64,000 nt of DNA from an uncultured Thermanaerothrix sp. (GTDB taxonomy: Bacteria; Chloroflexota; Anaerolineae; Anaerolineales; Anaerolineaceae). Positions 1 to 64,000 of the stretch are shown one piece after another (position 1 is the first letter of the stretch; the number at the start of each line of letters is the position of its first letter). The stretch lies in NCBI RefSeq assembly GCF_938028735.1, contig NZ_CALIMF010000014.1, positions 248,001 to 312,000 on the forward strand, given 5' to 3'. The notes under the pieces were generated by a model. That model was not told where the DNA came from, did not search any database, and worked only from the letters and a program-made list of their open reading frames with translations. The translations under genes were made by a program, and so were the position numbers.

Positions 1-2
1 CT

Positions 3-1559
3 TTAGAACCTTACTTAGATGCCGTAGCCGCCTTTCATGGGTTGAAAGAATTTCCCCCCAGTCCTCGCGGATGGTGCTCATGGTATTATTACTACACGAA
101 GATTTCAGAGAAGGACGTTCGAGAGAATCTGCGCCAAATCCAGGCCTGGCAGGCTCAAGTCCCGCTGGACCTCGTCCAAATTGACGATGGCTTCGAATCT
201 CAGGTCGGGGATTGGTTGACCTTCAAACCTTCCTTTCCCTATGGAGTCGCTCCACTGGCTCTCGAGATCAAGGAAGCGGGATTGCGTCCTGGTTTATGGC
301 TGGCGCCTTTTATCGTTCATCCACAGTCTCAATTGGCCCGCCAACATCCCGATTGGCTGCTACGCCAACCCTCGGGTCGCCCAGTCAATGCCGGGTTTGT
401 CTGGAACACGTTTGCTACCGCACTTGATCTCACCGTCCCACCCGCCCTCGAATATGCTGCTCATGTTGTACATACGGCTGTTCATGACTGGGGATTCCCC
501 TACCTGAAACTTGATTTCCTATACGCAGCAGCGCTCCCGGGTCAATATCGCCAACCCACCTTGACGCGGGCGCAAGTGCTACGTCACGGGATGGAAACTC
601 TGCGCCAGGCCGCTGGGGACGAAACGTTCTTACTGGGATGTGGTGCCCCGCTTGGGTCTGTTTTGGGTCTGGTCAATGCAATGCGCATTGGAGCCGATAT
701 TAGCGGCTCGTGGCATCCCGAATACCTAGGGCGTCGGTGGTTTTTTAAGGGCGAACCTCATATGCCGGCTGCGATCAATGCCATTCGTAACACCCTCACC
801 CGTGCCCCATTGCATCGCCGCTGGTGGATCAATGACCCCGATTGCTTGCTCCTTCGGCTGGATACCCAGCTGACTCTATCTGAAGTGCAGACCCTGGCTA
901 GTGTAATTGCCCTCAGTGGAGGGTCACTCTTTCTCTCTGATAACTTAACCACCCTACCCATCGAGCGATTAAGGGTGGCCCAGGTACTCCTCCCCTTGAT
1001 CGAGAAATGCCCCGAGGTATTGGATCTACTTGAAACCACATACCCCGCACACCTCCGTCTGGATCTGGAAGGGGCTATCGGGGAGTGGCATCTCCTTGCT
1101 TTTATCAACTGGAGCGACAAAGCAGTCACACCTCATCTCACCCGCTCGCGTTACCACTTACCTCCCTCAAAGCCTTATCTGCTCCACGAATTCTGGACCG
1201 ACCGCCATTATACCTGGGAGAACGATACACCCCTGAAACTTGCACCCCTGGCGCCTCATGGTATCTCTCTTTTGGCCGCCTTTCCTATTCCCGAGAGACA
1301 ACCGGCTTGGGCGGGAAGCACCCTCCACATCAGTCAGGGGCTTGAAGCAAAAAACTGGCACATCGAGGACGCCCGCTTGATCTGTAGATTGGATCTGCAA
1401 CATGCCGCTGAAGGCTCTGTATATCTATATCTACCCGAACCTCCCCGCACCGCTTGTCTAGAAGAAGAAAGGCTGCCATGGGACACTGTATCCTCCCACC
1501 TATACCGTTTCGCGATACATCTCACCCGAGCCGCCACGCTTACCGTTGCATGGAGATGA
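3..1559 (+). CDS. Alpha-galactosidase, GH36/melibiase-like, 5' truncated by window edge
   Basis: Frame is open upstream of the listed start (LEPYLDAVAAFHGLKEFPPSPRGWCSW); PRGWCSWYYYYTKI, YLKLDFLY (nucleophile region) and RIGADISGSW (acid/base region) are GH36-like. Confidence 0.85.
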   Translation, partial: LEPYLDAVAAFHGLKEFPPSPRGWCSWYYYYTKISEKDVRENLRQIQAWQAQVPLDLVQIDDGFESQVGDWLTFKPSFPYGVAPLALEIKEAGLRPGLWLAPFIVHPQSQLARQHPDWLLRQPSGRPVNAGFVWNTFATALDLTVPPALEYAAHVVHTAVHDWGFPYLKLDFLYAAALPGQYRQPTLTRAQVLRHGMETLRQAAGDETFLLGCGAPLGSVLGLVNAMRIGADISGSWHPEYLGRRWFFKGEPHMPAAINAIRNTLTRAPLHRRWWINDPDCLLLRLDTQLTLSEVQTLASVIALSGGSLFLSDNLTTLPIERLRVAQVLLPLIEKCPEVLDLLETTYPAHLRLDLEGAIGEWHLLAFINWSDKAVTPHLTRSRYHLPPSKPYLLHEFWTDRHYTWENDTPLKLAPLAPHGISLLAAFPIPERQPAWAGSTLHISQGLEAKNWHIEDARLICRLDLQHAAEGSVYLYLPEPPRTACLEEERLPWDTVSSHLYRFAIHLTRAATLTVAWR

Positions 1560-1560
1560 A

Positions 1561-1593
1561 TCTTGCCCGGCAGGCGCAACCAACCGGGCAAGA
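1561..1593 (+). terminator. Hairpin just after the GH36 stop codon
   Basis: Perfect 10-bp arms TCTTGCCCGG ... CCGGGCAAGA, 2 nt after the stop and between convergent genes; no clear T-tract. Confidence 0.5.
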
Positions 1594-1610
1594 GAAACAT
1601 GGTAGAACAA

Positions 1611-2570
1611 CTAAGCCGCAGGTGGAGGCGATTCAATTCGGGACACGGCTTTGCGGGCTTGGCGCCAACGACGAAAGCCCAACCAGATCAGCCAGACCAC
1701 AATACCCACTGGAAATGCCACCGGCAAGCAGAAAAGCACCAACCAAATCACCCCACTCGCCAGCATCTGATAGGCCCGGATCAGGGCACGGATGGCATCC
1801 CGCGCCACTCCCCCGGGCTTCCAGGTCCCAATCGTTATTGGCGCAACTGCCTCTTTAGCCCGCAGGGTGACCGTTATGGCGGACATGGCCACGGATTCCT
1901 GATAGTACTTGATTTGTCCCTTCAGTACCTCAATTTGCTCATTCACTTGGCGCAATTCGTTATAAATCTGAAGAACCTCTTCGGGCTTTGTCGCCGTGTC
2001 CATGATCTTCCGCAGTTGCTCAGCCGCATCTTCTAAGTTGCGTAATCGTGACTGCAGATCAGTGTATTCTTTCGTAACATCCTGACCATAGATATTCTGA
2101 GAGAGAATGTCGGTAACCGGGTTTTCAACCAAAGCCCGAATGCGCGAGAGGGCTTCTTCCAATCGTTCGGCAGGTACACGAATGGTGATCGTTCCCTCTT
2201 GCACTTGGGCGCCTTGCGGGGTTTGGGTTTGGTACAGATTAGAACTGACCACAAACCCCTTCATTTCATCTGCCAGGCGAATGATAGCCTCCATTGCCTG
2301 ACTCGGGTTGGCGACTACGATTGAGAGTTCAGCAGATCGAATAACCATGCGTTCTGCAGTAGGGCTTTCCTGATAAACATTTGAAGCGCTCTGGTAGGCC
2401 ATTCTTTCGGCCAACAATGGCGCCATCGTGGGTTGGGCCACTACATCTTTGGGATAAGCCCCCATCCCCCCCGCAGCCGGCGAGATACTTTTGGGTGCAC
2501 ATGCCCACAAGCTCAACACACCAAGCAACATGATACCAGCCAAAAGTGGGCGTCCTATTCCTTTCTTCAT
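1611..2570 (-). CDS. DUF4349-type lipoprotein
   Basis: Lipobox-like LSLWAC; MVIRSAELSIVVANPSQAMEAI, ITIRVPAERLEEAL, coiled coil and C-terminal TM match the DUF4349 pattern. Confidence 0.75.
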   Translation of the reverse strand: MKKGIGRPLLAGIMLLGVLSLWACAPKSISPAAGGMGAYPKDVVAQPTMAPLLAERMAYQSASNVYQESPTAERMVIRSAELSIVVANPSQAMEAIIRLADEMKGFVVSSNLYQTQTPQGAQVQEGTITIRVPAERLEEALSRIRALVENPVTDILSQNIYGQDVTKEYTDLQSRLRNLEDAAEQLRKIMDTATKPEEVLQIYNELRQVNEQIEVLKGQIKYYQESVAMSAITVTLRAKEAVAPITIGTWKPGGVARDAIRALIRAYQMLASGVIWLVLFCLPVAFPVGIVVWLIWLGFRRWRQARKAVSRIESPPPAA

Positions 2571-2640
2571 CGCATCTTCTCCTCAAGCAATCTCTACTTT
2601 CTAGACGCTAGCGAACGCCCAAAGTTCCCGGCCACGAAAA

Positions 2641-3363
2641 TCAGACTCCCTCACTCAATCGGCGGGCATGATAAGCGGGCAACCCAGCTTTTAGGATGCG
2701 CTCCTGAACGGCCTCAATCGGGTACACCACGCGATGAAATTCCCAAGTTCCAGCATCCGGGTCAAAAATAGCGTAAGCGGCGCGGGAATCACGATCTCGT
2801 GGTTGCCCGATCGACCCAGGATTAGCAATGGCGGGGATTTTCAGGTCTACCGTTTCGCCATCTTTGGGGATGATCCATTCGATCTGCTCCCCATTATAGT
2901 AAAAAATCACCGGGATATGAGTATGTCCCACCAAGCAATAGGCGGTGTCAAAGTAAGCAAAGTTTGAGGCCACCACGCTCAAATCCAATAGATACTCCCA
3001 CAAGGGATTGCGTGGGCTGCCATGGACTAGAGTGTTTGTGCCAAGCACAACTCGCTCGGGTAGCCCCTCCAAAAACTGGCGCGCATCCTCTCGCAGAGCC
3101 TGTTGAGTCCAGTGCACCGAGAGCGACGCCTCACGGTTGAAAAAAGAAAGATCTAAACGCCCCAGCACCGCAGCATCATGATTCCCTAGTAGGCAGACCA
3201 GGTTGGGCTGTTGGCGGATCAAATCCACACACTCATTGGGGTCAGGCCCATAGTCCACCAGATCTCCCAAGCACCATACTGCATCCACAGTCCCTGCATC
3301 TTCCAGAACCGCCTCAAGCGCAGGAAGATTAGCATGAACGTCCGAAATTACCAGTATCCGCAT
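2641..3363 (-). CDS. Metallophosphoesterase, YfcE/calcineurin-like
   Basis: ISDVHANLPALEAV, GDLVDYGPDP, LLGNHD, GHTHIP motifs. Confidence 0.9.
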   Translation of the reverse strand: MRILVISDVHANLPALEAVLEDAGTVDAVWCLGDLVDYGPDPNECVDLIRQQPNLVCLLGNHDAAVLGRLDLSFFNREASLSVHWTQQALREDARQFLEGLPERVVLGTNTLVHGSPRNPLWEYLLDLSVVASNFAYFDTAYCLVGHTHIPVIFYYNGEQIEWIIPKDGETVDLKIPAIANPGSIGQPRDRDSRAAYAIFDPDAGTWEFHRVVYPIEAVQERILKAGLPAYHARRLSEGV

Positions 3364-3391
3364 CTATGTAATCCCCAACTTAGTAGGATAA

Positions 3392-4606
3392 TCAACTCAA
3401 CATTGCGATCAGATGACTAATCACGACCTCAGCCACTTGGTCTTTGCCCATTAATGGCAAGGCTTCCACGCGTCCATCGGCAAAAAGCAGAGTTACCTGA
3501 TTGGTATCCACCTCGAAACCGGCATCCTGGGCCGAAATATCATTCGCCACGATCATATCCAGCCGCTTACGCTGGAGTTTACTCTGTGCATTAGTAAGCA
3601 AATCTTCGCTCTCGGCCGCGAAGCCGATTACCCGGCGCGGAAAGCCCAGACGTGCCCGCCGCTCGGCGACCGCCATCAAGATATCTGGTGTGGTTTCCAG
3701 TTCCAAAGAGGAAATTTCCGTTTCCTTCTTGATCTTTTGGGTTTGCGGGGTCCGAGGACGAAAATCAGCCACAGCAGCCGCCATAATCAAGGCATCAGCG
3801 TCGTGAGTTTCTCTAAGTACAGCGTCTAGCATCTCGGCAGCGGTGCGCACTTTGATCACCTTAGCACCATATGGAGGAACCAGAGACGTGGGGGCTGTGA
3901 TCAGGACCACCTCTGCACCTGCATCTGACGCCGCCTGGGCGAGAGCATACCCCTGCTTGCCTGAAGATCGATTGGTGATCACCCGCACCGCATCAATGGG
4001 TTCCTGCGTTCCCCCCGCTGTTATAACGACTTTACGCTTTGCCAAGGGCCCACGCTGGCCCAGCAACCACCGCGCTGCTGCTATCACTTCAGCTGCTTCT
4101 ACCATCCGTCCCCGCCCTATCAGGCCGGAGGCTAGCCGCCCCTCTGCTGGGCCAACCAAGAGAACACCTCGCTGCGCTAAAATCCTGACCGCTGCTTGGG
4201 TTGCCGGGTGTTGAAACATTCCTGCATCCATCGCCGGCGCAATAACCAGCGGGCACTGCGCAGCCAACACGGTCAACACCAACAAGTTGTCGGCAATCCC
4301 GTAAGCCAGTTTGGAAAGAGTATTGGCCGTAGCCGGGGCAATCACAATCAATTCAGCACTGCGCCCCAACCCCACGTGGGTGATATGACCTTCTCCACCC
4401 CACAGGTCAGCATCTGTGTAAGCCTTCCGTCCGGTCAACGACTGAAAAGTGAGGGGAGTAATGAAATGCTGTGCCCCCTCTGTAAGGATGACCTCTACCT
4501 GAGCGCCCCACTGGGTCAGGCGAGAGGCAATTTCACCAGCCTTGTAAGCAGCAATAGAGCCGGTTACCCCCAAGACAATGCAACGATCAGTCACCGGATT
4601 ACTCAT
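3392..4606 (-). CDS. coaBC: Bifunctional phosphopantothenoylcysteine decarboxylase / phosphopantothenate-cysteine ligase
   Basis: VTGSIAAYKAGEIASRL, APAMDAGMFQHPA, TAGGTQEPIDAVRVITNRSSGKQGYALA. Confidence 0.95.
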   Translation of the reverse strand: MSNPVTDRCIVLGVTGSIAAYKAGEIASRLTQWGAQVEVILTEGAQHFITPLTFQSLTGRKAYTDADLWGGEGHITHVGLGRSAELIVIAPATANTLSKLAYGIADNLLVLTVLAAQCPLVIAPAMDAGMFQHPATQAAVRILAQRGVLLVGPAEGRLASGLIGRGRMVEAAEVIAAARWLLGQRGPLAKRKVVITAGGTQEPIDAVRVITNRSSGKQGYALAQAASDAGAEVVLITAPTSLVPPYGAKVIKVRTAAEMLDAVLRETHDADALIMAAAVADFRPRTPQTQKIKKETEISSLELETTPDILMAVAERRARLGFPRRVIGFAAESEDLLTNAQSKLQRKRLDMIVANDISAQDAGFEVDTNQVTLLFADGRVEALPLMGKDQVAEVVISHLIAMLS

Positions 4607-5375
4607 GGCGAGAACGATTTTTCTCCCAAAGGATGCGCAACCCCTCCAAGGTTAACCAAGGCGCCAAGTGTTGAATCACATGAGTATGGTTGGCCACCAC
4701 CTCAGCTAACCCACCAGTGGCAATTACCTTCATATCTTCTCCCAACTCACGCCGAAAGCGCTCAACCATTCCTTCTACGAGGGACACATACCCATACAAC
4801 AGGCCCGATTGAATGGCATGGACAGTATTGCGCCCAATCACCGAGGGAGGGGCTTGCAAATCCACCCGTGGCAACTTGGCCGTGCGCAAAAACAGGGCCT
4901 CCGCGGCAATACTTATGCCGGGGGCAATGGCACCCCCCAGATACTCCCCTGCAGCCGTAATCGCATCAAAGGTGGTTGCCGTGCCAAAATCCACCACACA
5001 GGCTGGCCCACCATAGAGGGCACACACCGCCACTGCATCTGCAATGCGATCTGCACCTACCGCACGTGGATCTTCATAAAGAATTTTGATGCCAGTTTCA
5101 AGCGTGTCGTCAACTACAAGGATGTTGTCGCTCAGATAGTTACGGCACGCCTGAAGAATACGTGGTGTCAGGGGAGGAACCACAGAAGCCACACAGATAC
5201 CATCCAGCTGAGCCGGCGAACACCCACCATGTTGCAAAAGCCCTAACATTTGAAGTCCGTACTCATCTGGCATACGCTCATGATCGGTAGCCAAGCGCCA
5301 ACGCGCCCCCAGTTTTGAACCTTCAAAGAGGCCAATAGTCAGATTCGTATTCCCTACGTCGATGGTCAAAAGCAC
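4599..5375 (-). CDS. coaX: Type III pantothenate kinase
   Basis: MLLTIDVGNTNLTIGLFEG, DFGTATTFDAI, GGAIAPGI; overlaps coaBC by 8 bp. Confidence 0.95.
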   Translation of the reverse strand: MLLTIDVGNTNLTIGLFEGSKLGARWRLATDHERMPDEYGLQMLGLLQHGGCSPAQLDGICVASVVPPLTPRILQACRNYLSDNILVVDDTLETGIKILYEDPRAVGADRIADAVAVCALYGGPACVVDFGTATTFDAITAAGEYLGGAIAPGISIAAEALFLRTAKLPRVDLQAPPSVIGRNTVHAIQSGLLYGYVSLVEGMVERFRRELGEDMKVIATGGLAEVVANHTHVIQHLAPWLTLEGLRILWEKNRSRHE

Positions 5376-5384
5376 GTCAACGCA

Positions 5385-7256
5385 TCAACCGCCTTTCCGC
5401 ACGTTCTCAATAATCTCGGCAGCGTAATCAAAACGACTGAATGCCGGCATTAGATAAATGCCATGAGCAAAAGTTTTCGCTGCCAAGGCTAATTCTATCG
5501 CAATTTCGATTCCCACACGAGCCGCCTTGTCACCTCCTGCTGCAATGCGTTGGCGAATGGTAGAGGGGATTGAAATGCCCGGCACCTCATGATGCAGAAA
5601 GGCAGCATGCCGTTCGCTGACCAGGGGAAGGATTCCCACTAGAACTGGCACGCTAAACTCTCCCAAAGCCGTATGAACGCGATCCAAGAAAGCGCGCGCA
5701 GCCACGGGATCAAAAACGGGTTGAGTCATGACAAAATCTGCGCCTGCCCTTAATTTCCGTCGCAGATTCTTAATCTCAACCTCCGGGTCAGGGGGATTGA
5801 GATTGAGCGCACACCCCACAAAGAATGAGGTGGGCTGCCCGATATCCATCCCGGCATGATCTACGCCAGCGTTAAAGCCCTGCTTGATGAGCTTAATCAG
5901 CCCTGATGGCACCAGATCGTAGTTATCCATTGCATTGGGATAATCCCCAATGGCTGTGGGATCTCCCATAACCACAAACACATTACGCACGCCAAGCGCA
6001 TGAGCCGCCAAAAGATCACCTTGAACGCGCAGGAGATTCCGCCCACGGGTGGGGAAATGCAACACTGTCTCCACACCCACCTCTTCCTGGATGAGGCGGC
6101 AAACTGCCCAGGGGCTCATCCGCATGCGTGCCATGGGACTGTCGGCGACATTGATCACATCAACCCCGGCTTCCTTCAAAAGATGTACACCAGCCAGTAA
6201 TTTCTGGGTTGAAAGGCCACGCGGAGGATCCACCTCAGCCGCAATGACAAACCTTCCCTCGGCCAGGCGCTGCGCCAGCGTTGTTGGCTGTTGGGTACCT
6301 ACAACACTTTCTTCCCGATCCACCAAAGTAATGTTTAGTCCATTCTCATAAGTGGCCAAATCGGCGCCCTGGAGCTTCTTATGCATGGCAGCAATATGTT
6401 CAGGAGTAGTTCCACAACAACCACCCACGACGACCGCTCCCGCTTTCCAAAAGGCTACTGCATAATCTCCAAAGTAATCAGGAGCAGCCGGATACATGAT
6501 ACGGTCGCCCATGCGTTCCGGCCATCCAGCATTCGGTTTGACCCAGTAACGCCCTTCTGGTACAGCACTCCGCATCTGCTTGAGGATACGCAATAACTGG
6601 CTGGGCCCACCCGAGCAATTAACCCCAATGAGGTCTGCTCCCATCTCAAAAATGCTTTTGGCCACTCTGATAGGGTCATCGCCCAGTAGCGTCCGATCAT
6701 CCCGGGTAAAGGTCACGGAAGCCACCACTGGCAGATCGGGCTCCACCTCCCTGGCCGCCAGCACCGCCTCACGAACCTCATAGAGGTCTGCCATCGTTTC
6801 GATAACCAGAAAATCCACTCCCGCTGCAACCAGAGCCTCAATTTGTTCACGAAATGCAGCTCGGGCCTGCTCCGGTTGCACTCGACCAAAGGGTGCCAAA
6901 CGCACTCCCAGTGGTCCTACGTCGCCTGCAACCAGTGCCTCATTTGGGGAGGCAGCAACTGCCTGGCGCGCCACCTTAACAGCCATTTGGTTGAGCACCG
7001 TCACCTGATCTTCTAAACCATGCTGGGCCAGTTTATATCGATTTGCCCCAAAGGTGTTAGTCAGAATAATTTGTGCACCCGCTTCCAAATATTCACGGTG
7101 AATATCCGCTACTAAATTCGGCTTCTGCAGGTTCAGGAGATCAAAGCATTCTTCAAACTTTACCCCACGTTGGTTAAGCAGTGTTCCCATCGCTCCATCG
7201 GCCACTACTGGGCGGTCAAAGGAAGAAAGCCAGGCTAAAAACGCTTCTCGTTTCAT
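5385..7256 (-). CDS. Bifunctional homocysteine S-methyltransferase / methylenetetrahydrofolate reductase
   Basis: N-terminal Hcy-methyltransferase (DGAMGTLLNQRG, VNCSGGP, VGGCCGTTPEHI); C-terminal MTHFR (EVDPPRG, DFVMTQPVFDP, VLVGILPL). Confidence 0.93.
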   Translation of the reverse strand: MKREAFLAWLSSFDRPVVADGAMGTLLNQRGVKFEECFDLLNLQKPNLVADIHREYLEAGAQIILTNTFGANRYKLAQHGLEDQVTVLNQMAVKVARQAVAASPNEALVAGDVGPLGVRLAPFGRVQPEQARAAFREQIEALVAAGVDFLVIETMADLYEVREAVLAAREVEPDLPVVASVTFTRDDRTLLGDDPIRVAKSIFEMGADLIGVNCSGGPSQLLRILKQMRSAVPEGRYWVKPNAGWPERMGDRIMYPAAPDYFGDYAVAFWKAGAVVVGGCCGTTPEHIAAMHKKLQGADLATYENGLNITLVDREESVVGTQQPTTLAQRLAEGRFVIAAEVDPPRGLSTQKLLAGVHLLKEAGVDVINVADSPMARMRMSPWAVCRLIQEEVGVETVLHFPTRGRNLLRVQGDLLAAHALGVRNVFVVMGDPTAIGDYPNAMDNYDLVPSGLIKLIKQGFNAGVDHAGMDIGQPTSFFVGCALNLNPPDPEVEIKNLRRKLRAGADFVMTQPVFDPVAARAFLDRVHTALGEFSVPVLVGILPLVSERHAAFLHHEVPGISIPSTIRQRIAAGGDKAARVGIEIAIELALAAKTFAHGIYLMPAFSRFDYAAEIIENVRKGG

Positions 7257-7262
7257 CCCGTC

Positions 7263-10200
7263 CTACCCTTCTTGTGCCCGCATTAATTGCTCAATGCGAC
7301 TCTCACCAATATTGAAATATTTCGCTTGGGGATGGTGAACAATAATCGCCGCTGTAGATTGTTCAGGGACCAGCTGGAAGGCAGGTGTTAGGCTCATCCC
7401 CAACTCCCTCTCAGCAGGAAGCAGATCGAAAACCTTACGATGATCAGCCAGATCAGGAATAGCGGGGTATCCCCAGGAATACCGCTTTCCTTGATTAGGG
7501 GCAAGTCCCAGTTCACGGCGAATGTGGTGGTGTAGGTATTCAGCAGTTGCTTCCGCCATCTGTACCGCTAAACCATGGGTGAAATAGGCTTCGGTGTATA
7601 ACCCCTGTGATTGCAGGCGTTCCACTCGTTCAGTGGCCGCTTGTCCAACTGTTACAATCTGAAAAGCCACCACATCCATCAGCCCCGAATCTACAGGAGC
7701 AAAATAATCGGCTAGACACAGAAATTCCCCTACGTTTTGACGCGGAAAGCTAAAACGCATGATCTCTGCTGGCGAGCCTGCCTGCACACTGGCCGGATCA
7801 TAAATAATCAGTTCATCTCCTTCAGACTGGGCCGGCCAGTATCCATAGACTCCTTGTGGTTTGAGCCAACCATCCCGCAATGCCTCTCGCCGCATGGCAT
7901 CCAGACGCGCCTCATAGTCCGCCAGCAGTCGTTCCCATGCCTCTCCGTGGGTGTTCTTTGCTCCCCAAGAAAGGCGAAACAGTTCGTTCTTAGCCAAGTA
8001 TTGAAAGACGCTTTCCAGAGGCATTTGCCTGACTACGCGGATCCCCCAAGTAGGTGGTCGGGGAATGCGCTCAGCAAGGGGTACGTTGGAGCGACGTGCT
8101 GAAGAGCGGGTTATGTGAGGCACCTGGCGGCCCAGTTCCATCTCAGCCTCCGCCCGGATGCGGGCCAGTAAGCGTTGCCGCGCTTCTGGGTCCATAAGCG
8201 CATCCATGGTCTCCAACCCCTCAAAAGCATCCTTGCAGTAGAAAACCCCTGGCTCGTAGAATGCACCACTCTCTGTAAACAGAATCCGTCGGCCAAAGCG
8301 CGGGTTAATCGCTGCTCCTCCGATCAGCACTGGGAACTTAAGCCCTCGGCGATGGAGTTCATTGACGATAAGGGGCATCTGTCGGCTGGTTGAGACCAGT
8401 AAGGCACTCAGACCAATTGCATCGGCCTGTACCTCTACGGCTTTGGAAATGATGGTTTCAGCCGGCACCTGCTTGCCCAGATCAATGACTTCGTAACCGT
8501 TGTTAGAGAGGATCGTTTTAACCAGGTTTTTCCCAATGTCATGGACGTCCCCATAAACAGTCGCCAACACCATGCGCCCCTTGCTCACCCCCTCTTTACG
8601 CTCCAGATAGTTCTCGAGGTGGCTCACTGCTTTCTTCATCACTTCAGCCGACTGCAACACAAAGGGCAAAATCAACTCACCGGCGCCGAACTTATCGCCC
8701 ACTTCTTTCATGGCGGGTAGAAGAACAGTGTTGAGAACCTCAATTGCCGCTTCGTGCTGGGACCGCGACGGATCACGATGAATGATTTCATCAATATCCT
8801 GTTCAACCCCTTCTTTCTGCCGGTGCAAGATGCGCCAGTGCAAGCGTTCCTCGGCGGACTTTGCGCTCAGAGCACTCTGCTCACTCTCTCGTTTCCCGGA
8901 ATCCTCTACCGAAGCGCTATCCATATAAGCAATAAAACGTTGTAACGCTTCTGGATGGCGATTGAAAATTACATCTTCGGCCAGACGACGCTCTGCTTCA
9001 GGAATTTCAGCATAGGGTTTGATGTGAGCCGGGTTGACAATAGCCATATCCAACCCAGCCTGAACCGCGTGATAGAGCATCACGCTATTGAGAACCGCAC
9101 GAGCCCGCGGGGCCAACCCAAACGAAACATTACTAATCCCCAGCGAAGTGAGAACGCCGGGCAATTCGGCTTTTATCAGGCGAATCCCCTCTAGAGTCTC
9201 AATCGCTGAACGAGCAAACTCTGGGTCCCCCGTGGCTAAGGTGAATGTTAATGCGTCAAAAACTAGGTCTTGGGGGCGCAAACCGTGTTCTTCAACTGCA
9301 ATTTGATAAATCCGCCTTGCCACGGCCAATTTGCTGTCTGCGGTTTTAGCCATACCGTTTTCATCAATGGTCAATACCATGACAGCGGCATTATACCGCT
9401 TAGCCAGTTCAAAGACGCGGTCAGCCTTGGCCCGCCCCCCCTCCAAGTGGGTGGAATTAAGCATACACCTCCCGGGTGCTGTTTTTAATGCCACCTCCAT
9501 CACCTCGGGCTCGGTCGTATCAATAACCAACGGCACACGGACCAATGGAGCTAGGCGCTTGATGACCTTGCGCATGGTCTCAACCTCATCCCCCCGCTCA
9601 GTTAATGCCACACAAATATCCAACGCATGGGCCCCGCTGTTAACCTGCTGTCGCGCCAGGGTGAGAATTTCATCGTAGCGCTCTTCAAGGATCAATTGTT
9701 TGAACTTTTGACTCCCTTGCGTGTTCAGACGCTCACCAATGAGGAATGGCTTAGGTTCTTGGAGCATCGGCATGGCCTGAATCGCCGATGCCAGTTGCGG
9801 GAGGTTAAGAATCGGGCGTGGAGGTGCAGGGCGTCGCCCCAGGCGTTCAACCAGACGCTTGAGATGGGCAGGTGTGGTGCCACAACATCCCCCCACCACA
9901 TTGATGTGGTACTTTTCAACAAATTCCGCCAACTCATCTGCAAAGTGGTCGGGTTCCAGAGGGTAAACCGCCTGCCCATCCACGTTAAGAGGCAACCCCG
10001 CATTAGGAATACATGAGACCGGCAGACTGGCATGTTCCCCCAAGTAACGGATAGGCTCTCGCATATAATCTGGCCCGGTGGAACAGTTCAGCCCAATTAC
10101 GTCTATCGCCAAGCCTTCCAGGATTGCCAGAACAGCGGAGATATCAGTACCCAATAGCATCCGCCCGGTCGTATCCAAAGTCACTTGAGCCTGAATGGGC

Positions 10201-10802
10201 AGATAAATCCCGGTTTCCTCAAAGGCTTTCTGAATCCCCAAAATGGCTGCCTTGACCTCCAGGATATCCTGCGAGGTTTCGATCAGCAAAACATCCACAC
10301 CCCCTTGGATTAATCCCACCGCCTGTTCACGAAACACATCCACCAGTTCGTCAAAACTGATGTTGGACAGTTCGGGGTCGTCCATCGAAGGTAACTTTCC
10401 AGTGGGCCCCATTGAACCAGCCACAAAGCGAGGATGACCCGCCGTACTGTATTCATCGGCCAGCCGGCGGGCCAAAGCTGCAGCCCGGCGGTTAATTTCG
10501 ATGACTTTATCCTGTAGCCCGTATTCGCTTAGCGTGATTCGGTTAGACCGGAATGTGCAGGTCTCAATCACATCAACACCCACTTCCAAAAACGAGCGAT
10601 GGACCTGCTCCACGGCTTGGGGGTAGGTGATCACCAAATAGTCATTACAACCGACATACCGCTCACCCCCAAAATGGGCAGAGGTTAGGTTCATCTTTTG
10701 TAAATTTGTGCCCATTGCGCCATCGTAAATGAGCACTCGTTCGCTCAAGGCATCCAAGTAGCGCCGATTGGTGAATTGACGGTGTTGCTTTAGGTTCTTC
10801 AT
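7263..10802 (-). CDS. metH: Cobalamin-dependent methionine synthase
   Basis: 1179 aa; Hcy domain (GGCCGTTPAHL), pterin-binding domain (GERLNTQGSQKFKQL), B12 domain (YGDVHDIGKNLV), activation domain (RYSWGYPAIPDLADHRKVFDLL). Confidence 0.96.
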   Translation of the reverse strand: MKNLKQHRQFTNRRYLDALSERVLIYDGAMGTNLQKMNLTSAHFGGERYVGCNDYLVITYPQAVEQVHRSFLEVGVDVIETCTFRSNRITLSEYGLQDKVIEINRRAAALARRLADEYSTAGHPRFVAGSMGPTGKLPSMDDPELSNISFDELVDVFREQAVGLIQGGVDVLLIETSQDILEVKAAILGIQKAFEETGIYLPIQAQVTLDTTGRMLLGTDISAVLAILEGLAIDVIGLNCSTGPDYMREPIRYLGEHASLPVSCIPNAGLPLNVDGQAVYPLEPDHFADELAEFVEKYHINVVGGCCGTTPAHLKRLVERLGRRPAPPRPILNLPQLASAIQAMPMLQEPKPFLIGERLNTQGSQKFKQLILEERYDEILTLARQQVNSGAHALDICVALTERGDEVETMRKVIKRLAPLVRVPLVIDTTEPEVMEVALKTAPGRCMLNSTHLEGGRAKADRVFELAKRYNAAVMVLTIDENGMAKTADSKLAVARRIYQIAVEEHGLRPQDLVFDALTFTLATGDPEFARSAIETLEGIRLIKAELPGVLTSLGISNVSFGLAPRARAVLNSVMLYHAVQAGLDMAIVNPAHIKPYAEIPEAERRLAEDVIFNRHPEALQRFIAYMDSASVEDSGKRESEQSALSAKSAEERLHWRILHRQKEGVEQDIDEIIHRDPSRSQHEAAIEVLNTVLLPAMKEVGDKFGAGELILPFVLQSAEVMKKAVSHLENYLERKEGVSKGRMVLATVYGDVHDIGKNLVKTILSNNGYEVIDLGKQVPAETIISKAVEVQADAIGLSALLVSTSRQMPLIVNELHRRGLKFPVLIGGAAINPRFGRRILFTESGAFYEPGVFYCKDAFEGLETMDALMDPEARQRLLARIRAEAEMELGRQVPHITRSSARRSNVPLAERIPRPPTWGIRVVRQMPLESVFQYLAKNELFRLSWGAKNTHGEAWERLLADYEARLDAMRREALRDGWLKPQGVYGYWPAQSEGDELIIYDPASVQAGSPAEIMRFSFPRQNVGEFLCLADYFAPVDSGLMDVVAFQIVTVGQAATERVERLQSQGLYTEAYFTHGLAVQMAEATAEYLHHHIRRELGLAPNQGKRYSWGYPAIPDLADHRKVFDLLPAERELGMSLTPAFQLVPEQSTAAIIVHHPQAKYFNIGESRIEQLMRAQEG

Positions 10803-10817
10803 AGACTCCTCGCGCTA

Positions 10818-10847
10818 ATAAAAAAGCCTCTCTGGATTGGAGAGGCC
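10818..10847 (-). terminator. Rho-independent terminator of the SAM riboswitch expression platform
   Basis: On the minus strand, a GGCCTCTCCAATCCAGAGAGGC hairpin followed by TTTTTTATT, upstream of metH. Confidence 0.88.
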
Positions 10848-10865
10848 TCTATGGCGATTTACAGG

Positions 10866-10984
<119 letters not shown>

Positions 10985-11020
10985 CAGAGAACGGCTCTGG
11001 CTATTCAGTTGTTGCGACAA

Positions 11021-11049
11021 ATTCTACTACAAAACCCCCCATTTGCAAA
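11021..11049 (-). promoter_or_regulatory. Putative sigma70-type promoter for the riboswitch/metH transcript
   Basis: Minus strand TTTGCA-N17-TAGAAT about 35-40 nt upstream of the aptamer. Confidence 0.5.
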
Positions 11050-11100
11050 GCCCAATCCATTTGAACAATTGCGATATAATCTCAAAAGGAGCTTAAAGAC

Positions 11101-11517
11101 GTGACCCGAAATGAACAGTTCCCTCCCTTCTCTTTATTTTTCATCCCTTTTGTCTTGTTTAGCGGCTTGGGAGTAGGAGGATTGGTCCTGCTGATCACGC
11201 AGACACTTCCCACCCTATTCCCGCGCTGGCTCTTTTTCTTCTTGGGCACCCTGGGCGTTACCGGACTAGTATTGCCTGTGGTGTACTTCTTAAACCGGCG
11301 TTTTTCCTCCCCCAACCCACCTTCAACGGGCACTATCCTACGCGAAGCCTTGTGGGCTGGCATCCTTTTCGACCTGTTGGCCTGGCTACAATTAGAACGG
11401 GTTCTCACTCTGACCCTTGGAATGATCCTGTGCTTGGGGATCTTCATTCTTGAATTTTCGTTACGCTTGATCGAACGTGCCCAATGGCGCATTCACAAGA
11501 TTTCTCATGAGTCCTGA
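11101..11517 (+). CDS. Small hypothetical membrane protein (GTG start)
   Basis: Several hydrophobic segments; AAAGGAG ribosome-binding site 9 nt upstream and TATAAT at 11075-11080. Confidence 0.65.
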   Translation: MTRNEQFPPFSLFFIPFVLFSGLGVGGLVLLITQTLPTLFPRWLFFFLGTLGVTGLVLPVVYFLNRRFSSPNPPSTGTILREALWAGILFDLLAWLQLERVLTLTLGMILCLGIFILEFSLRLIERAQWRIHKISHES

Positions 11518-12886
11518 ACTGCGTCGGATCCCATCTGTAGATCAACTGCTCCACCTTCCAGCGGCCACTGCGTTAATCGAATCTTTTGGCCGTCCCATGA
11601 CCTTGAAAGCTCTAAGGGAAACATTAAGCGCATTGCGTACAAGCCTCATGCAGGGGCAAACGGTTGAAATTACCCCTGAGGTCATTTTTGCCCATTCTCA
11701 GACCTTATTAAACACCTGGTTTACACCCTCGCTTAGGCCAGTGATTAATGCCACCGGGGTGGTTCTACACACCAACCTAGGACGTGCTCCACTAAGCCAA
11801 AGCGCACGTCAGGCCATCTTCCACATTGCTCAGGGTTATTGCAACCTGGAATACAATCTCGATAAGGGAGAGCGAGGCACCCGCAACAGCCATGTCACCC
11901 AATTGCTAACCCAGCTAACCAACGCAGAAGACGCCCTGGTCGTTAACAACAACGCTGCTGCGGTTTTGCTCACGCTCAGCGCACTCGCCGCACGACGCAA
12001 GGTTCTCATTGCCCGTTCACAACTTATTGAAATCGGAGGTGGTTTCCGCATCCCCGAGGTTATGCGCCAATCCAAAGCGCACTTACTCGAGGTGGGCACC
12101 ACCAACCGCACTCGCGCTGAGGACTATGAGAATGCCCTACGAGAATTTGGAGCGGCGATGATCTTGCATGCTCATCACTCTAATTTCCGTATCGTCGGTT
12201 TCACCGAAGAGCCTACCCTCTCAGCACTGGCGGAATTGGCTCATCGTCATCAAATCCCATTGGTGGACGATATTGGATCCGGAGCCCTCGTTGATACTGC
12301 CCGTTACGGCCTGGCTCATGAACCAACCGTGCAGGAGTCCTTGGCTGCAGGGGCGGATTTGGTGTGCTTTTCAGGGGACAAATTGTTAGGTGGCCCCCAG
12401 GCCGGAATCATTGTCGGTAAGAAGTACTTACTAGAGAAAATCAAACGCCACCCGCTGGCCCGCGCGGTGCGCGCCGATAAAGTCACTCTAGCAGCTCTCT
12501 CCGCCACCCTCTTGCATTACTTAAAAGGTGATTGGGAACAAGCCATCCCCATCTGGCAAATGATTGCCCAATCTGAGAAAGTGCTGAGAGAAAGAGCTAT
12601 CCGTTGGCAAACCATTCTGGGGGCGGGCTCCGTAATTCCCGGATACTCTACTGTTGGCGGAGGTAGTCTGCCGGGTGAAGTACTACCCACGCATCTGCTC
12701 AGCCTTTCAGTAAAGTCCCCCACCCAGGCGCTGAAATGGCTGCGCACTCGTCCCACTCCTATTATTGCTCGTATCGAAAACGATCAAATTATGTTGGATC
12801 CCCGCACTGTGTTGCTAGAGCAGGAAAGAACTCTCTTGGACGAGTTGCACCCACTTGTTATCCAAGAGGGTTTGCAGCAAGTGTGA
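11507..12886 (+). CDS. selA: L-seryl-tRNA(Sec) selenium transferase
   Basis: LRRIPSVDQLL, VINATGVVLHTNLGRAPLS, CFSGDKLLGGPQAGIIVG (PLP-lysine region); start placed at MSPELRR inside the listed ORF. Confidence 0.9.
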   Translation: MSPELRRIPSVDQLLHLPAATALIESFGRPMTLKALRETLSALRTSLMQGQTVEITPEVIFAHSQTLLNTWFTPSLRPVINATGVVLHTNLGRAPLSQSARQAIFHIAQGYCNLEYNLDKGERGTRNSHVTQLLTQLTNAEDALVVNNNAAAVLLTLSALAARRKVLIARSQLIEIGGGFRIPEVMRQSKAHLLEVGTTNRTRAEDYENALREFGAAMILHAHHSNFRIVGFTEEPTLSALAELAHRHQIPLVDDIGSGALVDTARYGLAHEPTVQESLAAGADLVCFSGDKLLGGPQAGIIVGKKYLLEKIKRHPLARAVRADKVTLAALSATLLHYLKGDWEQAIPIWQMIAQSEKVLRERAIRWQTILGAGSVIPGYSTVGGGSLPGEVLPTHLLSLSVKSPTQALKWLRTRPTPIIARIENDQIMLDPRTVLLEQERTLLDELHPLVIQEGLQQV

Positions 12887-12917
12887 CTTAGCATTCCATC
12901 TTCCCTTGGAGACAAGC

Positions 12918-14159
12918 ATGAGAAAAGACCTAGACCACTTGATGCACACTCACAATGTGGACGCCCTGTGGATTATGGGGCCAACCACTCATAACCCTGC
13001 CATGCGTTATTTTTGTGGCGAGGCTTCTCTTACTGGGGCTGATCTCTTTAAGCGTCGCAATCAACCGCCCACGCTATTTTATCGGTCTATGGAACGCGAT
13101 GAGGCCGCCAAAACCGGACTGATCACCCGTTGTTATGACGACTATCCTTTTAGGACTTATTATGAGCAAGCCAACGGAGATATTTCGCAGGCTACGGCTT
13201 TACGCTTCCGTAAAATGCTGGAAGATCTTCATCTCGAACGTAGCCGAATCGCCCTTTACGGCAAAATCGAATTTGGACCGCAGTTTGATTTGGTCAAACA
13301 ATTACAAACATTAATGCCGGAGGCAGAGTTTCTCGGTTTTGCTGATGATCCAATACTCCTGATGGCAATGATGACTAAAGACGAGGATGAGATTGAACGA
13401 ATTCGGCAAATGGGCCGCGTAACTACTCAGGTGGTGGCCCAAACGGCAGATTTCCTGAGTCAGCATCGGGCTAAGGGTGGCATTTTAATCAAATCAGACG
13501 GCGAACCACTCACCATAGGTGAGGTTAAGCGAAGGATCAACCTATGGCTGGCCGAACAGGGGGCCGAGAATTCTGAAGGCACCATATTTGCCATCGGACG
13601 GGATGCGGCTATTCCTCACAGCACCGGGAACCCCCATGATGTGCTGCGCTTAGGGGAAACGATCGTTTTCGATATCTTTCCCCATGAAGCCGGTGGAGGC
13701 TACTTCTATGATTTCACCCGCACCTGGTGCCTAGGATTCGCTACAGACGAAGCTCTTGGGCTTTACGAACAAGTGCTCTCCGTGTATCGCCAAGTTGTGC
13801 AGGAATTGGCCCCTAACCGCTTCTTCAAGTTCTACCACGACCGCACATGCGAATTGTTTGAAGCCATGGGGCATCCCACAGTGCGCACTAACCCCACAAC
13901 GCAAGAAGGATATGTGCACAGCCTAGGGCATGGCTTGGGCCTACATGTCCATGAGTACCCAGTAAGTGGGGCCTATGCCAATGAATCACGCGATCTCCTT
14001 GCGCCTGGCACGGTTTTTACCATCGAACCTGGGCTTTACTACCCCCAAAAGGGCATAGGTGTACGCCTGGAGGACACCTATGCTGTGCTACCTGATGGAC
14101 AAATCACCTGCCTCGCCGAGTACCCGCCTGATCTCGTAATTCCTGTTCGGGCAAGTTAG
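12918..14159 (+). CDS. M24 family metallopeptidase (Xaa-Pro aminopeptidase-like)
   Basis: VFDIFPHEAGGGYFYDFTRTW, HSLGHGLGLHVHEYP, GTVFTIEPGLYYPQKGIGVRLEDTYAV; start placed at MRKDLDHLM. Confidence 0.88.
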   Translation: MRKDLDHLMHTHNVDALWIMGPTTHNPAMRYFCGEASLTGADLFKRRNQPPTLFYRSMERDEAAKTGLITRCYDDYPFRTYYEQANGDISQATALRFRKMLEDLHLERSRIALYGKIEFGPQFDLVKQLQTLMPEAEFLGFADDPILLMAMMTKDEDEIERIRQMGRVTTQVVAQTADFLSQHRAKGGILIKSDGEPLTIGEVKRRINLWLAEQGAENSEGTIFAIGRDAAIPHSTGNPHDVLRLGETIVFDIFPHEAGGGYFYDFTRTWCLGFATDEALGLYEQVLSVYRQVVQELAPNRFFKFYHDRTCELFEAMGHPTVRTNPTTQEGYVHSLGHGLGLHVHEYPVSGAYANESRDLLAPGTVFTIEPGLYYPQKGIGVRLEDTYAVLPDGQITCLAEYPPDLVIPVRAS

Positions 14160-14200
14160 AGAGGCATTCACAAAAACTCTTTCTGGGCACTCTTTACGTT

Positions 14201-15982
14201 TTAGATCAGGACATCTACCACCAGTGCCAGAAAAACCAGCGCAAGGTACATGCTGGAAATGCGATACATCTGATAAGCCGGACGATTGCCAGAAAGGCGC
14301 AACACCCGCCAGGCTGCATAAATTAACCATGCTCCCAGGAGCAGCGCAGCAAATAGGAAAAGGCGACCAGTCAGATTAAAGAGTGGCATTAACAGTGTCA
14401 GAGCCACTAATTCTAAGGTATAAATGAAAATCTGCCGGCGCGTCGCCTTCTCCCCCTGCACAACCGGCAACATTGGAATACCGGCGCGAGCGTAGTCCTT
14501 CTGCCGCACTAGCGCCAAGGCCCAAAAATGCGGAGGCGTCCAGAGGAAAATGATAGCGAACAGAAATAGGGCTGGCACCTGGAGATCATTAGCTACTGCT
14601 GCCCAACCCACCAGAGGTGGAATCGCTCCAGCGCCTCCACCAATCACAATATTCTGGGTCGTGGCCGGTTTGAGCCACAAACTGTAAACCCCAACATAGT
14701 AGATCATCCCAGCCAGGGCAAGCAATGCACTGAGCAAGTTAACCTTACCCGCCAGGAGGAAAAAGGCCGTTAGGCATGCTGTCACCCCATAGGTCAGACC
14801 CTGAGCTGGCGTCAGAATACCTGAAGGAATGGGCCGCTTAGCCGTTCGTTGCATGCGGCGATCCACATCACGGTCAATGTATTGGTTAATGGCACTGGCA
14901 CCTCCAGCCGCCAAAGCCCCTCCCAGAAGTGTCCAAAACGTCAGACGCAAATCTGGCAATCCTCTGGCTGCCAGTACCATCCCGGTGTAGGTTGTGACCA
15001 GAAGAAGCGCCACAATCACGGGCTTATTCAATAAGAAGTAGGCTTTGAAGCGCACACGCCAGGAGATCTCATCCGAGACCCTCTCAACGGCTTGCGGTAA
15101 GCGTACCCACATCCCATAGACCAGTGCAACCATTGCCCCCCATAATGCCACAATGTTGAGGGCATGCAGGGCCACCATATCGCCAGGATACCCGCGGCTA
15201 ACCATCCATCCGCCCAGCCCAACCTGGCCCAAGAAAAGCATACCAACCGCCAGCGCAAGAGGCAAGATAACTGGATCTGCATTGTAGTCCCGCCCTACTC
15301 TTACGATTATGATAACCATCCCTATCAAGACCAAAAGGCTCGCCAAGCGATGAATAAGGGTGCTCCACCCCCACTCGCTCAGCACCCAACCGCCTGCACA
15401 AAGCGGCCACCCTCCACATACCCGCCCCCCAGGATCCAGCGTACTAGCAAAACCACTTGCCAGAAGGATAAAGGTTACCCCCATAACCCCCAGCCCTAGA
15501 AGAACCGACTTGTGGCTGGATCTAGCGCCTTTGCCCATAGGGCTTTGAAAGGCTGGTAGGGTAGAGAGGGTACTCACCCCCACAGCTGTCAGCGCCGCTA
15601 ATCCGAGCCCAAGATGCAGCAGAGCAAGGGATTCCCAAGCCAATACACGGGAGATGATCCCTAGTAGGCCCTGGAGAGCAAGCGCCACGATGCCACCAAT
15701 CAGTCCCCCGCGTTCAAGAGATGACAAGACTTGCCATCTGACCACCAGCTGCCAACCCCCGAAAACGATTACCAATCCAGTCGCAAGCCAGGAAAGGACC
15801 GGGTGCATTAAAGCCACCCATGGCAACCAAGTCACCGGCTGGCCGGGGACAAAAACACATTTCAGGTTTTGAACACATTCCTGCGCAACCCCTACAAAGC
15901 GGGCCACATACCCGCTGTAAACTGCTAGGATCAGGAAACCAAGGCTCACCCCATAGGCTCCACGCCAAATCTGTTCCTTCAT
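14201..15982 (-). CDS. Fused heme A synthase (CtaA/COX15-like) + protoheme IX farnesyltransferase (CtaB)
   Basis: N-terminal half multi-TM with COX15-like LIHRLASLLVLIG and DMVALHALNIVALWG; C-terminal half LLNKPVIVALLLVTTYTGM, SAINQYIDRDVDRRMQRTAKRPIPSG (CtaB). One ORF, no internal stop. Confidence 0.9.
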   Translation of the reverse strand: MKEQIWRGAYGVSLGFLILAVYSGYVARFVGVAQECVQNLKCVFVPGQPVTWLPWVALMHPVLSWLATGLVIVFGGWQLVVRWQVLSSLERGGLIGGIVALALQGLLGIISRVLAWESLALLHLGLGLAALTAVGVSTLSTLPAFQSPMGKGARSSHKSVLLGLGVMGVTFILLASGFASTLDPGGRVCGGWPLCAGGWVLSEWGWSTLIHRLASLLVLIGMVIIIVRVGRDYNADPVILPLALAVGMLFLGQVGLGGWMVSRGYPGDMVALHALNIVALWGAMVALVYGMWVRLPQAVERVSDEISWRVRFKAYFLLNKPVIVALLLVTTYTGMVLAARGLPDLRLTFWTLLGGALAAGGASAINQYIDRDVDRRMQRTAKRPIPSGILTPAQGLTYGVTACLTAFFLLAGKVNLLSALLALAGMIYYVGVYSLWLKPATTQNIVIGGGAGAIPPLVGWAAVANDLQVPALFLFAIIFLWTPPHFWALALVRQKDYARAGIPMLPVVQGEKATRRQIFIYTLELVALTLLMPLFNLTGRLFLFAALLLGAWLIYAAWRVLRLSGNRPAYQMYRISSMYLALVFLALVVDVLI

Positions 15983-16764
15983 CCTTCCTCGTCCTCCAAA
16001 GGTTTATCTTGGGCTGGACTAGGTTTGCGCATTTGCCGTCTCACAAAAAACGGATATCCAATTCCCAAGATCGCAGCGAATGTAAACCACTGGATGGCAT
16101 ATCCCAAATGAGGCCCCTCACTAATTTCCACCTCACTCAAGGTACGATAGGGTAACCCTTGCCAAGTTGGATCGGGCGCCTGTTGAATATAAATGGGCAA
16201 TAGGGACAACTGCGTTTGCTGTTGAATACGGGAAATATTGACCAGGTTCCAGGCATCCAGCCGTTCCTGACCAGGTGCCAACGTCGGATCTGGCACACCA
16301 CCAAAATCTGGCCGCTCTTGGCCACGTCGAATCACCCCCTTCACTGATATCACTCCTTTTTCCTGATAGGCTAAGCGTGCTGGAAGTTGGGCTTCCTCAT
16401 AGGGCAACCACCCCCGATCCACAAGCACAGCCCAGGAGGTTCCCTGAATTCGTAGCGGTGTCAACACGTGAAACCCAAGTTGCCCTTGCCACACCTGATT
16501 ACGCAGCAAGACCTCGTCAGAATGATCATACTCTCCTGTTACAACAACCTCTCGGTACTCCATATCCGGTAATTGGATGATGGAGAAAGAGTCTGAGTTG
16601 AGATCAAGAGGGGGTAGGGATCGAGCAGCTAGTACTCGCTCATTAAAAGCACGCCGTTGAGCTAGCCGGTCCAACTGCCAGAATCCCAGCCGAATCATAA
16701 CGATCATGCCAATCAACACTAATAGGGTGGTCGCACCCCAACGCCCCAACCAATGTGTTCTCAT
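15979..16764 (-). CDS. SURF1 family cytochrome oxidase assembly protein
   Basis: LGFWQLDRLAQRRAFNERV, VLVDRGWLPYEEA, GPHLGYAIQWFTFA. Confidence 0.9.
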   Translation of the reverse strand: MRTHWLGRWGATTLLVLIGMIVMIRLGFWQLDRLAQRRAFNERVLAARSLPPLDLNSDSFSIIQLPDMEYREVVVTGEYDHSDEVLLRNQVWQGQLGFHVLTPLRIQGTSWAVLVDRGWLPYEEAQLPARLAYQEKGVISVKGVIRRGQERPDFGGVPDPTLAPGQERLDAWNLVNISRIQQQTQLSLLPIYIQQAPDPTWQGLPYRTLSEVEISEGPHLGYAIQWFTFAAILGIGYPFFVRRQMRKPSPAQDKPLEDEEG

Positions 16765-16771
16765 ACGCTAC

Positions 16772-17287
16772 CTAAGACCCAGATGATGAAGGCGCCACTT
16801 TTTCTGGAAGAGGTACCGCCACCAGAGAGTAAACCCACATTAGCATCCAGGTGGGAATCATGACTGCCAAAATACCCTGAATACGATCTACAGGGCGGAT
16901 GCGCGGACGCACGTCAATCCCCAGAATCTGCGAGGTTTGAAACGAACACGCCATGCTATAGGCGCTTGGACGATCCAAGTTGAGCGAGGCTGCGCTTCCG
17001 GATGGGATCCAGAGAGGGCCAAGTTGATGGCTAACGCTATCTTCATTGCGCACAACCAAAATATCCCCCTCCGTAAAAACCATGGGCGGGAGGGTCGGCC
17101 CTGGTCCCCCCATCGAGATCTGAGCCGCTGTACCTAGGGGTATAACGATCTCAATAGTACGGGGAACATTTTCACTTTCACCTCGTAGCAACCAATAGGC
17201 ACCTTCCCCTACCAGGATCCCTACTAGGAGGCTGAGCAGAAATGTGATTCCTAGGCGGACAAGTACTGCTTTCGCCATTGCGCTCAT
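16772..17287 (-). CDS. Membrane protein with cupredoxin-like extracytoplasmic domain
   Basis: TM at both ends; central FTEGDILVVRNEDSVSHQLGPLWIPSGSAASLNL...YSMACSFQ resembles a cupredoxin fold with His and Cys positions. Confidence 0.6.
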   Translation of the reverse strand: MSAMAKAVLVRLGITFLLSLLVGILVGEGAYWLLRGESENVPRTIEIVIPLGTAAQISMGGPGPTLPPMVFTEGDILVVRNEDSVSHQLGPLWIPSGSAASLNLDRPSAYSMACSFQTSQILGIDVRPRIRPVDRIQGILAVMIPTWMLMWVYSLVAVPLPEKVAPSSSGS

Positions 17288-17898
17288 GGACGAACATCCC
17301 GCAGAATCAACCGCAAGTCATTCACCAGATCATCCGCAGAGGTGCCAAACGCATAAGTCAGACGCAAATTACCTTGCGCGTCTATCAGGTAAACCCGCGC
17401 CGAATGATCTACCAGGTAGCTCTCTCCCCGACTTACCTCATCGCGCACCTGCCGGTACACCCCATATGCCTGCCAAATCGGTTGTAGATCTACTTCCTCT
17501 CCTGAGAGGCCGATGAAAGCGGGATTAAACGCTGCTGCATAGGATTGAGCACGCTGAAGTGTATCGCGGCGAGGATCCACGGAGATAAAGACCACTTTTA
17601 TGTTCTCAGCCTGCCGGCCAAGTCGTTTGAGAGCAGCGTTGAGGTCAGCCAAGGTCGTTGGACACACATCTGGGCAGTAGGTATAACCAAAGAAAAGCAA
17701 AACTATTTTGCCTCGTTGATCGCTCAGAGTAAAGAGCCCGCCATCCGCCCGGATAAGGGAAAAATCGGGCGCAGGAACAGGGGGATCAAGTAACGAACCG
17801 CGGAATTGGGCATGTGGCGGAAAAAGAAGCCCGCTTAGGAGTAAAACCCCTACCACAATCCCAATCCCAATCAAAAGCCCGTATTGCCGCACGTGCAT
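17284..17898 (-). CDS. SCO1/SenC family copper chaperone
   Basis: FFGYTYCPDVCPTTLADLNAALKRLG, VFISVDPRRDT, YLVDHSARVYLID; start placed at MHVRQYGLL. Confidence 0.92.
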   Translation of the reverse strand: MHVRQYGLLIGIGIVVGVLLLSGLLFPPHAQFRGSLLDPPVPAPDFSLIRADGGLFTLSDQRGKIVLLFFGYTYCPDVCPTTLADLNAALKRLGRQAENIKVVFISVDPRRDTLQRAQSYAAAFNPAFIGLSGEEVDLQPIWQAYGVYRQVRDEVSRGESYLVDHSARVYLIDAQGNLRLTYAFGTSADDLVNDLRLILRDVRP

Positions 17899-17900
17899 AT

Positions 17901-18473
17901 TTACAGCGCTCCCATTAGGTAGAGGGCAGGGTAAAAGAAGATCCATACTACATCCACAAAGTGCCAATAATTTGCACAGGCTTCCACAGCCCAATGGCGC
18001 TCCGGTGAATATCGCCCCTTTAGCCCGTTGCGGAAAACAATCAGCAGAAAAATTACACCTGTCAACACGTGGAACGCATGCATCCCGGTCATCATATAGA
18101 ATACTGCGCCTTCAGCCCCATCTGACGGCCCAAAGGGCGCAAGCCGCCACTCGAATCCGATCACACCTACCAGGAAGGCAATTCCCAAAAGCATGGTTAT
18201 AAACGTGCTGGTCAGGAAACCACGCCGATTTCCAGCTGCAATCATCGCCTCTGCCCGGTTCATGAAAAAGCTGCTGGTCAACAACACCGAGGTCACAATC
18301 AATCCTAAGGTCTGATCCAGTTCAGGCCTGCGCCCACCTAGTAGGTAAAAGCGCGTAACCAGCAGAGCTCCGAACATAAAAGCATCCGAGATAATGAACA
18401 GCCACAAACCAATGCGATTGGTGGCAACGCGCTGTCGATAAGCATCAAGGCTGATCGGATGGGTGCTCATCAA
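17901..18473 (-). CDS. ctaE: Cytochrome c oxidase subunit III
   Basis: LWLFIISDAFMFGALL, GMHAFHVLTGVIFL, CANYWHFVDVVWIFFYPALYL. Confidence 0.93.
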   Translation of the reverse strand: MMSTHPISLDAYRQRVATNRIGLWLFIISDAFMFGALLVTRFYLLGGRRPELDQTLGLIVTSVLLTSSFFMNRAEAMIAAGNRRGFLTSTFITMLLGIAFLVGVIGFEWRLAPFGPSDGAEGAVFYMMTGMHAFHVLTGVIFLLIVFRNGLKGRYSPERHWAVEACANYWHFVDVVWIFFYPALYLMGAL

Positions 18474-18682
18474 TGCTCCTCCCGTGATCGAAAAACACGC
18501 ATTAGGTGCATGTAGAACTGAATGACAACTGCGGCCTTAAGTAGGGCAATAGCCCATAAAATTGCACTCGGCGCTTCGTGTGTCCCCGCATAAAATTCCA
18601 GAACAGTCAGAACTGCCAAAAAGATGAACACGTAAACGCCACGTCGTATCTCAAAGGTGGATTTATTGGTGGTTTGCATCAT
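18470..18682 (-). CDS. Cytochrome c oxidase subunit IV-like small membrane protein
   Basis: 70 aa, YVFIFLAVLTVLEFYAG ... ALLKAAVVIQFYMHL, typical bacterial subunit IV; sits between subunits I and III. Confidence 0.85.
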   Translation of the reverse strand: MMQTTNKSTFEIRRGVYVFIFLAVLTVLEFYAGTHEAPSAILWAIALLKAAVVIQFYMHLMRVFRSREEH

Positions 18683-18696
18683 CGTCCTCCTGTCTC

Positions 18697-20562
18697 TTAA
18701 TCATCTCCTACAGGCTGAGTTAGTGGCTCCACATACCGTGACCCCTTCAGCCCATAATCGTAGGGCTCCCCCACAACCCGGAAAGGCTGAGGATAGTTGT
18801 GCATGGGAGCTGGTGAGGGCAATAACTGCCACTCCGGCGACCGCGACTGCCAGACATTGCCCAGTGCCACTTCCCCGCGGCGCAAACTCACCACCAGATT
18901 GATGAAGAAAATCAACACCGAAAGCCCAATTAGAAAGCCAGCAATAGTGATAATCAGATGAGCGGTATCAAACCCCTGGGCAGGATCGTAATCGGCGATA
19001 CGCCGCCGCATCCCCAGCATCCCCACCCACATTTGACCAAAGGTCATCACCAGGAAAGAAGGGGTCATTAACCAAAAATGCAATCGTCCCAGGGTCTCAT
19101 TTAGCTTCCGACCGCTCACCTTAGGGAACCAATAATAAATAGCCGCAAAGAGAGGGAAGATATAACCCCCGAACATCGTATCATGGAAGTGACCAACAAC
19201 AAAATACGTATCGTGTAGATGGAGATCCGTTGCGACTACACCGTTAGGGGGGCCGCTCAGTCCACCCATGAGAAAAACCATAATGGCCCCCAGTACGAAA
19301 AGCATCGGCACGGGAGTACGGATGCGTCCTTGCCACAAAGTGGCTACCCAACTGAAAAATTTGATCCCGGTCGGCACGGCCACCAGTAGCGTGCTATACA
19401 TAAACGGCACGCGCAGATATTCTTCCATTCCTGAGGTAAACATGTGATGACCCCACACCAAGAAGCCCACCAGCGCGATGCCCAACGAAGACATGGCAAC
19501 CCAACGATAGCCGAAAAGAGGTTTACGCACAAAAACGGGCAGCAATTCACTGATCACACCCAATCCAGGTAACACAAAGATGTACACGGCCGGGTGAGAA
19601 TAGAACCAAAAGAGATGTTGAAAAAGAATCGGATTGCCGCCTTTGGTCGGATCAAAAAACCCCATGCCAAACAAACGCTCGAACATCACCATCTGAAAGG
19701 AAAGGCCAATCAATTGAGTAGCTGTCAGGGCAATTATGGACGCTGCCAGGGTGGCCCAGGCAAATATAGGCATTCGAAACAGTGACATTCCGGGTGCACG
19801 CAACCGAATGATGGTGGTGATCAGGTTAAGAGCTCCCAAAATGGAAGACCACCCGTTGAAGAACACCCCCACAAAGAACATCTGCATTCCTAGAGGCGCG
19901 CGGATACTTAGGGGCGGATAAGCCGTCCAACCTGTATCGAAGCCGCCCACAAAGAGAGCGCTCAACAACGTGATCGAAGCAGGAACAGCAATCCAGAATG
20001 AGAAGGCATTCAGGCGCGGAAAGGCCATGTCCCTGGCTCCAATCAGTAACGGAACTAGGAAATTGGCCATGGCGGCGAATCCCAGCAAGATTGAGATAAT
20101 TAGCACCATGCCGTGCATCCCGATCAGGGTGTTGAAAAAGTTCAACGAAAGAAACTGCATTCCCGAACGAGCCAGTTCGACACGAAAAATCAGCGCAAAA
20201 CTCCCCCCAATGGCCAACAGCAAGAGAGACAATATACCGTATTGAACCCCAATCACCTTGTGATCCAGGCTATAACCCAGATAGCGTTGCCAACCGGGTT
20301 GCTCTTCGATTTCCTCGATGTCAGGGGTCTCATGCCCCAGTGCCCAGGCAAACCAATCCCTGAAGGCGCCCAAGGTGATCATAAAACCTAAAACCCCACC
20401 AAACGCTCCGGCTACCCAGGCAGGTTCAGTCTTCCAGGGCAGCCCCATAGCAGCACGCACAGCGCTCAACAGCCCCATGCCTATCAGAAAGCCCAAAATC
20501 TGCCCAACAAGCCCACGCACCAAACCAATTGACCAGAAACGTTTCATTGCACCCTCCATCAA
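18697..20562 (-). CDS. ctaD: Cytochrome c oxidase subunit I
   Basis: LDHKVIGVQYGI, FWFYSHPAVYIFVLPG, VWGHHMFTSGM, HDTYFVVGHFHDTMFGG. Extra N-terminal hydrophobic segments. Confidence 0.95.
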   Translation of the reverse strand: MMEGAMKRFWSIGLVRGLVGQILGFLIGMGLLSAVRAAMGLPWKTEPAWVAGAFGGVLGFMITLGAFRDWFAWALGHETPDIEEIEEQPGWQRYLGYSLDHKVIGVQYGILSLLLLAIGGSFALIFRVELARSGMQFLSLNFFNTLIGMHGMVLIISILLGFAAMANFLVPLLIGARDMAFPRLNAFSFWIAVPASITLLSALFVGGFDTGWTAYPPLSIRAPLGMQMFFVGVFFNGWSSILGALNLITTIIRLRAPGMSLFRMPIFAWATLAASIIALTATQLIGLSFQMVMFERLFGMGFFDPTKGGNPILFQHLFWFYSHPAVYIFVLPGLGVISELLPVFVRKPLFGYRWVAMSSLGIALVGFLVWGHHMFTSGMEEYLRVPFMYSTLLVAVPTGIKFFSWVATLWQGRIRTPVPMLFVLGAIMVFLMGGLSGPPNGVVATDLHLHDTYFVVGHFHDTMFGGYIFPLFAAIYYWFPKVSGRKLNETLGRLHFWLMTPSFLVMTFGQMWVGMLGMRRRIADYDPAQGFDTAHLIITIAGFLIGLSVLIFFINLVVSLRRGEVALGNVWQSRSPEWQLLPSPAPMHNYPQPFRVVGEPYDYGLKGSRYVEPLTQPVGDD

Positions 20563-20572
20563 CGTGTTGAAA

Positions 20573-22000
20573 TCAGCGGAGTGTCTTGATGTACTCGATA
20601 ATGTCGTTGATTTGCTGGTCCGAGAGCAGCGCCTGATAATTCCCCGGCATCACATTGGACGGATAACCTTTGACCACCTGGGCATTTGGATTGAGAATAG
20701 CCACCCTTAAGTAATTCTCATCCACCGTAACCCGACTGCCATCCGCCAGTTCGTGATCTGTGCGACCATAGAGGCCTTTCCAAGTCGGCCCCACACCGGG
20801 GGAACCGTCCACTGAATGGCAGGAAAGGCATCCATTAGTCTGAGCCCACTTAGCCCCTCGCGTTGCGGGATCGGCTCCGATGGCTTGTAGTTGTTCACCT
20901 ACCCAGGCCTCGAAATCAGCCTGGGATACCACTACAACCGGACTCTCCATATAGGCATGCGAGGTGCCACACAACTCGGCACAGCGCACCTTAAATTGCC
21001 CCATCATGGTGGGGGTAACGCGTAATTCGCGTTCTAAATTTGCGCCAGGTAGTGCATCCTGCTTCACGCGAAACTCAGGTACCCAGAACGAGTGAATAAC
21101 GTCTAGGGACGTCAAGCGCAAATGAGCCTGACGATTGACTGGTAAATACAACGTATTAGACGTGATTCCATACTGCGGATACTCAAACCGCCAGAACCAC
21201 TGTCCTGCCACTACTTTAACCTCAATAGCCTGGGGGTCTATCCGCCGTGTTTCGGCCAAGGCAAGCGACCCCAGGTAAGAGAGATAGATCACAATCCCGA
21301 TTGGGATGATCGTCCACACAACTTCAAGCCCGGTAGAACCTTTGATATAGGCACCCTCCTCATCCTCATCTCTAGCGCGCTGCCGGAAGACAACCACGCT
21401 ATATCCCATGAAGGCCACGATTAAGGAAAAGAAGAAGGCAATCAGCATGAACTGCAAATTGAACAACCGATCAATCGGTTGCGCCTGAACACTCGCTTGA
21501 AGAGGGAGAACTTGAACGGTGTTCAAGAGATAGTTTGTTGCTAATGTCAGTATAACCACCAGAGATGCTACTATCGCCAAATGTTTCATAGACGATGTCC
21601 GCTCCTTTCCTGAGGGAGAAGGTTGAAAACCTGAGGGCTCAGAAAGCAAGAGCCAGTCTTCTGCTTGAGAAGGGGTTAGAACACGACGATCATAAACAAC
21701 CACTGAGCCACTTTCCTGGAGCGAGACCAACATCACCTGCATCGTCCGCTGACTACTAACAAAGAGATCCATAAAGCGCTTGCGGTCAAGAGAGCGGTCA
21801 TCATAGTCCAGGATGACAAGATCGGGCAACCAGGACTCCAGGAGCGTAAGCGTCTCTTCCATTGTTCCCACAACCCGAATTTCAAATTGACGCCCCCGCC
21901 ATTGTTGGTGAATCAATCGTTCCAGCCCGCGCCCAAAAAGCGGATTGGCCGAAGCAATTAATACCTTGCGCACTCCATCCATCTGCTGAAGACCCATCAT
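20573..22000 (-). CDS. ctaC: ORF joining an N-terminal pseudo-receiver-like domain to cytochrome c oxidase subunit II with C-terminal cytochrome c
   Basis: Residues 1-137 receiver-like (VRKVLIASANPLFGRGLERLI ... LPDLVILDYDD); then two TMs, CuA motif CAELCGTSHAYMESPV, haem motif CLSCHS. Alternative CoxII start ATG at 21589 with AAAGGAG 12 nt upstream. Confidence 0.9.
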   Translation of the reverse strand: MMGLQQMDGVRKVLIASANPLFGRGLERLIHQQWRGRQFEIRVVGTMEETLTLLESWLPDLVILDYDDRSLDRKRFMDLFVSSQRTMQVMLVSLQESGSVVVYDRRVLTPSQAEDWLLLSEPSGFQPSPSGKERTSSMKHLAIVASLVVILTLATNYLLNTVQVLPLQASVQAQPIDRLFNLQFMLIAFFFSLIVAFMGYSVVVFRQRARDEDEEGAYIKGSTGLEVVWTIIPIGIVIYLSYLGSLALAETRRIDPQAIEVKVVAGQWFWRFEYPQYGITSNTLYLPVNRQAHLRLTSLDVIHSFWVPEFRVKQDALPGANLERELRVTPTMMGQFKVRCAELCGTSHAYMESPVVVVSQADFEAWVGEQLQAIGADPATRGAKWAQTNGCLSCHSVDGSPGVGPTWKGLYGRTDHELADGSRVTVDENYLRVAILNPNAQVVKGYPSNVMPGNYQALLSDQQINDIIEYIKTLR

Positions 22001-22105
22001 GCTGCAAACCTCTGTACCTTCTCCACACCAAGCACAACCGCTTCATCTTATAAAATACACAAAAAACCCCCATATTGTCGAGATTACACGGGCACTAAAA
22101 GGGGT

Positions 22106-22130
22106 TAAAAATCCCCCCTAAAAGGGGGAT
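22106..22130 (-). terminator. Rho-independent terminator after the two-component system
   Basis: Minus strand ATCCCCCTTTTAGGGGGGATTTTT, downstream of the response regulator. Confidence 0.75.
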
Positions 22131-22165
22131 ATTGGTATCACCAAGAGGACGGCGTTAGCGAGCGC

Positions 22166-22822
22166 CTAGGGCTCATGACGGCGAATCAACCCCAGAGCAA
22201 TCGCCTTGCTCACTGCTTCGGTGCGATTAGAGGCTTCCAACTTCTCCAGAATATGACGCACATGAGTTTTGACCGTATTATCAGAGATATACAATTTAGC
22301 AGCAATCTGTCCTGTTGTCTTCCCCTCTGCCAAGCACTCAAGCACTTCCAATTCCCGGTCGCTGAGAATTTGCCGATTGGCCATCTCGGATTGGTACGCC
22401 AAAGCACGTAAGACTGGTGCCGTGACCTCAGGCGAAAGAGCCCCCTCACCTTGGTAAACACGTAAAATGGCCTTACGTAGTTCCTCAGGCTCCACATTCT
22501 TGAGAAGGTAGCCGTCTGCGCCGCTTCGGATGGCTTGCATGAGATCTGCCTCCTGTTGTGAAACCGTCAGCATCAGCACCTTGGGGGAAGAAGCCCACTT
22601 GCGCAATGCTTCTAAGGTACGCAATCCATCCAAGGAAGGCATATTAATATCCAAAAGCACCACATCGGGCCCCGTGCGACGCACTACCTCAAGAGCTTCG
22701 TGACCATTGGCGGCTTCACCCACCACCTGTATTTCCGGCATGCCTCGGAGCAATTCGATCAATCCGCGCCGAAAGAGCGCATGATCATCCACAACCACGA
22801 CCCGTATCACACGCATCCTCAT
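22166..22822 (-). CDS. NarL/FixJ-type response regulator (receiver + LuxR HTH)
   Basis: RVVVVDDHALFRRGLIELL, DVVLLDINMPSLDG, LSDRELEVLECLAEGKTTGQIAAKLYISDNTVKTHV. Confidence 0.95.
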   Translation of the reverse strand: MRMRVIRVVVVDDHALFRRGLIELLRGMPEIQVVGEAANGHEALEVVRRTGPDVVLLDINMPSLDGLRTLEALRKWASSPKVLMLTVSQQEADLMQAIRSGADGYLLKNVEPEELRKAILRVYQGEGALSPEVTAPVLRALAYQSEMANRQILSDRELEVLECLAEGKTTGQIAAKLYISDNTVKTHVRHILEKLEASNRTEAVSKAIALGLIRRHEP

Positions 22823-24639
22823 ACCAGCGACTCCTCCACTCGAAATGGTACCTGTAAACGGATAATCGTTCCTTGATAGGGCTGGCTAATAACCTGGAAG
22901 TCAGCTCCGATCAACTCAGCACGCTCGCGCATCCCTCGCAATCCGTGTTGCGAGAATTGCGGCACATCCTGCGGTGTGAAGCCAACCCCATTATCGCCAA
23001 TTTCTAAAACCCAATCCCGATCCCAAGAACTTAATGAAATCCATGCCTTAGAAGCACGGGCATGCTTGCGGATATTATTCAATGCCTCTTGGATAATGCG
23101 CAGAAGCTGCGCCTGTACTTCTAAGGGAAGATCAGGGGGCTTCTCGGGTAAAATACATTCGATCTGTAAGTTCATGCCTTCCATCGCACTGGCCGCCACC
23201 CGACGGATCCAGGTATTCATATCTTCTTGCGGGCTAAAGCGCAGGTTATCCATCACCTGCCGGGTTTCCAGATAGATCTCGGCCAACGCCTGATAATGGC
23301 GATGCAGGAGGGTTTCTAATCGCGCATGGTCTTCCTGATTGAGCGCATTAATCATCTGCGCAGTGTTCAATTTCAGGTAGGCCAACGTCTGTGCTAGACC
23401 ATCGTGAATTTCACGCGCCAGCCGCATTCGCTCTTGTATGACTGCCCGATACGCCAGATCAAAATGCATTTGTTCGGTTTCAATGACGTAAACCAGGGCA
23501 TCCAACAGTAAACTAGAGGCTGCGCTGACAGACTCACCCCCCCCACTTGAATTGAACCCATAAAGCAACAAAACGCCTAGGTCTTTGCCTTGAGAGGAAA
23601 CAAGGCGAATTGCCCAACCTTGCACTCCGTGGGGTTCCAGAGGAACACGTTGGGGATGATCAGGTCGAGTCTGCACAGCCTTGAGGACCAAGTTGCACAC
23701 CTCTCGGACGCGCTCAGGCTCAGTGACTGGAAACTGACCCACCGTCAGGAAAGTGGGCAACCTCATAGCCTCGTTTTGTAGCAAGTATAATGCCGCTCCT
23801 TTGCACGCTGAGACTTGCATCCAGCGCCATACTATGGGCCTAAGTGTGCTGTCTAGGTCGGGGTGCCTTACACGATTTCCTAGAATCTGGGAGTAAATAG
23901 CGGCCTCTCGCGCCTTTAGACGATGCAGTTCTAGTCCCATTAGCACAGCGGAAAAGAAATTCTCCAGTGCGCGCCGCAGATCATCTGCAAGGACGAAGTT
24001 GGGCCGTGTTGAAAAGAGGTTGATAACAGCAACCGTACGACCATGTTGTTTCAACGGAACACACTCCACTATTTTCGCCCTTGGCATTTCACTCTGGAAG
24101 AGGGTACACCCCTGGTCCACGGCCGCCCGATAGACCTGGCATTGCTTACACGAAAGGCGAACCTGTGGCTGAGCCAGGCTCTTTTCCCACTCCTGGTTAT
24201 CTACTTCTCCTTCTTCACCAACCGCATAGACTCGCAAAGGCTGGTTCCATTCGTCCAAAAAGATAAAAGTGGCTCCGCTGGCTCCACAAACCGCGGCGGC
24301 CTTTTCCAAAGCTATGCGAACCAGATATTCTTGATTATCCGCACCAAGAAGGTCAGGCAAAACCTGCCAAAGGGCACCTGCGGGGCTTCCCTCTGGGGTT
24401 TGTCCCTCGTTATCCGGTATAGACTTTGCCCGCCCCTTTTTTCTTTCTCGATCCCGCTTTCTCCATCCTCCCCACCAAAACAAACTGGTTCCACCCACCA
24501 ACCAGACCATAGCTATCCAGTCGCCTTCGCTAAATTTAGCCAGCCCATAGCCGAGAAGGAATACGCCTACCAACACAACACCAACTTGGAATTTCTCACG
24601 TAACCAGATAAATATTGTCTTTGTTGCTAGATTTTCCAT
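22819..24639 (-). CDS. NarX-type sensor histidine kinase with GAF-like domains
   Basis: N-terminal TMs; GAF-like region with a cysteine cluster; RMRLAREIHDGLAQTLAYLKLNTAQM (HisKA_3) and HATPase LLRIIQEALNNIRKHA. Confidence 0.9.
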   Translation of the reverse strand: MENLATKTIFIWLREKFQVGVVLVGVFLLGYGLAKFSEGDWIAMVWLVGGTSLFWWGGWRKRDRERKKGRAKSIPDNEGQTPEGSPAGALWQVLPDLLGADNQEYLVRIALEKAAAVCGASGATFIFLDEWNQPLRVYAVGEEGEVDNQEWEKSLAQPQVRLSCKQCQVYRAAVDQGCTLFQSEMPRAKIVECVPLKQHGRTVAVINLFSTRPNFVLADDLRRALENFFSAVLMGLELHRLKAREAAIYSQILGNRVRHPDLDSTLRPIVWRWMQVSACKGAALYLLQNEAMRLPTFLTVGQFPVTEPERVREVCNLVLKAVQTRPDHPQRVPLEPHGVQGWAIRLVSSQGKDLGVLLLYGFNSSGGGESVSAASSLLLDALVYVIETEQMHFDLAYRAVIQERMRLAREIHDGLAQTLAYLKLNTAQMINALNQEDHARLETLLHRHYQALAEIYLETRQVMDNLRFSPQEDMNTWIRRVAASAMEGMNLQIECILPEKPPDLPLEVQAQLLRIIQEALNNIRKHARASKAWISLSSWDRDWVLEIGDNGVGFTPQDVPQFSQHGLRGMRERAELIGADFQVISQPYQGTIIRLQVPFRVEESLV

Positions 24640-24686
24640 GCTTTTATTTTAACCCTAACCCCGGCTTTGCGAAGACCTTGTATACA

Positions 24687-24722
24687 AACTTAGCCCGGCA
24701 TGCAAGCATGCCGGGCTAAGTT
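24687..24722. terminator. Long perfect hairpin between cytochrome c and histidine kinase genes
   Basis: Perfect 17-bp arms AACTTAGCCCGGCATGC-AA-GCATGCCGGGCTAAGTT. Confidence 0.6.
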
Positions 24723-24742
24723 AACAGATCAAGAGCATTGGT

Positions 24743-25174
24743 TTACTTGAAAGTCTTAACGTAGGTGATAACCTGCCAAATCTCGTCCTCGGTCAATATC
24801 CCTTTCTGGGCCGGCATTGAGGAATTGAACGGCGCCATGGCACCGCCCTCAGAGATGCGCCAGAAGAGGTAATCATCCTTCGCCACCTTAACCAGTTCAA
24901 CCAGGTTACCGGGGTGCGGATCCAGTGCTTGCCCAGCCGGTCCATCCCCAAGCCCTTTCTCACCATGGCAGGAAGCACAGCGTTGCTCATAAATGGCTTT
25001 TCCAGCCGCTACCGCATTCGCATCGCTAGTAGTATAAGGATCCGTTTTCCCGGCGTATTCGGGCGGAGGTGTGGGACGTGTCTCCTTGGCTTCTCCGCCG
25101 CCTCCGCCACCACAAGCGGTAAGAGCCAGCGCGCTGAGCATCAGCACAACCAACAGAATTCCTATCTTCTTCAT
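24743..25174 (-). CDS. Class I cytochrome c lipoprotein
   Basis: Signal/lipobox LSALALTACGGGGGG; haem motif CASCH; GAMAPFNSSMPAQKGILTEDEIWQVITYVKTF. Start placed at MKKIGILL. Confidence 0.9.
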   Translation of the reverse strand: MKKIGILLVVLMLSALALTACGGGGGGEAKETRPTPPPEYAGKTDPYTTSDANAVAAGKAIYEQRCASCHGEKGLGDGPAGQALDPHPGNLVELVKVAKDDYLFWRISEGGAMAPFNSSMPAQKGILTEDEIWQVITYVKTFK

Positions 25175-25392
25175 ACGTCCTCCTTTGGACAGGTGAACAA
25201 ATTCGGTTACATCTTGATTATATCCCGTCTCCAAATGAGGCAAGGATGAGAAATGGGTGAATTTTGAATCAACCCTAATTGTGATTTAAGACATTCCTCA
25301 TCATAAAGGCGTGAATTCATCACTACACAAAGCAGATAAAACATACTATTTTGATAAAGATTTCCGATAAACTTTCCATTAGAGGATTGAAT

Positions 25393-25869
25393 GTGCTAAA
25401 AATCAGCCGACGTCTCGATTACGGGTTACAAATCATGCTGGCACTGGCCAAAATGGGAGACCGTCCTGTTGCTACCGCCTTGCTTTCGCGAGATCTAGAT
25501 ATTCCCCTACCTTTTACACATCAGATTGCCCACACGCTGATGCAAAAGGGATTGGTCAAAACAATTCCCGGCCCACGCGGCGGTATTCGCCTGAGTCGCT
25601 CTCCTGATGCTATTTCTCTTCGTGAAATTATGGAAGCTCTCGAAGGACCTATCCGCCTATCCCCTTGTCTGGAAGATACCTTGGCCTGCCCTCATTACAG
25701 CACATGCGTCTTCCTACCAATATGGACTAACCTCCAAGCAAATATCAACGAAGCGCTTCAAAGCCTAACCTTGAGCAAACTGGTGAACCAGACCCCACAG
25801 CAAATCCTGCGCGAGGTGCACGCCCTGAGTTTACCAGTGGAAATCTGCGAGCCGGGTACAGCAAGCTAA
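25393..25869 (+). CDS. Rrf2 family transcriptional regulator with Fe-S-type cysteine triad
   Basis: LKISRRLDYGLQIMLALA, KGLVKTIPGPRGGIRLSRSPDAISLREIMEALEG, CLEDTLACPHYSTC. Start codon uncertain. Confidence 0.88.
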   Translation: MLKISRRLDYGLQIMLALAKMGDRPVATALLSRDLDIPLPFTHQIAHTLMQKGLVKTIPGPRGGIRLSRSPDAISLREIMEALEGPIRLSPCLEDTLACPHYSTCVFLPIWTNLQANINEALQSLTLSKLVNQTPQQILREVHALSLPVEICEPGTAS

Positions 25870-25984
25870 GAGCTCGCTGGATCCAGCTCAAACCCATCCG
25901 CAGACGCGTAGAAAATGCATCTGTGAACAGGATAATCCTAAACTGAGTCTCAAGCGGGAGGTCAGCCTGCTTATTCAGAGCCGT

Positions 25985-26446
25985 TCATGAGCGCAGCGCA
26001 GCCAGAACCTCTGCACTATGTCCTTCCGGTTTGACGTTGGGAAATACCTTCCTAATAATCCCATTCTCATCAATCAAGAAAGTGGTGCGCAGAACCCCGT
26101 CATATTCACGCCCCATAAACTTCTTCTTTCCCCACACGCCATATAGATCACAAACGTGGTGATCTTCATCAGAAAGTAAGGTAAAGGGCAGGTTATACTT
26201 TTCCTTAAAGCGAGCGTGGGACGTTGGTGAATCGGGACTTACCCCTAAAATCACCACGCCGGCTTCGGCATATGCCTGATAGTCGTCACGGAAGGAACAC
26301 GCTTCTTTGGTGCACCCCGGTGTGTCATCCTTGGGATAAAAATACAGCACCACGGGTTTACCTCTGAATTCTTTAAGGGAGCGTGGTGTCCCGGTTTCAT
26401 CCAGCAGGATAAAATCCGGTGCGGGCGTATTGGCTTCTAGAGTCAT
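25985..26446 (-). CDS. Peroxiredoxin, Bcp/PrxQ type
   Basis: LYFYPKDDTPGCTKEACSFRDDY, GVSPDSPTSHARFKEKYNLPFTLLSDE. Confidence 0.93.
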   Translation of the reverse strand: MTLEANTPAPDFILLDETGTPRSLKEFRGKPVVLYFYPKDDTPGCTKEACSFRDDYQAYAEAGVVILGVSPDSPTSHARFKEKYNLPFTLLSDEDHHVCDLYGVWGKKKFMGREYDGVLRTTFLIDENGIIRKVFPNVKPEGHSAEVLAALRS

Positions 26447-26483
26447 TTTAGACCTCCACAATATAGAATTTTACTTAATCCTA

Positions 26484-28454
26484 TCAGCATTCCTGAACAA
26501 TGGTTCCCATTTGTCCAATGTCATAACCGGGCAATTGGCCCACCGCTTGGCGAAAACGCGGTTCATGCATTAATTCAAATATGGGTTTGATGCGCTCATC
26601 CTCCACGTACTTGCAAGGGATGACCAAGTCATAGGCTTCGTGAAAGAGCGGGATAAAATCCAGATCCAGTGCCTTGGCTGCGGCAGTCACTCCCAGGCCG
26701 CAATCGGCCCGCCCCGAGGCCACCGCTGCGGCTACAGACAAGTGCGTATATTCCTCCTGTTGGTAGCCCCGAATGGTTTCGGGATTGAGCCCCTTGAGAC
26801 TAAGGTGATAATCCAGCAGAACACGAGTACCCGCTCCGCGCTGGCGATTGACAAACATCACATCTGGACGCACCAAGTCTTCTAGCCCTCTAATGCCTTT
26901 GGGGTTTCCGGGACGTACAATTAAACCCTGTTCACGTTCCACCCACCGCACGATCCTGACATTTTCATTGGGTAGATACTGCCTTACATAACGCAGGTTA
27001 TAGATCCCTGTTTCCGGATCTAACAGATGCGATCCCGCCAGATGAGCCTCACCTCGACGTAAAGCAATCAGACCCCCCAGGCTTCCCACATTCGCCGACA
27101 CTAGGCGCAGACCTCGCTCAGCCAGAAACTGAGCCAGCAGATCTAACGACATATCGTGTGATCCGATTGCAAAGACGGTGCGGCTCAACACCCGGCTGGA
27201 GGTGTACAGCCGTACACGCACTTTCTGCCCTGCCTCTATTCCCTGGATACCCGAGGGAATTACCAAGATACCATCCGCACGAACAAGTGAGGTGATCACT
27301 CCCGCACCACGTGCTAAAGGTGCTACTACTATCCGCCCGCCCACCTCACCAATGACGACACGCACATAATCTTCATCCCCCGCGGGAGAGGTGATCTTAC
27401 GGGTGAGAACCGCTTCAATTTCCTCGGGTTCAGAAGCAGGTCGTCCAGTCCAAAGGGCCAATAAGGGCTCAACAAAGATCTCACCAGTGAGCGCCGCCGA
27501 TACCGGATAACCCGGAACCCCTAGAATGGGTACTTTGGCTCCCACTGCTCCACCAGAACGTCCAACCATGCCAAAGACAACCGGGTGTCCAGGCCGAACA
27601 GCCACGCCATGGAAGATTAGATCTCCCAGGCGTTCGACCACACGGGCAGAAAAATCCTCTGACCCTGCTGAGGAGCCTGCGTTCAGTAGAATCAAATCAC
27701 TTTCCTGCGCAGCCTCACGAACGCGCTCTAAAATCGCGTCCTCATCATCAGGGGTGATCGGGTAACGAACTGGTTCACCTCCCCAAGATGCCACCTGCGC
27801 AGCCAGAACCAGTGAATTGAACTCAATGATGTCCCCAGGCTTGACCGGCGTCCCAATTGGCACCAGTTCATCCCCTGTTGGAATAATCGCAACACGAGGC
27901 TTGCGCGTTACCACTACGTGAGTGTACCCACACGCCGCAATGGCTCCTAAATCGACCGGGCGCAGAACATGTCCCGCTGGGAGAACCAGTTGAGTTGCCA
28001 CAATGTCTTCACCCATTGGGCGAACATGGCTCCAAGGAGGCAAAGCCGCTCGTAGCCGGATCATAGAAGGGTGTCGCGGGTTCTCAGCTGGCCGCCCTTC
28101 TTGATCCAGTGCCTCCACATTTTCAATGGGCACCACTGCATTGGCCCATTCGGGCAATACATCGCCTGTATCCACATAAACCGCATGCGAGCCCACTGGC
28201 AAGGTCACCGGCGCTGTTGGCATAGCCCCATCTGTGTCCTCCGCTCGAATAGCAAACCCATCCATGGCTGCAGAGTGGTAATGAGGCGAGGAAAGCCGCG
28301 CCCAAACCGGTTCAGCAGTTACCCGTCCTACCAGGTCTTCGCTTAGGGGTAATGTTTCTACTCCCAGTATCCGCCATAAATTCGCTCCTTGAAGGGCGGC
28401 ACGAATACGCTGTTGTGCTTCTGGTAGAGGGATATCATGAAGGTACACTGACAT
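26484..28454 (-). CDS. MoeA-type molybdopterin molybdotransferase fused to a periplasmic-binding-protein-like domain
   Basis: MoeA motifs (SAAMDGFAIRAEDT, PTGDELVPIG, LNAGSSAGSEDF, GVPGYPVSA) followed by a substrate-binding-like domain (VRPDVMFVNRQRGAGTRVLLDYHL, ADCGLGVTAAAKALDLDFIPLFHEAYDLVI). Confidence 0.9.
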   Translation of the reverse strand: MSVYLHDIPLPEAQQRIRAALQGANLWRILGVETLPLSEDLVGRVTAEPVWARLSSPHYHSAAMDGFAIRAEDTDGAMPTAPVTLPVGSHAVYVDTGDVLPEWANAVVPIENVEALDQEGRPAENPRHPSMIRLRAALPPWSHVRPMGEDIVATQLVLPAGHVLRPVDLGAIAACGYTHVVVTRKPRVAIIPTGDELVPIGTPVKPGDIIEFNSLVLAAQVASWGGEPVRYPITPDDEDAILERVREAAQESDLILLNAGSSAGSEDFSARVVERLGDLIFHGVAVRPGHPVVFGMVGRSGGAVGAKVPILGVPGYPVSAALTGEIFVEPLLALWTGRPASEPEEIEAVLTRKITSPAGDEDYVRVVIGEVGGRIVVAPLARGAGVITSLVRADGILVIPSGIQGIEAGQKVRVRLYTSSRVLSRTVFAIGSHDMSLDLLAQFLAERGLRLVSANVGSLGGLIALRRGEAHLAGSHLLDPETGIYNLRYVRQYLPNENVRIVRWVEREQGLIVRPGNPKGIRGLEDLVRPDVMFVNRQRGAGTRVLLDYHLSLKGLNPETIRGYQQEEYTHLSVAAAVASGRADCGLGVTAAAKALDLDFIPLFHEAYDLVIPCKYVEDERIKPIFELMHEPRFRQAVGQLPGYDIGQMGTIVQEC

Positions 28455-28487
28455 CGCTAATTTCCTTTCATCCTCAATTTAACCATC

Positions 28488-29723
28488 TTACAAAAGCCAC
28501 ACCTCAACCTCAGCACCCGATGCCAGACCTGTTGCATCGGCGGGAATGCGCAGTAGCCCATCTGCGCGCACCAGCGAAAAGATTAAGTTGCTCTTATAGA
28601 AAATGGGTTCTGCCAGCAGCCCCTCCGCGCTCTCAATCAATCGTACGGGAACGTAATCCTCTCGTCCAGCCTGAGAGGGCAAATTGAGGGTGAGACGGGC
28701 CGGTAAGCGTGCGCGTGGACGTTTAACTCTAAGCCCTAGCAAGCGCCCTAAGACTGGCGGTAAGAAAAATTGAGCCACAACCAGCGCGCTTACTGGGTTG
28801 CCAGAGAGACCCAAAAGAGGTTTTCCATTACAAACCGCCAGAATGGTGGGCTTTCCTGGCCGGATGTTGATCCCGTGAACTAGCACACCGGGAAGGCCCA
28901 TCTCATCAATTATCCGCGCAGTCAAATCCCGTGTACTTATGGAAGAGCCCGCAGATATAATGACCAGATCATTTTCATCCAAAGCACGCCTAAGTACTTC
29001 ACGCAATACCTCCTCACGATCTGGCACAATACCATAGCGTTGTGGAAGCCCCCCTTCCAACTCTACCAACGCACTTAGCGAGTAACTATTAATATCTCGA
29101 ACTTGGGCAGGGCGCAGGGGTTGCTCGGGGGGGATAACCTCATCCCCGCTAGACAGTATTCCCACACGCGGTTTTTTGGCTACGCGCAATTTTGTGATTC
29201 CTAGCCCCATCAGCCCTCCAATTTCAGGGGGGCGTAAGCGAACCCCTGCCGGAATAACTTCCTCCCCTACCTGCACGTCCTCTCCAATTTTGAGCACATT
29301 TTCACCCACCCCCACCGAGCGCAGGACCTCGATCTCACCTGGCATCGTCATCTGAGTGTGTTCCAACATCACAACCGCATCTGCCCCTTCTGGTAGCATC
29401 CCCCCGGTGTAAATCAAAGCCGCCTGTCCGGGTTGTAGGGCAAACTCAGGAGCCTGGCCCATTTCAACCTCACCTACCACCGCCAAATAGGCTGGCAGGC
29501 TGTCGCTTGCCCCGAAGGTATCAGCAGCCCGCACCGCATATCCATCCACCGTGCTACGGGGGAAAAATGGCATGGGTTCTGGCGCTCGAATGGGCTCCAT
29601 GGTAACCCGTCCCAGGGCTTCCAGAGTCAAGAGTTCCTCCGTCTCGGGCTCAAGGTCGGGGAGAGCATTCAACCAACGCTCCAGAGCTGCTTGAGGGGAT
29701 AGTAATGCTAGAAATTCACCCAT
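28488..29723 (-). CDS. moeA: Molybdopterin molybdotransferase
   Basis: STVDGYAVRAADT, ILSSGDEVIPP, ISAGSSISTRDLTARII, GLSGNPVSALV. Confidence 0.92.
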   Translation of the reverse strand: MGEFLALLSPQAALERWLNALPDLEPETEELLTLEALGRVTMEPIRAPEPMPFFPRSTVDGYAVRAADTFGASDSLPAYLAVVGEVEMGQAPEFALQPGQAALIYTGGMLPEGADAVVMLEHTQMTMPGEIEVLRSVGVGENVLKIGEDVQVGEEVIPAGVRLRPPEIGGLMGLGITKLRVAKKPRVGILSSGDEVIPPEQPLRPAQVRDINSYSLSALVELEGGLPQRYGIVPDREEVLREVLRRALDENDLVIISAGSSISTRDLTARIIDEMGLPGVLVHGINIRPGKPTILAVCNGKPLLGLSGNPVSALVVAQFFLPPVLGRLLGLRVKRPRARLPARLTLNLPSQAGREDYVPVRLIESAEGLLAEPIFYKSNLIFSLVRADGLLRIPADATGLASGAEVEVWLL

Positions 29724-29726
29724 CGG

Positions 29727-30668
29727 TCACCCCACCCACAATGAAAAGGTCAGAAAATAAGCCGTCAGTCCAACTGTAGCATAAGCCGTTAGGCGTAACA
29801 GCGGCCAGCGGGTCGGTGCTCCATTCCCAATTTGCCACATTTGCCAGACCTGAAATGCTCCTATGGGCAAAGTCAACATAGCCGGCCAAAGTAGTGACCA
29901 CGAAAGTCCCATCAAGGCAGTCACTCCCAAACAGAAATAGGCCAGAGGGACAAGGAGATTATGCAACAACATCCCACGCTGCCACCCCAACCGCACCATC
30001 ATGGTGGTACGCCCCTGCTTAAGATCACGATAGTAATGTTCCAGTGAGATGGCTAGCAGCATGGCTAGACATAACAACGTTAAAGGAAAAGTAAGCAAAC
30101 CCAACAAATGAGCGTCCAAATCATGGGAAAGCAATACAAACGCAAACGCGGGGGTCAAATTAGCCAGGAAGAAGGCCACGCACAATTCACCATATCCGGT
30201 ATAGGCGAGACGCAAAGGAGGGACACTGTAAAAGAAAGCCACTCCAAAGGCGATCCCCAGGAGCAGGAGTGCCGAGGCATTCATTGCCCCTCTGGTCAAT
30301 AGCAACACGGCCACAATCGCTCCAACGCTCAGAGTCGTCATTCCGGCTTGCAGAAAGACCAGTCGCGGCAAGAGAACCTCTTTTGGAGCGTTCTCCTCGT
30401 CTTCTATATTCTTGGCTTCAGGTGACCGCTGTGAGGGTGGGGTTCGATCCTCATCAATCCGATCATAGAACGCTTTCAGAAAAGCACTGCTCATTTGCAG
30501 AAGGGTAATACAGGCCTGGCCCAACCAGTAATCCACCCACGAAAAAGGTTGATTGCGAAAATCAACAATTCCAGCCCCAAGGGCAAAGAACAATATGCCA
30601 GCCAATAGCGCCAGCGGGTTAGCCGCGCGCACCAGTTGTGAGAGAGGTGATGAGAGAAGTTTGCGCAT
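29727..30668 (-). CDS. UbiA-superfamily prenyltransferase-like membrane protein
   Basis: Multi-TM, MenA/UbiA-like layout; the first Asp-rich motif is not clear, so substrate is unknown. Confidence 0.65.
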   Translation of the reverse strand: MRKLLSSPLSQLVRAANPLALLAGILFFALGAGIVDFRNQPFSWVDYWLGQACITLLQMSSAFLKAFYDRIDEDRTPPSQRSPEAKNIEDEENAPKEVLLPRLVFLQAGMTTLSVGAIVAVLLLTRGAMNASALLLLGIAFGVAFFYSVPPLRLAYTGYGELCVAFFLANLTPAFAFVLLSHDLDAHLLGLLTFPLTLLCLAMLLAISLEHYYRDLKQGRTTMMVRLGWQRGMLLHNLLVPLAYFCLGVTALMGLSWSLLWPAMLTLPIGAFQVWQMWQIGNGAPTRWPLLRLTAYATVGLTAYFLTFSLWVG

Positions 30669-30677
30669 GAAATACCT

Positions 30678-31412
30678 CTAAAGCAAATGATAACCACTGT
30701 CTACCCGCAGTATCTGGCCTGTCACCAGATCATTTTCAATCAGAGAAAGCACAGCCTGGGCCACTGCCTCAGGGGTCCCCGAGCGTTTTAAGGGTAAGCG
30801 TTCCACTAAGTGCGCCCATGCTTCAGATGTCATCTCAACGCCTGGAGTAATCATCCCTGGCGCAACAGCGTTCACCCGAATGTTTGGGGCCAGGGTCTTG
30901 GCCAACAATCGCGTTAAGTGTTCCAATGCTCCTTTGGAAAGTACATAGGCAGCGTGGGAGGTCCATAACCGCAGCGCGCCACAGTCGGTCAAATAGATAA
31001 TAACGCCACCTGCAGCCTGCATCAACGGCGCAGCCGCACGAGCACATAACCAAGCGGCCCGTAAATTGAGCGCAAAAAGGCTATCCCATATTTCGCGGGG
31101 GGTATCCAGAAGCGTCCCGCCCGAGAACCTACCTACTGCGTAGACAAAGACCTTCAACGGATACCCCCATCGCGCCACCTGCTCAAACAAGCCCGTGATG
31201 TTATCATCTTCCATAAGATTGGCCGAGGCCAAGAGAGCCGGTTGCCCCATGTGCTCAATCTGAGTCGCTAGAGCCAGTGCCTTTTCTCGGGAATGGTAAT
31301 AATGAAGCCCAACCGCATACCCCCGTTGAGCCAATGCCAGCGCGATGGCTCCACCCAGATTGCCAGAAGATCCCACCACCAGCGCCAGAGGGTAAGAATG
31401 GCTCATTCCCAT
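30678..31412 (-). CDS. Short-chain dehydrogenase/reductase
   Basis: LVVGSSGNLGGAIALALAQRGYAV, YVLSKGALEHLTRLLAKTLAPNIRVNAVAPGMI, DSGYHL. Confidence 0.9.
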   Translation of the reverse strand: MGMSHSYPLALVVGSSGNLGGAIALALAQRGYAVGLHYYHSREKALALATQIEHMGQPALLASANLMEDDNITGLFEQVARWGYPLKVFVYAVGRFSGGTLLDTPREIWDSLFALNLRAAWLCARAAAPLMQAAGGVIIYLTDCGALRLWTSHAAYVLSKGALEHLTRLLAKTLAPNIRVNAVAPGMITPGVEMTSEAWAHLVERLPLKRSGTPEAVAQAVLSLIENDLVTGQILRVDSGYHLL

Positions 31413-31424
31413 ATTCTGTTAGCC

Positions 31425-32384
31425 TCAGCGGCGGAAGAAATTAGAAACGAAGAACCACAAATTGGCCGGTCGCTCGGCCAAACGACGCATGAAATAGGGA
31501 TACCAATGGGTACCATAGGGCACATAAATGCGCACCGGATATCCCGCACGAACCAATGCTTGTTGCAGATCACGTCGAATGCCATAAAGCATCTGAAATT
31601 CCAATGCGGTGTTGGGTAGCCCCAAGCGCTTGGCGCGTTCTTGTGCATACCGAATACGCGCTTCATCGTGAGTAGCAATAGCCGGGATGGGGGGAAAGCG
31701 CCCATCTGCACTAATTTGAGGAACCCCCGCCTCTAGCACCCCTTGGAGTAGAATATCTGTCAAACGATCAAAACTGGCATCCACATCGCGTTTACGTGGA
31801 TAAGCAATCTCTGGAGGCTCTTTGTAAGCTCCCTTAACCAGGCGAATGGGAACATGTCGGCTCACCAAATGACGTGTATCCTGTTCACTTCGGTAAAGGT
31901 AAGACTGAATAGCAACGCCCACATTGGCGTAGCCTTGGTCGTGACACCAATGAACCAGATCCAGAGTTGCGTCAACCAGGGATGAATCCTCCATATCCAC
32001 ACGTACAAAATTGCCCAAGGCCCGAGCACGGGCAACAATTTGTTCCAAATTTTGCCGGCAGAGCGCACGATCAACCGTCAAACCAATGGCACTTAGTTTC
32101 ACGGAAACATTCGCACGCAAGTTCTGGCGCTCAATTTCCTCGAGGCTTGCCAGAATTGCCTCAGTAGCCCGCTGGGCTTCGATGGTATCAGTAGTGTGTT
32201 CTCCCAAATGATCGACCGTAGCATTCAACCCCGCTTCATTCAAAACACGAATGACCCGCGTGGCTTCTTCCAAGGTTTCTCCAGCAATGAAACGCGAAGC
32301 CACCCGCCAAGCAACACGCCAGCGGGTAACCAAATGCTTGGCCCATTCAGCTTTAGACAGGGAGATTAATAGTGCTCGAAGCAT
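31425..32384 (-). CDS. Proline dehydrogenase
   Basis: RFIAGETLEEA, VSVKLSAIGL, VDMEDSSLVDATLDL, VRLVKGAYKEP, ATHDEARI, EFQMLYGIRRDLQ. Confidence 0.92.
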   Translation of the reverse strand: MLRALLISLSKAEWAKHLVTRWRVAWRVASRFIAGETLEEATRVIRVLNEAGLNATVDHLGEHTTDTIEAQRATEAILASLEEIERQNLRANVSVKLSAIGLTVDRALCRQNLEQIVARARALGNFVRVDMEDSSLVDATLDLVHWCHDQGYANVGVAIQSYLYRSEQDTRHLVSRHVPIRLVKGAYKEPPEIAYPRKRDVDASFDRLTDILLQGVLEAGVPQISADGRFPPIPAIATHDEARIRYAQERAKRLGLPNTALEFQMLYGIRRDLQQALVRAGYPVRIYVPYGTHWYPYFMRRLAERPANLWFFVSNFFRR

Positions 32385-32558
32385 GGATGCTCCTCATTAT
32401 TGTGCGCAAATTCACTGGCAAGCAAGATAATTCTAGCACACCTTGCCCAACACAATTTCATCCTCTAATCAGAGGATCACCAAGAACCTAAAAATTGCCC
32501 ATTAATTAGATTTCTCGATCTAATCGCATTAGGATAAAATCATTTAATAAGTTTGGGT

Positions 32559-33962
32559 ATGCCCCCCATGTTCACCAGTCTTCGACCTCATTGGAGAACC
32601 ACACTTCTCCCAGCCCTGGTGGGCTTTCTCCTCTTATTCTTGGAGGCTCTTTTCGCCCCTGATGGCCGTGCAAAGGGATTTCTTAGACTGGGACTTAATC
32701 TTGTCATCTTTGGCATCGGAGTAGGTTTCTGGCTGGCATTTTTCTCGCAATTCATTGTGCCGGTCAATAATCTGCACGACAGACTAAATGCCTTCTTCCA
32801 TCTGATAGGTTACTTAGTGGGCTGCCACGGTCCCATTCTCTTTATTGAGAATGGGCAGATCCGCCAACAACCGAAAACCACCTCTGGTATCGCAGGGGTT
32901 ATGATTCTTGACTCGGCCAGCGCCGCCATGTTACGCACTTCCCATCGGTTTACTCGCGCTGTGGGTCCGGGCGTTGTTTTTACCCAGCCTGGTGAACGAG
33001 TCGCAGGTGTGGTGGATTTGCGTCAACAGCGCCAAACCATCGGCCCACGTCCTAGCGAAGATCCCTTCGCTCCTCCACAGCCCAACGAGGGACCCGCCCA
33101 ATACGAAGCCCGAATGCGACGCAAGCGAGAAACGCGCGCAATCACCCGCGATAATTTTGAGATCATTCCTCAAATTGAAGTGATCTTTCAACTGGATGCA
33201 CAGCCTGGCCAAGGCCAAACTGAGTTTGGCTACAATCCTCTCGCCGTGCAAAGGGCTATCCTGGGACAGGTTGTCAATGCAGATTTACCTCTAGACACGC
33301 CTGCGCGATTGATCCCCTGGAACGAATTACCCGCCCAACTGGCAGCGGAAGCTTGGCGCGACTTGATTTCTCGCTTCACTCTAGAACAAATTTTCCCAAC
33401 TCAGCCTGCCCGTCAACCACAAGTTGGGCTTCAATGGATTCTCCAAATGATGCGAAATCGCCTTACACAACCCCAGGTCCCGCTTCTGGATTTTGACGGA
33501 CGCAATACAGGCGAGACCACACCCAGCCGCGAATTCAGTGTTCTAAGCAGCCGCGGCATCAGAGTGATAGAGATCAATATCTTGGATCTAAGGTTATCTC
33601 CCGAGGTGGAACGTGAACTGCTAAACCGCTGGAGCGCAGGATGGTTGGCCTGGGCGCGCCAAGAGCGTGAACAGATAGAAAGAGAACGTCGCGACCTTGC
33701 GGATCAAGCCAGAGAGGATGCGCTCCGAGTGTATGCAGAAACAAGCACGCACCATTTCGAGGCCTTCTTTTCAACCCGCTCCACAGATTCCCCTGCAGAA
33801 GAGATGACAGCGCCTGTAGACTGGGCACGCTCCATTTTGTTACGTCTCTTGCGCGGGCATCTAATGCTCATTGAAAGCCGTCCCGGGCTCAAGACCCTAG
33901 CCGTGGATGAGAAACAGCAGATTCAAGAATTAATTGCAATTCTCGAGAGCCGAGCGCTATGA
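32559..33962 (+). CDS. Membrane-anchored SPFH/band-7-like hypothetical protein A
   Basis: Two N-terminal TMs then GPGVVFTQPGERVAGVVDLRQQ, TRDNFEIIPQIEVIFQLD, SSRGIRVIEINILDLRLSPEVERELLNRW, coiled coil. ATG chosen over the listed TTG. Confidence 0.65.
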   Translation: MPPMFTSLRPHWRTTLLPALVGFLLLFLEALFAPDGRAKGFLRLGLNLVIFGIGVGFWLAFFSQFIVPVNNLHDRLNAFFHLIGYLVGCHGPILFIENGQIRQQPKTTSGIAGVMILDSASAAMLRTSHRFTRAVGPGVVFTQPGERVAGVVDLRQQRQTIGPRPSEDPFAPPQPNEGPAQYEARMRRKRETRAITRDNFEIIPQIEVIFQLDAQPGQGQTEFGYNPLAVQRAILGQVVNADLPLDTPARLIPWNELPAQLAAEAWRDLISRFTLEQIFPTQPARQPQVGLQWILQMMRNRLTQPQVPLLDFDGRNTGETTPSREFSVLSSRGIRVIEINILDLRLSPEVERELLNRWSAGWLAWARQEREQIERERRDLADQAREDALRVYAETSTHHFEAFFSTRSTDSPAEEMTAPVDWARSILLRLLRGHLMLIESRPGLKTLAVDEKQQIQELIAILESRAL

Positions 33963-35353
33963 GACTTTCAAATGCCCGCTTCCGTTTATTCCTCCTGCTT
34001 CCTCTCGGGCTTTGTCTATGGTTAGGGGTGGCATGGATCAATCTACCACTCCCTCCCATTGGTGCAGGCCAGGATCCTTTCTACCCAACCCTCGGTCTTC
34101 TGATAGGCTCAATGTTTTCCCTTCCCGTCCTGATAACCATCTTCCTCCCTTTCTGGTTAGGACTGGAATGGGCGGCTCGTTACCAGAGCGAAATTTATAC
34201 GCTCCCGCATCCGGGTATAAGTCGCCGCTTTTTGCTTCAGGTGAGCCTAGGACTTCTGCCACCCCCAAACCTGGATATTCATGGCGAGCAACTCAGTACG
34301 TCCCAACAACAGAATCCCATTTTCCTTATTGGTGGTCCTGGACAGGTCAATTGCTCCGCCGAAGTTGCAGCCATCTTTGAGCGCCCTAACGGTACACCTC
34401 GTTTTATCTTGCCCGGCACAAGTACCACGCTGGAGAAATTTGAGCGCTTGCGCCGTATCCTCGACCTGAGAGACCACGAACTCCAATTTGATGAAATTCA
34501 AACGCGCAGTCGAGATGGCATTCGCATCTCACTCCAAGACGTGCGCGTTCTCTTCAGCATCTGGCGGCGCTTTCCACAGTCCCACAACCTTCCAAATCCT
34601 TATCCGACCTACCGGCAAAACCTTTATTGGCTGACTTATCGCCAATTACCGGGTCCATGGGTGGAGGGAATGCGCCGCTTAGTTGCTCGGGAGTTGCAAA
34701 ATCAAATCCGATCCCGTCCATTTAGCGAACTGATCGCAGGGGTTGGACAAACCGAGATCCGTCAACAAGTTGAGCGTCAACGTCAGATCACGACCCTCCA
34801 ATGGGCGCACCCCTTAACGCGCCCCTTACGTTTCATCTATACACCTAATCTCCCTCCTCCCATTTCAATTCCTAACCGATGGCCACGCCCACAACTTACC
34901 AGCTTTTTCGATGATTTTGCGCGCGTTTTTCCACGTCTAGCCCGCAACCAGGGGGTACGCTTGGAATGGATTAGTGTGGGAGCTTGGAATATTCCTGAGC
35001 CCATCGTATGGGAACAGCATCTTGAAGCACTCAAACTGACCCGCGAGAACCTGCGCCTGGGTAGCGAACGCGCACTCCGGGAATGGCGTGAACAAAATTT
35101 GGATCAAGCCTTAGCGCAGCGTTTGCGCGAAGTCCCGATCTTAGCCTTTGTTACCCTCAACCAGGGGTCTCGTGACTCCGAGGTTCACTTGTTTGATCTG
35201 CTTAGAATTTACCAGGGCATCCTCAGCGAAGTCGCCTCAGGCTATAATCCACAGGAAGTTCTACCCAGAATACGGAATGCCCTGGAGGAAATTGAGCAAT
35301 GCTTAAACGCTCACTTAAAGCAACAAGGTAAAGCCAGGTTTCATTCGCCATGA
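33959..35353 (+). CDS. Membrane-anchored SPFH-like hypothetical protein B
   Basis: Same layout as upstream gene (two TMs, GGPGQVNC..., TRSRDGIRISLQDVRVLFSIWRR); overlaps upstream gene by 4 bp. Confidence 0.6.
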   Translation: MRLSNARFRLFLLLPLGLCLWLGVAWINLPLPPIGAGQDPFYPTLGLLIGSMFSLPVLITIFLPFWLGLEWAARYQSEIYTLPHPGISRRFLLQVSLGLLPPPNLDIHGEQLSTSQQQNPIFLIGGPGQVNCSAEVAAIFERPNGTPRFILPGTSTTLEKFERLRRILDLRDHELQFDEIQTRSRDGIRISLQDVRVLFSIWRRFPQSHNLPNPYPTYRQNLYWLTYRQLPGPWVEGMRRLVARELQNQIRSRPFSELIAGVGQTEIRQQVERQRQITTLQWAHPLTRPLRFIYTPNLPPPISIPNRWPRPQLTSFFDDFARVFPRLARNQGVRLEWISVGAWNIPEPIVWEQHLEALKLTRENLRLGSERALREWREQNLDQALAQRLREVPILAFVTLNQGSRDSEVHLFDLLRIYQGILSEVASGYNPQEVLPRIRNALEEIEQCLNAHLKQQGKARFHSP

Positions 35354-36297
35354 CACTTCCCCTCTCTGCCGATAAACACTTGCTGGTGATCGGGGCTGCC
35401 AGCCTCGACGTTGTAGGCCGTCCCTTTGATAACCTACAAAGTGGGACCTCTGTGCCCAGCCAAGTACGCCCCTCCTTCGGTGGAGTTGCCCGCAACGTGG
35501 CTGAGAACTTGGCCCGTCTAGGCCTGCCGGTAACTCTGATTAGCGCCGTGGGTGAGGACCCAATTGGACGGCAATTGCTGGAGCATACCGCCAACGTGGG
35601 GGTGGACATCTCGGCTTGCCTGCGCGTCAGCGATTACGGAACAGCCTCCTATGTTGCCGTTCTGGCCCGCGAAGGTAATTTAGAGTATGGGCTTGACGAC
35701 ATGCGCATCCTTTCACGCCTGACAGCCGAGTACTTAAAGTCACAAGAGGCGCTTTTCCACACTGCCAGTTTGGTCTTTGTGGATGCCAATCTGTCCAAAC
35801 CGGCATTGCGAGCCGTATTCCAGATGGCACGGCGGGCCAGAATTCCCGTCTTTGCTGATGCAACGTCAGTAACGTTGGCACCACGCCTCCTTCCGTTCCT
35901 GCCCCGCCTGACTTTTCTAACGGCCAATCGCCTGGAAGCCACGGCCCTTTTGCAGGACAACATCCAGGTTAACGACCGCTTCACGGCTCTAGAAGCCGCC
36001 CGTGCGTTTATCCGCTTGGGGGTACAAATCGCCGTGATCGCGCTGGCGGAATTTGGGGTTTGCTACGCTACCTCCGCAACCAGTGGACATGTGCCTGCTA
36101 TTCGCACTCGGGTGATTGATCCCACTGGTGCTGGGGATGCCATGACGGCCGCCATCATCTTCGGTCTGATGAACAACATGGATATAGACGAAGCGGTGCG
36201 CCTGGGGGTCTCGGCGGCCAGCCTGACCCTCAGTCACCCCGGTTCGGTATCGCCTCAGTTATCTTTAGAAAGCCTTTATGAAAGGTTGATTGCGTAA
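35350..36297 (+). CDS. PfkB family carbohydrate kinase, probable pseudouridine kinase
   Basis: LLVIGAASLDVVGRP, PSFGGVARNVAENLARLG, DPTGAGDAMTAAIIFGL; directly upstream of psuG. Confidence 0.88.
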   Translation: MTLPLSADKHLLVIGAASLDVVGRPFDNLQSGTSVPSQVRPSFGGVARNVAENLARLGLPVTLISAVGEDPIGRQLLEHTANVGVDISACLRVSDYGTASYVAVLAREGNLEYGLDDMRILSRLTAEYLKSQEALFHTASLVFVDANLSKPALRAVFQMARRARIPVFADATSVTLAPRLLPFLPRLTFLTANRLEATALLQDNIQVNDRFTALEAARAFIRLGVQIAVIALAEFGVCYATSATSGHVPAIRTRVIDPTGAGDAMTAAIIFGLMNNMDIDEAVRLGVSAASLTLSHPGSVSPQLSLESLYERLIA

Positions 36298-37221
36298 ATG
36301 AAACAACACATCCGTCTCTACCCCGAGGTCCACCACGCTCTGGAAAACGGCTACCCTGTGGTGGCCCTTGAATCTGCCGTAATTACCCATGGGCTTCCAT
36401 ACCCCGAAAACGTTCAGCTTGCCGAAGAACTGGAACAAACCGTTCGTAATGAGGGGGTCATCCCGGCCACCGTTGCCTTTCTCGATGGGTATATCCAAGT
36501 AGGACTGAGCCCAGAAGACCGCCAGCGGTTGGCAACTGCTCCCCACAAGCGTAAAGTGAGCCTGCGCGATATAGGAATCGTGCTTTCACGGAAAGAGGCA
36601 GGAGGAACCACAGTTGCCGCCACCCTGCAAATCGCTCATCAGGTAGGGATCAAGGTCTTTGCCACGGGCGGCATCGGAGGCGTTCATCGCGAGTCCCCGT
36701 TCGATGTCTCTGCAGATCTGCCTACGCTATCCAGGACACCATTAGTTGTGGTTTCAGCAGGCGCCAAAGCCATTCTTGATCTCCCTGCCACATTGGAAGT
36801 TTTAGAAACGATGGGAGTGCCGGTCGTTGGTTATCGCACCGATGAGTTTCCGGCTTTTTACTCTCGAGAAAGTGGACTACCTGTCAACGTGCGCGTTGAA
36901 AGCCCCCAAGAAGTAGCGGAAATAGCCAAGATCCAATGGGAATGTCAGGTGAATAGCGCCATTTTAGTTGTTAACCCTCCACCTGCTGATACCGCCTTGC
37001 CCAGAGAAACTATTGAAGCCCTCATCCAAAAGGCTGTTCATGAAGCCCTCGATCAGGGCGTCCGCGGCGCAGAGGTGACACCCTTCCTATTGGCCCGTGT
37101 TAGCGCTCTCAGTGGTGGGGAAAGTCTGAAAGCCAACCTGGCCCTGCTCAGAAATAACGCTCGCTTAGCCGCCCAGATCGCCCATCATCTTTATACGCCG
37201 CGCCACCAGTTCAGAGCCTAG
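36298..37221 (+). CDS. psuG: Pseudouridine-5'-phosphate glycosidase
   Basis: VVALESAVITHGLPYPENVQLA, KEAGGTTVAATLQIA, FATGGIGGVHR, VVSAGAKAILDLPATLEVLETMGVPVVGY. Confidence 0.95.
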   Translation: MKQHIRLYPEVHHALENGYPVVALESAVITHGLPYPENVQLAEELEQTVRNEGVIPATVAFLDGYIQVGLSPEDRQRLATAPHKRKVSLRDIGIVLSRKEAGGTTVAATLQIAHQVGIKVFATGGIGGVHRESPFDVSADLPTLSRTPLVVVSAGAKAILDLPATLEVLETMGVPVVGYRTDEFPAFYSRESGLPVNVRVESPQEVAEIAKIQWECQVNSAILVVNPPPADTALPRETIEALIQKAVHEALDQGVRGAEVTPFLLARVSALSGGESLKANLALLRNNARLAAQIAHHLYTPRHQFRA

Positions 37222-37253
37222 TCCACCACCAATCTTTGACCTATGTCCCATGA

Positions 37254-38315
37254 TCAGGGGGGCGAGGTGGACGTAGGCCAGCGCGTATCCGTGGGTCTTG
37301 GCGTCAAGGTCGGGCGTGGGGTGGCTGTGGGCGGGAGTGTCCGCGTGGGGGTAGGCGTCCAAGAAGGTCGCGGCGTCGCTGTGAAGGTCGAGGTTGGTGA
37401 AGGAAGCGGGGTGCGGGTTATCGTGGGGGAAAGCGTAAACGTTGGGGTTGCACTTACCGTAGGCGTAGGCGAACGAGTAGGGGTTGAGGTTGGTGGATTT
37501 CCTACAACGGTAAAGCGCCCCGACGTTTTCCACTGGGAGCCCACGAATATTTGTACCTCGTATTCGCCAGCCTGCCAGTCTTCAGAACGCGGTGTACAAT
37601 CCGTATAACCAAAACCGCCTGTTCCACCGTCCCAGGGTTTGGTTTCGTAGCAAATTCGCTGACCATCGCTCAAACGATACCAAATAGCAGTCCACTGAGA
37701 ACCGGGTATCATCTGATCATAAGAAAACGTCCCGTATAGGGTCGTAATTGGTTGTTGAAATTCAAACTGTGGGTTAACAGGTTGAAACGCACTATTTACG
37801 GCACGCGCGAACTGCAATGGACTAAAGACAGCGCCCGGATTGGGGGTAACGGTATTCTGAATTTGCGCCGCAATATCAGCGGGTAGGAAAGGCGTAGGGG
37901 TTATAGAAGGGGTTTCGGTAATAGTGGGGGTTAAGGTGATGGTCGGCGTTAATGTAATGGTAGGAGTCAACGTGATGGTCGGGGTGAGCGTTACCGTTGG
38001 GGAAGGGGGAAACACCCGGTAAAGCGCTGGTTCTGCGTACCGGTTGGTCAACAACGCCAACCCACCCATCGCCAGTGCTAAGAAGATCAACCGCCACCCC
38101 CGGGCCACTCGGGCACGGCGGATACGGAAATAGGTCAAGCGGCGAGCCCCTCGGATGGTTCGCACTCCCAGCCAAAAGCTCAGTATCAAACCCAGCAATA
38201 GAAGGATAAACGTGGTTTGAACAGCCGTGCGAATATCAAGATTCATCGGTGAGCATGTTCTCCATGAAAATTGCTTCTCGATTATAGCATGGGTTGAGAA
38301 AGGGTTATTAGACAC
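37254..38315 (-). CDS. Membrane-anchored Pro/Thr-rich repeat protein
   Basis: N-terminal TMs; TPTITL hexapeptide repeats; central domain with conserved-looking QFQQPITTLYGTFSYDQMIPGSQWTAIWYR; low-complexity PT-rich C-terminus. Confidence 0.75.
   Translation of the reverse strand: MSNNPFSTHAIIEKQFSWRTCSPMNLDIRTAVQTTFILLLLGLILSFWLGVRTIRGARRLTYFRIRRARVARGWRLIFLALAMGGLALLTNRYAEPALYRVFPPSPTVTLTPTITLTPTITLTPTITLTPTITETPSITPTPFLPADIAAQIQNTVTPNPGAVFSPLQFARAVNSAFQPVNPQFEFQQPITTLYGTFSYDQMIPGSQWTAIWYRLSDGQRICYETKPWDGGTGGFGYTDCTPRSEDWQAGEYEVQIFVGSQWKTSGRFTVVGNPPTSTPTRSPTPTVSATPTFTLSPTITRTPLPSPTSTFTATPRPSWTPTPTRTLPPTATPRPTLTPRPTDTRWPTSTSPP
37894..38004 (-). repeat. 18-bp imperfect tandem repeat encoding TPTITL units
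   Basis: Units such as GTTAAGGTGATGGTCGGC / GTTAATGTAATGGTAGGA / GTCAACGTGATGGTCGGG (plus-strand view), differing mainly at synonymous positions. Confidence 0.8.
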
Positions 38316-38348
38316 AATACTGGAGTTGAAAACTTAACCCCAAGTTTA

Positions 38349-38378
38349 TTGTGAGGTTGGCCCGGATGCCATTAAAAT
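38349..38378 (+). promoter_or_regulatory. Putative promoter of the Ser/Thr kinase gene, leaderless arrangement
   Basis: TTGTGA-N18-TAAAAT ending 7 nt before the ATG. Confidence 0.4.
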
Positions 38379-38385
38379 TGAAGCA

Positions 38386-40569
38386 ATGGCACTAACTCCT
38401 GGCACACTGCTCAATCGGCGATATCGGATAGTCTCGATCTTGGCCCAAGGGGGGATGGGGGCTATCTACCATGCTGTAGATGAGAATCTGGGCATCCAGG
38501 TAGCGGTCAAGGAGAATCTCTTCCTGGCCGAAGAATATGCGCGCCAATTCCAACGCGAAGCCAATATTTTGGCCAGTGTGCGTCACCCTAACCTCCCGCG
38601 GGTCATTGATTATTTTGCCATTCCCAACCAGGGACAGTACCTGGTTATGGATTACATCGAAGGTGAGGATTTACGCCAGCGCATCGAGCGGCTGGGCACC
38701 CTAGGCGAAAATGAGGTTGTTCTAATTGGAATTGCCATTTGCAATGCCCTGGAATATCTTCATTCGCGCCACCCCCCCATTATCCACCGCGATATCAAGC
38801 CTGGTAACATCAAGGTCACACCCGAGGGAAAAGTCATTCTGGTAGATTTCGGCCTGGCCAAGTTAATGCTCGAGGATCAGCGCACTACCACTGGTGCCCG
38901 TGCCATGACGCCAGGTTACTCGCCCCCTGAACAATATGGAGTTGCCCCTACCGATGCTCGTACAGATATCTATTCCCTGGGTGCCACTCTTTACGCCGCT
39001 GTAACCGGGGTCATTCCCGAAGATGGGCTTGCGCGTCTGACCGGCCAGGCTGAACTAACCCCAGTGCGCCAGTTGGCCCCCAGGGTGTCCCGCCGCTTGG
39101 CTAGCGTTATTGAAAAAGCACTTGCTGTAGAACCCGAAAAACGTTATCAAACGGCAACCGATTTCAAGCGGGCTCTGATGGAAGCCAGCAATTTACCTCC
39201 TCTTTTGGAAGAACTAACCCTTATTCCCCCTCCTCAAGCAGAACCCCCTCTCCCCATTGCTAGCCCGGTAGGCGAGGACAAAAAAGTTCTTACCCAACCC
39301 TTACCTACCGCCAGCCCCATTTATCGCCCCACCCCGCGCTCTCTCAATCGCAAAAGCCACCAGCGAATTTGGCGTCTTTTTGGAATGGTAACAACAGCTG
39401 TTGCATTGGCCTTTCTGTTTACCCTGGTTCCGGATGTACCTAAATGGGTACGTGGCCAGATTTTGAATCTAACGGCATGGTCAGGTTCCCCTACCTCCAC
39501 CCCATTCGAGAATCTTGAGTCGTCCCATACACCAGAAACAATTGCAACTCTGCCAATAATCGGCGTAAGTCCTGAACCCACCTCTCCTGTCGCAACGCTG
39601 TTTCCTACTTTATCCCCTTCTCCGCTAAGCACCCAAGCCCCGCCGACCCCTACCCCAACCCCAACCCTTACACCAGCTCCCACACCTTTTGGCGGAAGTG
39701 GCGAGATCGCCTTTGCGTCAAACCGTACCGGCATTATGCAGATATGGTTGATGAACGCCGATGGCACCAATCAACGCCCTATTACCAGTCTGCCGGATGG
39801 GGCTTGCCAACCAGCCTGGTCGCCAGATGGGCGGCGGTTGGCATTTATCTCGCCCTGCCGCGAAAAGCGCAACCTCTATGAAGGAACCAAGATTTATATA
39901 CTAGACATCGCCCAAGGGGGTACTCCCGAATTATTGCCATTACCTCCTAGCCCAGCCGCCGATTTCGATCCGGCCTGGTCACCGGATGGTAACCGCATTG
40001 CATTTACCTCCTTGCGAGCAGGGCAACCCGATATTTACGTTTATGATCTTATTACAAGCACCCTTTTACGTTTGACCGATTCGCGATACGTTGAAAAGCA
40101 ACCCGCCTGGTCACCCACAGGCACCCAAATCGCCTTCGTGCGCGAAGCCCCATATGGCCAAATTTGGGTGATGTCCGATACTGGACAATACCCAATCCGG
40201 TTCACGGTAAGCGGCGAGTTAAACAACCTATGGCCAGTTTGGAGTCTAGATGGAAGCGTCATCTTCTACAGCCAAACGCGACCTTCGTCGAACATTCCCT
40301 GGCTGATGAGTATGCGCTACGAAGATCGAGGCACTTCTAACAAGGAAGTGCGCATTCCCCCAAAAAACGAGCCAGATGTGGGGCCAGTCGCGAAAGTTAG
40401 CCTCTCACCAGACGGAAACTGGTTGGCTTTCGAATCCTGGCCGGATGGCACCAACCACGATATCTACATTATGACCATCAATGGTGGCAATCGCATCCGT
40501 CTAACTACCGACAAAGATTTTGACTTTGGAGCAGCCTGGCGCCCTCCCCTCCGTTTGCCCAGTCCCTAA
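38386..40569 (+). CDS. Ser/Thr protein kinase with C-terminal TolB/PD40-like beta-propeller
   Basis: YRIVSILAQGGMGAIYHAVDENLGIQVAVKE, IHRDIKPGNIKV, VDFGLAKL; TM; PTPTPTPT linker; repeated PAWSPDGRRLAF / PAWSPDGNRIAF / PAWSPTGTQIAF. Confidence 0.93.
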   Translation: MALTPGTLLNRRYRIVSILAQGGMGAIYHAVDENLGIQVAVKENLFLAEEYARQFQREANILASVRHPNLPRVIDYFAIPNQGQYLVMDYIEGEDLRQRIERLGTLGENEVVLIGIAICNALEYLHSRHPPIIHRDIKPGNIKVTPEGKVILVDFGLAKLMLEDQRTTTGARAMTPGYSPPEQYGVAPTDARTDIYSLGATLYAAVTGVIPEDGLARLTGQAELTPVRQLAPRVSRRLASVIEKALAVEPEKRYQTATDFKRALMEASNLPPLLEELTLIPPPQAEPPLPIASPVGEDKKVLTQPLPTASPIYRPTPRSLNRKSHQRIWRLFGMVTTAVALAFLFTLVPDVPKWVRGQILNLTAWSGSPTSTPFENLESSHTPETIATLPIIGVSPEPTSPVATLFPTLSPSPLSTQAPPTPTPTPTLTPAPTPFGGSGEIAFASNRTGIMQIWLMNADGTNQRPITSLPDGACQPAWSPDGRRLAFISPCREKRNLYEGTKIYILDIAQGGTPELLPLPPSPAADFDPAWSPDGNRIAFTSLRAGQPDIYVYDLITSTLLRLTDSRYVEKQPAWSPTGTQIAFVREAPYGQIWVMSDTGQYPIRFTVSGELNNLWPVWSLDGSVIFYSQTRPSSNIPWLMSMRYEDRGTSNKEVRIPPKNEPDVGPVAKVSLSPDGNWLAFESWPDGTNHDIYIMTINGGNRIRLTTDKDFDFGAAWRPPLRLPSP

Positions 40570-40578
40570 GCGCATTGC

Positions 40579-41538
40579 TTATAACAAATTAGGGGCATAC
40601 CGGTCCGCAAACAGCGCTGGCAGGCCGCCCGTATGCCAGAACAGAATGCGCTCACTCGGTTTGAAAAAACCACTCCGGATTAGGTCAATCATCCCTGCCG
40701 CGGCACGCCCGGTGTAAACGGGATCCAGTAGAAGTCCTTCATAGCGGGCAAAAAGTTGAATGGCTTCAACTTCTCGCGCGCCCATGACCCCGTAACCGGC
40801 ACCGATATAGTCATCGTTCGCTTCCACTTCATGAGGCGTGATTCGCACGGCTTCCCCTAATCTGTCGGCAGCCTGTGAGGCCAATTCCGCTACGCGCTCT
40901 TTGACCCAGTCCACGGGATGGTCCACACTGATTCCTAAGATCCGACCACGCCAGCCGCTTAGACGCGCTCCCAGCGCCAAACCAGCCTGTGTACCTGCCG
41001 AAGATGAAGCCAGCACAATCCAATCGGCCTCACCGCCTTGCTCTATGAACTCTTTGAATGCATACACATAGGCAATGGCTCCGATGGGGGTCGAAGCACC
41101 CAATGGGATAAGATAGGGTCGCCGTCCTTCTTCCCAGGCTTTCTGAAAGACATCCTGTAAAACAGCCTCATAGGTCTCCCGTGTTGCCCACGTGACTTCC
41201 GCTCCAAACAGACGATCTAACAAATAGTTACCCGATGGAACCTCAGGGGGCTCACCGAAAAGCACCAACGAGCAGCCCATCCCTAAACGAGCGGCCAGTG
41301 CGGCGGTCTGACGACAGTGATTGGACTGAACCGCTCCCACCGTGATCAGGGTTTGAGCCCCATGAGCCTGAGCCTCTGCAACGACGAATTCCAATTTGCG
41401 CGTTTTGTTCCCACCTAGTGCCAAACCAGTCTGGTCGTCTCGTTTAACCCAGAGGCGAGGCCCCCCCAATGCCGCACTCAGCCGTGGCAAAGGTTCAATA
41501 GGGGTAGGTAAGTGAGCAATACGAATTCGTGGGATCAT
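40579..41538 (-). CDS. PLP-dependent D-cysteine desulfhydrase / ACC deaminase family
   Basis: LWVKRDDQTGLALGGNKTRKLEFVVAEA, VGAVQSNHCRQTAALAARLG, FWHTGGLPALF. Confidence 0.9.
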   Translation of the reverse strand: MIPRIRIAHLPTPIEPLPRLSAALGGPRLWVKRDDQTGLALGGNKTRKLEFVVAEAQAHGAQTLITVGAVQSNHCRQTAALAARLGMGCSLVLFGEPPEVPSGNYLLDRLFGAEVTWATRETYEAVLQDVFQKAWEEGRRPYLIPLGASTPIGAIAYVYAFKEFIEQGGEADWIVLASSSAGTQAGLALGARLSGWRGRILGISVDHPVDWVKERVAELASQAADRLGEAVRITPHEVEANDDYIGAGYGVMGAREVEAIQLFARYEGLLLDPVYTGRAAAGMIDLIRSGFFKPSERILFWHTGGLPALFADRYAPNLL

Positions 41539-42653
41539 GCGGTCACCTCACGGCGAAGTTTGTCCTGAGTACGTCGGCGCATCCACGCAAGTAAGCGAGG
41601 AATAATGCGCGTGTACAAAGTATACCATTGCCGTCGCACTGGTAAGTCCCAGGCCCCGATCCAACGTATTACCTGCCCGCCCAATCCTTGTTTAAATCGA
41701 AATACCCCCCACATCGGATCGTCTTCTCGAAATTCGTCGGGCGCACCCCACAAATCATAAACCCGGCACCCCCGCGCATGTGCCAGGCGCATGGCCTCCC
41801 ACTGCAGCAGATAATTAGGCATTTTATCCCGGTGCAGTTCCCGCGACATTCCGTAAAAATACCAGGCGCGGTGAGCAAAAACCAACATCACCAAACCAGC
41901 CACCGGAACCCCTTCCACTTCGGCGATGAGCAGCTCCGCCATCCCGCTTTCCATAAATGTCTTCCAAACCTGCTGATAGTAAGCCTCAGGGCGAATCACA
42001 AACCCATCACGTACCGAAGTTTCTGCATACATGCGATACAACACGGGTAAATCTTCGAGGAGGGCCCGTCGCACTAACACCCCCTTACGTTGAGCCAGCC
42101 GGATATTGTAGCGGGTTTTTTGCTTCATCCGAGCCAACCAAGTCTCCTCCTCACCGTCCAGCAAGAGGACGAAGGTATTTCGGAATTGTACCTGCTCTGC
42201 GGAGAAGCACCACCCTTCCATCCTCAAATCCTGCAGGGTTTCCTCAGCAGTGGGATTGTTCCATGCTTCGGGCGTGCCCAAAATACCCCCCCCTGCTTCC
42301 AAATCCGGATCTATCTTGATAAATATGGCCCCTTGCATCCGCGCCAACCGATGCAGATCTTTCAAAACTTGCCGCCGCAAGGTTGTATCAGCCCAATCCA
42401 TCACCGGCCCACGCGGAACATACATCACACTCAAAGGCGTCACATATCTCCCCAAGCGCAATGGCCGGCGCAGGATCAAAGCCATAGCACGCACGTTCCC
42501 GCTCCTATCTCTCCAAACATAGGGGAAGGGTTGCCATCCATAGGAGGACTTGATATGTCCCCACTCCCAAGTTTGCAGAATATGGGCGCTTGAAAAATCA
42601 GACAAAATATGATTCCAAACCAACCGGTCTTCAAGACGTTCTAGGGCGATCAT
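41535..42653 (-). CDS. FemAB/FemX-like peptidoglycan bridge aminoacyltransferase family protein
   Basis: WLARMKQKTRYNIRLAQRKGV, LLQWEAMRLAHARGCRVYDLWGAPDE, GVFRFKQGLGGQVIRWIGAWD. Confidence 0.88.
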   Translation of the reverse strand: MIALERLEDRLVWNHILSDFSSAHILQTWEWGHIKSSYGWQPFPYVWRDRSGNVRAMALILRRPLRLGRYVTPLSVMYVPRGPVMDWADTTLRRQVLKDLHRLARMQGAIFIKIDPDLEAGGGILGTPEAWNNPTAEETLQDLRMEGWCFSAEQVQFRNTFVLLLDGEEETWLARMKQKTRYNIRLAQRKGVLVRRALLEDLPVLYRMYAETSVRDGFVIRPEAYYQQVWKTFMESGMAELLIAEVEGVPVAGLVMLVFAHRAWYFYGMSRELHRDKMPNYLLQWEAMRLAHARGCRVYDLWGAPDEFREDDPMWGVFRFKQGLGGQVIRWIGAWDLPVRRQWYTLYTRIIPRLLAWMRRRTQDKLRREVTA

Positions 42654-43645
42654 CCAAATTCTCCTCGACGACGAATTCGCCAGAACCAGCGGTAGACGCG
42701 GTATAAATTAGGCTGGAACACCCAATCCCACGCTCCTACTGAACGGCGAACACGCCCCCCAAAGCCCCGTTTGAAACGATAAACCCCCCACAGCCCTTCA
42801 GTGCGTTGGGCAAACTCGGCTTCTAACGTAGCTTCATCCGCATCAGGAATCCCCCATAAATCATACACCTGACAACCCTGCCTGGCAGCCCAGCGCATGG
42901 CTTCCCATTGCAAGAGATAAGTTGGCATCCGATGACGCTCCTGGTCGCCCGAAGCTCCATAAAAATACCAAGCCCGATGTCCCCAAGCAAAGGCCATCAG
43001 CCCCGCCAGGGGCTTGCCCTCGTACTCCGCCATTAAGAGCACACAATGTCCCCCGGGGGTAAACCATTGATAGGCACGTTCATAGTAGTTTAAAGTATGG
43101 ATACCGAAGCCATCACGTCGGGCCGTCATTTCCATCAAAGCATAAAACGCAGACAGATCCCGCGATTCCCGAACCACTACGCCTTTTTTCTGGGCCAAAC
43201 GGATGTTATAACGTGTTTTCTGCTTCATCCGCTCCAACCAGTCTTCTTCGTCACCCTCCAAACTAATCTCAATGGTACGACGCGGCTGGATTGGTTCAGA
43301 AGCGTGAAAACCCGGCAACTGTGCCCGAGGATCAAACGCTAGAGGTTCCCAGGCATCGGGCTCAACCTTGAGAAAAATGGCCCGCTCCCGCCGACATAGA
43401 GCTTCGATCTCCGGCCATAAATCTGCCCAATTTTCCCCAACCGGTCCCTTTGGAATATAGGCGATGCTTAGGCCCATTGGCAAACGGCGCAACAACACCT
43501 GTGCCCCTGTTTGCCCTGATACCACCCACACGACTTGCCAGCCGAACTCCGCCTTAAGCATTCCCCACATTGGGGTTTGTAGAAGGTGGGCCTCCGGATG
43601 GTCACGAAGAAACGCTTCCCACTCGGCACGGTTTAACTGAGGCAT
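42650..43645 (-). CDS. FemAB/FemX-like protein, tandem paralogue
   Basis: WLERMKQKTRYNIRLAQKKGVVV, LLQWEAMRWAARQGCQVYDLWGIPDA, GVYRFKRGFGGRVRRSVGAWD. Confidence 0.88.
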   Translation of the reverse strand: MPQLNRAEWEAFLRDHPEAHLLQTPMWGMLKAEFGWQVVWVVSGQTGAQVLLRRLPMGLSIAYIPKGPVGENWADLWPEIEALCRRERAIFLKVEPDAWEPLAFDPRAQLPGFHASEPIQPRRTIEISLEGDEEDWLERMKQKTRYNIRLAQKKGVVVRESRDLSAFYALMEMTARRDGFGIHTLNYYERAYQWFTPGGHCVLLMAEYEGKPLAGLMAFAWGHRAWYFYGASGDQERHRMPTYLLQWEAMRWAARQGCQVYDLWGIPDADEATLEAEFAQRTEGLWGVYRFKRGFGGRVRRSVGAWDWVFQPNLYRVYRWFWRIRRRGEFG

Positions 43646-45531
43646 CAGACTACCGAGGTCAACTCTGGTGGAGGTGTGCTGCGTATGGCCGAGCCGGGGA
43701 TCACCTCATCTAACAAAGCCACAACTCGCTCGCGGTCGCCTTCACGGGCCAATTTCACCAGTTCAGTGATCACCTGGTAAAGGGCCTCACCTTCCAAAAC
43801 CTCCTGGTTTTCTACCCGGAAGATATCAGGGTGATCGGTCACCCGGAGGGAAACCCCTTCATCCCATAAATCTTCACTCAATTTTTCGCCCGGGCGAATA
43901 CCAGTAAACACAATTTCAATATCCCGTCCCGGCTCTAACCCGGAAAGACGAATGAGATCTTCTGCCAAGTCAAGGATGCGAATCTGCTGGCCCATATTGA
44001 GCAAATAGGTATCACCACCTCGTCCCATCCCCGCCACCTGCAAAACTAAATGCGCTGCCTCAGGGATCGTCATAAAATAGCGCTTCATATCAGGATGGGT
44101 CACTGTGACTGGCCCCCCTTGTGCAATTTGACGCTTGAAAATCGGCACCACGCTTCCACGACTCCCCAGGACATTGCCAAAACGCACTACTGAGTACCGT
44201 CCTCCAGAGCGCTGAGCAGCATTCAGGACAATCATCTCGGCCAAGCGCTTGGTAGCCCCCATCACGTTAACCGGACGAATGGCTTTATCAGTCGAAATGA
44301 ACACAAAACGCTCTACCAAATAGGCCAGCGATACCTCAACCAAGTTGAGCGTCCCCAACACATTATTTGTCACGGCCTCTTCAACATTAATCTCCATGAG
44401 AGGAACATGCTTGTGAGCGGCAGCGTGAAATACGACCTCTGGATGAAATTCGTTAAATACGACCTCCAAGCGAGGACGATCCCGTATATCTGCAATGACC
44501 GGTTGCACATTAAGCCCTGGGAAACTCTCCCGGAGTTCAAGCAAGGTTTCGAAAATGCTATTCTCGCCATGCCCCAGCAGAATTAGCAATTTGGGCCCCC
44601 AGCGTGCAATTTGCCGACACAACTCGCGCCCAATGGACCCCCCCGCACCGGTCACCAACACCACGCGGCTGCTTAGCGCCGCTCCCACCAGATCTTCATT
44701 CACCTGCAAAGGCTCGCGCCGTAAAAGATCGCTAATATCTACCTCTCGCAAGCGGCTTACGCTCACCTTGCCGCCCAACAACTCGTAGATCCCCGGCATG
44801 GTACGGAACGGCACCCCCTTCAAACGGGCAATATCGGCTACCACGCGCACCACCCGACCCGGCGCACTGGGAATGGCAATAATCACCTCATCAACCCGCT
44901 GGCGTTCCAGCACCTGGGCCAGTTCGCTTAATGTGCCAATAACCGGCACACCGTGAATCTGCTGCTTTTGTTTAGCCGGATTATCATCTAAAAAACCAAT
45001 GGGTTGCAGGTTGAGTTGCGGATTCTTTTGCATTTCACGCACTACTAACGCCCCCGCATCCCCTGCTCCAACAATTAGCACCCGGCGCGGTTGTGACGCC
45101 AAAGCCACACCTTGCCCGCGACTCTCAGCCATTAGGCGGAAGGATAATCGCAACCCTCCAGCAAAGATCAGTGAGAGTAGCCAATCAATTACCAAAACCG
45201 ATCGCGGCATCCCTACAAACGCACCCAAAGAAAGCGCAATGACCATCCCACCCGCTAGCAGAATCGATGCCGCTGTCACTGCCACAACGATTAACTCCAA
45301 TTCCTCAACGCTGGCATAAGCCCAAATCCGCTGATACAAGCCAAACAGATGATACACCAGCGGCTTGATGATCAACCCCAAACCAATCATCCAAAGGGCA
45401 GAGGGTAGATAATCAAAAAATTGAGCCCCTAGTTCAAAGCGCAACGCATAACTTCCTAGGACCGAAATAACAATGAGAAGAAGATCCCCTAAAAGCACAT
45501 AACGATTTCTCAAAAATGGTTGGGTTTTCAC
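43645..45531 (-). CDS. Polysaccharide biosynthesis nucleoside-diphosphate-sugar epimerase/dehydratase (CapD/WbpM-like)
   Basis: N-terminal TMs; RRVLIVGAGDAGALVVREM; VTGAGGSIGRELCRQIARWGPKLLILLGHGENSIFE; FHAAAHKHVPLMEINVEEAVTNN. Confidence 0.93.
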   Translation of the reverse strand: MKTQPFLRNRYVLLGDLLLIVISVLGSYALRFELGAQFFDYLPSALWMIGLGLIIKPLVYHLFGLYQRIWAYASVEELELIVVAVTAASILLAGGMVIALSLGAFVGMPRSVLVIDWLLSLIFAGGLRLSFRLMAESRGQGVALASQPRRVLIVGAGDAGALVVREMQKNPQLNLQPIGFLDDNPAKQKQQIHGVPVIGTLSELAQVLERQRVDEVIIAIPSAPGRVVRVVADIARLKGVPFRTMPGIYELLGGKVSVSRLREVDISDLLRREPLQVNEDLVGAALSSRVVLVTGAGGSIGRELCRQIARWGPKLLILLGHGENSIFETLLELRESFPGLNVQPVIADIRDRPRLEVVFNEFHPEVVFHAAAHKHVPLMEINVEEAVTNNVLGTLNLVEVSLAYLVERFVFISTDKAIRPVNVMGATKRLAEMIVLNAAQRSGGRYSVVRFGNVLGSRGSVVPIFKRQIAQGGPVTVTHPDMKRYFMTIPEAAHLVLQVAGMGRGGDTYLLNMGQQIRILDLAEDLIRLSGLEPGRDIEIVFTGIRPGEKLSEDLWDEGVSLRVTDHPDIFRVENQEVLEGEALYQVITELVKLAREGDRERVVALLDEVIPGSAIRSTPPPELTSVV

Positions 45532-45534
45532 GAT

Positions 45535-46965
45535 TCAACGTCCTTTTAGACCAATTACAGTGCCAATGGTGCGGATCAGGATGAGCAAATCCAGAGTTAG
45601 GCTACGATGTTTGATGTAGTACAAATCATACTCCAGTTTAATGGCGTTTGAGCGCACATCTTCTGCATAACCAAAGTTGACTTGTGCCCATCCGGTAATT
45701 CCGGGCTTAACAAACAATCGCGCACGGTAAAAAGGAAGAGCTTTCTGATACTCCTGCACAATTTCTGGGCGCTCCGAACGTGGGCCCACCAAGCTCATTT
45801 CACCTCGCAACACATTGATGAACTGAGGCAACTCATCCAGGTGACTACGGCGGAGAAAACGCCCTACTTTAGTTGTACGCTGATCGTTTTCAGCAGTAGT
45901 GCGAGGGATACCATCTTTCTCGGCATCCTGAATCATCGTGCGGAACTTGATAATCTTGTAGGGTCGCCCGTTCTTTCCCAAACGGGTTTGAGTATAGAAA
46001 ATGGGACGTCCAGATTCCAGGTAGATGGCCAAGGCAATAAAGGGACACAGCCCTAGCATGAGCACTGTGCCAATGATCCCACCCAAAATATCCAACAGAC
46101 GCTTAGCAAGTTCAAAGAACCCGCCCATATGGGCTTGGTCTACAAATGACCGTAAAATCCAATCTGACTGAAGCAGAAAAATTGGAACCCGCCCCAACAG
46201 CTCTTCATATAGAGTAGGCATGGTGGTGACTTCAATGCCTTGCTCTTCCGCTTCTAACAATGTAGCAAACAGCTGGGGATTCATCTCTCCCGAAATTGCA
46301 ATTACTAGATCGGTGACCTGGTGCTCACGTATCAAGCGAAAGATATCTCCACCGCTTCCTAAAACAGGGTAACCTGCAATTTCGGTGCCGATTTTCTCTG
46401 GATCATCATCCACCAATCCCACCAGGTAGAAAGGAGGCGGCCATATCTCTCGAATAATCTGTGCCAAGTGAGAGCCCGCCTTTCCCGCTCCAACGATCAA
46501 TACCCGCCGCATGAACAAGGGCAGTGTGAACAGTTTTATATAAATGAAGCGCCACAACATGGTCAGCACATAGGCAGAGGCAAAAAAAGCCGCCACGCCT
46601 CGGCGCGGTAGGGAATTCGGTTCTGAGAAAAAGAAAATGATCAGGTAAAACGCAAACCCTGCGATGGCTGCAATGGTCACTTCGCGATATGCCTCTGAGC
46701 GGATATTGACCCGGCTCGGGTTATAGGATTCAACCAGCATTAGCAGCCAAACAACCGGCAGTAGATAGAACCAAAATGGAACTCGATAACGGAGAAATTC
46801 AACTGAAAAGGAAAGAAACTCCCCCCCAGAGGCCCAAAAGTACAACGCAAATACCAATGACCCTATTGCAATGATCAGATCCACCACAAACAGGGTCGAA
46901 CGCCGCTCTGAAGGACGTAAACGCCACTTGGGTTGTATAGAGGTCAGGTCAGGCTCCACACTCAT
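45535..46965 (-). CDS. Undecaprenyl-phosphate sugar phosphotransferase
   Basis: KRLLDILGGIIGTVLMLGLCPFIALAIYLESGRPIFYTQTRLGKNGRPYKIIKFRTM, LRRSHLDELPQFINVLRGEMSLVGPRSERPE, KPGITGWAQVN. Confidence 0.95.
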   Translation of the reverse strand: MSVEPDLTSIQPKWRLRPSERRSTLFVVDLIIAIGSLVFALYFWASGGEFLSFSVEFLRYRVPFWFYLLPVVWLLMLVESYNPSRVNIRSEAYREVTIAAIAGFAFYLIIFFFSEPNSLPRRGVAAFFASAYVLTMLWRFIYIKLFTLPLFMRRVLIVGAGKAGSHLAQIIREIWPPPFYLVGLVDDDPEKIGTEIAGYPVLGSGGDIFRLIREHQVTDLVIAISGEMNPQLFATLLEAEEQGIEVTTMPTLYEELLGRVPIFLLQSDWILRSFVDQAHMGGFFELAKRLLDILGGIIGTVLMLGLCPFIALAIYLESGRPIFYTQTRLGKNGRPYKIIKFRTMIQDAEKDGIPRTTAENDQRTTKVGRFLRRSHLDELPQFINVLRGEMSLVGPRSERPEIVQEYQKALPFYRARLFVKPGITGWAQVNFGYAEDVRSNAIKLEYDLYYIKHRSLTLDLLILIRTIGTVIGLKGR

Positions 46966-46969
46966 AATC

Positions 46970-47971
46970 TCAGGTTTTCCTTCCCAAAAGCCAGGTCAAC
47001 AGGCTCCACAGGAAACCCATTCCCCAAGCGAAATGCATGGTAGCAATGGCCAGAGGCACACCAATCAAGTAATGAGCGTCCCTCGCCCGCCAGGCGATGG
47101 ATAACGCCCCAAGTGATAAGGCGCCAATATACATCGCTAGGATGCCCCCCAAAATGTAGACAGCCCGTGACCAGAACGGCACCAAGGCCACTAATCCTAA
47201 AATCCCCAAAACAAACATGGGGGGGAGTGCCTGCCGCCACCGCAACGTCTTGGGATAACGGCGCAGCATCTGAAACTTCCAGTATCCATATCGCCAATAC
47301 TGGCGGGCTAGCGCTCCCAGGGTTGGGCGAGCAATGTATTCAGAACGAATCTGCGGATCCAAATAAACACGTTTGCCTTGCCCGCGCAACCGAGCATTAA
47401 ACTCATAGTCCTCGTTTGTCAGAAGAGTTTCGTCAAAGCCGCCCACTTGCTCAAATAACTCGCGCCGAAACGCCCCGAACGGCACAGTATCCACCAAACC
47501 TGGGGTTCGTCCGTGCCGATAGCGCGCATCTCCCACCCCTAGCGGATGCGCTGCAGCAATCGCAATTGAGCGCGCAATCCAGTCAGGGCGAGCTGGGCGA
47601 ATGATCCAGATGCCCCCCACATTATCGCCCAGATCTGCCTGCAGATCAGAAACACATCGTGCAATATAATCAGGCGCAGGAATTGAATGGGCATCCAGAC
47701 GAACTATAAAATCTCCTCGTGCTACTGCCAGGCCGGCATTAAGAGCCGCGGGGATGATGCGCTTGGGGTTGTCTACCAGTCTTATCCGCAATTCCGGATG
47801 GGCTTGAGCGAATTGGGCAATCACTTCCCGGGTGTGATCGGTAGACATCCCATCTGCAATGATCACTTCTAGGTGATCTAGGGGATAGGTTTGTTGAACC
47901 AGCGCCTCCAAAAGAAATCTAATGTGCGCTTCTTCGTTGTAACAAGGGACAATAACCGACACGGATCGCAT
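46970..47971 (-). CDS. Family 2 glycosyltransferase (ExoA-like)
   Basis: SVIVPCYNEEAHIRFLLEAL, EVIIADGMSTDHTREVI, FIVRLDAHSIPAPDYI, TNEDYEFNARLRGQGKRV. Confidence 0.92.
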   Translation of the reverse strand: MRSVSVIVPCYNEEAHIRFLLEALVQQTYPLDHLEVIIADGMSTDHTREVIAQFAQAHPELRIRLVDNPKRIIPAALNAGLAVARGDFIVRLDAHSIPAPDYIARCVSDLQADLGDNVGGIWIIRPARPDWIARSIAIAAAHPLGVGDARYRHGRTPGLVDTVPFGAFRRELFEQVGGFDETLLTNEDYEFNARLRGQGKRVYLDPQIRSEYIARPTLGALARQYWRYGYWKFQMLRRYPKTLRWRQALPPMFVLGILGLVALVPFWSRAVYILGGILAMYIGALSLGALSIAWRARDAHYLIGVPLAIATMHFAWGMGFLWSLLTWLLGRKT

Positions 47972-48034
47972 GCAGCCGCGCCTCTGTCCCTATTCAAAGT
48001 AGCAATGTAGGAACAGGTTTACCCATGCCTTCCA

Positions 48035-48439
48035 TCACAAGGACTCATCCGGGAGCAAGGCAATCGCCTCAATTTCAACCGCCGCGCCACGCGGCAAGGC
48101 TGCAGCTTGAATAGCCGACCGTGCGGGAGGGTTTTGAACAAAAAATTCATTATAGACTTGATTCATGGTGGAAAATTCGCCCATATCACGCAAAAAGACC
48201 GTCGTTTTTACCACGGCCTCCAAGCTACTGCCTGCCGCTTCTAAAATGGCTTTAAGGTTACTTAGGGCTTGGCGGGTCTCGGCTGCAATCCCACCACTGA
48301 CAAGATCACCCGTGGCGGGGTCCAGACCTAACTGGCCCGAAATAAAAAGAAAAGGACCTGCCTTGACGGCCATTGAATAAGGACCAATTGCCTTCGGCGC
48401 ATTATTAGCCACAACGGGCTGTTTATTCCATGGACTCAT
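48035..48439 (-). CDS. RidA family enamine/imine deaminase
   Basis: APKAIGPYSMAVKAGPFLFISGQLGLDP, VKTTVFLRDMGEFSTMNQVYNEFF, PPARSAIQAAALPRGAAVEIEAIA. Confidence 0.94.
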   Translation of the reverse strand: MSPWNKQPVVANNAPKAIGPYSMAVKAGPFLFISGQLGLDPATGDLVSGGIAAETRQALSNLKAILEAAGSSLEAVVKTTVFLRDMGEFSTMNQVYNEFFVQNPPARSAIQAAALPRGAAVEIEAIALLPDESL

Positions 48440-48539
48440 GCTTCACCTCTCATTCTTGAAGTGCCTGCATAATTCTAAGCCCACGAAGGTAATTGGTAAA
48501 GGCTATCTACGAAACCCAACTCGGAATAAAAAACCCGAT

Positions 48540-49577
48540 CTAATAGTGCAGTTCCTCTTGCCGGCCAGTAATACGCCGCCGAAAGACCCAGTAACTCCAA
48601 ACCTGATAAACCAGCACAAAAGGCACCAAAATCAGTGCTACGATGGTCATTGTACGTAGCGTATTTATCCCCGAGGCACTGTTGTAAATGGTAAGGCTGA
48701 AATTGGGATCCAGGCTGGAGACCAGCACACGCGGATAAAGGGTCAGAAAAATGGTGCTAGCCGAGAGAACGACCGTCAGGGTGGTCATTGTGAACCCCCA
48801 ACCTTCCTGCTTCTGATAGATAAACCACCCCGCCGCCATCAGCGAGAGCACAGCCCCGATGGGCACCGGCCCTGGATTAACCCCAAGACGTTGGTAGATA
48901 TCCGTAAAAACGTAAGTGGAAACCGTAAATGCCAATAATGTCACAGTAGTCGGCCACCAAAGCCGCCGGGCCGCATGGCGAGCACGGCTCAGGATGGGCT
49001 CCCCTGTTTTGAGCCCCAGAAAGAGAGCCCCATGTAAAGTAAAACCTAAAAGGGAGACCAAACCTCCTAATAAGGCGTAGGGATTAAGAAGATCCCCAAA
49101 GTGACCAACATAGTATTTCATTTCATTAATTGGAACACCCCGCACAAAGTTAGCTAACGCTACTCCCCATAACAATGCTGGGATGAAACTGCCCACACAA
49201 ATGGCCCAATCCCAGAAACGGCGCCAAACCGGATTTTCATCCTTGCTACGGAACTCCAGACCAATGCCACGGAAGATAAGCCCGATCAATAGCAGGAAAA
49301 AGGCAAGGTAAAAGCCGCTAAAGAGCGTGGCGTACCAAACTGGAAAAGCCGCAAACATTGCGCCACCTGCTGTAATCAGCCAGACTTCATTAGCATCCCA
49401 ATGAGGGCCAATTGCATTGATGATCATCCGCCGTTCTGTATCTTTCTTACCCAGAAAAGGTAATAAGATTCCAACTCCCAAATCGAAACCATCCAGTACA
49501 AAGTAGCCAATAAACAGAACTGCGATCAACAGAAACCACAAGGTGTTCAAGTCCATGACAACCTCCTTGGTACTCAC
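48540..49577 (-). CDS. cydB: Cytochrome bd ubiquinol oxidase subunit II
   Basis: LWFLLIAVLFIGYFVLDGFDLGVGILLPFLG, NAIGPHWDANEVWLITAGGAMFAAFPVWYATLFSGFYLAFFLLL. Confidence 0.95.
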   Translation of the reverse strand: MSTKEVVMDLNTLWFLLIAVLFIGYFVLDGFDLGVGILLPFLGKKDTERRMIINAIGPHWDANEVWLITAGGAMFAAFPVWYATLFSGFYLAFFLLLIGLIFRGIGLEFRSKDENPVWRRFWDWAICVGSFIPALLWGVALANFVRGVPINEMKYYVGHFGDLLNPYALLGGLVSLLGFTLHGALFLGLKTGEPILSRARHAARRLWWPTTVTLLAFTVSTYVFTDIYQRLGVNPGPVPIGAVLSLMAAGWFIYQKQEGWGFTMTTLTVVLSASTIFLTLYPRVLVSSLDPNFSLTIYNSASGINTLRTMTIVALILVPFVLVYQVWSYWVFRRRITGRQEELHY

Positions 49578-50959
49578 TCCCAGTAGGCCTGTTCTTCTAA
49601 CGATCGAGTTGCCTGCACAGGTTCTGGTCCAACTTTAGCGTACTTCGCAAGCAGGTAGATATCAGCCAGCATCAGTATCCCGTAAACCAGGGTGAACCCA
49701 ATTAGTGTTACCAACACCATCTCTCCGGTCAGATTGGGAGAGACCGCGTCCGCCGTACGAAGTTTCCCATAAACAACCCAGGGCTGACGCCCCATCTCGG
49801 TCAAAAGCCAGCCGCTAATGTTGGCCAAGTAGGGCAAGGCCATAGCCAACGGGTACACATTCAGAAACCTAAAGATCGGTTGGGTAATCTCGCGACGCAT
49901 TACACGGAAGAGCGCATAGGCTGCCAGGAAAAACATGAGAAAGCCACTTCCAACCATAAGGCGGAATGACCAGTAAGTAACTGTAATATTCGGCACATAA
50001 TTACCCGGTCCAAAGCGTGCCTGGTATTCGTTTTGCAGATCTATGACCCCCTTGACTTCTCCTTCTAAGCGATTGTATGCTAGCAAACTGAGTACCCTAG
50101 GGATGCGAATCGAAACAATTTCACGCATTGTAGCCTGATCCACAATGCTAAGAAGTGAGAACGAAGCCGGATTCTCGGAGTAAAGCAATGCCTCAGCCGA
50201 AGCTATCTTCATGGGTTGAAACTCCACCATCCGCTGGGCTTGGGTATGACCTATTAAGATCACCATAAAAATGGAAAGAGCACCAAACACAGTAGCAATT
50301 TGAAATGAGCGCCTGAAGATCTCCTCGTGGCGTCTACGCAACAGATGATATGCGCTGATCCCTAAAACAAAAAACGCGGCTGTGGTAAACCCCGAAAAAA
50401 CAGTATGTGGGAACTGCCCCCACACATAGCGATTAGTCAACAGAGCACCAAAATCCTGCATCACCAAGCGGGAACCCTGCTCCGCATACCCAACCGGGGC
50501 TTGCATGAAAGAGTTAGCCACCAAGATCCAAAACGCAGAAAGATTTGAGGCAATTGCCACCAACCACATTGCTAGCGCATGCATGCCCTTCGAAAGTCGG
50601 TCCCAACCAAAAATCCACACCCCCAAAAAGGTGGACTCTACGAAAAAGGCTAATAGGGCCTCAATTGCCAACGGCGCACCAAAAACATCCCCAACGTAAC
50701 GAGCATACTCAGACCAATTCATCCCAAATTGAAACTCTTGCACAATTCCGGTCACAACCCCCATAGCAAAGTTAATCACAAATAACTTTCCCCAGAATTT
50801 GGTCATGCGTAGATAAAGCTCATTACCAGTGCGCACATAAAACGTTTCCATGATAGCAACTAAAACTGAGAGCCCCAGGGTCAACGGAACAAAAAAGAAG
50901 TGATAAACTGAAGTGATCGCAAATTGCCATTGTGAAAGTAAAAGGGTCTGGGCATCCAT
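49574..50959 (-). CDS. cydA: Cytochrome bd ubiquinol oxidase subunit I
   Basis: LSQWQFAITSVYHFFFVPLTLGLS, FAMGVVTGIVQEFQFGMNWSEYARYVGDVFGAPLAIEALLAFFVESTFLGVWIFGW, GWLLTEMGRQPWVVYG. Confidence 0.96.
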   Translation of the reverse strand: MDAQTLLLSQWQFAITSVYHFFFVPLTLGLSVLVAIMETFYVRTGNELYLRMTKFWGKLFVINFAMGVVTGIVQEFQFGMNWSEYARYVGDVFGAPLAIEALLAFFVESTFLGVWIFGWDRLSKGMHALAMWLVAIASNLSAFWILVANSFMQAPVGYAEQGSRLVMQDFGALLTNRYVWGQFPHTVFSGFTTAAFFVLGISAYHLLRRRHEEIFRRSFQIATVFGALSIFMVILIGHTQAQRMVEFQPMKIASAEALLYSENPASFSLLSIVDQATMREIVSIRIPRVLSLLAYNRLEGEVKGVIDLQNEYQARFGPGNYVPNITVTYWSFRLMVGSGFLMFFLAAYALFRVMRREITQPIFRFLNVYPLAMALPYLANISGWLLTEMGRQPWVVYGKLRTADAVSPNLTGEMVLVTLIGFTLVYGILMLADIYLLAKYAKVGPEPVQATRSLEEQAYWE

Positions 50960-51119
50960 GAGATCAACTCCTTATCGGTGAACTCAATTATTAAAGGATG
51001 TTCTTAAGTATTCATCCGAAAGGCAACTGAGGTTTGCTCCAGAATATACGCATATATTTGCCTTTTAGGGTTAATTTTACTCCTGGTATTCAGAACGAAA
51101 GCCGTTTTCCCAACCGCAG

Positions 51120-51148
51120 TTGACATAAAAGCCAACCTCAAGTATAAG
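51120..51148 (+). promoter_or_regulatory. Strong sigma70-type promoter of the lytic transglycosylase gene
   Basis: TTGACA-N17-TATAAG; predicted start site about 3 nt before the ATG at 51158. Confidence 0.6.
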
Positions 51149-51157
51149 GCAACTACC

Positions 51158-53572
51158 ATGCATAAGCCACGTATCCTCCTTATCCCCTTTCTCTTGGTTT
51201 GGGTGGCACTGGCGTGCAATCTACCCCTGGACACCCTTCAATTCAGCCAGACCGTCTCCCCCGATATGCTCTCGCCCCAATCTGGCTTTCCTGTCGTAAC
51301 CCCCTCACCCACGCTTACGCCAACCCCTAGCCCTACCACGCGTATTCGCAGCGCAGAAACCCTGATGCAACTTGGAGACTTTGCGGCTGCGCGCGAGGAA
51401 TATCGCCGTGCGGCCCTTAGCACTACTGACTCGGACTTGCAAGCTGCAGCGCTCCTGGGAATAGGAAAAACCTATTTTCAGGAAAGCAATTTTGCCGAAG
51501 CCACTGATACCTTTCGCACCCTAATAGAAGAACACCCTCCATCCACAGTCACTGCTGAAGCCCATTTTTGGCTGGGTCGTGCCTATGACGCCCAGGGAGA
51601 TTATCTTAAAGCGTCCGACGCCTATGCGCATTTTCTGAATTTGAAGCCAGGAATCCTGGATGATTTTGTCCAAACCTTGCGCGGCGATGCCCTAATGAAC
51701 GCTGGCGATTACAAGGGTGCTATCCAGGCCTACCAGGCAGCCTTACAGGCCACGCAGGGAGACACCCTTTCGCTGCAAATCAAAATTGGCGAAGCCTATG
51801 CCGCGTCTAATGACTTTACCAATGCTCTAACCCAATTTTTGAGAGTGTATGAGTCCTCAACCAATGATTACATCAAGGCCCAAATGAACCTTCGTATCGG
51901 ACAAATCTACCTCCAATTGGGGTATCCGGAACAAGCCTATGCGCGTTTCATGGATTCGGTCAATAACTTCCCACGCGCCTACGATTCCTACTCCGGCCTG
52001 GTGGCACTGGTAAATTCCGGTCAACCTGTTGACGAATTCCAACGCGGCCTTGTGGATTACTATGCAGGTCAATATGGTTATGCCATTGAAGCGTTCACCC
52101 GTTACATCAACACCAATCCTGACCATCCAGGTAAAGCCCATTTCTACCGCGCTCTCTCCTGGCGTGCCTTGGGAAACTACACTCAAACCGTTCGCGAATT
52201 GCAAGATCTGATCCAAACCCATCCTGACGATTCACTCTGGCCTAACGCTTGGCGCGAATTGGCCTACACTCAATGGGCCTATCTTGAAACCTACGATGCT
52301 GCTGCCAACACCCTTAAGACCTATCTACAACAAGCCCCGGCGGCTCCCGATGCGGTGGAAGTTCGTTTTGAGATCGCCCGCATTCTTGAACGAGGCGGTT
52401 ACCTCACCGAAGCGGCTACTTGGTGGGAAAACTTGATCAACGATTATCCATCCTCCGACCTCAGCTACCGCGCGCTCTTTTTGGCAGGAATCGCTTACTA
52501 TCGCGCTCAGAAGTACCCTCAAGCGCTCACTGCATTCCAGCGTTTCCTCGTCTTGGGGGATAACCCTACCGACCGTGCAGCGGCTTGGCTGTGGATTGGG
52601 AAATGTCACCTGGCAAATGGGAACTCAGAGGAAGCGCGTCAAGCCTGGCAAGAAGCCGCTTCGTTGGATCCCTTGGAGTATTATGGCATTCGGGCAAGGG
52701 AGCTACTGGATAATGCGCCGCCGTTCACCGGCCCTCTTAATTACGATCTTGGTTATGATCTCGATTTGGAACGTCCATTGGCCGAGGCATGGCTACGCGA
52801 AAGATTCAACATCTCCCCCGAGGAAGATCTCGCCGGTCCAGGCGCCCTAACCGCCAACCCGATTTTCCAGCGGGCTGACCTGCTCTGGCGCTTAGGGTAT
52901 CCCATTAAAGCACGTGATTTATTTGAAGCGCTCCGCCAGTCCTTCGAAAACGATCCAGCCAACCTGTACCGCCTCATGAACTACACGTTGGATTTGGGTG
53001 CCTACCGCACGGCCATTTTTTCTGCCCGGCGCCTTCTGGATCTTGCAGGTCTGCCCCCCGTCCAAACCCTGGAAGCCCCTGCCTATTTCAATCACATCCG
53101 GTTTGGTCTGTATTACAAACCCATTGTTATGGAAGCAGCTGCCAGAGAGAATCTTCATCCCCTACTAATATTCAGCCTCATGCGACAGGAATCTTTCTTC
53201 GAAAGTTTCGTTCAGTCCTCGGCAGGCGCCTACGGGCTAATGCAACTGATGCCGGCCACTGCCAGCGATCTAGTCAACCGTTATGGCTGGCCCCCCAACT
53301 TTCAGGAACAGGATCTGCTCAATCCCACGATCAACATTCGACTGGGAGCCCGCTATCTGGCTTTGCAACGCGATTACTTCAACGGCAACTGGTATGCCGC
53401 TCTAGCCGCTTATAATGCAGGCCCTGGTAATGCCAAGATTTGGCTAGATCTTGCCGGTGGGGACCCCGATCTCTTCCTCGAGATCATTCGCTACCCGGAA
53501 ACTCAAAACTATATTCGTCAAGTAGCCGAATTTTTAGAACTGTATACCCGCGTCTACGAGCGGCGACCTTAG
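51158..53572 (+). CDS. TPR-repeat lytic transglycosylase (Slt family)
   Basis: Lipobox-like LLVWVALAC; TPR repeats; SLT domain SLMRQESFFESFVQSSAGAYGLMQLMPATA ... ALAAYNAGPGNAKIW. Confidence 0.93.
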   Translation: MHKPRILLIPFLLVWVALACNLPLDTLQFSQTVSPDMLSPQSGFPVVTPSPTLTPTPSPTTRIRSAETLMQLGDFAAAREEYRRAALSTTDSDLQAAALLGIGKTYFQESNFAEATDTFRTLIEEHPPSTVTAEAHFWLGRAYDAQGDYLKASDAYAHFLNLKPGILDDFVQTLRGDALMNAGDYKGAIQAYQAALQATQGDTLSLQIKIGEAYAASNDFTNALTQFLRVYESSTNDYIKAQMNLRIGQIYLQLGYPEQAYARFMDSVNNFPRAYDSYSGLVALVNSGQPVDEFQRGLVDYYAGQYGYAIEAFTRYINTNPDHPGKAHFYRALSWRALGNYTQTVRELQDLIQTHPDDSLWPNAWRELAYTQWAYLETYDAAANTLKTYLQQAPAAPDAVEVRFEIARILERGGYLTEAATWWENLINDYPSSDLSYRALFLAGIAYYRAQKYPQALTAFQRFLVLGDNPTDRAAAWLWIGKCHLANGNSEEARQAWQEAASLDPLEYYGIRARELLDNAPPFTGPLNYDLGYDLDLERPLAEAWLRERFNISPEEDLAGPGALTANPIFQRADLLWRLGYPIKARDLFEALRQSFENDPANLYRLMNYTLDLGAYRTAIFSARRLLDLAGLPPVQTLEAPAYFNHIRFGLYYKPIVMEAAARENLHPLLIFSLMRQESFFESFVQSSAGAYGLMQLMPATASDLVNRYGWPPNFQEQDLLNPTINIRLGARYLALQRDYFNGNWYAALAAYNAGPGNAKIWLDLAGGDPDLFLEIIRYPETQNYIRQVAEFLELYTRVYERRP

Positions 53573-53574
53573 CC

Positions 53575-53613
53575 AAAACTGGGCAAGAGTCTGTTGAACT
53601 CTTGCCCAGTTTT
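53575..53613. terminator. Bidirectional rho-independent terminator between convergent genes
   Basis: Perfect 16-bp arms AAAACTGGGCAAGAGT / ACTCTTGCCCAGTTTT, 7-nt loop. Confidence 0.85.
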
Positions 53614-53628
53614 GCAGCGTTTTTGTTC

Positions 53629-54918
53629 TCAGAGCACTAATCGCAATGGATGTTCCAGAAATTCGGCTAACAATTGCATGAAACGGGCTGCCTCTGCTCC
53701 ATCTGTGACACGGTGATCAGCGGAAAGGGTGGCCTTCATCCGCGTACCAATTCCCAAAACGCCATTCTGAACCACTGGCACTTCGCGGACGGCTCCAATG
53801 GCCAAAATGCCTGCCTCAGGGGGATTGATGATCGCTATAAAATGCTCAACGCCAAACATGCCAAGGTTGCTAATTGAGAAGGTGGACCCCTCAATATCCT
53901 CTGGACGTACCTTACCCAGACGGGCACGTGCGCTCATTTCCTTCATCTCCTGGGAAATGAGACGTAGAGGTTTCAAATCAGCGTCACGGCAGACAACCGT
54001 CATTAATCCATTCTCAAGAGCCACCGCCACCCCAATATTGACATGCCCATAACGCACAATTTCATTACCTACCAGCGCGGCATTCAGAGCTGGGAACTGG
54101 CGCAACGCGAGGGCTACTGCTTTGATGATGAAATCATTAACAGACAGTTTCTGATCTTCCGGTAATTCCGCATTCAAGGCCTTGCGCAGATCCATCAGTG
54201 CCCGCATGTCATACTCACGGGTGATGTAAAAGTGAGGCACCTGCTGCTTGGACTCGACCATACGGCGAGCGATGATACCACGCAAGCGGTCTACCGGCAA
54301 ACGTTGATCTTCAGATACTTGTCCAACAGGTAGCCAAGACACTTCAGGCGGTTTAGATGGCGCTGCTTCGCCGGGCAGAGCACTTACTGGGGAGGGTACC
54401 GCTTCAGGTTGAGCAGCCAATACAGCCTCAACATCACGGCGTACAATTCGTCCTCCTGGACCTGTTCCCTGTATTTGACGAAGATCTAACTGGTGTTCGC
54501 GCGCAATTCGTCGCGCTAAAGGTGATGCCTTGACCCGTTCACCAGTAAGAGCACCCACTGTCTCGGGTTGAGGAAGGGTTGGCTCCATCTCCGCGGTCTG
54601 AGGAGGCTCTGGAGCGGGAACTTTTTTCTCCACGGCTTCAGCGGCTTTTTCACTCGGCAGGCTCTCCTCAAGCTTCTCTCCTGGCGCGCCAATGATGGCA
54701 ATAGGCGTACCTACCGGCACCACAGTCCCGGCTTCGACCAGCAAGCGGTGCACGACACCACTATGCGTGGACTCAACTTCAACGGTCGCTTTATCCGTCT
54801 CAATTTCTGCCAGTATCTCCCCTTTCGTCACTGGTTCGCCTTCCGCTTTTAACCAGCGTACCAGAGTTCCCTCCGCCATGTCAAAACCCAATTTGGGCAT
54901 TGTAACAATCTCTGCCAT
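53629..54918 (-). CDS. pdhC: Pyruvate dehydrogenase E2, dihydrolipoamide acetyltransferase
   Basis: Lipoyl domain EIETDKATVEVES; peripheral-subunit domain ASPLARRIAREHQLDLRQIQGTGPGGRIVRRDV; catalytic LSADHRVTDGAEAARFM. Confidence 0.93.
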   Translation of the reverse strand: MAEIVTMPKLGFDMAEGTLVRWLKAEGEPVTKGEILAEIETDKATVEVESTHSGVVHRLLVEAGTVVPVGTPIAIIGAPGEKLEESLPSEKAAEAVEKKVPAPEPPQTAEMEPTLPQPETVGALTGERVKASPLARRIAREHQLDLRQIQGTGPGGRIVRRDVEAVLAAQPEAVPSPVSALPGEAAPSKPPEVSWLPVGQVSEDQRLPVDRLRGIIARRMVESKQQVPHFYITREYDMRALMDLRKALNAELPEDQKLSVNDFIIKAVALALRQFPALNAALVGNEIVRYGHVNIGVAVALENGLMTVVCRDADLKPLRLISQEMKEMSARARLGKVRPEDIEGSTFSISNLGMFGVEHFIAIINPPEAGILAIGAVREVPVVQNGVLGIGTRMKATLSADHRVTDGAEAARFMQLLAEFLEHPLRLVL

Positions 54919-55889
54919 CAGAGCACCTCCCTCACAGCCTGAACCACATCCTTAACTTGGGGCAAAGCCATTTGCTCCAAGGTGCGATTATACGGCAGAG
55001 GCACCTCAACTTGGGCCACCCGTTTAACGGGAGCATCTAGGAAGTCAAACGCCTCTTCGTAAATTCGGGCAGCTACTTCTGCGCCTACCCCATAGGACTT
55101 CCAGCCCTCCTCCACAATAACCGCACGATTGGTCTTTTTAACCGACTCCAACACGGGCTTCATGTCCAATGGTCGCAACGTACGCAAATCCACCACTTCC
55201 ACCTCAATGCCTTCGCGGGTTAGCTCTTCAGCCGCCTTGAGGGAAGTGTCTAGCATCTTGCTATAAGTCACGATGGTGACATCCCGGCCCTCACGTTGTA
55301 CCTTTGATTGACCAATCGGGATGGTAAAGTCACCTTCAGGCACTTCCCCGCGTAACTGATAGAGTGTGGCGTGTTCGATAAAGAACACCGGATCGTCGCA
55401 GCGAATCGCTGCCTTAAGCAACCCCTTAGCGTCAGCAGGCGTTCCAGGGGCCACAACCTTAAGTCCAGGGAAATGCGCAAAAATGGCATCTGGGGTTTGG
55501 GAATGGGTTGCTCCCAATTGCCGCCCACCCCCACTAACCGTGCGGATCACTAAGGGAACGACCATCTGCCCACCGAACATGTAATGAAATTTAGCCGCCT
55601 CATTGACAATATGATCCATCGCCACAAAAGCAAAGTTGATGGTCATAATTTCAGCCACCGGGCGTAAACCCACTAAAGCCGCCCCAATGGCCGCACCCAC
55701 AATGGCTGCTTCAGAAATCGGGGTGTCCCGCACACGATCCGGGCCAAAGTGGTCATAAAAACCACGGGTAACCGCATAGGTTCCTCCCCAAACTCCTACC
55801 TCTTCGCCCATAATGAAGACCTTGGGATCACGCTCCATTTCTTCCCATAAAGCCTGCGAAATGGCTTCACGCATTGTTATTCTAGCCAT
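54918..55889 (-). CDS. pdhB: Pyruvate dehydrogenase E1 beta subunit
   Basis: MREAISQALWEEMERDPKVFIMGEEVGVWGGTYAVTRG, DTPISEAAIVGAAIGAAL. Confidence 0.94.
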   Translation of the reverse strand: MARITMREAISQALWEEMERDPKVFIMGEEVGVWGGTYAVTRGFYDHFGPDRVRDTPISEAAIVGAAIGAALVGLRPVAEIMTINFAFVAMDHIVNEAAKFHYMFGGQMVVPLVIRTVSGGGRQLGATHSQTPDAIFAHFPGLKVVAPGTPADAKGLLKAAIRCDDPVFFIEHATLYQLRGEVPEGDFTIPIGQSKVQREGRDVTIVTYSKMLDTSLKAAEELTREGIEVEVVDLRTLRPLDMKPVLESVKKTNRAVIVEEGWKSYGVGAEVAARIYEEAFDFLDAPVKRVAQVEVPLPYNRTLEQMALPQVKDVVQAVREVL

Positions 55890-55907
55890 AACATCATCCC
55901 TTTCAAC

Positions 55908-56873
55908 TCAGCAGGTTTCTGATACATAAACGTGTTTATAAAGGTCTTCGGGTGCCGGCTCCGGACTAGCCTCAGCAAAACGAACAGCTTCTTCCACCTC
56001 TTCCTCCGCTTCCCGAATCGTTTTTTGCAGTTCATCCTCGGTGGCTATACCTTGCGCCAGCAAGTAATTGTGGTAAACCCCAATGGGGTCATCCTGCTGC
56101 CACTTACGCACCTCATCTGACGTACGATAGCGCTCCGGATCGCCCATCGAATGGCCCCGGAAACGATAGGTAACGACCTCCAGAAATTGCGGCCCACTAC
56201 CAGAACGGATTTCCTCGAGCATGCGGGCAGCCACTTCGCGTACTTTGATTACATCCATGCCATCTACCTGATCACGCTTCATGCCATAAGCATCCGCTTT
56301 CAACGCAATCTCCGGCACCGCCGAGGCACGCTCCACAGCTGTTCCCATCCCATATTTGTTATTTTCGCACACCCACAGCACTGGAAGGTTCCAAACCTTG
56401 GAAAGGTTTAGAGCTTCATGGAAAAAACCGATATTGGTCGCCCCATCACCAAACATACAAATGGTCACTGCTTTCTGATTCTGGTAAACATCCCCAAGGG
56501 CCAGTCCAGCAGCGATCGGTAAATGCGCACCTACAATAGCATGTCCCCCCCAGAAGTTCTTCGAAACATCCGCCAGGTGCATAGATCCGCCTTTCCCTTT
56601 TGAACACCCGGTCGCCTTCCCAAGCAACTCAGCCATCACTTCTTTAGCAGAGACCCCGCAATTGATGGCTACGCCGTGATCGCGGTAAGCCGTGATAACC
56701 CGGTCTTCAGGCCGTCGCACCGAAATAATGCCAGTGCTCACCGCCTCCTGACCAATATAAAGATGCAAAAATCCGCCTATTTTGCCTTGCTGGTAGAGCT
56801 CAGCAGCACGTTCCTCCAAACGGCGAATGACCACCATTTGGTAATAAAGATCCAGATACTCTTTTTTATCCAT
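55908..56873 (-). CDS. pdhA: Pyruvate dehydrogenase E1 alpha subunit
   Basis: GFLHLYIGQEAVSTG, YRDHG, GKGGSMHLAD, FGDGATNIGFFHEALNLSKVWNLPVLWVCENNKYGMGT, TYRFRGHSMGDP. Confidence 0.95.
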   Translation of the reverse strand: MDKKEYLDLYYQMVVIRRLEERAAELYQQGKIGGFLHLYIGQEAVSTGIISVRRPEDRVITAYRDHGVAINCGVSAKEVMAELLGKATGCSKGKGGSMHLADVSKNFWGGHAIVGAHLPIAAGLALGDVYQNQKAVTICMFGDGATNIGFFHEALNLSKVWNLPVLWVCENNKYGMGTAVERASAVPEIALKADAYGMKRDQVDGMDVIKVREVAARMLEEIRSGSGPQFLEVVTYRFRGHSMGDPERYRTSDEVRKWQQDDPIGVYHNYLLAQGIATEDELQKTIREAEEEVEEAVRFAEASPEPAPEDLYKHVYVSETC

Positions 56874-56914
56874 AACACAGATCCTCTCTGCATATATTCA
56901 AACCCCCGCAATTA

Positions 56915-56947
56915 TATCAAAACCCGTTCTTGACGCGGGTTTTGATA
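56915..56947 (-). terminator. Hairpin terminator upstream of pdhA, downstream of the permease
   Basis: Perfect 12-bp arms TATCAAAACCCG / CGGGTTTTGATA. Confidence 0.7.
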
Positions 56948-57000
56948 AAATCACCTCTTCAGAGGAATTAGTGCCTAATCACTTTATCAAAAGCAAGGAT

Positions 57001-58599
57001 TCACTCAGGATGTGTTGGGGCACTGCGGAAGTTCTCATCCAAGTTATATCCCCGCTGCCTCCAAAAATTTAACCGTCCCCAATACAACCCTAGGCCAGCC
57101 ACCCATAGCAGGATTATCGCAAAACCCAGTTCGCGAGGAAGGCGCAGTTCTCGAGAAAAACCAACCGTTCCCCACAAGACACTCAAAGCAATGACGAGGC
57201 TCACTAACCCAACCAGAATCTTCCCCGCCAGGAATTTCACCCGTTGGAAAATCGAAACTGACTTTGCAATCTGATCGCGAAACCGCCATAAATACAAGAT
57301 CAAGGCCAGCAATGGTGCCAAACTTGACACTGCCAGTGCGTAAGGATAATAAACCACCAATGCCATCCAGGCACCGTGCAACCCAGCTGTCATCCCCAAT
57401 AAAGTCAGAAAGGCCGTTATAAACAAAGCCATTACCGGCACCTGCTGCCCTCGTCGCTGGTAACCCCAGCTTGATGGCACTAAACCATCCTTAGCCCAGC
57501 CAGCTATAATCTGGGCAACCGAGTAAAGGTAGGCTTGAAGCAGGTTGAGCAAAAGCACGCTCCATAGCAAAACAAAAAAGATTAACAACGTTAGTGAAGG
57601 GCGGGCAAGGAGAAGGTAGAAAACCGACCAGGGCAGGAAAAACTCAGCCTGTGCTGCCTGGTGCAAGTAGAGCCAGCTATGAGCCGCCAGGAGATTACCA
57701 GGAAGAGCATCTTGCAAAAAGGCAATGACCAGCCCCAATAGAACAATCAATACAAGCAAAGGCATTATGAGCCAGCCCAACGAGGAGCGTTTTACTCGTC
57801 CCCAATCAAGCGCAGACAATGCCACGAGGCCTCCCTGAAGGAACCACAGGCTCAACCCCATTCCCATTAAAAACGAGGACACCGGGCGTCGAGTCAAGAT
57901 CAAACCAAAGGAGACTGCCAGGTTAACTTGACGTTCTACTACCCCACTCCCATATAAACTCTCGTAGGCACGAGCAAAATTGTCAGACGGAAGCAGCAGG
58001 AAAACCACTAGTAGGATACCCCATATAACAACCAGAAAAGCCCCCGCGCCGAGGAGGAACTTAACCCCGCGGGGAGCAAACAGGACAAGTAAGAACGCCA
58101 GGAAAATGCCGACGGTTCCCAATAGGGCTGCCATCTGAGAGGTTTGAAAGGCCTCAGCTAGGGAATCAAGCCCTAACTGAGGCAGTACCAGCGCACCCAC
58201 TTGAAATAAACCGGGTAACCAAAAACGGAAAAAGGCAGCCACCATCCCCCCCGCAAACAAAGCAGAGGCAATCATTCCCACAAATGACCCCGCAAAACCC
58301 AATGACGGGCTAAAGAAGCGAGTCGCTATATAATAATCACTGCCCGGTGAGGCTATAATGCGAGCCATTGTACTATAAGCCAAAAGCCAGAATAAAGCCC
58401 CCACGAGAGCTCCTAAGAGCAATGCCAACCAGTTACCTGCTGGCCATTGACCAGGCACATAAGTGGTAAACCACCAGTCTGCACGCGTTACTCCAATTGC
58501 TGCCAACACAAGCCAACCACCTGTTACCCAGTTCCAGAAGGAACCCGAGGTTTCTGGTTGATCGTTCAGTTGTCTTCTTGTGCCGCGTTCGAGCGCCAT
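57001..58599 (-). CDS. APC-superfamily amino acid permease-like transporter
   Basis: 12 or more TMs, GALVGALFWLLAYSTMARIIASPGSDYYIATRFFSPSLGFAGSFV; GGAGGTAAC RBS before MALERGTRR. Confidence 0.8.
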   Translation of the reverse strand: MALERGTRRQLNDQPETSGSFWNWVTGGWLVLAAIGVTRADWWFTTYVPGQWPAGNWLALLLGALVGALFWLLAYSTMARIIASPGSDYYIATRFFSPSLGFAGSFVGMIASALFAGGMVAAFFRFWLPGLFQVGALVLPQLGLDSLAEAFQTSQMAALLGTVGIFLAFLLVLFAPRGVKFLLGAGAFLVVIWGILLVVFLLLPSDNFARAYESLYGSGVVERQVNLAVSFGLILTRRPVSSFLMGMGLSLWFLQGGLVALSALDWGRVKRSSLGWLIMPLLVLIVLLGLVIAFLQDALPGNLLAAHSWLYLHQAAQAEFFLPWSVFYLLLARPSLTLLIFFVLLWSVLLLNLLQAYLYSVAQIIAGWAKDGLVPSSWGYQRRGQQVPVMALFITAFLTLLGMTAGLHGAWMALVVYYPYALAVSSLAPLLALILYLWRFRDQIAKSVSIFQRVKFLAGKILVGLVSLVIALSVLWGTVGFSRELRLPRELGFAIILLWVAGLGLYWGRLNFWRQRGYNLDENFRSAPTHPE

Positions 58600-58880
58600 G
58601 TTACCTCCGCTTTGGGGGTGCAAGATTCCGATCTTGTTACCACAAGGATTTCGCACTCATTATACTCAACACCTCTTTGCCTTTATTTAACAATCACTTT
58701 ACAATATTCTTCCTTTCATCTGGCAGAGTCACGATCAGGTCCTCCGCCTTGACAATCGCCATTCAGTCAGCGCTTAACTCCTTTCTACTAGCGCTATGAC
58801 CTGCGATCCACGTGTGGGCTCAACAAAAACGTGGAAATTTGGGGCTTGATTTTCAGTGCCGACTATGGTAAATTTAATTT

Positions 58881-58919
58881 GCCAGATGTCAGGGTGCCCC
58901 CCTCACCCTGGCATCTGGC
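58881..58919 (-). terminator. Hairpin downstream of the sdh operon
   Basis: GCCAGATGTCAGGGTG ... CACCCTGGCATCTGGC, 16-bp arms with one G-U type mismatch. Confidence 0.65.
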
Positions 58920-58937
58920 TTATTTACCCCCTGTGAT

Positions 58938-59648
58938 TCAGTCCAAGCGCCCAGTTTGAATAGCGCGCTTAACTTCAGCAATGGCCTGAGTAACCTTAAT
59001 TTCGCGCGGACAGGCTTCTGTGCAGTTGAACGCCGTGCGACAGCGCCAAACTCCCATTTGTTGGTTGAGGATCTCTAGGCGCTGAGCCGCCGCGCGATCA
59101 CGGCTATCAAAAATGAAACGATGGGCATTAACGATCGCGGCTGGTCCTACATAGTGCCCATCTGCCCAGAATGAAGGACACGAGGTTGTACAGGCAGCGC
59201 AGAGAATGCACTTGGTCGTGTCATCAAACCGTTCACGCTCTGCTGGCGATTGCAGACGCTCCCTTCCATCCTCTGGGAGTGGTTCATCATTAATCAAGTA
59301 GGGCAACACCGAGCGATAATGCTCAAAAAAAGGCTCCATATCAACAATCAAATCTTTGAGAACCCGTAGGCCTAAAAGGGGCTCGACCGTGATCTCGTTG
59401 GTCTCAAAGTTCTTAACTAGGGCTTTGCAAGCCAACATATTCCGCCCATTGATCCGCATGGCATCTGAACCACATATACCGTGCCCACATGAACGGCGAA
59501 AAGAGAGGGTGCCGTCAATATCCCCTCGAATATACTCCAGCAGGTCAAGCACGCGATCCATGGGCTCGGCTTCTACCGTGAACACGTCATAGCGTGGCCT
59601 TCGATCAATTTCAGGGTTGAAGCGGAATACTCGCACGCGGACTTCCAT
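58938..59648 (-). CDS. sdhB: Succinate dehydrogenase iron-sulfur subunit
   Basis: RRSCGHGICGSDAMRINGRNMLAC, CILCAACTTSCPSFW, FNCTEACPREI. Confidence 0.95.
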   Translation of the reverse strand: MEVRVRVFRFNPEIDRRPRYDVFTVEAEPMDRVLDLLEYIRGDIDGTLSFRRSCGHGICGSDAMRINGRNMLACKALVKNFETNEITVEPLLGLRVLKDLIVDMEPFFEHYRSVLPYLINDEPLPEDGRERLQSPAERERFDDTTKCILCAACTTSCPSFWADGHYVGPAAIVNAHRFIFDSRDRAAAQRLEILNQQMGVWRCRTAFNCTEACPREIKVTQAIAEVKRAIQTGRLD

Positions 59649-59669
59649 GGCTTTCTCTCCTCAAAGGGA

Positions 59670-61463
59670 TCAATAAACTCGCTCTTTAGGGGTATACTGA
59701 GTGATTACCACCGGCTTATAGTCCAAATGGACACGATCGCCATCTAACCATGCCAGAGTATGTTTGAGCCAGTTTTCATCATCACGCTTGGGATAGTCTT
59801 CACGCGCATGTGCGCCTCGGCTTTCTTTCCGCTCAAGCGCCGAAACAGCGGTGACCAAAGCAAGATCAAGCAAATTTCCTAGTTCCCAAGTGTTAAGTAA
59901 TTCGGTATTAAACGCCCGCCCACTATCGCTCACACGAACGTGGCGAAAACGCTCACGCAACTCCTTGATTTTCTCAACCGCTTCCTGTAGCCCTTCTTCG
60001 GTTCGAAACACTCCCACCTTATCAAACATCAGATGCCGCAATTCGCGTCCAATCTGAGACGCTTTTTCGCGCCCGTCACCATGACGCAAGGCCTCAATTT
60101 GCTGCCGCGTGAAGTCCGTCGGGTCCTCCGGCAGGGGTTGAAAATCCACCCCATTAGCATATTCGGCCGCTTTGATCCCTGCATACTTACCAAAGACCAC
60201 CAAGTCTACGAGGGAATTAGTCCCCAAGCGATTAGCCCCATGAACAGACACACAGGCACACTCACCCGCTGCATACAAACCGGGCAAAACAGTATTCCGT
60301 GAGTCGATAACGACCTCAGCGTATTTATTGGTGGGAATGCCCCCCATAGCGTAATGCGCCGTCGGCTGGATCGGGATCAGATCCTTGACCGGATCCACCC
60401 CCAAGTAAGTACGGCAAAAATCGGTAATATCCGGGATCTTCGCTAGGATCTCCTCTGCTGTTACGCGGTAAGGCGATCCATCCGGACGGGTACGGCCATC
60501 TTTTTCAGCATAGTAATTTACCGTCTCAGGGCGAACATCGAGATAAAGGTAATTCTTGCCATTAACACCACGCCCCTCCTTGATTTCAAGGTAGATCGCC
60601 CGACTAACAACATCGCGCGAAGCCAGATCCTTGATACGAGGGGCATAGCGTTCCATGAAACGCTCTCCCTGACCATTGATGAGCACACCGCCCTCGCCAC
60701 GCACTGCCTCGGTAATCAGGATGCCCAATTTATAAATGCCTGTGGGATGAAACTGGAAGAACTCCATATCTTCAGCCGGTATGCCCCGGCGCAGAGTCAC
60801 CGCCACTCCATCACCGGTATAAGCATACGCATTAGAGGTCACCTCCCACATGCGACCGTGTCCGCCAGTAGCAAAAACCACGGCCTTACTATGGAAAACA
60901 TGAAGGTCACCCGTTGCAAGTTCTACAGCCACAACACCCGCAACTGCACCATTTTGAAGCAGCAGGTCCATCACTTGAAACTCATCAAAAAAGCGAATTC
61001 CATTTTTGATACACTGTTGATACAAAGTTTGAAGAATCATGTGCCCGGTGCGGTCGGCAGCGTAGCACGAACGTCGGACCGGCTTACCTGTCATATTGTT
61101 TGTATGTCCCCCAAAGAAACGCTGGTCAATCCGGCCTTGTGGAGTGCGCGAGAAAGGCAATCCCATGTGCTCCAGATCATAAACGGCTTGAATGGCCTCC
61201 CGGCACATAAACTCAATGGCATCTTGATCCCCCAAATAATCGCTGCCTTTTACCGTATCAAAAGCATGCCATTCCCAATGGTCTTCTTCCAGGTTACCTA
61301 ATGCTGCACCAATTCCTCCCTGTGCTGTGCCTGTATGCGAACGGGTGGGATAGAGTTTACTGATCACTGCCGTACGCGCTCGCTTGGAAGCGTACAATGC
61401 GGCCATCAGGCCAGCGCCGCCTCCCCCAACAACGATAACATCATACGTATGGGTGTGAACCAT
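59670..61463 (-). CDS. sdhA: Succinate dehydrogenase flavoprotein subunit
   Basis: DVIVVGGGGAGLMAALYA, SHTGTAQGGIGAALGN, FQFHPTGIY, GLYAAGECACVSVHGANRLGTNSLVDLVVFG. Confidence 0.96.
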   Translation of the reverse strand: MVHTHTYDVIVVGGGGAGLMAALYASKRARTAVISKLYPTRSHTGTAQGGIGAALGNLEEDHWEWHAFDTVKGSDYLGDQDAIEFMCREAIQAVYDLEHMGLPFSRTPQGRIDQRFFGGHTNNMTGKPVRRSCYAADRTGHMILQTLYQQCIKNGIRFFDEFQVMDLLLQNGAVAGVVAVELATGDLHVFHSKAVVFATGGHGRMWEVTSNAYAYTGDGVAVTLRRGIPAEDMEFFQFHPTGIYKLGILITEAVRGEGGVLINGQGERFMERYAPRIKDLASRDVVSRAIYLEIKEGRGVNGKNYLYLDVRPETVNYYAEKDGRTRPDGSPYRVTAEEILAKIPDITDFCRTYLGVDPVKDLIPIQPTAHYAMGGIPTNKYAEVVIDSRNTVLPGLYAAGECACVSVHGANRLGTNSLVDLVVFGKYAGIKAAEYANGVDFQPLPEDPTDFTRQQIEALRHGDGREKASQIGRELRHLMFDKVGVFRTEEGLQEAVEKIKELRERFRHVRVSDSGRAFNTELLNTWELGNLLDLALVTAVSALERKESRGAHAREDYPKRDDENWLKHTLAWLDGDRVHLDYKPVVITQYTPKERVY

Positions 61464-61480
61464 ACTACTACCTCCCTTGC

Positions 61481-61879
61481 CTAGGATAAAGGAAAAGCCC
61501 GATTTACCCCAGCTATCAGCGCCGTCCCCCCTATCAGGGTGATAATCAGCCAGAACAGGAAAAGCAACCAGTTCATGACCTTACGCGCCCGCTCACCGTG
61601 AATGAAATCATTTAGCACCTGACGTAGGCCATTTACCCCGTGAGCAAAGGCAAAACCTAACAGCAGGGTATCATAAACGCGCCAGAACAGACTGGCCCAG
61701 CGCATTGCCACATAATCCAGATCAATGCGATGCACGCCCACAATTACATCCTGTAAGATCATGTGTCCCCACACCAAGGGAATCATCGCAAATGCGCTAT
61801 AGCGCATCCATTTCCAGGCAATGGTCTCGTAATTCGGCCTAACCCGCACGCGTCGCACGGTTTGAGATACAGATGCCAT
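61481..61879 (-). CDS. sdhD: Succinate dehydrogenase membrane anchor subunit
   Basis: Three TMs; FAHGVNGLRQVLNDFI; position between sdhC and sdhA. Confidence 0.85.
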   Translation of the reverse strand: MASVSQTVRRVRVRPNYETIAWKWMRYSAFAMIPLVWGHMILQDVIVGVHRIDLDYVAMRWASLFWRVYDTLLLGFAFAHGVNGLRQVLNDFIHGERARKVMNWLLFLFWLIITLIGGTALIAGVNRAFPLS

Positions 61880-61888
61880 AATTGCCTC

Positions 61889-62308
61889 CTAACCTCCGAA
61901 CAGACCATAGTTATGGATGAGAAGGTTGCGCAACATCCAAAACGCAGAGGGCAACCACAACACCAGAGCAATAACCAGCGTCCAACGCACAGACCGGCGC
62001 TGACTTTCAATGTGCCAACCCTGCGGCTTGAAGAGGTCTAGATAAGCAATACGCAAACCATTCACTCCATGGTAAAACACACAAAATACTAAGAAAATTT
62101 CCCCAACACCAAAGAGAGTCGAGCGGTAAATCTCAATTGCCTTCATAAACAGGACGGGGTTGAAGTAAACGAAAGCAATGTCAATGATATGGATAGTGAG
62201 GAACAGTACGACGCCCAGACCGGTTATGCGATGAAGCAGGAAGCTCCAGTGACCCTCACGACCGCGGTAGGTGACATAACCCGCCAGAGTGGTTTTAAGT
62301 TCAGACAT
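61889..62308 (-). CDS. sdhC: Succinate dehydrogenase cytochrome b556 subunit
   Basis: SFLLHRITGLGVVLFLTIHIIDIAFV, FYHGVNGLRIAYLDL; GGAGG RBS before MSELKTT. Confidence 0.9.
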   Translation of the reverse strand: MSELKTTLAGYVTYRGREGHWSFLLHRITGLGVVLFLTIHIIDIAFVYFNPVLFMKAIEIYRSTLFGVGEIFLVFCVFYHGVNGLRIAYLDLFKPQGWHIESQRRSVRWTLVIALVLWLPSAFWMLRNLLIHNYGLFGG

Positions 62309-62993
62309 ATAGACCTCCAAATAAGATTGTCTGGGATGGGCCATGCACTAAGATTTTAGCATGAGAGCCGCGAAAGCAAACTCACAAATTTGGGTGAATT
62401 TTGGTAATTTGCCCTTCTGAGCGTATTCTCCTTAGAGCGACCCTTCGTTCTCTCTTCCCAGAATTATAAAAATCTTGACCTCTCGGTAACGTAGATGGTC
62501 AAATTGAACGATCCTTCAGACGCCTTGCCCAGGGCTCAAACCCAGAACCTAGCAATGAATTATTTGCAATATACCACCATGCTCGCCTATCGCCCCAAGC
62601 AACTTTGCCTTTCTTTGGCCGAATATAAACGCATTCATCATCAAGCGCACTGGAAACGCTCCTTGCGCAGTCTGATGGCCGAGATCAAGAAATAACCGCA
62701 GCGGGCGGGAGAACTTTTTCAAACCTATCTGCCCCTGTTATGACCACCAGCTGACCAGTATTGAAGCGCTCCTGTTTGTTGGCAGTGAGCGAAAAGACAA
62801 GCTCTTGCCCTCCCTTTCCTCTTTACTTTCCTGTATGTCTCAGAAAATGCCGTAGCGAGGTTCGTTTTTTAGTTCAATGCTAACTTTTGGCGAAACTACC
62901 GATCGTTAAGAAATCTCCACATTCCTCTGTTGACATTTTGTGTTCCCAATGTTATTGCCTTAATTGGGCATAAAAAACGTTTTCTAAAAAACC

Positions 62994-63537
62994 ATGCCCC
63001 TCAAAAACTTTGCCATCGTCAATCTCCCAGCACGGATGCGCATTTTTCAGGCGCTTGATGCCGAAGAACTTTCGATTAACCAACTCGCCAAGCGCTTGCC
63101 CGATATTCCCCGACCCTCGCTCTACCGGCATATTCACTAGATGGTGGAAGCGGGCGTCATCTAAGTCACACACTTGGTCAACGGCATTGAGGAACGATTC
63201 TGTTCGGCGGTAATCGATTTGATTGACCCGGCAGATGTGAACCAACTCGGCGGGCTGGAGCAATTTGCCAGCCATATGCAACTATACGGCAGTGGCATGG
63301 TGCAAGAACTGACACGGCACATCCTATCGGGCCAACCACCATATGCCCGAAACATTTGCCACCCGTGACCATTCGTTTTACGCTGCTGAGCAGGAGTTCA
63401 TCCAAGTGCGCGAGGCGATCTTTCAAATGCTGAAAGACCTGGAAGCCGTTCCCCCCGCGCCCGGACGCAGGAAATACCGCCTATTCATCATGGGGCGCAT
63501 CCTAAAGATCTATGGGAAGAAGAGGAATAATGGTTGA
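62994..63537 (+). pseudogene. Decayed winged-helix/ArsR-like transcriptional regulator
   Basis: Frame from ATG 62994 reads MPLKNFAIVNLPARMRIFQALDAEELSINQLAKRLPDIPRPSLYRHIH*MVEAGVI*VTHLVNGIEERFC...; in-frame TAG at 63138 and TAA at 63162, and the apparent C-terminus continues in another frame from about 63340. Confidence 0.7.
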
Positions 63538-63611
63538 AATAGGCAATTGGGCAACATATATCGGTATGAGGCAACGCCTATAGCTCTAATCAAGAGGCTG
63601 TATAGAAGTGG

Positions 63612-64000
63612 ATTACAAACAACCGCCTATACTATTTAGCCAGACAAGGGCAACGGCTCACCCCTTGGTGGGGCATGTTTGCATTGGCAAGCCTGATGCT
63701 GCTCGTCTCATCATTTGTTGGCGCGCCCGTGGCGCTGATCCAGATGTTGCTGAGCGGTTTTTCCGAATCAGGGATGATTCAGCCCTCCTGGCTGACCAGG
63801 CTGTTGATGAGCTTGGAGCTGGTCACATCGTTCAGCGTGCTGATATTGCTCGTCTGGCTGTGGGTACGGTTTTATGAGAAACGCCCGTTCGCCACGCTAG
63901 GATTTGAGCGGTGCGGCGCACTGTGGACATATAGGCGCGGTCTGCTGATTGGGGCGCTGACGTTTAGCACAGCAGTCGGGCTGATGGCGCTGTTTGGCTA
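63612..64000 (+). CDS. N-terminal part of a CPBP-like intramembrane protease, truncated at window end; start codon unclear
   Basis: Open frame ...NRLYYLARQGQRLTPWWGMFALASLMLLVSSFVGAPVALIQMLLSG...LVWLWVRFYEKRPFATLGFER; no canonical start near the conserved-looking N-terminus. Confidence 0.5.
   Translation, partial: MTNNRLYYLARQGQRLTPWWGMFALASLMLLVSSFVGAPVALIQMLLSGFSESGMIQPSWLTRLLMSLELVTSFSVLILLVWLWVRFYEKRPFATLGFERCGALWTYRRGLLIGALTFSTAVGLMALFG

Follow-up and report, generated by a model that had tools for sequence, protein, structure and literature searches.

The minus-strand open reading frame at positions 20573–22000 of the window (the whole 64,000 nt stretch analyzed) runs stop-free through 475 residues, from a receiver-like N-terminal domain, here termed pRec for pseudo-receiver, into a caa3-type cytochrome c oxidase subunit II (CoxII) that bears a CuA center and a cytochrome c domain. 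The reading judged here to be the probable one is that a single frame specifies two proteins and that pRec is an accessory domain of the caa3 oxidase. A start at position 22000 would give a 475 amino acid pRec-CoxII fusion, and a start at the internal ATG at 21589, which has its own AGGAG-type site, would give an ordinary CoxII of 338 aa. The signal-anchor helix of CoxII would place pRec on the cytoplasmic face, and there pRec would be dedicated to the oxidase, acting by contact and probably aiding its assembly or adjusting its activity. The open reading frame, its conservation, the selection on it, the internal start signal, the gene order and the association with the oxidase are sequence-based; from these we infer the production of two proteins, their topology, an interaction of pRec with the oxidase, and the role of pRec.

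The frame consists of 475 codons and a stop codon (22000–20573, minus strand), and the first-pass annotation, which described a stop-free frame from a receiver-like domain into CoxII, is borne out on this point. The predicted long product occupies the entire frame, and the fused state is found in 39 distinct sequences. Among the genomes compared the closest relative is Thermanaerothrix daxensis (Anaerolineales), with 91% identity across the fusion. The T. daxensis genome encodes an A-family oxygen reductase, and a single membrane has been inferred for this organism (PMC4653793).

Residues 138–475 constitute a caa3-type CoxII with CuA and a C-terminal cytochrome c (predicted short product, 338 aa, 20573–21589, minus strand). 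The Pfam matches are COX2 (5.5e-16), Cytochrom_C (PF00034, 5.9e-9) and COX2_TM (3.7e-8), and the score against the NCBIfam CoxB model TIGR02866 is 168.1 bits, above the cut-off of 147.7; by these scores the presence of CuA and cytochrome c, as first annotated, is certain. The His, Cys, Glu, Cys, His and Met ligands of the CuA center are all present (H303, C340, E342, C344, H348 and M351; 20948–21094, minus strand) and are invariant in the fused-family alignment. In the same alignment the CxxCH of the cytochrome c (C391-C394-H395) is invariant and the axial M451 is found in at least 90% of sequences. The best structural match of the CoxII part is Thermus thermophilus caa3 subunit II (2yev chain B), with 34% identity. 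The likeness to caa3 CoxII (TIGR02866 and 2yev chain B) extends to two transmembrane helices, the CuA ligands and the C-terminal cytochrome c. To our knowledge, no caa3 subunit II described so far has a receiver-like domain at its N-terminus or a second start within the gene. Two fused members, L106 and L145, show a shortened or shifted CoxII C-terminus; these are single genomes, and the changes are probably assembly errors or true frameshifts.

pRec is located at residues 11–119 (21644–21970, minus strand), and its assignment draws on an AlphaFold model, a 77-row alignment, matches to NarL and dN/dS ratios. The window copy scores below threshold against PF00072 (E = 0.037; 14.6 bits, gathering cut-off 30.2). 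PF00072 is matched at E ≤ 0.01 by 60 of the 77 pRec members, the window copy being outside that limit. The pRec family profile matches NarL structures at E-values of about 1e-6 and aligns with the neighboring response regulator at E = 2.9e-9. Receiver resemblance is therefore weak in the window copy alone, but the family, through its profile matches, establishes it, and by the same sequence evidence pRec is homologous to NarL-type receivers.

The AlphaFold model of pRec, built on the 77-row alignment, has a mean pLDDT of 81.1, and the folded part mostly lies between 80 and 96 per ten-residue block. The order of elements is beta1-alpha1-beta2-alpha2-beta3-alpha3-beta4-beta5-alpha5, with alpha4 missing between beta4 and beta5, and the model thus departs from the (beta-alpha)5 receiver topology in having the five strands without alpha4. 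A structural model of the N-terminal part had been proposed as a check, and it returns a receiver-like fold, but one from which this helix is absent. Foldseek searches with the model return receivers at TM values of about 0.5, including the mycobacterial complex I chain 8e9i_O (E = 0.01), which we take to be Rv3143/MSMEG_2064.

The residues of the receiver active site are only partly retained. The phospho-acceptor aspartate, D65, is invariant in 77 of 77 pRec members and is aligned with the Asp of the neighboring response regulator, and a Ser is retained at the receiver T position. The acidic pair of receivers is replaced by S17/A18, and the position of the receiver Lys at the end of beta5 reads YDRR. 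By the definition given in PMC12632262, at least one of five active-site residues missing, the sequence of pRec is that of a pseudo-receiver; in the model it also lacks alpha4, a helix that is normally part of the output surface. The domain had been called a pseudo-receiver from the loss of the acidic pair, which is correct but incomplete, as alpha4 and the Lys are also gone and D65 remains. Since the acidic pair, the Lys and alpha4 are absent, pRec probably works through contact with other proteins instead of through conventional phosphorylation of Asp.

The pRec profile was run against 400 genomes from the order and against a GTDB contig set, additional loci were fetched, and removal of identical copies left 77 distinct pRec loci. 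Thirty-nine of these continue in frame into CoxII, 33 have a stop in the linker, and five have no CoxII anchor directly downstream. The fusion is present in the type strains T. daxensis GNS-1, Bellilinea caldifistulae GOMI-1, Longilinea arvoryzae KOME-1 and Anaerolinea thermolimosa IMO-1. In the 33 split loci pRec forms its own gene immediately before CoxII; the CoxII frame relative to pRec takes all three values (12, 12 and 9 loci), and CoxII mostly lies 1–40 nt from the pRec stop, with one 4-nt overlap. A stop or frameshift separating the two parts in relatives had been named as evidence against a true fusion. Such relatives exist (the 33 above), however the in-frame fusion is also widely conserved. 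From the split state it follows that not all members are fused and that CoxII normally begins at the internal ATG.

The CoxII tree shows strong clustering of the fused and split states and requires at least five changes, of which at least two are forced by well-supported branches (the root is uncertain). Two large Anaerolineales clades appear to keep the open linker and the internal start by selection, and in other clades pRec is split. Outside the order pRec is rare: one fused copy (L152, in genome G553) and a single weak match (G607) came from 298 genomes sampled across the class, none came from 301 genomes sampled across the phylum, and plasmids gave no match. L152, from another order of the same class, is a fused pRec-CoxII with a good internal Shine-Dalgarno sequence, and its CoxII is nearest to that of the split locus L088 (66%); it may represent a transfer or a mis-binned contig.

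The dN/dS ratio of pRec is 0.008–0.12 in close fused pairs, which is comparable to that of CoxII. Such protein-level selection indicates that pRec is translated as a protein, and with no stop before CoxII in 39 members, a ribosome translating pRec must run on into CoxII. The linker (residues 120–137; 21590–21643, minus strand) is open in frame and holds the internal ribosome binding site. Across the linkers compared, sequence and length (13–47 codons) are highly variable, yet the frame stays open. The linker pN/pS, computed without the six codons that hold the ribosome site, is 0.62 in the fused frame (bootstrap 95% 0.47–0.79) and 0.95 and 0.86 in the two wrong frames, and the linker thus appears to be selected in the fused frame. 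The probability of an open frame by chance, as a product over 21–30 diverged linker clusters, is 6e-8 to 2e-10, a figure based on composition alone that ignores shared ancestry. From these probabilities and the frame-specific pN/pS, a chance open frame is unlikely.

The internal ATG is at 21589–21587 and the Shine-Dalgarno-like AAAGGAG is at 21608–21602 (minus strand), 12 nt upstream, in agreement with the first-pass annotation. AGGAG or GGAGG precedes the CoxII ATG in 38 of 39 fused members compared with 2 of 330 other in-frame ATGs, and so the conserved internal start with a Shine-Dalgarno sequence that characterizes an N-terminal proteoform pair is found here. The Arg codon at position −4 is AGG in 34 of 37 cases, although 5.7% of the Arg codons in the rest of these genes are AGG; this excess indicates that the nucleotides are kept and not the amino acid. 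Anti-Shine-Dalgarno pairing is stronger at the CoxII site than at the pRec site in 36 of 39 members. In L026, L038, L059 and L062 the usual MKH start is absent and an ATG with a Shine-Dalgarno sequence is found four codons upstream instead. The spacing is 12 nt in Thermanaerothrix and 7 nt in most relatives; the 12-nt spacing is below ideal and may weaken the internal start in the genus of the window. In split relatives CoxII begins at the equivalent of the internal ATG, and on this comparison the ATG at 21589 is taken as the standard CoxII start. A true fusion and an in-frame nested gene had been offered as alternatives. The data point to both: a conserved in-frame fusion with a selected linker, together with a conserved internal start. 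It is conceivable, although this is a tentative proposal, that the two competing starts set the stoichiometry of pRec, such that a sub-population of the oxidase would be regulated or assembled via a signalling-type domain.

The gene order Rrf2, cytochrome c, histidine kinase, response regulator, pRec, CoxII, CoxI, CoxIII and SCO is widely kept. In the window the usual upstream neighbor of pRec, identified by Pfam and synteny, is a NarL/LuxR-type response regulator with an intact receiver (22166–22822, minus strand), and its gene has a 4-nt overlap with that of a GAF-HisKA_3 histidine kinase (22819–24639, minus strand), likewise assigned by Pfam and synteny. Downstream, the open reading frame of cytochrome c oxidase subunit I begins 10 nt past CoxII (18697–20562, minus strand), as in the conserved gene order. 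This CoxII is found in 70 of 72 genomes with pRec and in 120 of 328 genomes without it (Fisher 1e-23). Of 190 genomes that carry this CoxII, about 120 lack pRec, which shows that a caa3 oxidase can do without it. The occurrence of pRec fused to CoxII in some lineages and adjacent to it in others argues for a functional partnership. Several pRec copies that do not precede CoxII adjoin genes for cytochrome c (L015, in genome G010), SURF1 (L068) or heme A synthase (L108), and by the placements in L015, L068 and L108 pRec keeps to oxidase-related surroundings.

Some further features of the region may be mentioned. A terminator-like hairpin and T tract at 22113–22129 (minus strand), just past the response regulator gene, suggests that pRec-CoxII may start its own transcript, although such matches occur at chance frequency here. 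A candidate promoter inside pRec (21829–21800) is a consensus match only. Beside the oxidase cluster, 14201–15982 (minus strand) is a single 593 aa open reading frame that by inspection resembles heme A synthase plus protoheme IX farnesyltransferase (CtaA-CtaB). By inspection, two adjacent MoeA-like molybdopterin genes are at 26484–28454 and 28488–29723 (minus strand), the first with an extra C-terminal part that is substrate-binding-like.

The fusion has three hydrophobic segments. The topology first proposed, with a cytoplasmic N-terminus, a signal-anchor, two transmembrane segments and the CuA domain outside, is plausible by analogy with known CoxII topology as regards a cytoplasmic pRec and an external CuA, but, given a conserved signal-peptidase-like motif, pRec may be released from mature CoxII. 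The N-terminal hydrophobic segment of CoxII (residues 138–173; 21482–21589, minus strand) may be a signal peptide or a signal anchor; the full-length model, whose confidence is low around the linker, shows a helix at residues 137–161. An LLPxxASxQA-like motif at residues 169–173 is present in 68 of 72 sequences, including split members, with A, G or S at −1 in 68 of 68 and a small or aliphatic residue at −3 in 67. A cut by signal peptidase I after A173 is possible. Both starts would then yield the same mature CoxII, and pRec would remain in the cytoplasm as a domain of its own, held by a membrane helix; the fusion would serve to bring pRec to the membrane in coordination with CoxII. This course of events, to which appreciable but not leading weight is given, is favored by the near-perfect fit at −3 and −1 and by the presence of the motif in split members. 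Long signal peptides are usual in single-membrane bacteria. T. daxensis, inferred to be one-membraned (PMC4653793), is in keeping with such processing; the hydrophobic stretch, however, is long enough for a stable anchor.

A role in two-component signalling is unlikely, although several observations agree with it. pRec could bind the neighboring kinase or response regulator and make their activity depend on how much CoxII is present or on how it is assembled: both genes are directly upstream in most loci, pRec is related to NarL-type receivers like that response regulator, and a review describes models in which pseudo-receivers act on partner systems (PMC12632262). However, four fused loci (L083, L086, L087 and L091) have no histidine kinase or response regulator match in 5 kb of upstream sequence, and the fusion is kept there. 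That the genes are simply nested, CoxII always starting at 21589 and the in-frame opening being incidental, would agree with an internal start conserved across all lineages, fused and split; it is nevertheless improbable, given strong protein-level selection on pRec, which in 39 members does not end in a stop before CoxII, and a linker selected in the fused frame. The opposite case, an obligate fusion with the internal start unused, is slightly less probable still. The unbroken frame and the 12-nt spacing in Thermanaerothrix speak for it, but the conserved AGGAG/GGAGG, the preference for AGG at codon −4 and the replacement of both ATG and Shine-Dalgarno sequence upstream in the four members lacking the MKH start speak against it. 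That the frame is an error of annotation or assembly, or a gene in decay, which had one point in its favor in the low Pfam score of the window copy, is ruled out by 39 distinct sequences, four type strains and dN/dS ratios far below 1.

The preferred reading, two proteins from one frame with pRec as an accessory domain of the oxidase, has a partial precedent in the orphan response regulator Rv3143/MSMEG_2064, which is reported to bind NuoD and to change complex I activity by contact (PMC9274095) and has been named a supernumerary complex I subunit (PMC11522691). The two share a receiver fold without a DNA-binding domain, a tie to a respiratory complex, a contact action that is reported for Rv3143/MSMEG_2064 and probable for pRec, and a gene beside the operon of the complex. 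Rv3143/MSMEG_2064 is however a separate, unfused complex I protein, and its likeness to pRec is at the fold level only (Foldseek E = 0.01). By analogy, pRec would most likely act on the oxidase by contact as this protein does on complex I; the tie between pRec and the oxidase is drawn here from fusion, synteny and co-occurrence.

Other known systems match in part. pRec shares receiver homology and the loss of active-site residues with bacterial pseudo-receivers (PMC12632262), but it differs in the further loss of alpha4, in its retained phospho-Asp and in its fusion to an integral subunit of a respiratory enzyme. NarL-family response regulators are its closest sequence relatives; unlike pRec, they contain alpha4, the full set of active-site residues and a DNA-binding domain. 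Bacterial N-terminal proteoform pairs such as those of InfB and CheA (PMC11005335) likewise arise from one frame as two products via internal initiation, whereas the extension in pRec-CoxII amounts to an entire domain, encoded on its own in relatives. A literature search on receiver domains together with oxidase subunit II, with most subscription journals outside the search, found nothing relevant. CoxII itself is known; here it is combined in a conserved way with a derived pseudo-receiver and a predicted dual start.

The finding would tie a fold of signalling origin directly to a core component of the aerobic respiratory machinery, in bacteria that are usually called anaerobic fermenters. The dual start would be a clear instance in which the choice of start codon adds or omits an entire domain. 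Nature provides both fused and split relatives, some of them cultured type strains, and the question is therefore open to direct tests. Together with Rv3143/MSMEG_2064, pRec would suggest repeated recruitment of receiver-like proteins as accessory parts of respiratory complexes.
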